NCBI GenBank assembly: GCA_031274765.1
Contig: JAISPR010000097.1
Span: 1-35,470, forward strand
Source: Nitrososphaerota archaeon
GTDB lineage: Archaea > Thermoproteota > Bathyarchaeia > Bathyarchaeales > Bathycorpusculaceae
Length of the DNA: 35,470 nt
Direction: 5' to 3'
Shown here: positions 1-35,470 of the stretch, in pieces
How positions within the stretch are numbered: the stretch's first letter is position 1
Layout: every line of letters starts with the position of its first letter
Position numbers and translations under genes: made by a program
Notes under the pieces: model-generated
What the model saw: only the letters and a program-made list of their open reading frames with translations
Databases searched by the model: none
What the model was told of the DNA's origin: nothing

Positions 1-992
1 AATCAGTGCTCTACCCCACCAGCTGCCTCGCTCAGGACTGGGCTCAGGCCCACTTCGGAAGGAACTAGCTATCACCAGACTAGATTGGTCTTTAGCCCCT
101 AGCCCCAGGTCTGGGGAACAAATTGCACGTCAGAACCCTTTCGGACCTCCACTAGGCTTTCGCCTAGCTTCATCCTGCCCAGGGCTAGATCGTCTGGTTT
201 CTAGTATGTATAGTTATGACTTCGGGCCCTTTCAGACCCTGCACCTGACTCTTGCGAGCTGCGTGCGTGTTGGTTTCCCTACGCTTACAAGTTTTACCTT
301 TTAGGCTTGCCATAGCTATAAACTCCCCGGCCCGTGTTTCGAGACGGAACGCATAACCCTGATCCATCTTCCTCGTACAACTGCATCACTACAGATTCCT
401 TTGGAAAATTTCTACTCTTCTGGGCCATGCACGTCTGTAACTGTCTGGTTTCAGGCACTTTTCACCCCCATTCCGGGGTACTTTTCAGTTTTCCGTCACC
501 GTACTAGTGCGCTATCGGTCTTGAGGCGTATTTAGTCTTGGAAGTTGGTGACTTCCAACTTTCCACACCGAAGCCACGGTGTGGTAGTCTGGGACTCTCG
601 CTCAGCTCTTTCTGGTTTATACTTACGGGGCTATCACCCTCTTTGGCGAGCCTTTTCAGGCTACTTCAGCTTTGCCAGCGAAGAGGAAGCAAGGCCCTTA
701 ACCCTACATCTCCCCTGCATTTCTGTAAGGGATTCGGTTTGGACTGTTCCCATTTCGCTCGCTGCTACTAAGGGAATCCCGTGTTGGTTTCTTTTCCTCC
801 CCCTACTAAGATGCTTCCGTTCGGGGGGTTCCCGCTCCATTAGGAGCAACAACCTTACGGTTGTTGAGAAGTCTCATTCGGGTATCCTCGGTTCTAAGGC
901 TGCTTGCGCTTACCCGAGGCTGTATCGCGGCTTGCCGCGCCCTTCTTCGGCTCTCAAGCCGAGCCATCCTCCAGACAGCGTGGCATGTTACG
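1..992 (-). rRNA. 23S ribosomal RNA, 5' portion (3' part outside window)
   Basis: Read on the minus strand, this stretch gives the 5' domain of archaeal large-subunit rRNA. The start region contains GGATGGCTCGGC (about 966-955) followed by a GGCGCGGCAAGCCGCGATA-like segment. Further in are the conserved CACTAGTACGGTGACGGAAA-like region near 490-515 and GAAAAGTACCCCGGAATGGG-like sequence near 470-490. The 5' end is placed at about 990 by comparison with other archaeal 23S genes and may be off by about 20 bases. The gene runs off the left edge, so only its first kilobase is present. No 16S gene precedes it on its own strand. Reading frames on either strand within this interval are not genes. 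Confidence 0.95.
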
Positions 993-1622
993 GGCCAATG
1001 GTAGTGTCTGTTTGGCGTTTGGTGAAACACATATGTTTCAAATTAAGTGTTTGCGTCGTTGTATATATTTGACCTGTGCATGGTGTCATCTTAAGCGCCA
1101 GTAGCGCCTATTCACCGCTTCACCCCCCATCGTGTTCTGGTGGGGAGCTGCATCGTTTGTTTGTGTAACCCATGTTACTGGGATTGCATAAGAAGCATAC
1201 AACGCAAATATAAGTGTATCGTTACACTTTAACCACGTTCGCCGTCCACCCATTTAAAGGGCGACTTGACAACTTCTTCTGCACACACCACCTGTTTTTG
1301 ATGATGCCCTTAAACGATAAGGAAAATATCTAAGCTACACACGTTCAAATAAACCTGCCGCAACAGACAGAACAACATAAACAACTTTTGCTCCAAATAA
1401 AACAAAAAAAATTGAAATCTAAAGCCATATAAAGCCGCCAATTTATCTAACTCACACATGAACCAACACAAGACACACAGACCTTAGAACAAACCACCAC
1501 CAAACCAAATCCAGAGCCACAACCACAACGTAACAACATACAACTTGCACACAAAACTTGAACTCAGCAGTAACTTTTATTTGGATAGAAAATTATGTGT
1601 CTGTATAACTGGGCATTTAAAT
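993..1622. other. Non-coding spacer between 23S 5' end and tRNA-Thr
   Basis: I see no gene here. The left part is the presumed 23S leader and promoter; the right part (1330-1600) is A/C-rich on the plus strand. No 16S rRNA and no second tRNA were recognised. Confidence 0.6.
1205..1216 (-). promoter_or_regulatory. TATA-like promoter for the 23S rRNA gene
   Basis: On the minus strand this reads ACTTATATTT, an archaeal TATA-box-like sequence about 215 bases upstream of the inferred 23S 5' end. Between the two lie small hairpin-forming stretches (for example CCCCA...TGGGG near 1122-1144 and GCGC-TACTG-GCGC near 1095-1108) that could be leader or processing elements. This is inference from sequence only. 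If correct, 23S is transcribed from its own promoter. Confidence 0.4.
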
Positions 1623-1696
1623 GCCTCGATAGCTCAGCCCAGTAGAGCGGCTGCCTTGTAAGCAGCAGGCCGCGGGAGCAAGGCCCGCTCGAGGCT
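1623..1696 (+). tRNA. tRNA-Thr(TGT), with an aberrant T-loop
   Basis: Acceptor stem GCCTCGA/TCGAGGC is perfect, with discriminator T at 1696. The D-arm is GCTC...GAGC and the anticodon stem GCTGC/GCAGC encloses loop CTTGTAA, giving anticodon TGT (1657-1659, Thr). The T-stem GCGGG/CCCGC is perfect, but its loop reads AGCAAGG instead of the near-universal TTCRAnn: positions 54 and 55, normally T and psi, are A and G. No intron and no encoded CCA. A tyrosine recombinase gene starts 60 bases downstream, so the 3' end of this tRNA is a natural candidate attachment site. The gene could be a functional but odd tRNA or a pseudo-tRNA. Confidence 0.85.
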
Positions 1697-1755
1697 CCTA
1701 CTCTTTGAGTACAAAGCCCTGTTTCCTTTTAAAATCCCCAAAAACAAACAATAAC

Positions 1756-2962
1756 ATGACAACAACTGAACCAATCCACGACTACGAACAACGCCTAGCA
1801 AGACACCGCCACAACATAAAACAATTACCAAACAGACAAATCACACTACAATTCCTAAACCACCTAGGGCGCCCTAGGACTATCAGTAGCCCGAGTAACC
1901 AAATACGCCACCCACTCACCCCCACTCCTACGCATGATACAAACAGACCTCAAAACAATAACCAAACAAGACCTCGAAACAATCGTCTCCACCATAAATG
2001 CCAGCAAACAAAAAGAATGGACCAAACACGACAAAAAACTCCTCCTACGCAAACTAGTCCAATACGCCAAACAAGGTAGCTGCGCCAAAGGTACACCCCT
2101 ACCTCCAGAAGTAAGCTGGATAAGCCTAACCGTAAAAGAAAAAGACCCACGAGTAACCCCTGAAAGCCTGCTCACTCCCGAAGACTTTACAGCCATCATA
2201 AAAACCAACAACAACAAACGCGACCGCGCAATGGTCTATGTCCTCTTCGAAGCCGCCCTACGACCCGGCGAGCCCTTAACCATGACAATCGGTAGCGTAA
2301 TATTCAAAGAAGAATACTGTCTTATATCCGCAAACGGTAAAACTGGCCCTAAACGCATACCCACAGTCCTATCCTGCAAACCCCTACTAGAATGGCTAGA
2401 AGATCACCCAAACAAAAACAACCTCGAAGCACCCCTCTGGTGTACTTTAGACAACCGTCACATAGGCGAACGCTTAAGCTACCGACGGTTCCGCCTAAAA
2501 ATCAAAAAACTAGCCCAAAAAGCAGACATAAAAAAAGACATATGGCCTTACCTCTACCGTCACACCAGTCTAACCGCCATGGCCAAAGTCTTCACCGAAG
2601 CCCGATTGGAACAATTCGCAGGCTGGACATATGGAAGTAAAATGACCAGCCGATACGTACACTTCTCCGCCCGCGACCTCGAAGATGCCATACTAGAACT
2701 CCACGGACTAAAACAAACCACCAAAAATGCCGGCATAGCAAAACTAGTTGACTGCCCAAGATGTGGCAACAAAAACCCCCCAGGCAAAATAAGATGCAAC
2801 ACCTGCAGCATGACCATAGACAAAAAAACCACCCTAAACTTAGAAACCACCCAAATACAAAAAGAAAAAACCCTTGAAAAGAATAATACGGAATTACAAG
2901 CAAGACTAAACAAGCTCGAAGAAGCTATCTCAACTCTAATAGCCTCTCAGAGCAAAACTTAG
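1756..2962 (+). pseudogene. Tyrosine recombinase/integrase, +1 frameshift near the N-terminus
   Basis: The gene reads in one frame from ATG 1756 (MTTTEPIHDYEQR...QFLNHL) and continues in the next frame from 1868 (GALGLSVARVTKY...), as expected for the N-terminal SAM-like domain of archaeal XerC/D-type recombinases. The break lies at GGG 1867-1869; one G too many explains it. The restored protein is about 401 residues. In the main frame (residue 1 = M at 1934) the catalytic set is visible: R110 (AALRPGEPL), a lysine near 136-140, R209 (YLYRHTSLT), W231 in place of the usual His, and nucleophile Y241 (SRYVHFS). A C-terminal zinc ribbon (C274, C277, C288, C291) and a probable coiled coil (about 305-335) follow. 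It sits just after tRNA-Thr, as integrases of tRNA-targeting elements do. Either inactivated, or a sequencing error at a short G run; the catalytic part is intact. Confidence 0.85.
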
Positions 2963-2987
2963 TTTTGTTTGTTACCTCTAACCTTTG

Positions 2988-4000
2988 TTACTGACGCTCT
3001 TTTTTGTTTGTTTTCCAGCTTTTTTGTGCATCTTTAAGATTTGTAAGATAGCTTTGTTCAACAGATGTTAAAGTGACTACTGTTTTTTGACGGTATTTTG
3101 CGTATTCATCCTCTGCTTGTGTAAGTGTATCCTGATGACTAACTACCCCTGCATCAGACAAAACCCCCTTACCATAACGTTTAGCAAAATCATCCAACTC
3201 CCCAACCCAATCCCTCATATACATAGGCTTATGCTGCATAGCACGAAGCTCCGCAAGATCAAAAAACGCCGACACCATACGATTCAACACAGCCAACTCT
3301 TCCTCAGTCAAATAATTCTTCGCAACCCCCACCTCACTTTTCACAGGTTGCGCACCTGAAAAAACAGTCAACCCCATAAACGGCAACGTCGCATCAGCTC
3401 GTTTAGCAATCACCTCAGCAGCCGTATGACCATGCGCTACAAAATGAATTTTATTTTGAACCAACTTGAAAAATTCTTGCGACACAGGCGTTCGCGGGTC
3501 ATAGTCCACACTTGTCGCATAGAGGTCGAGAACTTGGCGATAAAACACCTTCTCACTAGAACGTATATCCCGAATACGCTCCAAAAGCTCAAACCAATAA
3601 CTCCCCCCACCCGCTTTTTTTAGCAAGTCATCATTCATCGAAAAACCCTTAACGATGTATTCGCGCAGAACCCCTGTTGCCCAACGACGAAATTGAACCC
3701 CCGCAAAGACTTTACACGATACCCGACTGAAATAATAACATCCAAATTGTAATACTTTGTTTGATAATTTTTACCATCAATCGCAATTGTCAAGTATTCC
3801 TTGACAACTGAAACTTTATCAAGCTCACCTTCTGCAAACGCATTATTAATGTGTAAACTAACATTTTGTTTTGTTGTTTGAAACAATTCCGCCATTTGTG
3901 CCTGTGTCAACCAGACCGTTTCATTTTCCAGTCTCACATCAATCTTTGTATGTCCATCATCAGTTTGATAAATGACTATCTCAGAATTATCAAGTGCCAT
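2988..4000 (-). pseudogene. RhuM-family protein, frameshifted
   Basis: The N-terminal part (4000 to about 3700) reads MALDNSEIVIYQTDDG...TVWLTQAQMAELFQTTKQNVSLHI, a helix-turn-helix start typical of the RhuM (virulence-associated) family. The rest continues in another frame as VQFRRWATGVLREYIVKGFS followed by MNDDLLKKAGGG..., also RhuM-like. The two join if the C run at 3698-3702 (G run on the coding strand) had one more base. The restored length is about 337 residues, normal for the family. The C-terminal segment has a start-like ATG at 3638 but is unlikely to be a separate gene. Molecular function is not established; RhuM genes are common on phage-like and plasmid-like DNA. The gene is convergent with the recombinase, 25 bases between stops. 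Confidence 0.8.
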
Positions 4001-4273
4001 AACTAATTACCCTCTGCTGGTAGTATCTTTTTTCATGTTATATAAAGTCTATAAAAACACACGTACAAACAAAAACCAAATCAAAGCCACACATTTAATT
4101 TGCCTTCACAGATATACCTTCTTTGCAGATCAGCTTCAGAAAAATGAAATGTACCATATGCAACAAATGGCATACGAGAAGCAGTTTTAGAAGAGAAAAA
4201 ACAGGCGGCAACAGAAAAAATTATTGAAAAGAAAAATACAGAAAAATAGTAAAGAATAGAAAAATTTGAAGAG

Positions 4274-4399
4274 TTATTTTGTCTCTGATGGCCTCTCAAG
4301 ACAGGATGCAATCCGTTCATTGGTGAGCCTCTTAAGCTCGCCTATCTCTCTTAAAATCTCCTTTAACAACTCTTTATCAACTTGAACATATTCAGTCAA
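4274..4399 (-). CDS. Small charged helical protein, 41 residues
   Basis: A short ORF from TTG 4399 to TAA 4276-4274 encodes an uninterrupted amphipathic helix: YVQVDKELLKEILREIGEL and then KRLTNERIASCLERP. A GGTGA motif lies about 6 bases before the TTG. Spacing of Leu/Ile and alternating charges suggest a coiled coil or a helical oligomerisation peptide. I do not recognise a family. It is upstream of, and on the same strand as, the RhuM-family gene, about 270 bases away. Composition looks coding, unlike the A/T-rich flanks, but the evidence is modest because of the length. Confidence 0.5.
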   Translation of the reverse strand: MTEYVQVDKELLKEILREIGELKRLTNERIASCLERPSETK

Positions 4400-4682
4400 A
4401 CTAGTTCACCATAAATAAACCTTGTCTGAATTTTTAAGAGCCTAAACTAGTGTTGACTTGTTAAACAGCATCGTCAATATCAATATTAATAGTTGTATGT
4501 TAATACTTTATAAAATTCAGTTACTGTAAATATCAAATCAGTATGAAAAAACGTTTTCGGGTTTAAATAACTACAATTATGCAGGTTTTATATGTCAGGT
4601 AATTGCCACTTGATATCTCTAGAGGCGATAAATTAAACACAACAAACAATAACTTTTTATTTTGAGAACATGTAAGTTAAAT

Positions 4683-5497
4683 ATGAGTAAATATATTAGC
4701 TTAATATTTATCAGTATATTAGTTCTGTCAAGTTTCATTTTCATCAAACCTGTAAATTCAGAAATATCCCACCATCTGTTCCAAAATTCACCATAAAAAT
4801 AGTGGATAATTCTTATGACGTACCGCCCACTTGGTCAATTGACCCTTATACAGGGGCTAATGTAACTCATTCCGGCTATCGTGTTGAAAACAGAACCGTT
4901 GAATTGATAATAAAAAATCAACCCTTTGTATCTACAAATATTGACGGCTGGGATACTGACTTCTATTATAACGTTCGTATTAAGGGCCACTTTAGCGAAG
5001 ACTGGCTAACCCTCTACACACCCACAATTACGCCGTATTACGCTCAAAGCAACTCCGAAAACACAATAATATCCTTCAATATACAAATACAAGAGTCTTA
5101 TCTTTCTGTAGGCCCTCTAAGCGAGCTTCCTTTGAATGCTAAAATAGATTTTCAAGTACAAGCACTTATAGGCTATGTCCATAGGATATACAACGCCAGT
5201 GCAACACATCTACTTGACAAGTATCCTTGGGTTTTCGAGGGAAAAACAAGTGCTTGGAGTAATACACAAACCCTGCCCCTAACAGAGACACTCCCAACAC
5301 CAACATCAAATTTACAAAGCCCAACTCCAACCCCTAACTCCTCTGGCTCTACTAGTACAGACGATTTAGCTTTGGATTGGCTACAGGTCATCACGGTTGT
5401 CTTGTTAGTTGCAATTGTTGTGTCGCTTGTATGTGTGGTCGCATTTCTCAATAAACTGCATGCAAACGGTAAACACATTAAGGACTCGGCTCTTTGA
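4683..5497 (+). pseudogene. Secreted, C-terminally anchored protein of unknown function, frameshifted
   Basis: ATG 4683 opens a classic signal peptide (MSKYISLIFISILVLSS..., hydrophobic core about residues 4-20) that stops after about 37 codons. One frame over, the sequence continues as PPSVPKFTIKIVDNSYDVPP, then an extracellular-looking domain rich in Tyr, Asn and Thr with several N-x-S/T sites. A Thr/Pro/Ser linker and one transmembrane helix near the end (VITVVLLVAIVVSLVCVVAF) follow. The break is at CCC 4768-4770; one extra C would restore about 271 residues. Reading only from GTG 4802 would give an unexported fragment. Function unknown. I associate this architecture (signal peptide, 'VDNSYDVPPT..IDPYTG' start, C-terminal anchor) with surface proteins of Bathyarchaeia, from memory. 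Confidence 0.75.
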
Positions 5498-5728
5498 AAA
5501 CATTTAACAGTACCATACTTTGGCTGTTATTGCATATTTGGCTCGGAGGTTGGGTGCGGTTTTTTTGACGTACCCATCAGGTATTAGACAGTTGAAGGTG
5601 TTCTCAAATACGGTGTGTGTGATGCCACTTTTTTGTATGGTACGTTTTTCGAGTTCAGTTCGGCCCAACGGCTGATGGCTAAGTTCGTGCAATATGATTT
5701 TGGCTATTTCAGTGTTTAATTTCTTCAT
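5478..5728 (-). pseudogene. Small winged-helix DNA-binding protein, frameshifted at the C-terminus
   Basis: From ATG 5728 (GAGG 4 bases upstream) the protein begins MKKLNTEIAKIILHELSHQP and continues to RAKYAITAK, the compact helix-turn-helix plus wing of small archaeal transcriptional regulators. The present frame then ends abruptly as VWYC at 5504. With one more G after GCCAAA (about 5520-5524) the wing would end naturally as KGMVLLNVFKEPSP with stop at 5480-5478. The reconstruction is inference, but it matches the usual 'Y.IT.KG..LL' ending of such domains. About 83 residues restored. Overlaps the 3' end of the convergent secreted-protein gene. Confidence 0.55.
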
Positions 5729-6068
5729 CAACCTCACCGCCTAAAAACATGTCGAATACCGTTTGGTTAACCGCAAATTTTCCCCTATTAAGCGATTTAA
5801 TGAACAACCATAACAAGTCAACAAATATTTGAGAGATAAAACTATGCATGCAGTAACCCCTACATTTCCTTTTTGTATACCGCTTAATTGTTTGACTACA
5901 TTTCGGTTCATCGCTTTCACTTGCCTTATCGTAGCTAGTCTCTTGTGCCTTTTAAACTCCAAGTTCAAACGTACTCCCAAAGTAGGGGAGGGGTAACTGA
6001 AAGTGAACACCAACAAACCTAGAAATTAATGCGCATACCAACTACGTATTCTGCATTCCGTGCTCTAG

Positions 6069-6161
6069 AAGTTCAGAGTTCGCAAAAACGCAGAACAAGG
6101 CAATGCCGACGCACAATTCAAATTAGGCATTTGCCGTTATTTAGGGCACAGCGTTAAAAAT
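6069..6161 (+). pseudogene. Sel1-like repeat (TPR-like) gene fragment
   Basis: The plus-strand frame through 6087-6161 reads NAEQGNADAQFKLGICRYLG then HSVKN, which fits one Sel1 repeat (A.QGnadAQ..LG..Y..G.GV..N). A stop lies at 6066-6068 and no start is visible, so this is a remnant. Just to the right lies the IS1-type transposase, whose insertion or a later deletion may have cut the gene. No further Sel1 repeats were found on the other side. Confidence 0.45.
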
Positions 6162-6226
6162 ATGAGAGTTTTCACCGATAGAGAGATAAGGGCGGTTGCG
6201 GTAACCTTGCGAGAAGGTTACTTGCC

Positions 6227-6975
6227 ATGGCTACATGTAAAAAATGCTTATCTGAAAAAATAGTAAAAAACGGCATAATTCGAAAAAAGCAAAGATATGT
6301 GTGTAGGGAGTGTGGACATATTTTCACAGAAGGTGACCAACGAACAAACGGGGGCGTGATTGCTAAAAAAGCCATGTGTATCATACTTTACTCTTTGGGC
6401 AAGGCTTCTTTTAACATGCTGGCTCATATTTTTGACACCTGACCGTCTCTTGTATATCGGTGGATTGTGGAAGCTGGTGCAAAAATGCCAGCCTCAGAAG
6501 AAATAAGTGAAATTCGTGAGATGGAGTTTGATGAGATGGCGGCTTTTGTAGGTTCAAAAAAAACAAGCTTTGGGTCTTCAAAGCCGTTGATCGTGGCAAG
6601 CGGAGAGTTGTGGTCTGGGTGCTTGGCGATTGGGATACTGCAACCTTCCAGCGGCTCTATGACAAAGTCAAACATTTAGAGCACTGTATCTTCTATACCG
6701 ATGATTGGGATGCGTTTGCCAGGGTGTTGCCCAAAGATCGTCATGTTATGGGTAAGTCTCGCACTACCGCGGTTGGGTGGGATAATAGTAATGCGTGGCA
6801 TCATTTGGGGCGGTTTACGCGCCGTAGCAAGGTGGTTTCTAGATGTGATGTCATGGTTGATACTTCTCTAAAGCTCTGGCAAACTGTGTTGGTTTGGCTT
6901 TGGGGTCTTCCTTTGGACATATTGTTCACGTGCATTATTAGTGCAGATGTCCCATATAAAGATATCGTATATTAG
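6227..6975 (+). pseudogene. IS1-family transposase, inactivated
   Basis: From ATG 6227 the protein has the IS1 N-terminal zinc finger (CKKC...CREC, with GHIFTEGDQRT) and the following HTH. An in-frame TGA at 6440-6442 interrupts it where a Ser is expected (IFDT*PSLVYRWI). The same frame resumes to the DDE domain (MEFDEMAAFVGSKK), then shifts -1 at a run of eight A (6555-6562) into NKLWVFKAVDRGKRRVVVWV. It ends with the family's NSN..H.LGRFTRR region and SLKLW. First Asp (FDEM) and second Asp (YTDDWD) are present, but the family's catalytic Glu (usually VER.N) reads VGWDN, so the enzyme is probably dead. A GTTTTCACC/GGTGAAAAC pair at 6168-6176 and 7306-7314 may be ends of the element; this is weak. 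Confidence 0.85.
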
Positions 6976-7363
6976 GACATTGTCTTTTTTTAGACAGCTG
7001 AGTTTGTTGGTGTTTTGTCTTGTATATTTTTGGGGATTTTAATGGGGTTATGAAGTGGTGGGTAATAGTGTTTGTTGTTTGGAGGGGGAAACTCTAAAAA
7101 TAGAATTTTGTGTTTTTGGCAAAAATAGATGGAGAAAATCTGTTTTTTTGGTTTAAGGATTTTTGCTATTTTTTGGCAGTCTGGCAGGTTTTGTAAGAGA
7201 TGGTGATGCTTATTTTGAACATGTAATGTTTAAACTATTTGATCATAGTTGTTTTTGGGGTTTATTTTTTTTAGAGTTTAATAGAATTTTAAAGTGGCTG
7301 TGTTGGTGAAAACATCAGCCGTGGTAATAATCCCGGGGTGATTGTTAACAGGTTGGTTTTGGC
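6976..7363. other. G/T-rich spacer with MITE-like copy
   Basis: No gene. Strongly G/T-rich on the plus strand. It contains a MITE-like beta copy (7088-7182, listed separately) and, at 7009-7060, a stretch similar to 10470-10520. Confidence 0.5.
7088..7182 (+). mobile_element. MITE-like element, family beta, copy A
   Basis: Non-coding, about 95 bp. The left end (ACTCTAAAAATAG) and right end (CTATTTTTTGGCAGTCTGG) are inverted repeats of each other. The body (TTTTGTGTTTTTGG..AAAATAGATGGAG, then ATTTTTGCTA) is the reverse complement of copies at 13732-13836 and 13856-13956. Degenerate, no target duplication identified. Confidence 0.55.
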
Positions 7364-7609
7364 TCAAGTTTCTGGTGTTTCTTCAGTTTTTGATGCGATT
7401 TTTGACTTTATTGTTTTTGTGTCAGGTATAATAAGTTTGTATTTACGGGCTTGTGTTGAGACTATTTCGTTTTCAAAGAGTTTGCGCAGACTGCGGAAGA
7501 CTTTTTTTGAAGGTTCTCCGCTTTTTTCTGTGATTTCTTGGAGGGTTAATTCTTTTCCTTCTGCTTGTAGAGTTGCGACAACTTTTTCGTCTGTCTTGTT
7601 CAGTTTCAC
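7364..7609 (-). CDS. Small winged-helix protein
   Basis: GTG start at 7609 with AGG just upstream. The 81-residue product MKLNKTDEKVVATLQAEG...ELTLQEITEKSGEPSKKVFRSL has the spacing of a winged helix: an initial helix, the 'LT..EIA..SG.' turn, a recognition helix (PSKKVFRSLRKLFEN) and a short wing (VSTQARKYKLI). A charged, probably disordered tail follows (about residues 62-81). It resembles the compact MarR/ArsR-like regulators common in archaea and probably binds DNA. No partner gene is adjacent. The plus-strand frame over the same interval is T/G-rich and looks non-coding. Confidence 0.65.
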   Translation of the reverse strand: MKLNKTDEKVVATLQAEGKELTLQEITEKSGEPSKKVFRSLRKLFENEIVSTQARKYKLIIPDTKTIKSKIASKTEETPET

Positions 7610-9549
7610 CTATACATCTCCATGCGGGTTTTGTTTCATTATATGCGGCGGTTATGCTTTTGTATTTTGCGGTAGTTTAGTTTGTTCGTTAATAAACAAG
7701 TGCGTAAGAAATTAGGTTTGTTCGTTGGTCAGTTTTTAATACGGTATTTATCAGAGTCATTTTAATTCCACGGGCAGGTTTGTTGATGGTTGTGAATGTT
7801 TTGAAATAATACATTGTTTGTAGTTTATGTTTAGACGTTTAGTTTGTGAATTTGGGGTTTATTTTATTTTAGTCGTTGTTAAGCTTTCCAGTTTCGTTTA
7901 TTTTCTTCAGCGGCACGGTCACTTTTTTCGCCGACAATTCGCATTATCCAGCCTATTAGAAACAGAGGCAACAGTAGTGGGAGAAATAGGACGCGTAATT
8001 TCAAATTAATAGCCCCCTTAATTTTGGGGTTTGTTTAGCAGGGTTAGAGGTCTGTTTTATTGTTGTAGAAAAAATGCTAAAAATATTTGATTGATGTCTT
8101 AAAAATTTGTCAGTATAAGTATGTATTAGTTCAGTATTTTTTAAAATATTGTTTTTAATATTTGTATTTTTTATGTTATTCATCTTAGCATACGCACCTC
8201 TTTTGTTTTTGAAGCTGTTTGGCATGTTGTTTTTTTGTTCCGCATGTGCAATTAAAACATATTTAATGACATATACTTTTCATCATTAAACACGAACAGA
8301 CAACCACAAACCATCACCACAACACAAAAACACCAAAAACACCAAACAACTTCTTAAAGATTTAACTCTCCACACCACCTCACGTTTATTCAAACACAAA
8401 CCATAACAGAACACAACCTACAATATCCAAACTTCAACACCAATCCAAAAAACACAGACACACACCATTTACTAAATATCACCCACCACTACATATACCT
8501 CACGTTTTGCAACACCCAACTGCATAAAAAAGTATTTAACCCTAACAATACCATAGCGTTTTGTAAACAAGTGGTAATATAGTAACTCAAATGAAATAGA
8601 TAAGGCTTTTAATGACTTTAATAAAGCAGTATACCCATATACCACCACATCAACACATATTCCAATCACAGAGTTATTTTTAAAAAGGGAGCGTGTGAAA
8701 AAGTTGTTAGGGATTGCATTAAAACCATTAAATTTTTGTCAGAAGAAAACAATAGTATCGCCCCATGTTTGTTCTACACCATCAACACAAGCCCACGTAT
8801 ATAAATTTAGAGGATTTCTCAAAAACATAATCTAATTACACTTGGTTATATAACAGAATAGTTTAAAATTTGCACCTTTCAAAATGGATGCTGTGCCTTT
8901 TTGTAAAATTCCACATAGACATATCTGTCCACCCTTTTTCCCGGCACCGCAGTCATTTATCAAAAATCTACCTGTAAACCATAACAAACACTACAACACA
9001 CGCAAAAATTAAACCCTACGGCCATAAAATAATCATCCGGCAATGCAGAGTTTTATAAGAACATGATGTGAGTTATTTATACACCAAGACATATGCCAAC
9101 GTGGTGGATGTCAGATAAAAACAAGTAATACCCAATACTGAATATGATTTCGTAAATTTCTTGAACTTGACCCTCAAAATCCCAAGGCATCACACTACGA
9201 GAAAAATTTAAGATCCCCGAATAAACAACAGGCAGCGTCATAGTTAGTACCTCAGAACCTACAAAAACACGAATACATCCAACACTCCAACCGACCGCTC
9301 ACGCTAAACAACCCGCAGACTTATGGAAAACTACCGAAGTTACCAAGCCATCAACAGACTATTGTTAACTTCAACCGCAACAGTTTACGCACCAACCACA
9401 GGTTCTACACTAAAAGCCACATAAAAATATTGAATTTCATCAAAAAATTCACCAATTTTTTGAACTTTTTTTCGACTTGAATATTTACTTTCTCGCCAAA
9501 ACCTCATAATTAAGACACAGAATTGTGGCGATTTAATGTTTATCGCCAA
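7610..9549. other. 1.9-kb stretch with no supportable gene
   Basis: I found no convincing coding region, RNA gene or repeat array. The stretch is AT-rich, with A/C-rich plus-strand tracts (for example 8281-8420 and 8960-9020) and G/T-rich tracts (7740-7900). A 65-codon minus-strand frame at 8669-8472 was considered and not accepted. Confidence 0.5.
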
Positions 9550-10011
9550 CTACTTTATTGGAAATACCACTTTTGTAAGCAACTCACCCTCAGGCGTATC
9601 AGCAGGATTGTTAAGATAATAATCGTAATACACTCCTGTTGATTCCAACTTGTTTTCCACAAGATACGCCATCATGGGCGCGTACGTTTTTTCAATATCT
9701 TTATACGCGCCTTTGTGCACTGCAGTAATCGCCTTGCCTTCACAGGTTTTGCTCATATAAAATTCGCCTTGTTCAGGCAAAGGTTCACCAACAGGCACAC
9801 CTAACTCAATATCCCACTTCATAAAATTCTCACTCCCGTTAGTGTATTTACAATAAGGCACATCCACCATTTGCTTACCACACTTAACCAAATAACCCCA
9901 TAGTTTTTGATAGCCTGCCGTCATAATTTCTGCCATTTTGGTAAATTCCACAGCCTCAAATTTTACCGCTACTGCAATTTCAGACTTTTTGTTAATTATT
10001 TCAATATTCAT
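9550..10011 (-). CDS. GyrI-like / effector-binding domain protein
   Basis: The 153-residue product, MNIEIINKKSEIAVAV..., fits the stand-alone GyrI-like (AraC effector-binding, SOUL-related) fold. Family-typical landmarks are the early 'AV.F.A..FTKMAEIM...YQKLWGYL' helix, the central WDIELGVPV strand, YMSKTCEGKAITAVHKGAY (the G.Y/'HKG.Y' loop before the second long helix), and the final YYDYYLNNPADTPEGEL..VVFPI, which matches the conserved E.Y..DP...P....T.I..P ending. Such domains bind small molecules, often as drug-sensing parts of regulators, but here there is no DNA-binding domain, so the ligand is unknown. Monocistronic; about 550 bases of non-coding or remnant DNA or more on each side. 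Confidence 0.8.
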   Translation of the reverse strand: MNIEIINKKSEIAVAVKFEAVEFTKMAEIMTAGYQKLWGYLVKCGKQMVDVPYCKYTNGSENFMKWDIELGVPVGEPLPEQGEFYMSKTCEGKAITAVHKGAYKDIEKTYAPMMAYLVENKLESTGVYYDYYLNNPADTPEGELLTKVVFPIK

Positions 10012-10756
10012 TCAAATCCAGCCCCTTTTTAAATACCAAATCATTGTATATAACATAGTAGGGCAGACTATTATAAATTTACAGCACAATACACCATCAA
10101 TTATAACATACAACAAAGATCTTAAAAAAACATATACCAACAAAAAAGACAAACATAAAACAACCTATAAAACCCTCACATAACAAACAAACCCACCGCA
10201 ACTAGAAAGCCAAAAACCAGAAACCTCCAACCCAAAAAACACAACCCACAAAAAAACATTCAAAAACTACAACAAAATTTCACCGCCTAAACGTCATAGA
10301 CAACCTATTTAAGGGCAAAGTTGTAGTGCCTATGAAATGATCACTCAACAACAAGATGTTTAAGGTGATTTAAGAGTTATTACATATGATTTCCCGCGGA
10401 ACAAATGTTTTGGATAATATGGTTTCATTGGCAAAACAGTTGTTTGTTTTGGCTGTTCGGGTGGTGTTTTTGGTGTTTTACCTTGGGTATTTTTGTAGAT
10501 TTTAATCGAATTGAGAAGCGATAGCCAATATGAAGAACACTTTAGTTGATTGTTACATAAGATCAGTTAGAAAATACCTGGTAAGGTAATGTGAAATTTC
10601 CTGTTTTCCTTGGAAAATATCCACCTATAATGATAAAAACCAAGTTATTTTTTAACTGTGCCAAGGGCAACACTTGCAAGAAGCGGTATATCTATTTCGA
10701 AGACCCAAAATCGTAATCTATTCGGCCATAATTTCCGGAAAAGACACCATTAGCAA
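10012..10756. other. Intergenic region, A/C-rich then G/T-rich
   Basis: No gene seen. 10120-10290 is almost purely A/C-rich on the plus strand. At 10470-10520 there is a segment (TTGGTGTTTT..CTTG..TATTTTTG..GATTTTAAT) similar to 7009-7060, a second kind of dispersed repeat. Confidence 0.5.
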
Positions 10757-11359
10757 CTAACCAAAACGCTTACCCATAAGCACCCGATACCCACTTTCCC
10801 GCGCCAAAACCTCACAATTTCCAAACACCCCACAAAAAACCTCAGGCAACCTTTTAGCACCAATCTTACTACGAATAACCATCTGAAAACTACCCCCAAC
10901 CGCCAACACCCCAGCCGCACCCTCAATAATAGCTTTCACCGTATCCATACCTGCACTAACCGGCGGATTAGAAAGCACACAATCAAAACGCATCCCCAAA
11001 ACAGGCTCATACAAATACCCACAACACACCGCCACATTACCCACACGGGCAGCCGCCACATTCCGCTTTGCCAACTGGACCGCACGCATATTCACATCAG
11101 TCATAACCACACGCACCTGAGGACTAAATACCGCCGCCACTATACCTACCGCACCATAACCACACCCAATATCGAGCACACCCCCGCTTTGAGGCAAAAC
11201 CATAGCATCAATAAGCACACAAGTACCCAAATCAATTTTTTTCTTAGAAAAAACACTCGAAGAGGTTAAAAACTCAAAATTACGACCACGTAAATACGCA
11301 TGAACTACGCCAAAACAATCATTACTTTTAGGTGAAGAAGAAAAATAGTGCTCAGACAA
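10757..11359 (-). CDS. Class I SAM-dependent methyltransferase (RsmC-like small domain)
   Basis: A 200-residue Rossmann methyltransferase. Motif I is VLDIGCGYGAVG (residues 61-72), the acidic residue at the end of strand 2 is D88 (VVMTDVN), and the NPPV motif at 131-134 is typical of N-methylating RNA/protein methyltransferases of the RsmC/HemK type. N-terminal HYFSSSPKS...F.FLTSSSVFSKKKID..T is also typical of the archaeal RsmC-like group. The start is TTG 11359 immediately after the Cbf5 stop, so the two are co-translated; an rRNA or tRNA base is the likely substrate by context, but the site is not known. Confidence 0.85.
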   Translation of the reverse strand: MSEHYFSSSPKSNDCFGVVHAYLRGRNFEFLTSSSVFSKKKIDLGTCVLIDAMVLPQSGGVLDIGCGYGAVGIVAAVFSPQVRVVMTDVNMRAVQLAKRNVAAARVGNVAVCCGYLYEPVLGMRFDCVLSNPPVSAGMDTVKAIIEGAAGVLAVGGSFQMVIRSKIGAKRLPEVFCGVFGNCEVLARESGYRVLMGKRFG

Positions 11360-12385
11360 CTATTTCCCCTGCTCATCGCTGCCAACCCCAGTTTTCCAAA
11401 CCCTGGGATAAACATTACGCGGCATCAACACACGCGCCAAAACCGCTACAGCCCCATGTCGCATATCCATGATCTCCTGCGTGGAAACCTGCGCACGACC
11501 AAGCGCCACCGCCTCACCCTTAAGAGTAAATATAGCAACCACGCTACCTTTTTCAATACCAGTATCCACTTGCAAAACACCAGGTGCCGTCAAACTAGCA
11601 CCATGACAAAGTGCATCAACCGCCGAATCACGAACTATAATCCGGGGTAATTGCACAAGTGCAGTTTCTAAGGGCTCAATAAATCTGTAAAGATTAACAG
11701 GATTTTTGGTACGTTCATATTCGCCAAACCAATATGCCACATCATGGAGAGTTACACTATTAGCATTGCTTTCCTGAAAAGGCCCAGCACGAGTACGACG
11801 AAGTTCCTGCATGTGACCCCCGACACCTAAAATCTCACCAATATCATAGCAAAGCTTACGAATATAAGTACCACCCTCACAACCAACTTTGAAGAGCACA
11901 TTACGGCCCTCGTGCTCTATGTAGTCAATGTAGTAAATACGTCTCGTACGCAATTGCCGTTTAACCGAACTACGTAGAGGAGGACGCTGATAAATTTCAT
12001 CCTCAAAAAGACACAAAACATGTCTGATTTGGGGTTCAGCCACATCACCGTGAAGCTTAAGAACACAAACGTATTCCTTACCACTGTAGAGCAAAGCCTG
12101 CACCATCTTGGTAGCTTCTTCTAGCGTAATCGGCAAAACCCCAGTGACTTTGGGATCAAGTGTGCCTCCGTGTCCAATGGTTTGGAGTTTTAGAATTTTT
12201 TTTGTCCACGCCGCAACTTCATGGCTAGTGGGGCCTGCAGGCTTGTCAAGATTTATAGTTCCATATTTTATATATTGATCGGCAGGACGTTCACGGGGTT
12301 TACAACCATATTTAGGATTAGTATAGTCTTCTGCTTTGGTTAAAAGTTCACGTTTGATTTCCCATGGCGGAGTCGTTTTAGGCAT
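11360..12385 (-). CDS. cbf5: Cbf5/TruB-type RNA pseudouridine synthase
   Basis: 341 residues. This is the catalytic subunit of archaeal H/ACA ribonucleoproteins, which converts uridine to pseudouridine in rRNA under guide-RNA direction. The catalytic Asp is D77 in GHGGTLDPKVTGVLP (71-85). Further landmarks are KPAGPTSHEV (48-57), RPPLRSSVKR (134-143), GGTYIRKLCYDIG (171-183) and the ELRRTR motif (194-199). The C-terminal third (about 250-330) is a PUA domain. An N-terminal archaeal extension precedes the core. It lies in an eL14-cbf5-methyltransferase operon, an order widely conserved in archaea. Intact, normal length. Confidence 0.95.
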   Translation of the reverse strand: MPKTTPPWEIKRELLTKAEDYTNPKYGCKPRERPADQYIKYGTINLDKPAGPTSHEVAAWTKKILKLQTIGHGGTLDPKVTGVLPITLEEATKMVQALLYSGKEYVCVLKLHGDVAEPQIRHVLCLFEDEIYQRPPLRSSVKRQLRTRRIYYIDYIEHEGRNVLFKVGCEGGTYIRKLCYDIGEILGVGGHMQELRRTRAGPFQESNANSVTLHDVAYWFGEYERTKNPVNLYRFIEPLETALVQLPRIIVRDSAVDALCHGASLTAPGVLQVDTGIEKGSVVAIFTLKGEAVALGRAQVSTQEIMDMRHGAVAVLARVLMPRNVYPRVWKTGVGSDEQGK

Positions 12386-12449
12386 CTGTTGTTTGCACCT
12401 TATAGGGGAAGAAAAAGAAGTATGAGGTAATTAAAGGTTAAAACGATGT

Positions 12450-12713
12450 TTAACCCTGCATTACGTCGAGTTTGTCTTGGGCTTCTATAGCCTGCGATAC
12501 TTCGTCGTCGGATGCACCCCGTTTGATATCGAGCTTGTCTTCTATGGGCAGGATGTGGTTGATGTTGACGCGCCTTCGTTTGACGCCAGTGAGTTTTTTA
12601 GGTCCAGTAACTAAAACAAAACTTTTGTCCATGACATCTATTATGACGCATTTAGTGCAACATTCGCGTCCAGCTTGTTTGATGCATATTCGGCCGACTT
12701 CAATAGCGGGCAT
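12450..12713 (-). CDS. rpl14e: Large-subunit ribosomal protein eL14
   Basis: 87 residues beginning MPAIEVGRICIKQAGRECC, the KOW-like SH3 fold of archaeal eL14 (FVLVTGPKKLTGVKRRRVNI follows). ATG 12713 was chosen because GGAG sits 8 bases before it and the family starts there; the frame stays open a little further upstream to 12767, but that region holds the promoter. First gene of the operon with cbf5 and the methyltransferase. Confidence 0.95.
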   Translation of the reverse strand: MPAIEVGRICIKQAGRECCTKCVIIDVMDKSFVLVTGPKKLTGVKRRRVNINHILPIEDKLDIKRGASDDEVSQAIEAQDKLDVMQG

Positions 12714-12750
12714 GTTTTTGTTCTCCTTGAAAATAACTACTACAGAGGGG

Positions 12751-12761
12751 GAATATAAGCA
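12751..12761 (-). promoter_or_regulatory. TATA-like promoter of the eL14-cbf5 operon
   Basis: Minus strand GCTTATATTCC about 40 bases before the eL14 ATG; transcription would start about 25 bases downstream, giving a short leader that includes the GGAG site. Inferred from position and consensus only. Confidence 0.5.
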
Positions 12762-12879
12762 TAACACAATTTAAGAGGTACATATACACCAATGTCATTA
12801 AGCTAAAAAACAACTATCATTATACATTACACCAATAAATAGTACCAACTTATTGACCTACCCACCTATTGACGAAGAA

Positions 12880-12930
12880 CCGTTCATTTACGCCAAAAAC
12901 ACGAAAAGTCTATTTTTTAAACAGTCTCTC
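12880..12930 (-). mobile_element. MITE-like element, family beta, partial copy C
   Basis: The minus strand reads GACTGTTTAAAAAATAGACTTTTCGTGTTTTTGGCGTAAATG, matching one end and the centre of the family beta copies at 13732-13836. The second end is not recognisable, so this is a truncated or decayed copy. Confidence 0.45.
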
Positions 12931-13048
12931 ACGCAAACAAACCGCCAGACACACGTTTATTGTTTTATAAGCCAGGCAAGTTAGCTATGCAAAAACTCGA
13001 GCAACCCTAAAAATACAGATACCAGTAACATCTAAGCTTAACCGAATT

Positions 13049-13474
13049 TTACTGAGACCCCGAACTCTTTAAGCCACGCCTTTGCAGGTTTTTTTCTATA
13101 ACACTGATTAAATCGTCAGGTTTTATGGGTTTAAGCAGATAAGCATCTACTTCGCAGTCAGTTTGATTACCCACATCTATAGGCAATAATCCGGTGAGTA
13201 TTATTTTAACCATTTTGGTGGATTTAGCAGGCAGTTTCGCGACTAATTCAATACCTTGTATGTCAGGTAACCGCATGTCTATGAGTGCAACGTCATAATT
13301 ATTAAAACTAATTTTATCCAAAGCTTCTTTACCAGTTTCAGCCGTATCAATCGTATAGCCCTTTCTTTTGAGAATTATACTAAAAGTTCGAAGAATCGCT
13401 TTGTCATCATCCACAATCAAAGCAACTTGATTTTTTTCTTCGGAGACTATTGAAGACATATTGCTTGTACACAT
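13049..13474 (-). CDS. Stand-alone response-regulator receiver protein
   Basis: 141 residues forming a single REC domain. The acidic pocket is D22-D24 (VALIVDDDK), the phospho-acceptor is D66 in DVALIDMRLPD, the switch Thr is T94 (IILTG) and the conserved Lys is K115 (YLLKPIKP). No output domain is present, so it probably passes a phosphate signal through protein contacts. No histidine kinase is nearby. The start could also be the Met at residue 6. Three palindromes lie 176-223 bases upstream (see findings) and could be its control region. Confidence 0.9.
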   Translation of the reverse strand: MCTSNMSSIVSEEKNQVALIVDDDKAILRTFSIILKRKGYTIDTAETGKEALDKISFNNYDVALIDMRLPDIQGIELVAKLPAKSTKMVKIILTGLLPIDVGNQTDCEVDAYLLKPIKPDDLISVIEKNLQRRGLKSSGSQ

Positions 13475-13649
13475 GTTTATCCAGATCTCAATTGATGATT
13501 GCCCAAGAGTTGAAGCTACCCAACTCTACAAAGGGCAAGTGTGATAAACCCGATATTTTCGTTAGAACATCCCGCAGTTAAGGTAAAAACAGGAGCCCAA
13601 GAAGTAAAAGGGTATTTTACACTTTTGTTGTTATGTGTAAATACTGAAC

Positions 13650-13697
13650 TGTATATATACATTTTGCCATAATTTAGCAATATTGCTCAAGTTGAGC
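13650..13697. promoter_or_regulatory. Cluster of three palindromes, possible operators
   Basis: Within 48 bases: TGTATATATACA (13650-13661), AGCAATATTGCT (13676-13687), both perfect 12-bp palindromes, and GCTCAAGTTGAGC (13685-13697), perfect but for the centre base. They lie upstream of the response-regulator gene. Dimeric regulators bind such sites, but no regulator is identified. Confidence 0.35.
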
Positions 13698-13731
13698 ATA
13701 AACGAAGAGTCACCATATTAAAATATCCCCC

Positions 13732-13836
13732 AGACTGTTTAAAAACTAGCAAAAATCCCCAAAAAACAAGAAAAGAACACTTTTTCTCCACCCATTTACA
13801 CCAAAAACACAAAAAATTCTAGTTTTTAGACAATCT
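13732..13836 (-). mobile_element. MITE-like element, family beta, copy B1
   Basis: About 105 bp bounded by inverted repeats: AGACTGTTTAAAAACTAG at 13732-13749 and CTAGTTTTTAGACAATCT at 13819-13836 (15-16 of 18 match after inversion). The body matches copies A, B2 and C. Long frames through it have low-complexity, Phe-rich products and are not considered genes. Confidence 0.6.
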
Positions 13837-13855
13837 CCCCCTTTTGCAACACCAT

Positions 13856-13956
13856 CAAATTGTTCGAAAAATAGTAAAACCCCGATAAAAACAAAAAAGA
13901 ACCACTGCGCTCCACTCATTTTTGATAGAATCACAAAAGGGTTTAATTTTAGACAG
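13856..13956 (-). mobile_element. MITE-like element, family beta, copy B2
   Basis: Second copy only about 20 bp from B1 and in the same orientation. Ends: ATTGTTCGAAAAATAGTAAAAC and GTTTAATTTTAGACAG. The centre shares TCTAAAA..A, TTTTGTG, GTGGAG and TTCTTTT..TGTTTTT blocks with B1 on the minus strand. More diverged than B1. Confidence 0.5.
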
Positions 13957-14245
13957 CCTTCGCCTAAACTGAATTGCCTGACCACCCTTTAGTACCAAAA
14001 TAATCCACATCACCATTTAACCTCCGTATCATTTTTTTAGAACCACCAAATAGTTGTGTCTGAAACTGTTAGAGGCGGCCTCCGAAAACCCATATTTTTC
14101 CAAAGATCGTCTGCTGGAAACCGTGTAATTGTGTTGTTTAGTTTTCTGAAATGGGGTTTTTGGATTTTGCCTAGAGTTTAAAGGGTTTCTTTCCAACAAA
14201 CCCCTTATCAAGCAAAATAAAATTACCGGTAGGTTTAATTTTTTA

Positions 14246-14469
14246 GCTTCCTCTAAGAGCTACATCAACGTCTTAGGCATGACCGCTCCACCCAGATTGC
14301 CGCGTTTGATGGCAGGGTTTTTAGGGTGAAGCGCCGCCCATTTGAAACAACTCGCAGGGTGACCCAGACATGAAAGTAGCGGGTTCCTTGCTTGGGTTTG
14401 CCTCCGTTTACTCATCCGGATTATTTTTCCATAGGGGAAATAAGTGAGGTCTATGGTTTGGATGACTTT
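14246..14469 (-). pseudogene. Decayed transposase fragment
   Basis: This patch is less AT-rich than its flanks and translates on the minus strand, across at least two frameshifts, as KVIQTIDLTYFPYGKIIR, then VNGGKPKQGTRYFHVWVTLRV and SNGRRFTLKTLP, and finally DVDVALRGS. The pattern 'DLTY..YGK...' followed by 'KPK.GT.YFHV..TL.V..NGRRFTL...P' and a later 'GVDV..' is what I expect around the first two catalytic Asp residues of ISH3/IS4-like DDE transposases; the family name is uncertain. No start, no C-terminal half: a relic. Confidence 0.45.
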
Positions 14470-15128
14470 GTGTTTGTTGACTCTTTTTTGTGTTCTTTTT
14501 TTAAAATGACATAATAGTTGTTAGTTATTTTTTGGGTATTTCTGTTAGTTGGTTTAGACGGTATAGGAAGGTGTTGCTATTTGTATTGGGTTGTATTTGT
14601 TTTTGTTCTTGGAGTTAGTTTGGAGTTAGTTTGTGTTTGTGTTTGTGTTTGTGTTTGTGTTTGTGTGGGTTAGGTTTTTGGTTAGGCGTTTTAGGCCGTT
14701 GTGTGCGTGGGTGGTTGTAGGCTTAGGAACAGTTCGGTGATAATTTGCGGGTTCAAACAGTTTTTAGCAGGTAAATCTGAGGCATATCTGAGGCGGTTTT
14801 AACATATCCACAAATTTAACAGTTCTTTTTTTATACGATTTTTTTCAGGTTATCGCTTAACTGTTCCTTGGGTGTGTTTGGGCGCGTAGGATGTGGGTTG
14901 GTTGGTATTTGGCGTTTGGTTTGTGGGTATTTGGGGTGTTTTTTTGCAAGGGTTAGCGAAAAGGTGAAAAGCCAGACTATGTTCGGGGGTATTTTGTGAG
15001 TCATACTTGTTGACCTCTTTGATCGGTAGTCTGTAAGTGTGACTCACAATTTAGCGTAATGGTTTTACTTTCGGAACTACGGATTACACTTAAAACCTTA
15101 AATATCCAACCGCCATGTTTATAATGGG
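14470..15128. other. G/T-rich spacer with hexanucleotide repeat
   Basis: No gene. G/T-rich on the plus strand. Contains the (GTTTGT)n tract at 14629-14665 and a doubled GGAGTTAGTTT at 14610-14631. A TATA-like AAATATCC lies near 15100, upstream of the FilR1-like gene. Confidence 0.5.
14629..14665 (+). repeat. Hexanucleotide tandem repeat (GTTTGT)n
   Basis: About six consecutive GTTTGT units, preceded by two copies of GGAGTTAGTTT. Simple-sequence tract in non-coding DNA. Confidence 0.8.
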
Positions 15129-15905
15129 TTGTGTTTCTTGAGCTATCTGACACCATTAAAGTCTGACCTGAAATTAGGCATAATCATCAGCTTACTGGGA
15201 AGTAAAAAAAAATTATCCGAGCTCGCAAAAGACACACGTACACGAGAAACTACAATTCTGCATATTTTAAAAGAACTTGAACAATTGGGATTAACAGTAA
15301 AATCAGACGGAACATATCAGTTAACCCCTCTGGGAATTCTTGAGGCACACATCTGTAAAGGGTGTAGTCGATCCTTGGATGTGCTAAAAAAACACAAAGA
15401 GTTCTGGTTAACTCACGATACCAGCGTTATCCCGCCCGTGCTAATAAACAACATCGGTGCATTGGATGAAGCAGTTTTGGTAAAAACCGGAGAAGTAGAT
15501 TTGGAGAAGGTGCTTGAGAATTTTATAAGTATAGTTGCTTCTTCAAAAGTTATCGCAGGAGTATCGCCAGTATTCCATCCAGACTACATCACCGTATTTG
15601 AAGAACTCATAAATAGAAACTGTAAAGTCGAATTAATAGTTACAAGCAAAGTTTTAGCTAAGATACAAACCCACCCCAATCATGAACGTTTGGAAAATTT
15701 CATCGCAGAAGGTAAAATAGGCCTGTATTTGAATGATTCGTTACGGTTCGCCTTGACTGTGACCGACAAATATGTGTCTTTTGGGTTGTTCAATTTATCA
15801 GGAACATATGACAGTTCGGTTGATCTAATCTGTAGTGGGGAGGAGGCACTTGAGTGGGGGAACCAAATGTTTAAACAAACTTTGGATAAGAGTACAAAAG
15901 TGTAA
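15129..15905 (+). CDS. FilR1-like transcriptional regulator (winged helix + FilR1 middle domain)
   Basis: 258 residues. The N-terminal winged helix spans about residues 15-75: SLLGSKKKLSELAKDTRTRE, then ILHILKELEQLGLTVKSDGT and YQLTPLG. The C-terminal domain (about 125-250) resembles the methanogenesis-regulator FilR1 middle domain found in many archaeal regulators, including FHPDYITVFEELINRNCKVE, LIVTSKVLAKI and the SFGLFNLSGTYDSSVDLIC ending. That domain is thought to sense a ligand. The start is uncertain (TTG 15129 or TTG 15138). Its 3' end appears to overlap the UbiA gene and it precedes the mevalonate genes, so local control of isoprenoid synthesis is a reasonable hypothesis, not shown here. 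Confidence 0.8.
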   Translation: MCFLSYLTPLKSDLKLGIIISLLGSKKKLSELAKDTRTRETTILHILKELEQLGLTVKSDGTYQLTPLGILEAHICKGCSRSLDVLKKHKEFWLTHDTSVIPPVLINNIGALDEAVLVKTGEVDLEKVLENFISIVASSKVIAGVSPVFHPDYITVFEELINRNCKVELIVTSKVLAKIQTHPNHERLENFIAEGKIGLYLNDSLRFALTVTDKYVSFGLFNLSGTYDSSVDLICSGEEALEWGNQMFKQTLDKSTKV

Positions 15906-16773
15906 CCAACCAAACATCAGAGTTAATACACAAAAACTTAAAAGGATAGTAGAAATAGCACGGTTTTTCACTTCTTCTTCGATAGTTTTGGGGTTAAGTA
16001 CTGCTTTAGTGGTTTGCTTTAGTGCCACTCTTTACGGGATCGCTGTTTCACCGTTGATATTACTAGCGACGTTTCTATCGACCATTGCAGTTTACAGCTT
16101 AAACAAAATCACCGATACCGCTGAAGATTCCATCAACAAACCTGAACAAACCGTAACCCGTCGAGCCTACTATCTCAGTCTTTCGATAATTAGTTTCAGT
16201 GGCAGCATAATAATAGGCATCATACAAGGATGTGCGACATTTCTATTGCTTCTGACACCGCTGTTTATCGGAATTGTTTACAGTGTAAAGTTTTCTAAAT
16301 CTTTTCCCAGACTCAAAGAGATACTGGGTGTAAAAAGTGTGTTAGTTGCGTTCAGCTGGGCGTTTACAGGAGCCCTGTTGCCCACGTTTACAACTGTGAT
16401 AGCTGCAGAAAAAATAATTTTGGTTTTTATCTACATATTAATTCATACTTTTGTTGGAACTGTATTATTTGATACGCTTGACATATACGGTGACAACATT
16501 TCAAACGTGAAAACCATACCGATACAACTTGGAAAATATGGAACCAGACAACTTTTACTCATAGTCAACAGCATGTTGCTTCTCTGGATTAGTTTCTGCA
16601 TCGCCTCAGGCTTATTTATCAGCTATTTACCCGCCATGATGTTTGGAACACTCTACAGTTATGCACTTATCATGTACTTCACCAAAACAGAAGGCAAACG
16701 ACTCCACGCCGAATTATTCATTGATGGAGAATGGTTACCATTTATTGCAGTCCTGCGATTGTTAATCCGATAA
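15835..16773 (+). CDS. UbiA-family prenyltransferase (membrane)
   Basis: An integral membrane enzyme with eight or so hydrophobic segments and both aspartate motifs that hold Mg-diphosphate: N90-K-I-T-D94-T-A-E-D98 and D213-T-L-D216-I-Y-G-D220 (numbering from GTG 15835). It transfers a polyprenyl chain to an acceptor; in archaea members make digeranylgeranylglyceryl phosphate, quinones or modified haems, and I cannot choose among these. The start is uncertain: GTG 15835 or TTG 15850 (GGAGG just upstream) overlap the regulator by 56-71 bases, and no ATG exists before the first helix. Co-location with mevalonate genes fits use of their product. Confidence 0.85.
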   Translation: MGRRHLSGGTKCLNKLWIRVQKCNQPNIRVNTQKLKRIVEIARFFTSSSIVLGLSTALVVCFSATLYGIAVSPLILLATFLSTIAVYSLNKITDTAEDSINKPEQTVTRRAYYLSLSIISFSGSIIIGIIQGCATFLLLLTPLFIGIVYSVKFSKSFPRLKEILGVKSVLVAFSWAFTGALLPTFTTVIAAEKIILVFIYILIHTFVGTVLFDTLDIYGDNISNVKTIPIQLGKYGTRQLLLIVNSMLLLWISFCIASGLFISYLPAMMFGTLYSYALIMYFTKTEGKRLHAELFIDGEWLPFIAVLRLLIR

Positions 16774-16835
16774 AACAACAAAGTTAGCCGAATGTTTTTA
16801 TGGTTAAGTCCATAATTAAAGTCAGGTAAGTCACA

Positions 16836-17765
16836 ATGGGTAAAGGGTCAGGTTATGGAAAAGTTATTCTATTCGGCGAGCACTTTGTGGTTCACGGCGT
16901 TCCCGGAGTCGTTTCAGCGATTGATTCCTCAACAGATGCAGAAGTCAAAAAATCAACGAACACAAACATCCGCGATGAACGTAAAACCTCCAAAGGGTAT
17001 GGCGAAGAAAAACGGCTCCAACAAATTGAATCCATCGAACGCATGCTTGTAGCCATGCATATAGAACCTAAATTATCACTTGACATCTGGATTGGAGGAT
17101 CACTACCAGGCTTTAGCGGTTTAGGTGCTTCGGCGGCATCCAGTGTTGCCATCGCCCGCGCTATCAACGAGGAGTTAGAGCTCAAGTTATCTAATGAGGA
17201 AATTAATGCAGTTGCCTATGAAGGGGAAAAAGCTTATGCAGGTAATCCCAGCGGCATTGACAACACGGCAGCAACCTATGGGGGTTTGATGTGGTTTAAA
17301 AAAAACCCTACGAGCCAGGATTTCGTGGAAAAAATTTGTATAAAGCAGCCAGTTGAGATTGTAATTGGGAGCACCGGCAAAACTGCTAACACTAAACTTA
17401 TGGTGGAAGGGGTTGCTAAACGTAAAAAAGCAGACCCAAAAAAATATGATCCACTCTTTGAGCAGGCAGAGACACTTGCATTTGCAGGCCGTAGTGCGTT
17501 AGAAATGGGGGACATGGAAAAAGTTGGTGCCCTCATGAACGAAAATCACAGCATTCTCCAAGAAATAGGAGTTTCCAGTGAAGAGCTTGATTTTCTTGTT
17601 GAAACGGCTCGTAGTTATGGGGCCATCGGCGCAAAGCTCACTGGAGGCGGAGGCGGAGGTTGCATGGTTGCCTTAACTCCGGGCAAAGAGCTACAGGATA
17701 AAGTTGTCACGGCATTCAAAACAGCAGGTTATGAGGTTTTGGCAACAAAACTTGGTGCAAAATAG
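16836..17765 (+). CDS. mvk: Mevalonate kinase
   Basis: 309 residues, GHMP-kinase fold. ATP phosphorylates mevalonate to mevalonate 5-phosphate. Landmarks: GEHFVVHG (14-21), the ATP-binding loop PGFSGLGASAASS (91-103), catalytic Asp D142 in GNPSGIDN, Glu130 (YEGEKA) for Mg, and the C-terminal glycine-rich KLTGGGGGGC (267-276). ATG 16836 starts 62 bases after the UbiA stop. The linker at about residues 38-62 is charged and looks flexible. Intact; first committed enzyme of the cluster that follows. Confidence 0.95.
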   Translation: MGKGSGYGKVILFGEHFVVHGVPGVVSAIDSSTDAEVKKSTNTNIRDERKTSKGYGEEKRLQQIESIERMLVAMHIEPKLSLDIWIGGSLPGFSGLGASAASSVAIARAINEELELKLSNEEINAVAYEGEKAYAGNPSGIDNTAATYGGLMWFKKNPTSQDFVEKICIKQPVEIVIGSTGKTANTKLMVEGVAKRKKADPKKYDPLFEQAETLAFAGRSALEMGDMEKVGALMNENHSILQEIGVSSEELDFLVETARSYGAIGAKLTGGGGGGCMVALTPGKELQDKVVTAFKTAGYEVLATKLGAK

Positions 17766-18159
17766 CCAATTTTTATAATCAATCAATTTATTTTTTATCC
17801 CAAAACACCAACAATAATTGAATATAATAACTGCTTTATGAAGCAAAAACTCAAAAAGCAAAACCATTCAGCACGATAAACACAGGAAGCAAAACAAACG
17901 CAACAATCACAAAGTTGAGCTTGATGAACAAATGAAATTACACTATAATACGATAATTTTGAATAATTAAAACAAAAACAAATCAAAAAGCATCAAACAC
18001 CCACACCATATTTCAAATAACACAGCCCACGCATTTATCACGAATTATTTAACAAACAAAAACAGTAAACTATTTCAGATGTTAGACAATGGAAAAAAAG
18101 GGCAAATTTACAATTGTTTTTTAAGAAGCAACAACTAAATTGGACTAAAGGTGAAGTAA
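17766..18159. other. Spacer between mvk and the UbiD-type gene
   Basis: No gene. A/C-rich on the plus strand. The last 30 bases carry an AAAGGTGAAG ribosome-binding-like site 5 bases before the ATG at 18160, so the pathway genes after it may have their own promoter here. Confidence 0.5.
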
Positions 18160-19470
18160 ATGGGTCTAAGAAACTTCATTGTAGAACTAAAAAAAGCAAA
18201 CCAATTAACCACCATCACAAAACCCGTCTCAGTAGAATATGAAATAGCAGGCATCATCGATGCTTTGGATGAAAAACCGGTTTTTTTTGAAAATATAAAA
18301 GAATCAAACATACCAGTAGTAGCAGGATTAGTTTCCTCTAAAAACTTAATTTGCCAAAGTATGGGCATCACCAAAGAACAACTATTACCCAAACTATTAG
18401 ATGCTATCGAACATCCCATTAGACCTAAATTGGTTCAAAACGCACCTTGCCAAGAAGTCAACAAACCAGAGATAGATTTAACCAAATTACCCATCATGCA
18501 CTACACCGACAAAGACGGCGGCAAATACATCGCCTCAGCAGTATCTATTATTAAAGACCCGCAAACCGGCATCAAAAACATGTGTTTTCATCGGCTCATG
18601 CTTAAAGATAAAAATCATTTCATTGCACGCATCGTTGAACATCGAGGCACCGATACAGTGCTCTCAAAAACCCAAGGAGAACTCGATATTGCCATCTGCA
18701 TCGGCAACTCCACAGCAGTGTTACTCTCAGCAGCCACTTCACTCCCTGCGAGTACCGACGAGTTAGGCATGGCAAATGCACTAGAAAAAACAGATATCGT
18801 AAAGTGCAAAACTATAGATTTAGAAGTACCCGCAGACAGTGAATTTATACTAGAAGGCAAAATTACCAAAGAAAAAGCCACAGAGGGCCCCTTTTTGGAT
18901 TTAACAGGTATTGTAGATCGCACCCGCCAGCAACCCATCGTTGAGATCAAATGCATCACCCACCGCACAAACCCCATCTATCAAACTATTCTTGCAGGCA
19001 GAAAAGAACACAAATTTCTCATGGGCATGCCAAAAGAACCCACCATCTACAAAGAGGTTGGAAAAGTCTGCCACATCAAAGACGTCTATATAACACCAGG
19101 TGGATGCAGCTGGCTCCATGCCATTGTCCAAATTAAAAAACAAACACCCCAAGACGGAAAAAAAGCCATAACAGCCGCTTTTAATGGTCATGGTTCATTA
19201 AAACACTGCATAATCGTTGATGAAGACATAAACATCTATGACCCCCAAGATGTAGAATGGGCAATCGCTACCCGATGCCAAGCCGACAAAAACACAACTA
19301 TCCTTAGCAATCAACCCGGTTCATCCCTTGACCCATCCGGCGACCTCTCAGAGGGTAAAAAAGCAACCACTGCCAAAGCAGGCATAGATGCCACAGCACC
19401 ACTGATTTCGACGGGCAAAGGCTTTAGTAAAGTGGACTACATCAAAGTTGACCTAAGTAAATATCTATAG
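18160..19470 (+). CDS. UbiD-family decarboxylase, probable anhydromevalonate phosphate decarboxylase
   Basis: 436 residues, UbiD fold throughout. Conserved segments include DGGKYIASA (119-127), FHRLMLKDK (143-151), EGPFLDLTG (242-250, the catalytic-Glu region), HRTNPIYQ and the late GIDATAP. UbiD enzymes use prenylated FMN. In the archaeal mevalonate route this family decarboxylates trans-anhydromevalonate 5-phosphate to isopentenyl phosphate. The assignment to that substrate rests on context: both AcnX subunits follow directly (9 bases to the next ATG) and IPK comes next. A generic UbiD role in quinone synthesis is the alternative. No UbiX gene (prenyl-FMN synthase) is in the window. Confidence 0.88.
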   Translation: MGLRNFIVELKKANQLTTITKPVSVEYEIAGIIDALDEKPVFFENIKESNIPVVAGLVSSKNLICQSMGITKEQLLPKLLDAIEHPIRPKLVQNAPCQEVNKPEIDLTKLPIMHYTDKDGGKYIASAVSIIKDPQTGIKNMCFHRLMLKDKNHFIARIVEHRGTDTVLSKTQGELDIAICIGNSTAVLLSAATSLPASTDELGMANALEKTDIVKCKTIDLEVPADSEFILEGKITKEKATEGPFLDLTGIVDRTRQQPIVEIKCITHRTNPIYQTILAGRKEHKFLMGMPKEPTIYKEVGKVCHIKDVYITPGGCSWLHAIVQIKKQTPQDGKKAITAAFNGHGSLKHCIIVDEDINIYDPQDVEWAIATRCQADKNTTILSNQPGSSLDPSGDLSEGKKATTAKAGIDATAPLISTGKGFSKVDYIKVDLSKYL

Positions 19471-19479
19471 GGATTGACT

Positions 19480-20676
19480 ATGGAATTAACTAACCAAGAA
19501 CAAGCGATGCTGGATGGCAAAGAGGGCTATGCGGTTCGCAAAAGTATGGAAATTTTGGTTGCACTAGGCGAGATTTTTGGTGCTAAAAATCTCATTGCCG
19601 TGGATAGCGTACAAGTCGCGGGCGTGTCTTATCATAACCTAGGCGATGCCGGCTTAGAGTTTCTTGACACACTTTCAAAAGATGGCAAAGTCAAAGTTCT
19701 AACCACACTCAATCCCGCAGGTATGGACTTGGAAAACTGGCAACAATTAGGTATCAGCATCGACTTTGCGGAGAAACAAACTCTTGTCATTGAAGCCTTT
19801 CAACGTATGGGCATCCTTATAAGTTGTACCTGTACGCCTTATTTGATTGGCAATCTCCCCCTCTATGGCGAACACCTCGCATGGTCAGAAAGCAGTGCAG
19901 TTACATTTGCTAATTCAGTTTTAGGGGCTAAAACCAACCGTGAAGGCGGTCCATCGGCTTTAGCCGCTGCGTTTGTGGGCAAAACTCCATGTTATGGTTT
20001 ACATTTAGACAAAATGCGGGCACCAGACATCCATGTTAGTGTAAACACAGAGATAAGCAAGCTCTCAGATTGGGGTGCACTTGGATATGCAATCGGAAAA
20101 AAAGCCGAAAACAAAATTCCCTACATCACAGGCATCAAAACTGCACAACTTGATGAACTCAAAAGTTTCTGCGCGTCCACTGTAACTTATGGCACAAAAC
20201 CACTTTTCTACATCAAAGGTATAACTCCAGGTGCAGAGCTTCAAGTGCAACCATCACAGACGGTGAGCATTGAATCAACAGACCTCAAAAGTGCCTATGA
20301 CAATATCAATGATGATGTTTCAGATATTGATTTTGTTTGTGTAGGTTGTCCCCACTGTAGCATAAAAGAGATCCAAGAAATTGCAGAATTGCTCAGGGAT
20401 AAAAAGGTGAAAGAAAGCACGGAATTCTGGGTTGCGACCTCTCGAATTGCAAAGCACCATGCAGATAACCGGGGCTACACTGCCACAATTGAAGCGGCGG
20501 GCGGTAAATTTGCATGTGATACCTGTATGGCCGTAGCTCCACTCAAGGGTAGATTTAAAGCGTTGGCAACAACATCGGCAAAGGGGTGCTTTTATTCTCG
20601 GCAAAATCTCATGAAAACCAAGATGGGTAGCATAAAAGAATGCATTGATGCGGCGGTGACTGGAAAATGGAATTAA
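19480..20676 (+). CDS. Phosphomevalonate dehydratase large subunit (aconitase X type)
   Basis: 398 residues, AcnX catalytic subunit, converting mevalonate 5-phosphate to trans-anhydromevalonate 5-phosphate with the small subunit. Cysteines positioned like the iron-sulfur ligands of the family: C116/C118 in [12 protein letters not shown]290 in VGCPHCS, C346/C349 in CDTCMA. GDAGLEF (55-61), [16 protein letters not shown] (155-170) and [13 protein letters not shown] are also family signatures. ATG 19480 preferred over the TTG two codons earlier because AGGGA sits at the right distance. Overlaps the small-subunit gene by 10 bases, implying coupled translation. Confidence 0.92.
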
Positions 20677-21050
20677 AGGGCAGAATAATCTACAAGGGCA
20701 AAGCTCAAGGCGAAGCGCTCGTCACTTCAATGCCGATTAGCTTCTATGGTGGGGTTGACCCCAACACAGGTGTTATTATAGAAAAAGGACATGAATTACA
20801 GGGGCAAAGCGTTAAGGGTAAAATTCTTGTGTTTCCCCAGGGTAAAGGTAGCACTGTGGGTAGCTATACACTCTATCGCATGAAAAAAAATGACACGGCT
20901 CCAGTTGCCATGATAAACAAGGAAACCGAAACTATTGTCGCCGTTGGTGCAATCATTAGCGAAATTCCTTTTGTAGACAAAGTGGATATTTTAGAGTTTA
21001 AAACAGGCAACAAAGTAACCGTAGAAAACGACACTGTTACCATCATTTGA
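20667..21050 (+). CDS. Phosphomevalonate dehydratase small subunit (AcnX swivel domain)
   Basis: 127 residues of the DUF126/aconitase-X swivel type, beginning [19 protein letters not shown] with the substrate-closing loop [18 protein letters not shown] (about 55-72) typical of the family. Partner of the preceding large subunit; overlap and shared strand support a single complex. A GC-rich hairpin followed by a T run lies directly downstream. Confidence 0.92.
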
Positions 21051-21058
21051 TTTTTATT

Positions 21059-21104
21059 CACCCCGCGGGTCATGGGGCTAAACGGGGTGCACCACACTTT
21101 TTTA
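21059..21104 (+). terminator. Hairpin with following T-run after the AcnX genes
   Basis: CACCCCG (21059-21065) pairs with CGGGGTG (21083-21089) across a 17-base loop, then CACTTTTTT. It may end or attenuate transcription between the AcnX and IPK genes, or stabilise the 3' end. Archaeal termination relies mostly on T-runs, so its role is uncertain. Confidence 0.4.
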
Positions 21105-21228
21105 TGCATCCCGATGTAATTTGTTCTGTAAATTTAAGCAATCTACATGATCACCATTCTACAGTAGAAGAGAACACTGCAACGTTAAATTAGCAGAACA
21201 TAGATAGGATATTTAGGTAAGATTTGCG

Positions 21229-22032
21229 ATGAACGATGCAAACCCAATCATACTTAAACTTGGCGGCTCAGCCATCACTGACAAAACAGCTGAGGCAACC
21301 CCTAAAACAGAAATTATAAATCAACTCTCAGAGGAAATCAAGCGTGCAGACCTCGATAACCTCATCGTTGTTCACGGGGGCGGGAGCTTTGGTCACCCAA
21401 CAGCAGCTAAATACGCAATAAAAGAGGGTTACAAAGAAGACCCTACACAACGGTTTGGCTTCGCAGAAACTCATCACATGATGACTGTGCTCAACGGATT
21501 AGTGATGGATTCGCTGATTTTGCATGAAATCCCTGCGTTGAGTGTTGCACCCTCTTCATGCTTTATTACAGAAGACGGTAAAGTCAAATTCTTTGATGAC
21601 ACCGTGTTTAGAGCCATGACAAAAATAATCTATACTCCGGTACTATATGGTGATGTGGTTTTTGATGATAAATTGGGCTTCACTGTGTTAAGTGGTGATC
21701 AACTGGTTACGTACTTGGCTCTTAAATATAAAGCCAAAAAAATCGTCATTGGAGTAGATACCGATGGACTTTTTGATCGCGACCCCAAAACTGACCCTGA
21801 TGCCAAACCCTACAAAACCCTTAACCTAAAAGAACTCAAAGAACTTCAGCCTAAGCTTGGCAAAGCTCAAGGGACAGACGTTACTGGGGGTATGGCAGGT
21901 AAAATCGCTGAACTCATCCCCGCTGTCGAAGCTGGAATTCACATAACCGTTACCGGGGCCACAAAACGGTTATCCATCTATAGAGCCTTAACAGACCAGA
22001 GTGTTTTGGGCACTGAAATAAAGAAGGCGTAA
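21229..22032 (+). CDS. ipk: Isopentenyl phosphate kinase
   Basis: 267 residues, amino-acid-kinase fold. It phosphorylates isopentenyl phosphate to IPP. Landmarks: ILKLGGSAITDK (8-19, with K10), VVHGGGSFGHPTAAKY (47-62) containing His56, the histidine that separates IPKs from other kinases of this fold, VDTDGLFDRDP for the nucleotide, and GTDVTGGMAGK for the phosphates. Ends 1 base before the isomerase gene. A 178-base gap separates it from the AcnX genes, with an AT-rich stretch that could hold a promoter. Confidence 0.95.
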   Translation: MNDANPIILKLGGSAITDKTAEATPKTEIINQLSEEIKRADLDNLIVVHGGGSFGHPTAAKYAIKEGYKEDPTQRFGFAETHHMMTVLNGLVMDSLILHEIPALSVAPSSCFITEDGKVKFFDDTVFRAMTKIIYTPVLYGDVVFDDKLGFTVLSGDQLVTYLALKYKAKKIVIGVDTDGLFDRDPKTDPDAKPYKTLNLKELKELQPKLGKAQGTDVTGGMAGKIAELIPAVEAGIHITVTGATKRLSIYRALTDQSVLGTEIKKA

Positions 22033-22033
22033 A

Positions 22034-23146
22034 ATGGCTGAGAAAACAGGCAAGCGTAAAGTTGAACACATTCGTATTTGTCTCGATGAGAAAGCGCAAG
22101 CTAAAAAGACAACATCAGGATTTGAGGACATACAGCTTATCCATCGGGCCTTGCCAGAAATTGATAAAATACAGATCAGCCTCCAAACCACTTTTTTGAA
22201 CAAAAAATTCAATGCACCCATAATAGTTGGGGCCATGACAGGCGGTACAGAAGAAGCCACAGAAATAAACGGAACTATTGCTGAAACTGTTGAAAAACTG
22301 GGGTTAGGTATGGGATTAGGAAGCCAACGAGCAGCCATCGAAAATAAAAACCTTGAAAAAACCTACAGCATCGCCCGCAAAAAAGCGCCTCATGCATTCT
22401 TAGTTGCTAACATTGGCGGAGTCCAGCTTGTACACGGATACGGGGTAAAAGAAGTTAAACGCATCATTGAAATGATTGATGCTGACGCCGTTGCAATCCA
22501 TTTAAATGCCCTTCAAGAAACAGTTCAACCCGAAGGGCAAACTAATTTTAAAGGTATATTGGAAAAAATCGTTGAAATCTCAGACACCATTGATCAGCCA
22601 GTCATCGTCAAAGAGACAGGTGCAGGTATTTGTGCAGAAGATGCTAAAATTTTAGAAACCGCAGGCATAAAAGCCCTCGACATAGGCGGCGCAGGTGGAA
22701 CCAGTTTTGCAGCAGTTGAATACTATCGTGTTGCTCCAAAAACCGGTGACCCGTCGTTTTTGGGTGAATCTCTCTGGGACTGGGGTATACCTACGGCAAC
22801 AAGCTTAATCGAGACAGCCCAAACCATCAAGTTACCCCTGATTGCAACTGGAGGAGTGCGAAGCGGCACTGATATAGCTAAAGCGCTCGCCTTAGGAGCT
22901 AATTTGGCCAGCATTGTCCAACCGATTCTTCAAACCGCCATACAAGGCAGAGACAAAACAGAACAAAAACTTCAGGGTCTAATCGAGGAGTTACGCACAG
23001 TCATGTTTTTGCTTGGAGCCCAAGAGATTTCAGATTTGTCAAAAATACCAGTAGTAATTAGGGGTAAAACTGCTGAGTGGCTTACCGCCCGTGGCTTTAG
23101 TCTACAAAAATATGCTAAACGAGGAACAGACCAAGTTGGATATTGA
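22034..23146 (+). CDS. fni: Type II isopentenyl-diphosphate isomerase
   Basis: 370 residues, FMN-dependent TIM barrel interconverting IPP and DMAPP. Landmarks: RKVEHIRICL (8-17), GAMTGGTEEA (66-75), GSQRAAIE (96-103), HLNALQETVQPEG (156-168, with Q161/E162 as the acid-base and Mg pair), VKETGAGI (192-199) and phosphate-binding GGAGGTS (218-224), then ATGGVRSGTD. Normal length and intact. Overlaps or abuts the following prenyl synthase gene. Confidence 0.95.
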   Translation: MAEKTGKRKVEHIRICLDEKAQAKKTTSGFEDIQLIHRALPEIDKIQISLQTTFLNKKFNAPIIVGAMTGGTEEATEINGTIAETVEKLGLGMGLGSQRAAIENKNLEKTYSIARKKAPHAFLVANIGGVQLVHGYGVKEVKRIIEMIDADAVAIHLNALQETVQPEGQTNFKGILEKIVEISDTIDQPVIVKETGAGICAEDAKILETAGIKALDIGGAGGTSFAAVEYYRVAPKTGDPSFLGESLWDWGIPTATSLIETAQTIKLPLIATGGVRSGTDIAKALALGANLASIVQPILQTAIQGRDKTEQKLQGLIEELRTVMFLLGAQEISDLSKIPVVIRGKTAEWLTARGFSLQKYAKRGTDQVGY

Positions 23147-24203
23147 AAAATTTCTTGAACAAACAGCACCTCAGATAGATAAAGCCATTGAAAAATACAT
23201 ACCAAGAAAATTCAATCAAGAGGCATCACTTTTTAAAATTGTTCCACCACGTTATAGCTATAATCTTGAACCGCTAAACAAAGCCATCGCTGACCCTATC
23301 TGGGACATGATAGATAGGGGTGGAAAAAGATGGCGCCCGGCTCTGTTTTTGCTCATCTGTGAAGCGTTGGATAATAAAACGGATTGCTTGGAATATGCAA
23401 TCATTCCTGAAGTTATCCACAACGGCACACTAATTATTGACGATATTGAAGATTCCTCAGAAGTTCGAAGGGGAAAGCCGTGTTTACATAAAAAATTTGG
23501 TGTTGACATAGCCATCAACGCAGGGAATGCCATGTACTATTTACCGCTTTTGCCATTGATGGCAAATAAAAAAAGACTATCGGCCAAGATACAGCGTGAT
23601 GTATATGAGGTGTATGTACAAGAGATGGTTAACCTCAGCATGGGACAAGCTATGGATATTGCATGGCATCGTGGCATAGCAAATGCAAATACCCTAAGCG
23701 AGAAAGACTATTTGCAAATGTGTGCTTACAAAACGGGCACTCTGGCACGGATGTCCGCAAGGATTGCTGCAGTTTTGTCGGGGGCAGACGAAAAACTCGT
23801 TGAAAAATTGGGCCAATTAGCCGAATGTATCGGTGTTGCCTTCCAAATGCAAGATGACATCTTGGATTTAATAGGAGAAGAGTTTGCCAAGGGCAAAGGT
23901 TGTGTCGGTGGAGACATCTCTGAGGGTAAACGCTCATTGCTTGTTATCTACACACTTCAAAAAGCAAACGTAACCGACAGAAAGCGGCTTCTTGAAATTC
24001 TGGGTATGCATACAAGCGATCAAAGTCTACGTGATGAAGCCATTGATATAATCACGAAATGGGGTGCTTTTGAGCATGTTAAATCCCTTGCAGAACAGAT
24101 GGTAGGGAATAGCTGGAGTGAAGTAGATAACCTTCTTCCTACTCCGCAAGCTAAGGAAAAATTAAAAGCGTTCGCTGAATTTTTGATCAAACGTAACAAG
24201 TAA
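23136..24203 (+). CDS. Polyprenyl diphosphate synthase (geranylgeranyl-type)
   Basis: About 355 residues of the all-helical trans-prenyl synthase fold. First Asp-rich motif IDDIEDSSEVRRGKP (DDIED 102-106, numbering from TTG 23136), second motif QMQDDILDL (DDILD 240-244), plus GGKRWRP at 62-68. It condenses DMAPP with IPP units, most likely to geranylgeranyl diphosphate for archaeal lipids; the chain length is not certain from sequence. TTG 23136 (GAGG 11 bases upstream) gives MDIEKFL..., the usual family start; ATG 23112 adds 8 residues. Overlaps the isomerase by 11 bases. Confidence 0.92.
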   Translation: MDIEKFLEQTAPQIDKAIEKYIPRKFNQEASLFKIVPPRYSYNLEPLNKAIADPIWDMIDRGGKRWRPALFLLICEALDNKTDCLEYAIIPEVIHNGTLIIDDIEDSSEVRRGKPCLHKKFGVDIAINAGNAMYYLPLLPLMANKKRLSAKIQRDVYEVYVQEMVNLSMGQAMDIAWHRGIANANTLSEKDYLQMCAYKTGTLARMSARIAAVLSGADEKLVEKLGQLAECIGVAFQMQDDILDLIGEEFAKGKGCVGGDISEGKRSLLVIYTLQKANVTDRKRLLEILGMHTSDQSLRDEAIDIITKWGAFEHVKSLAEQMVGNSWSEVDNLLPTPQAKEKLKAFAEFLIKRNK

Positions 24204-24218
24204 CATGGGGTAGCGAAT

Positions 24219-25970
24219 TTGTCACTGGAAGATGATACCGGATTAAGAGAATTTATTCGTCGAGCCGCATTGTTAAACGCGGTTGGACATGATGGGAAAG
24301 CACAGGCAAGTGCACTTGTTGGTAAAGTTTTGGGTGAAAAAGCAGAATACCGTAGCCGCGTCAGGGAACTCACAGTTGTTATTAATACCGTTGTGTCTGA
24401 AGTTAATAGTTTAGCCCTTTCTGAGCAAAAATCGATTGTTGAGAAAAATTGGCCAGAAACGCAAAAAAAACATGAAACAGAAGAAAAAAGGTTATCCCCT
24501 CTGTCAAATGCAGATAGATATAGTGTCATAACCACCCGTTTCTCGCCTAATCCGGATTGTGTTCTCCATTTGGGTTCAGCCCGTGCCATAGTGTTGAGTC
24601 ATGAGTATGCACGCATGTATAATGGCAAATTTATTTTGCGCTTCGAAGATACTGATCCAAAAACTAAGAAACCTCAGCTTGAGTTCTATGAGAGTATTCG
24701 TCAGGATCTGAGGTGGCTGGGGTGTGTTTGGGATGAAGAATATATCCAAAGTGATCGGCTGGAGATTTATTATGAGATTGTTGGAAAGATGATCAGCGAT
24801 AACAATGCCTATGTTTGTGAGTGTACACCAGAGGAGTTCCGTAATAAAACAGTGGCAAAAGAAGCCTGTCCATGTCGCAATGTTTCGCTAGATGTTCAGC
24901 TTCAGCGTTGGCAAAATATGCTTGAGGGGAACTATCAAGAAGGAGAAGCAGTTGTACGTATCAAAACTGAGCTGGATCATCCCAATCCAGCAATTCGGGA
25001 TTGGCCAGCGTTGCGCATCATTGATACTAAAAAGTATCCACATCCCCGAGTCGGAAGCAAATATCATCTTTGGCCGCTCTACAATCTTGCAGCCGGTATA
25101 GATGACCATCTTATGGGCATGACCCATGTTATTCGCGGTAAAGAACACTACACTAACATGATTCGGCAGAAATACATGTATCAACATCTGGGCTGGGAAT
25201 ATCCCGAAGCCATCCATTATGGAAGATTAAAAATCATGGGGGCAGCATTATCGAAATCCAAAATTGTTGCGGGTGTAAATGAGGGAGATTATACAGATTT
25301 TGATGATCCACGATTGGGTACTTTTGCAGCACTCAAAAAACGAGGAATTCAGCCAGAAGCCATCAAAAAAATGATTATAGAGGTTGGCGTTAAACCAAAC
25401 GATGTTACTTTGAGTTGGGAAAATCTCTATGCACATAACCGAAAAATTCTTGATGCTACAAGCAATCGGTATTTTTTTGTTGCAAATCCAGTTGAGCTCA
25501 AAGTTCTTGGGTTGCCAAAAACGTTTTATATAAAAATGCCGTTGCATTCAGAATATGTTGACCGCGGTTTTCGAGAATATATCATTGAACCAGAGGGAGA
25601 TCAATTAAGGGCTATGTTTTGGATAAGCAAAAAGGATGCGGAGACACTGCAACCAGAGCAGATGATTCGGTTTATGGAACTCTTCAATATTCAGATTAAT
25701 TCAAAAACAGCTAACAACATAACCGCGTCTTATGCCAGTGAGTCCTATGAAGAGGCACGTAAAAGTAAAACTCCGCTTATTCAGTGGATACACAGAGGAG
25801 ATGAATACTCTGCACAAGTTATTCATCAAGATGCTTCAGTAACTATGGGTTTTGCAGAATCGGTATGCAAAAAGTTAAAGCCAGACGACATCATACAGTT
25901 TGAGAGATATGGCTTTGTGAGAATTAACGAAGCCAGTGAAAAATTAATCGCGTACTATGCCCAAAAATAG
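24219..25970 (+). CDS. gltX: Glutamyl-tRNA synthetase, archaeal type
   Basis: 583 residues. It charges tRNA-Glu (and in many archaea tRNA-Gln for later amidation). An N-terminal helical domain (1-95) precedes the catalytic core: RFSPNPDCVLHLGSARA (107-123) carries the HIGH-like HLGS, and the KMSKS-like motif appears as ALSKSK. A beta-rich anticodon-binding domain of the GlnRS/archaeal GluRS type makes up the last third (from FVANPVEL). TTG 24219 start, 15 bases after the prenyl synthase stop, so it is likely in the same transcript, an arrangement also found in other archaea. Confidence 0.95.
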   Translation: MSLEDDTGLREFIRRAALLNAVGHDGKAQASALVGKVLGEKAEYRSRVRELTVVINTVVSEVNSLALSEQKSIVEKNWPETQKKHETEEKRLSPLSNADRYSVITTRFSPNPDCVLHLGSARAIVLSHEYARMYNGKFILRFEDTDPKTKKPQLEFYESIRQDLRWLGCVWDEEYIQSDRLEIYYEIVGKMISDNNAYVCECTPEEFRNKTVAKEACPCRNVSLDVQLQRWQNMLEGNYQEGEAVVRIKTELDHPNPAIRDWPALRIIDTKKYPHPRVGSKYHLWPLYNLAAGIDDHLMGMTHVIRGKEHYTNMIRQKYMYQHLGWEYPEAIHYGRLKIMGAALSKSKIVAGVNEGDYTDFDDPRLGTFAALKKRGIQPEAIKKMIIEVGVKPNDVTLSWENLYAHNRKILDATSNRYFFVANPVELKVLGLPKTFYIKMPLHSEYVDRGFREYIIEPEGDQLRAMFWISKKDAETLQPEQMIRFMELFNIQINSKTANNITASYASESYEEARKSKTPLIQWIHRGDEYSAQVIHQDASVTMGFAESVCKKLKPDDIIQFERYGFVRINEASEKLIAYYAQK

Positions 25971-25979
25971 GTGTGAGAA

Positions 25980-26300
25980 ATGCGTAAACTTAACGATAAA
26001 ATTATCATCTGGCCAGTATACTTTGACCAAAACCGAAGTCGTCGAGAGGGCCGCCGCATTGCCAAAGGTCAAGCAGTTCTGTTTCCTAAAATAGTAGAGA
26101 TCAAAGAAGCCGCTGAACGATTGGGACTCCCAAATGAAATCAACTTGGAAGCGCACTACCCCAAGATGCCTTGGGTAAAAATGGGCAGGTTAATTGTGGA
26201 AAAACGAGAAGCTAAAGAAGTTATAATCAAAAAACTGTCTAAACAATTGATAAAAATTAAGAATCAACAGGCTTCAGAGCAACCTGTTAGACGAAAATAA
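25980..26300 (+). CDS. srp19: Signal recognition particle protein SRP19
   Basis: 106 residues starting MRKLNDKIIIWPVYFDQNRS, with RREGRRIAKGQAV, then YPKMPWVKMGRLIVEKRE, all typical of SRP19, which binds the SRP RNA and prepares it for SRP54. A basic tail follows. ATG 25980 is 9 bases after the gltX stop with a GGTGTGAG site, so it probably ends the mevalonate-gltX operon. Convergent with eS8, 5 bases between stops. Confidence 0.95.
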   Translation: MRKLNDKIIIWPVYFDQNRSRREGRRIAKGQAVLFPKIVEIKEAAERLGLPNEINLEAHYPKMPWVKMGRLIVEKREAKEVIIKKLSKQLIKIKNQQASEQPVRRK

Positions 26301-26305
26301 AAAAG

Positions 26306-26698
26306 TTAGGCTTTTTCTTTACCGATAAGTATGGCATTTATAATACCGTCGCTTCCTGGTCTGCTGGTAACTTTTGCCAAGCCAAGAGCAGTTTCGATTT
26401 CAGCACCTTTAGTAATAACGCCCCGACGGTTATAGTCGACATTAGCACCGTTACGAACTACACGAACGATTGTTGATTTTTCTGTTGTACCGGTTTTTGG
26501 GTTAGTTACTGAGGCATATTTATCAGTTAGAACCTTAACTTTGCTATTTCCACCCAAAGTTCGGGTGATTTTACGTTTAGGTTCACCAAGTACTGTTTCT
26601 GCTGGGTATCCGCCGGCTTCATACTTTTTCTTAGTGCGGTAAACGCGCTTTTTTCCGCCTGTAAGTTTTCTTTTACGTAAACTACTATGAGTAGACAT
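26306..26698 (-). CDS. rps8e: Small-subunit ribosomal protein eS8
   Basis: 130 residues, MSTHSSLRKRKLTGGKKRV, followed by KKKYEAGGYPAETVLGEPKR, then the conserved RTLGGNSKVKVLTDKYASV and NPKTG; typical length of archaeal eS8. TATA-like sequence about 50 bases upstream (26747-26756). Confidence 0.97.
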   Translation of the reverse strand: MSTHSSLRKRKLTGGKKRVYRTKKKYEAGGYPAETVLGEPKRKITRTLGGNSKVKVLTDKYASVTNPKTGTTEKSTIVRVVRNGANVDYNRRGVITKGAEIETALGLAKVTSRPGSDGIINAILIGKEKA

Positions 26699-26746
26699 AT
26701 TCTACCATCTTTCCACTAAATTGCGTAGTCACTAAACTCGGAGAAT

Positions 26747-26756
26747 CAATATAAAC
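26747..26756 (-). promoter_or_regulatory. TATA-like promoter of eS8
   Basis: Minus strand GTTTATATTG about 50 bases before the eS8 start. Positioned for a leader of about 25 bases. Inference from sequence. Confidence 0.45.
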
Positions 26757-26990
26757 ATACCGTTTCAAAGACGCCCTTCCACACACAACTAAAACCTCAA
26801 CGTTACTAATTGAAGAAAAATCAACAATCACAAACACAAATAATCAAAAGAGATTGTGTTCACAACAGACTCATGTGTTTAACTCACATTAGCACACCAA
26901 CATACACACATACAATCATGTTTACTAAACAAAAACATCCCAAGTTGTATTTTTAAATCAAAAAATGACATAAAAATGTTATGTGGATGG

Positions 26991-27065
26991 TGGGGCCTCC
27001 CGGATTTGAACCGGAGTCTATAGAGCCCAAGTCTACAAGCCTAGACCAAGCTAGCCGAAGGCCCC
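26991..27065 (-). tRNA. tRNA-Pro(TGG)
   Basis: Minus strand: acceptor GGGGCCT/AGGCCCC, discriminator A. Anticodon stem GTAGA/TCTAT encloses CTTGGGC, giving anticodon TGG (Pro). T-arm TCCGG-TTCAAAT-CCGGG is canonical. The D-arm (GGCTAGCTTGGTCTAGGC) pairs imperfectly. No intron, no encoded CCA. Confidence 0.9.
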
Positions 27066-27975
27066 AAACTTTTAATGTAACACTATTTTCCCTTACACCC
27101 ATAAAAACCTTGTCAACCCAAAAACCAAGCGGATTCGCTTTTTTCAACAATGAAACCAGCGTTATTTCAAATAAGCCCCCAAAGCAACAAAATGTTTAAT
27201 CAGTACTACACACACAAACAATTAAACCGATTTTATCAATCAACCTAACAACTTACATTCGGCAGTTTGACCCAACACAGCCAAAAATTAAATCACACTC
27301 AAAAAATATTCAAAAAAATAAGAAAAACATTGTAAAAATAACCAAAAACACGCAACAACCCGCAATATAAACAATTCAAAATATTTTTTTCCCAAACTGC
27401 CAAATGTAAGTAACAAGGGCATAACATCCAGGTTTATCTCAAACTCAAAGGGTTTTTTCACTCAATCAATAAAACAATCTTGTTTTCCCAAACAGCAAAC
27501 AACATTTTTAGCTCATAGAATGCCCCATACAAACCCGGTTTTCTTCACTTTAATATTGCAAACAAAAGTAAGAAATAACTAAAGGCATCAAAGTTTAGGG
27601 ATGATTGAAAACGCATGTGATATCCATGCTTGCATGGATTTAGATAATATCCCGACAACTAAACAAACAGACCCACATACCCCAAATAACAAAGTTCAAA
27701 AACAACCCACATTAACGCCAAAGCCCAGCCAGCTAAACACAACCCGAATTCAAACTGTTTTTCTAACAACAACTATTTTAAAGTTCTACAAGTTAACCTG
27801 GTGAATGAGTTCCAAAAAAAAGTCCACTGAGTCGCATTGTTATTTTTAGCCATCCAGTCCATTTTCGGTTTAAACAACCCGGTTTTTATAGAAACAACAC
27901 GATTAGATTAAAATAACCCCACTTGTTTATATCAGAGAAATGCACAACTGAATAGGCAAGGAAGCGAAAGAGACT
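27066..27975. other. Non-coding spacer containing MITE-like copy
   Basis: No gene recognised. It holds MITE-like family alpha copy 1 (27251-27411) and A/C-rich DNA. A 67-codon frame from 27601 has low-complexity composition and is not accepted. Confidence 0.5.
27251..27411 (-). mobile_element. MITE-like element, family alpha, copy 1
   Basis: 161 bp, non-coding. Ends are ACTTACATTCGGCAGTTTG (27251-27269) and CAAACTGCCAAATGTAAGT (27393-27411), inverted repeats matching at 18 of 19 positions. AACA flanks both sides (27247-27250 and 27412-27415), as a 4-bp target-site duplication would. A second, inverted copy lies at 28246-28402. Confidence 0.7.
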
Positions 27976-28170
27976 ATGAGTGAAGAAGGCGACCCGTTCT
28001 GGGCTTCATTGTATGAAAGAGTTTTTGGATTAATCCTCATCATAATTGGCGCAGCATTACTCTACATTACAGTTACAACCGAAGTAGGCGGATTTAGCAT
28101 ATTGTTTGGTTTCCTCAGCACTGTTTTGATCATAGTGGGCATTTTCTTGTTGCTCATTAAACCACAATAA
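27976..28170 (+). CDS. Small membrane protein, two transmembrane helices, unknown function
   Basis: 64 residues: a short charged N-terminus (MSEEGDPFWASLYERV) and two hydrophobic helices, GLILIIIGAALLYITVT (about 17-33) and a second near 39-61 (ILFGFLSTVLIIVGIFLLL). The topology is a hairpin with both ends on one side. I do not know its function; it resembles small conserved membrane proteins I associate with Bathyarchaeia (from memory, unverified). It lies between two inverted copies of the family alpha MITE-like element but appears to be an ordinary chromosomal gene. Confidence 0.75.
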   Translation: MSEEGDPFWASLYERVFGLILIIIGAALLYITVTTEVGGFSILFGFLSTVLIIVGIFLLLIKPQ

Positions 28171-28245
28171 CAATCTTCTTTTTTCGTCATGTTTTAACGG
28201 TTCATAGAAGAAGTATTAGTTAAATTAGGCAATATTTTCACTAAA

Positions 28246-28402
28246 ATCCACATTCGACGGTTTGGGAAAAAGTATGTCGGATTATTTACATTACAATTTA
28301 TTGCGAGTTTTTGGTTATTTTTACAATAATTTTCTTATTCTTCGAATATTTTGGAGGTAATTTAATTTTTGGCTGTGTTGGGTCAAACTGTCGAATGTAA
28401 GT
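28246..28402 (+). mobile_element. MITE-like element, family alpha, copy 2
   Basis: 157 bp, aligned along its whole length with the reverse complement of copy 1. Long identical blocks occur near the right half, such as TTTTTGGTTATTTTTACAAT and TTTAATTTTTGGCTGTGTTG. Its left end (ATCCACATTCGACGGTTTG) is more diverged than its right end (CAAACTGTCGAATGTAAGT), suggesting an older insertion. Flanks are A-rich (TAAA/AAAA), so the target duplication is unclear. Confidence 0.65.
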
Positions 28403-28488
28403 AAAAACGTTTTCAACAAAGGAAAAAACAGGCCATAGGAAACGTCTAATAACCAGCTTACATCTGCTTATACAAAAATAGATAGACG

Positions 28489-28498
28489 TATTTATAAA
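28489..28498 (+). promoter_or_regulatory. TATA-like promoter of infB
   Basis: TATTTATAAA about 42 bases before the infB TTG start. A leader of about 20 bases would contain the strong GGAGG site at 28528-28532. Inference from consensus and spacing. Confidence 0.5.
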
Positions 28499-28539
28499 CC
28501 GAAACCAATACAATCACCCGTAAAGCAGGAGGAAATAAG

Positions 28540-30327
28540 TTGCCCATACGCCAGCCAATAGTTTGTGTTCTAGGACATGTAGACGCAGGTAAAACATCGT
28601 TGCTTGATGAACTACGAAAGACCAATGTACAGTATCGTGAGGCAGGCGGTATGACTCAACATATTGGGGCTAGCTTTTTCCCTGTGGAAACGCTTAGACA
28701 ACTCATTGGGCCCTACATGGTTAGTTTCAAAACAGGTATTGAAATTCCAGGTTTACTTATTGTGGATACTCCAGGTCATGAAGCATTTACGAATCTGCGG
28801 CGCAGAGGTGGAAGTGTGGCTGACATTGCAATCCTTGTTGTTAATGCCATCAAGGGATTTGAAACGCAGACGTTTGAATGTATTGAAATTCTTAAAGTTC
28901 GAAAAACCCCTTTTATTGTTGCTGTTAATCAAATCGATCGTATTCCTGGTTGGAAAGCTCGAGCTAACACGCCGTTTTTGCAGTCATATGCTTCTCAGTC
29001 AAGCTTTATTCAAGAGGAACTCAACAATCGCCTCTATCACGTCATGGGTGATTTCAGTCGTCTCGGATTTAAGACTGACCGCTTTGATCATATTCGGGAT
29101 TTTACTCAAAATATCGCCTTAGTACCTACAAGTGCTAAAACTGGAGAGGGTCTCTCAGAACTGGTTATGGTACTAGTGGGATTAACACAACAGTTTCTCA
29201 AAAAACGGCTTCAAACCACCGATGGACCAGCTAAGGGTTCAGTTCTTGAAGTTAAAGAGGAACCGGGTTTGGGTTTGACTCTAAACACAATTATCTACGA
29301 TGGTACTTTGCACAAAGAGGATATGATAGTTGTCGGTGGTAGAGATGGTCCGATATCAGCACGCGTCCGCACCATACTTGTGCCTAAACCACTCGATGAA
29401 ATGCGTGATCCTCGAGACAAGTTCACAAGTGTAGAATGCGTTTATGCCAGTGCAGGAATTAAAGTTGTTGCGCCGGATTTGGAAAGCGCATTAGCAGGTG
29501 CACCATTGCTTGCGGTGCCTGAAGGTGGAGAAGTTGAAAAATATCGTAAGCTTATCACTGAAGAGATCGGCAAAATCCGTATAACCAAAGAAATTGATGG
29601 TGTCATCGTCAAGGCGGACACCTTAGGCTCGTTAGAGGCGATGGCGGAAATTCTCAAAGCTAACAATGTGCAGGTTCGTAGTGCTGACATAGGTGACATC
29701 AGCAAACGTGACGTCATTGAGGCATCAGTTGTAAAACAGCATGAACCACTTGTGGGTGCCATTCTTGCATTTGGCGTTAAGACTCTGCCTGATGCTGAAG
29801 TAGAAGCAGAAACCAATGGGATCAAAATTTTTAGTGACCCCATAATCTATAACTTAATTGACGGTTATTTGGAATGGGTTAGAGAGAAACGGGAACGTAA
29901 AAGTGAAGCTGAATTTGAAGCGCTCACTAAACCGGGCAAGGTCATGGTTTTGCCCAACTGTATATTTCGCCGTGCTAAACCCCTTGTTGCAGGTGTAGAA
30001 ATCCAGGGAGGCAGGCTTAAACCCAAAGTTTCGTTAATCCGTGTCGAAGATGGCACTGACCTTGGTGAGATTCAGCAAATTCAGGATAGGGGCAAAGCCA
30101 TTGGTGAAGCTAAAGCAGGGGCCCAAGTGGCAATTTCGATGGATAAGCCCATAGCAGGGCGGCATATCTTTGAGAGGGATGTACTTTTCGTCAAGGTTCC
30201 TGAGAAAGATGCGCAAATTCTTCTAACGTCGCATATGAGAGACTTAACCGCAGAAGAGCAAGAAGTACTCAGAGAATATGTGAATTTAATGCGTAAAAAA
30301 AGTCCATTTTGGGCTGGCACCATATAA
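28540..30327 (+). CDS. infB: Translation initiation factor IF-2 (aIF5B)
   Basis: 595 residues, archaeal/eukaryotic type. It is a ribosome-dependent GTPase for subunit joining. P-loop GHVDAGKTS (12-20), switch II DTPGHEAF (76-83) and the G4 motif as NQID (130-133), where NKxD is usual. Domains II, III and IV follow (linker helix near 440-450) and the C-terminal helices end in ...NLMRKKSPFWAGTI. TTG start with a strong GGAGG (28528-28532) 7 bases upstream. No intein. Monocistronic, with long non-coding DNA on both sides. Confidence 0.95.
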   Translation: MPIRQPIVCVLGHVDAGKTSLLDELRKTNVQYREAGGMTQHIGASFFPVETLRQLIGPYMVSFKTGIEIPGLLIVDTPGHEAFTNLRRRGGSVADIAILVVNAIKGFETQTFECIEILKVRKTPFIVAVNQIDRIPGWKARANTPFLQSYASQSSFIQEELNNRLYHVMGDFSRLGFKTDRFDHIRDFTQNIALVPTSAKTGEGLSELVMVLVGLTQQFLKKRLQTTDGPAKGSVLEVKEEPGLGLTLNTIIYDGTLHKEDMIVVGGRDGPISARVRTILVPKPLDEMRDPRDKFTSVECVYASAGIKVVAPDLESALAGAPLLAVPEGGEVEKYRKLITEEIGKIRITKEIDGVIVKADTLGSLEAMAEILKANNVQVRSADIGDISKRDVIEASVVKQHEPLVGAILAFGVKTLPDAEVEAETNGIKIFSDPIIYNLIDGYLEWVREKRERKSEAEFEALTKPGKVMVLPNCIFRRAKPLVAGVEIQGGRLKPKVSLIRVEDGTDLGEIQQIQDRGKAIGEAKAGAQVAISMDKPIAGRHIFERDVLFVKVPEKDAQILLTSHMRDLTAEEQEVLREYVNLMRKKSPFWAGTI

Positions 30328-31256
30328 CACTACGTAGCGATACAACAAACAATACTTCAAATCGTATCCGCTATCAGGGTCTTGCTCACAAAAACATAAC
30401 CGCAAATGATTTTCGTAACCAACCGTCAAAAACGCCGTTTTGCTCGCATAAGCGCTACGTTCAACCTGTTTGCTGTAGTGCTAACCAGAATATCAGGTTA
30501 TTGATACATACAGGAAAAGTTATGATAAGCAGTTTTATATGAAAAGACGTAACAAATGATATTTGATAACTATACAGTTCGACCCCACTATTATAGCAAC
30601 ATGTGTAAAGTTTTACTATATGTTCTTCGGCTTTAAGTTAGCCTGTATTGTCATTAAACGAATTTGTCCTATTTCTTCATCATAATTGCTCGTGGTATAC
30701 CACAAAACACTGACCGAATACTTCACTATGAATCATGCAAATAGAGCACAGTAAAACTTTTAGTCACTTGCTATAAACTACCTTACGTGGGATAACTTGA
30801 CAAAGACAACCCTTTGATGAGAACGGTGCAAAACAAGAATATGTGCGTTCAGACTGTGAAAAAGGTCAAAAAACAACATCACTAAACACTGCATATGGCG
30901 TACAACCTTTATCTATTGCTGTATGTAGTGGTCTTGGTGAATTTTATCGGAGTTTTTTCGCAGTCTGAGTTTTCAATTTTTCCACTATAATCCATTTTTG
31001 ATGGATATTTTCGAGAAAACGGGTTGAACACAGCAGTATTTTACTATGAATGATTGTTTGTGTGAACGTGATTTGGGGTTTAGTTTGAATACTTTTTGAT
31101 TTAAGCTTTGTGCAGAGTTTGAAAAATATTGATGACTTTGTTTTTAACAGCTCAAACGAGCACATGTATAAAAAACAAAAACTCAAAAATTAAACAGACA
31201 AAATAAACAACAGACAACATCAAATAATTCTATCATAATGTCGTGCAGCCATAAAT
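30328..31256. other. 0.9-kb spacer after infB, no gene seen
   Basis: I see no coding region or RNA gene. It contains a small hairpin ATCCAT-TTTTG-ATGGAT (about 30986-31002). Confidence 0.5.
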
Positions 31257-32147
31257 TCAACAACTGTGAGAAAAAGAAGACATTTTAGAATCAGCTTGTT
31301 TTTTAAAGCTCATTGCAGCATATCCAACGACATTTGAAAAATCACCAGTGATATCGCCACTGTTATGGTAACTGAGCTGTTCGGGTTTGGCACAAATATC
31401 TGCCGCATAGATAAGTAAACTGGTTAGGGGCATAAATCCGCATGCTGTAATGTTTTGGGTCTGTATGATATCGTAGAAACCTCGGACGTCTAGAGCTAAG
31501 GCTTTTTTTAGCGCCGCTTGGTCTTTGGCAAGGGCTTCTTTGGCGGATTCGTAGTGAGTCATATCTGAGGAGGCTATAACCAAGGTGTTAGTGTCCTCTA
31601 AGGCTTCAACAAGGGCATGTCCGATTTCGACTGCGACATCATAGTTCTGTATTTGGAAACATATGGGTACAATTTTAAAGGAGTTACCATAGAGAAATTG
31701 AAGAAAAGGCAGTTGGACCTCAAGAGAGTGCTCAAATCGGTGGGCCAGTGCATCAACAGTAAGATGGGGAGTTTTATGAAGTATATCATCGGCCATTGTA
31801 GTGTTGATTTCGATGTTACCAAGGGGGGTCTGCCAGAGACCGTCACGCATAACAGAGAGAGCAGACCCATAACCAGTATGATTAGGCCCTAAAAGGACAA
31901 CAGTGTCGGGTTTGCCATCTTGGGCTAAGGAATAAAACGCCGATGCCGCAACAGGACCGCTATACATATAGCCGGCATGGGGACAAAGTAACCCCATGAT
32001 TTCTCGCGGGTGAGCTGTTTTGTTAATGGAGGGGAATTTTTGGGGACCAAGTTTATGGAGAAAACAGGAGGTGAGTTGTGCCCTGAGCGCTTCGGCGTCG
32101 CCCTCATAGAATTGAGAAGCAACAATTGGACGCCGAATGCCTGGCAA
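31257..32147 (-). CDS. MEMO1-family protein (non-haem dioxygenase-like fold)
   Basis: 296 residues from TTG 32147, which begins LPGIRRPIVASQFYEGD, the family start, with GGAGG 11 bases upstream inside the end of the uS2 gene; the open frame further upstream is not needed. Conserved pocket residues: H in CPHAGYMYSG, H and E in HRFEHSLEVQLPFLQ, SSDMTHY, the Cys in TACGFMPL, and the closing GDITGDFSNVVGYAAM. MEMO proteins resemble class III dioxygenases; a biochemical role in archaea is not established, but the gene sits beside rps2 and mvk in many of them. Confidence 0.9.
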   Translation of the reverse strand: MPGIRRPIVASQFYEGDAEALRAQLTSCFLHKLGPQKFPSINKTAHPREIMGLLCPHAGYMYSGPVAASAFYSLAQDGKPDTVVLLGPNHTGYGSALSVMRDGLWQTPLGNIEINTTMADDILHKTPHLTVDALAHRFEHSLEVQLPFLQFLYGNSFKIVPICFQIQNYDVAVEIGHALVEALEDTNTLVIASSDMTHYESAKEALAKDQAALKKALALDVRGFYDIIQTQNITACGFMPLTSLLIYAADICAKPEQLSYHNSGDITGDFSNVVGYAAMSFKKQADSKMSSFSHSC

Positions 32148-32151
32148 ACTT

Positions 32152-32982
32152 TTAGGTGTCCTCCTCCTCTTCACGGGTGACTTTAGCCTCAAACTCTTCA
32201 ATACTAACAGGCGGGTCTTTGTCTGGACCAATGTCACCTCTTTCTCTTAGGACCTGTCGGGTAAGTAACCAAAAGATAACAGCAAGTGCACGGCGGCCTT
32301 TGTTGTTGGTTGGGATTACTAAGTCAACACCGGCGAATTCGTTATCAGTGCTACACAATGCAACAATAGGTATGCCAACGTCGCTAGCCTCTTTAACGGC
32401 TTGTGCATCTGCACGGGGATCGGATACGACGATGACTTCGGGGTCAATGCGATTTTGGTACTGGGGATTACTGAGTTGTCCAGGGATGAATCGCCCGATG
32501 ATAGGTGTAGCTCCGGTGAGTTTGCAAAACATTTTGACGGGTTCATGAGCGTAGAGACGGGTTGCCGCTATAGCCACTTTGGCGTGCTCATATCGTGAGA
32601 GGAATTTAGCGATTGTACGTATACGGTCGTCAGTTTTTTTGACGTCTAGGACAAATAAACCATCAGGACGAACGCGATAGATGAAGGGTTCCATATCCAA
32701 GGTTTTCATTCGGGTGCCGATGTGAATACCGGCAGAGAGCAAAGTGTCTCTTGGCAGAAGTAAACTTTCCTCTGACGGAGTTTCATGAACCACTTCTTCT
32801 GCTTCCTCTTCTGCGGCTTCAGGAATTGCAGGTTCAATTATTTCTTGAGAAACAGCAACAGGCTCAGCTTGCTCCTCCTCAAATTCCTCTTGAGAAACAG
32901 CAACAGGCTCAGCTTGCTCCTCTTGAGATGCTTCTTCCAGGGTTTCTTCAGGCATATTTTCTTTATTTTGTTCTTCAGACAT
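32152..32982 (-). CDS. rps2: Small-subunit ribosomal protein uS2, with acidic N-terminal extension
   Basis: 276 residues. The core begins at LLLPRDTLLSAGIHIGTRMK; the following FIYRVRPDGLFVLDVKKTDD, IAATRLYAHEPV, TGATPIIGRFIPGQLSNP and IPTNNKGRRALAVIFWLLTRQ are typical of archaeal uS2. About 75 residues before the core are nearly all Glu, Ala, Val, Pro and Gln and include a duplicated unit EEQAEPVAVSQE. The extension is longer than in most archaea, where uS2 starts close to the core. A short acidic C-terminus (TREEEEDT) also occurs. The start is ATG 32982 or ATG 32991; both are near a GAGAAG site. 16 bases after the enolase stop; MEMO follows after 4 bases. Confidence 0.93.
   Translation of the reverse strand: MSEEQNKENMPEETLEEASQEEQAEPVAVSQEEFEEEQAEPVAVSQEIIEPAIPEAAEEEAEEVVHETPSEESLLLPRDTLLSAGIHIGTRMKTLDMEPFIYRVRPDGLFVLDVKKTDDRIRTIAKFLSRYEHAKVAIAATRLYAHEPVKMFCKLTGATPIIGRFIPGQLSNPQYQNRIDPEVIVVSDPRADAQAVKEASDVGIPIVALCSTDNEFAGVDLVIPTNNKGRRALAVIFWLLTRQVLRERGDIGPDKDPPVSIEEFEAKVTREEEEDT
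32843..32922. repeat. 45-bp direct duplication inside rps2
   Basis: The 35-base segment at 32843-32877 is repeated identically at 32888-32922 (period 45, 15 codons), giving two copies of EEQAEPVAVSQE in the acidic tail of uS2. Identity at DNA level suggests a recent duplication. Confidence 0.85.
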
Positions 32983-32998
32983 TCTATTCATCTTCTCT

Positions 32999-34252
32999 TT
33001 AGTGTATGTTTAGGTCAGCCATTCTAGCTCGGCTACCAAGGAAATGCTCAATACGGATGAGCTCATTGAGTTTGGCTATACGCGCGCCTTCCACTGTACC
33101 AGTTTTTATGACGGGACATTTGTAGGCTACGGCCAAGTGAGCGATGTGCCAGTCACAGGTGTCACCGCTACGATGCGACATGACAGCATCATAACCGTTA
33201 CTCTGTGCAACCTGAATTGTTTCAGCTGCATCTGTTAAAGTGCCTATCTGGTTGACTTTAATGATGATGGCATTTCCAGCGTTAAGCTTTATTCCATTAT
33301 TTAACCTTTCAGTATTGGTTGTGAACAAATCATCCCCACAAACCATGCAATTCTTCGCTTTGTTAGTGAGCTCAGCAAAACTGTCAAAGTCGTCCTCACT
33401 AAAGGGATCCTCGACATAAGCGAGATGATATTTTTCAACCAAACTAATCAAATACTCAAGCTGCTCAGCGGTATCACGTTTTATACCCTCAAGCTCATAA
33501 ACATATTTCTCTTCTTTTGGCTTCCAAAACGAAGAAGCCGCCACATCTATACCAAAACGGCACTCAAAATCCAATTCATTACCTACTTCCTCACATACCC
33601 GCGCGATAACCTCAAACGCATCATCAGTGGTAATATTAGCAATCCAAGCGCCTTCATCACTCTTACCACCGTTAAAAGTAGTCGACTTCTTTTTAAGAAC
33701 ATCACCTACGCGCTTATGAATCTGAGCGTTTGCAGTCTGGGCTTCCAAAAAACTTTCCGCACCATACGGCAAAGCCAAATACTCCTGGATACTAGGTGCT
33801 TTACCCCGTGCATGTTGCCCTCCACTGATACAATTACCCAAAGGATAAGGTAAAGTGTTAGCGGCATTTCCACCTAGAAATTGGAACAAAAGCAACCCGT
33901 GACTATTTGCAGCTGCCTCCGCGTTAGCAAGACTTATAGCAAAAGCAATGTTGCCCCCTATGTTTTTGAAATCTTCAGTACCATCGATTTCGTGCAGGGT
34001 ACCATCGATTTCTTCTTGGAAATCAGCGTTTAACCCCGCGAGTTCGGGAGCGATTAATTCATCAACTTTTTTGATTGCTAGTTCAATACCGCCGGTTGGA
34101 TAGTAAACTACTTCTGCTTTACCGCGGCTTTTACCTGCGGGTGCACCTGCACGTCCAAAACCGCCAGCGGTAATAACATCAACTTCTATAGTCTCTTCTC
34201 CACGGTTGTTGAAAATTTTTCGAGCAATGAGGTCCTCGATGATTGATGACAC
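32999..34252 (-). CDS. eno: Enolase (phosphopyruvate hydratase)
   Basis: 417 residues converting 2-phosphoglycerate to phosphoenolpyruvate. Metal and catalytic positions are all recognisable: Glu in SIQEYLALPYGA, Glu in KSDEGAW (usually GDEGG), Asp in FGIDVAASSFW, Glu in YVEDPFSEDD, Asp in VCGDDLFTTN, Lys in IKVNQIGTL, His in MSHRSGDTCDW and Lys in VIKTGTVEGAR. The mobile loop reads GAPAGKSRG where most enolases have PSGASTG. Start GTG 34252. First gene of the eno-rps2-memo operon. Confidence 0.95.
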   Translation of the reverse strand: MSSIIEDLIARKIFNNRGEETIEVDVITAGGFGRAGAPAGKSRGKAEVVYYPTGGIELAIKKVDELIAPELAGLNADFQEEIDGTLHEIDGTEDFKNIGGNIAFAISLANAEAAANSHGLLLFQFLGGNAANTLPYPLGNCISGGQHARGKAPSIQEYLALPYGAESFLEAQTANAQIHKRVGDVLKKKSTTFNGGKSDEGAWIANITTDDAFEVIARVCEEVGNELDFECRFGIDVAASSFWKPKEEKYVYELEGIKRDTAEQLEYLISLVEKYHLAYVEDPFSEDDFDSFAELTNKAKNCMVCGDDLFTTNTERLNNGIKLNAGNAIIIKVNQIGTLTDAAETIQVAQSNGYDAVMSHRSGDTCDWHIAHLAVAYKCPVIKTGTVEGARIAKLNELIRIEHFLGSRARMADLNIH

Positions 34253-34725
34253 GCAACTACCTCAGAAGCTATATTTTTGTCAGGGGCTTATTTTATGTTT
34301 CGGAAGGTCAACTAGGCAATTATACCACCCATCAACCTACCAAGCCAAACGGTACGATTATGTTTGGTTCTACAAACAGACTTTTAATTTATTATTTTTA
34401 ACAAATTTTTACTAAGTTTTCACATATTTGCAATATATAAAAAAGCGCATTTACATCATATAAATCATATTTTTACACAGTTTAAAATCACCAAGAGAGA
34501 CATTACTCGCCCGCTATAGAAACAGACGCCAATTGGGAGTGGAAACAAAATAGCGGGCATCCAACTGTTGAAAACGTGCCATCAGCACACAGCAAACAAT
34601 AAACGCAAAATCTAATAGAAACTACACCGAAAGCGCCACACAACAGATATGGAAAAATTTTGGACATTCAATAAAAAGATAGATGTGACAAAAAATAAAG
34701 AGAGAAAAGATCGCATACCATTGCC
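34253..34725. other. Spacer between nfu and eno with a stable hairpin
   Basis: No gene. Contains the inverted repeat at 34509-34558 (separate entry). TATA-like sequence for eno probably lies within 34265-34300 (minus strand ACATAAAATAAG). Confidence 0.45.
34509..34558. ncRNA. Long-stem hairpin, possible small RNA
   Basis: GCCCGCTAT (34509-34517) pairs perfectly with ATAGCGGGC (34550-34558) across a 32-base interior that itself can pair further (CCAATTGG). A GC-rich 9-bp stem is conspicuous in this AT-rich spacer. No known family recognised; could be a small RNA, a leader structure or a chance inverted repeat. Confidence 0.25.
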
Positions 34726-34956
34726 TTAAACAGCATCCACAGTCTGGATTTCTGGAACGACCGTTTTGAGGTGTTCTTGGATACCATTTTTAAGTGTCAT
34801 CTGCGACATGGGACAACATGCACAGTGACCAACCAAGCGCACCTTCACAGTTGACCCCTCAACGGCAACTAACTCCACGTCACCGCCATCCATTTGAAGT
34901 TGAGGTCTTATATCATCTAAAGCTTGTTGCACACGTTTCTCTATTGATTCAGCCAT
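34726..34956 (-). CDS. NifU-like C-terminal domain protein (Fe-S scaffold/carrier)
   Basis: 76 residues forming a stand-alone Nfu domain: VQQALDDIRPQLQMDGGDVE, then the CxxC motif CACC in VGHCACCPMSQMTLKNGIQ, and a final helix/strand (VVPEIQTV). The two Cys bind an iron-sulfur cluster and pass it to target enzymes; local candidates are the AcnX dehydratase and others outside the window. Start ATG 34956; monocistronic. Confidence 0.92.
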   Translation of the reverse strand: MAESIEKRVQQALDDIRPQLQMDGGDVELVAVEGSTVKVRLVGHCACCPMSQMTLKNGIQEHLKTVVPEIQTVDAV

Positions 34957-35470
34957 AACAATTCACTCTAAATCCAAACGAAGCGGGCTATAAAAAAGAT
35001 TGCTGTCATTGCATGTTTTTATTTCCAAAAACAACGTGACACCGACAGCTAAAAAGCACATACAAAATCAAAAGAGCCACATCATACAGGGGATGACCAA
35101 TCAGAGTAAAAATTACAGAAACTTTTTTACTAAAAAGTTGACTATAGAAAACTGTTCAGCAGAATTTGTTGTGCATATTAAACACTATTAAGCGAGCAAT
35201 TTAAGGTAAACCCCGGCGGCATCTTAGCTTGACCCACAACGCTAATCCTGACTTTTGACCTACTAAGCGCAGGTGTTGATGCAGGTGTATATTCTGAATA
35301 AAAATTATGACTGATAGGAGGTGTCCTACTTTGCTACAATAATTGTCTACACTAAAAACGCTAAAAACCAAAAAAATACATACCCCAAATAAACAAACAC
35401 AAAAACCCCAACCAACAACCCAACCAACCCCACTCACCTACTAGATAAATTCACAAAAAGCATACAAAAC
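34957..35470. other. Right-edge non-coding DNA
   Basis: No gene recognised. 35340-35450 is almost purely A/C on the plus strand (many CCAAC/CAAAC blocks), as in several other spacers of the window. Confidence 0.45.

Follow-up and report, generated by a model that had tools for sequence, protein, structure and literature searches.

A family of short inverted-repeat elements, probably MITEs, with 4-bp target duplications in a termite-gut Bathycorpusculum genome

The miniature inverted-repeat transposable elements (MITEs) of Sulfolobus solfataricus, the SM elements, have known insertion sequence (IS) partners. Insertion sequences with 4-bp target duplications are known from the IS5 subgroup, IS701, ISH3 and IS1380. 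MITEs are a known kind of element, of which archaeal representatives have been described in Sulfolobus and others (PMC10969869), and the S. solfataricus families SM1-SM4 comprise 25 to 44 copies each (PMC10969869). Candidatus Bathycorpusculum is a genus of Bathyarchaeia whose habitats are termite guts, soils and sediments (PMC10684969).

The stretch of DNA analysed here, called the window, is 35,470 nucleotides long and forms contig 28 of a 2.5 Mb termite-gut MAG of 170 contigs, which kinship labels assign to Bathycorpusculum (Bathyarchaeia). The first-pass annotation of the window had described two repeats of about 160 bp, at 27251-27411 (+) and 28246-28402 (-), as inverted copies of a MITE-like family. 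Both repeats are present, and they align end to end in opposite orientation with 83% identity over 157 bp (E=5e-40). Their features are as follows.

27251-27411, + strand: MITE copy 1, 161 bp, used as the query; full-length copies elsewhere in the genome are 88-98% identical
27251-27269, + strand: left terminal inverted repeat of copy 1, ACTTACATTCGGCAGTTTG, from copy alignment and end-pattern search
27393-27411, - strand: right terminal inverted repeat of copy 1, ACTTACATTTGGCAGTTTG, from copy alignment and end-pattern search
27247-27250, no strand: left target site duplication of copy 1, AACA, preceded by T, read from the flank
27412-27415, no strand: right target site duplication of copy 1, AACA, followed by A, read from the flank
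28246-28402, - strand: MITE copy 2 (157 bp), the older of the pair, opposite in orientation to copy 1 and 83% identical to it
28384-28402, - strand: terminal repeat at the intact end of copy 2, ACTTACATTCGACAGTTTG, read inwards from 28402, from alignment and end-pattern search
28246-28264, + strand: terminal repeat at the degraded end of copy 2, ATCCACATTCGACGGTTTG, with 4 mismatches relative to the other end
28242-28245, no strand: flank of copy 2, TAAA, an imperfect duplication with AAAA at 28403-28406
28403-28406, no strand: flank of copy 2, AAAA, an imperfect duplication with TAAA at 28242-28245

The 19-bp terminal inverted repeats that had been ascribed to both copies hold for copy 1, where the two ends match in 18 of 19 positions, and for one end of copy 2, whose left end is degraded. 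The AACA duplication reported for copy 1 was indeed read on both sides, and the duplication of copy 2 is imperfect because its flanks are TAAA and AAAA. Copy 2 is older and weaker than first described, having one degraded end and imperfect flanks. Between the copies lies an open reading frame (27976-28170) for a hydrophobic protein of 64 amino acids, in agreement with the small membrane-protein gene that had been placed there; a Pfam search with it gave no match. About 138 bp separate the end of copy 2 from the infB start (28540), and about 88 bp separate it from a TTTATA box at 28491; the copy therefore lies upstream of the infB promoter, not within it. The earlier placement upstream of this promoter was correct, whereas the word "directly" stands for a gap of about 88 bp to the TATA-like box.

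We estimate at about 95% the probability that both repeats are copies of a MITE. This estimate is based on what can be read from the sequences, namely copy number, common ends, 4-bp duplications, target preference, empty sites, an apparent restriction to one genus and lack of coding capacity. The copies, ends, duplications and empty sites agree with each other and with the MITE-like family originally proposed. The features by which MITEs are recognised were found together: a length of 161 bp (the limit is about 600 bp), no transposase gene, 19-bp ends, a duplication of fixed length (4 bp), dispersal and empty sites.

The further copies expected for such a family are plentiful in the genome. 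A search of the same genome scored 40 full-length copies with 88-100% identity among 163 candidates, and the terminal pattern, with two mismatches allowed, occurred at 135 sites (63 forward, 72 reverse) compared with none for the reversed control; these numbers show that the repeat match is not due to chance. The element of about 160 bp was located at 89 separate places, 66 of them at least 140 bp long, in the stretches of the genome that were retrieved, to which this count applies. The remaining places are fragments truncated at contig ends or interrupted by nested insertions, and there are therefore somewhat fewer elements than places. The 58 copies for which both ends and flanks were available are 75-98% identical (median 93%) to a 161-bp consensus. 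No significant open reading frame was found in any of the six frames of this consensus, consistent with the earlier description of the element as gene-less.

Some copies are split by other short repeats (L068:2627-2739, L112:2740-2856, L051:2759-2905 and L063:2301-2431), which have inverted ends of their own, e.g. CAGACTGCGCAAAA and AAACCTTAGGTGTTATTAGTG, and occur at 6-25 places in the loci retrieved. More high-copy short repeats lie in the window at 30848-30963, 14040-14164 and 13680-13740, the first of which matches the CAGACTGCGCAAAA-type repeat that splits MITE copies. Another copy (L048:1-284, contig C6 of the host genome G000) is broken, at position 106 of the element, by a sequence that starts with GTGCGTCCGTAAGAGG and runs off the contig. 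The GTGCG start had raised by eye the suspicion of a group II intron at C6:284, a candidate that was dropped after Rfam gave no match. A different place in the window (1623-4000) holds, in this order, a tRNA-Thr, a gene for a tyrosine recombinase (1934-2962, Phage_integrase) and a RhuM-family gene divided between two frames (2988-4000); this region looks like an element integrated at the tRNA gene.

Insertion left a clear signature. An exact 4-bp direct duplication flanks 33 of the 58 copies with both ends and flanks, compared with 1.8 expected from shuffled pairings, and duplications of 5 bp or longer were found at none of the 58. In the 33 exact duplications the first position is mostly A and the last mostly T, with T before the duplicated sequence in 28 and A after it in 32, giving the target consensus T/ANNT/A (the slashes bound the duplicated 4 bp). 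The 25 copies that have no exact duplication speak against the MITE interpretation, though age, nested insertions or decay of the ends could be the cause. Because some copies sit inside other repeats, empty sites, which the first-pass annotation had proposed to look for, could be detected within the same genome. The uninterrupted copies of the repeat that hosts the element at C58:2207 read GTGTAACTATG, in which AACT occurs once. For the copy at C49:108883 the flanks, when joined, align without a gap to another place on the same contig (116 bp, 93%). At C143:9078 a gapless match of 71 bp (85%) runs across the junction.

With one mismatch allowed, the end pattern occurs in 6 of 32 genomes of the genus, and 225 other genomes of the class gave no match, which suggests that, as far as was searched, the family is confined to the genus Bathycorpusculum. 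Copies in the sister species genome G026 are 92-93% identical, those in G021 and G012 about 72-83%, and exact 4-bp duplications were seen in six of the seven copies checked in these three genomes. The viral contigs searched contained no match to the family.

The ends of the element can pair into a stem, and the consensus folds with -31 to -38 kcal/mol, as a dispersed functional RNA or a regulatory hairpin of the REP/BIME or ERIC type, kept for its structure, would do. This explanation is nevertheless very improbable. Among 1099 cells of the 19-bp terminal stem 105 were broken as against 12 compensatory, so that there is no support for the conserved RNA structure with compensatory changes which the first-pass annotation named as the sign of a functional RNA. 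Conservation of the interior is close to that of the ends (0.90 versus 0.92), as expected of recent copies, Rfam had no match at the site and recognised only the neighbouring tRNA, and the exact 4-bp duplications and empty sites are likewise at odds with this explanation. Even less credible is the interpretation of 27251-28402 as one composite transposon, in which the inverted copies would carry the small membrane-protein gene between them. It is true that the copies enclose a single open reading frame of 64 codons for amino acids, and that the sister genome G027 harbours a 1283-bp unit with related ends, an ATTT duplication and a passenger gene. However, the outer flanks of the pair are unlike (AACA to the left of copy 1, AAAA to the right of copy 2), copy 1 has an AACA duplication of its own, and the copies are just 83% identical, which indicates that they are probably of different ages; nor did a second copy of the whole 1152-bp unit with one common outer duplication come to light in the searches made for the single element. 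Because the outer flanks differ, copies 1 and 2 are regarded as independent insertions.

An origin of the family from an ISAzo13-family transposon, which would also have moved it, was considered because an intact ISAzo13 transposase gene in contig C72 of G021 (PF07592, E=2e-128) has a family end 166 bp upstream of it. In an 84%-identical element in G027, however, the alignment starts only at AGGAAYTGTAAGAAAATAA, where this element has inverted repeats of its own, and so has a copy in G004 (CTAAGGARCTGTG). Relative to the ISAzo13 repeats the family end is on the outside, which indicates that the IS inserted into or beside a copy of the family; as ISAzo13 copies have terminal repeats of their own, not shared with the family, this origin was rejected as highly unlikely. 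None of the 30 loci with a PF01609 transposase in five genomes of the genus was bounded by family ends, a result that concerns ends near the loci and leaves room for more distant ones. Two further candidates were discarded: an IS1 in contig C136 of G027, which has its own ends and sits within a family-like element, and ends in contigs C28 and C1 of G026 and C46 of G030, which by eye lie inside coding sequence for IS5-type transposases and are therefore chance matches.

No autonomous element with the family ends was found in the same genome, in the genus or in a family-wide search of assemblies, in which the end pattern was applied to 32 genomes of the genus and 257 genomes of the class in all, and an end search with three mismatches to 31 genomes of the genus; this result counts against the MITE interpretation. 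The loci at unpaired ends and at many weaker end matches turned out to be MITE copies, nested copies, solo ends and chance sites in host genes. Of the full transposon with the same termini to which the first-pass annotation had hoped to match the ends, what was obtained is a longer element with these ends in G012, the middle of which is unassembled. Contigs C78 (L092:3028-3146) and C80 (L093:1-118) of this genome end 119 and 118 bp inside the element, which is inserted in an IS110-like transposase gene with an ACTT duplication on both sides; the record name, k119, suggests that the assembly graph was broken at a repeat. The inner end sequences of this element are also present in G021, in G027 and at other loci of G012, likewise where the sequence is broken or interrupted, and a search with them returned only further broken contig ends. 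Probably, a longer relative exists, which may or may not encode a transposase.

Under the MITE interpretation, the element is a non-autonomous, gene-less DNA transposon of about 160 bp with terminal inverted repeats of about 19 bp (ACTYACRTTYGRCAGTTTG). As the sequences show, it inserts at T/ANNT/A and duplicates the 4 bp in the middle, implying a cut with a stagger of 4 bp. Most likely the copies are mobilised in trans by an autonomous DNA transposon whose transposase, probably of the DDE type, recognises the same ends. The movement in trans, the DDE chemistry and the loss or non-assembly of the autonomous partner are what we infer from the pattern of insertions.

The 1283-bp unit of G027 (C27:9726-11008, L128:727-2009) has the related terminal repeats ACTTGTTTTTGGCAGTTTGA and ACTTGTCTTCGGCAGTTTGT and an exact ATTT duplication in a T/NNNN/A context. 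It carries a membrane gene with DUF996 and a zinc ribbon, has no transposase, and is possibly a gene-carrying non-autonomous cassette. We consider it a rather unlikely, speculative extension that a transposase type so far unrecognised in Bathyarchaeia drives the family and that the same end recognition also mobilises longer gene-carrying cassettes such as this unit. With as little confidence, each end would then comprise the inverted repeat and, next to it on the inner side, a motif resembling TTGAATTA, and the target T/ANNT/A would be cut with a 4-bp stagger. If this were so, host genes could be moved between sites by units lacking a transposase.

These observations show that very small transposons can be densely packed in Bathycorpusculum genomes: here one family has some 90 copies or more, and several other families are nested in it. 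Such repeats help to explain the fragmentation of Bathycorpusculum assemblies, and insertion polymorphism of the family could be used to mark strains of this uncultured lineage. The concrete question raised is which enzyme recognises the ends.

The family seems to be undescribed: in the open-access papers searched, no account of transposable elements in Bathyarchaeia was found, and the only one that names Bathycorpusculum makes no mention of transposons. With SM1-SM4 it has in common that its archaeal elements are short, lack genes, occur in many copies and end in terminal inverted repeats; compared by description, it differs from them (25-44 copies) in occupying about 89 places, in its 4-bp duplication within T/ANNT/A and in that no partner was found. 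With the IS5 subgroup, IS701, ISH3 and IS1380 it shares the length of the duplication, whereas no element with the family ends was found, the PF01609 loci of the five genus genomes not being bounded by them. Like the enterobacterial ERIC and REP-BIME sequences, its copies are dispersed, short and partly palindromic intergenic repeats, but in contrast to these, the exact short duplications and empty sites of the present family are those of insertion by transposition.
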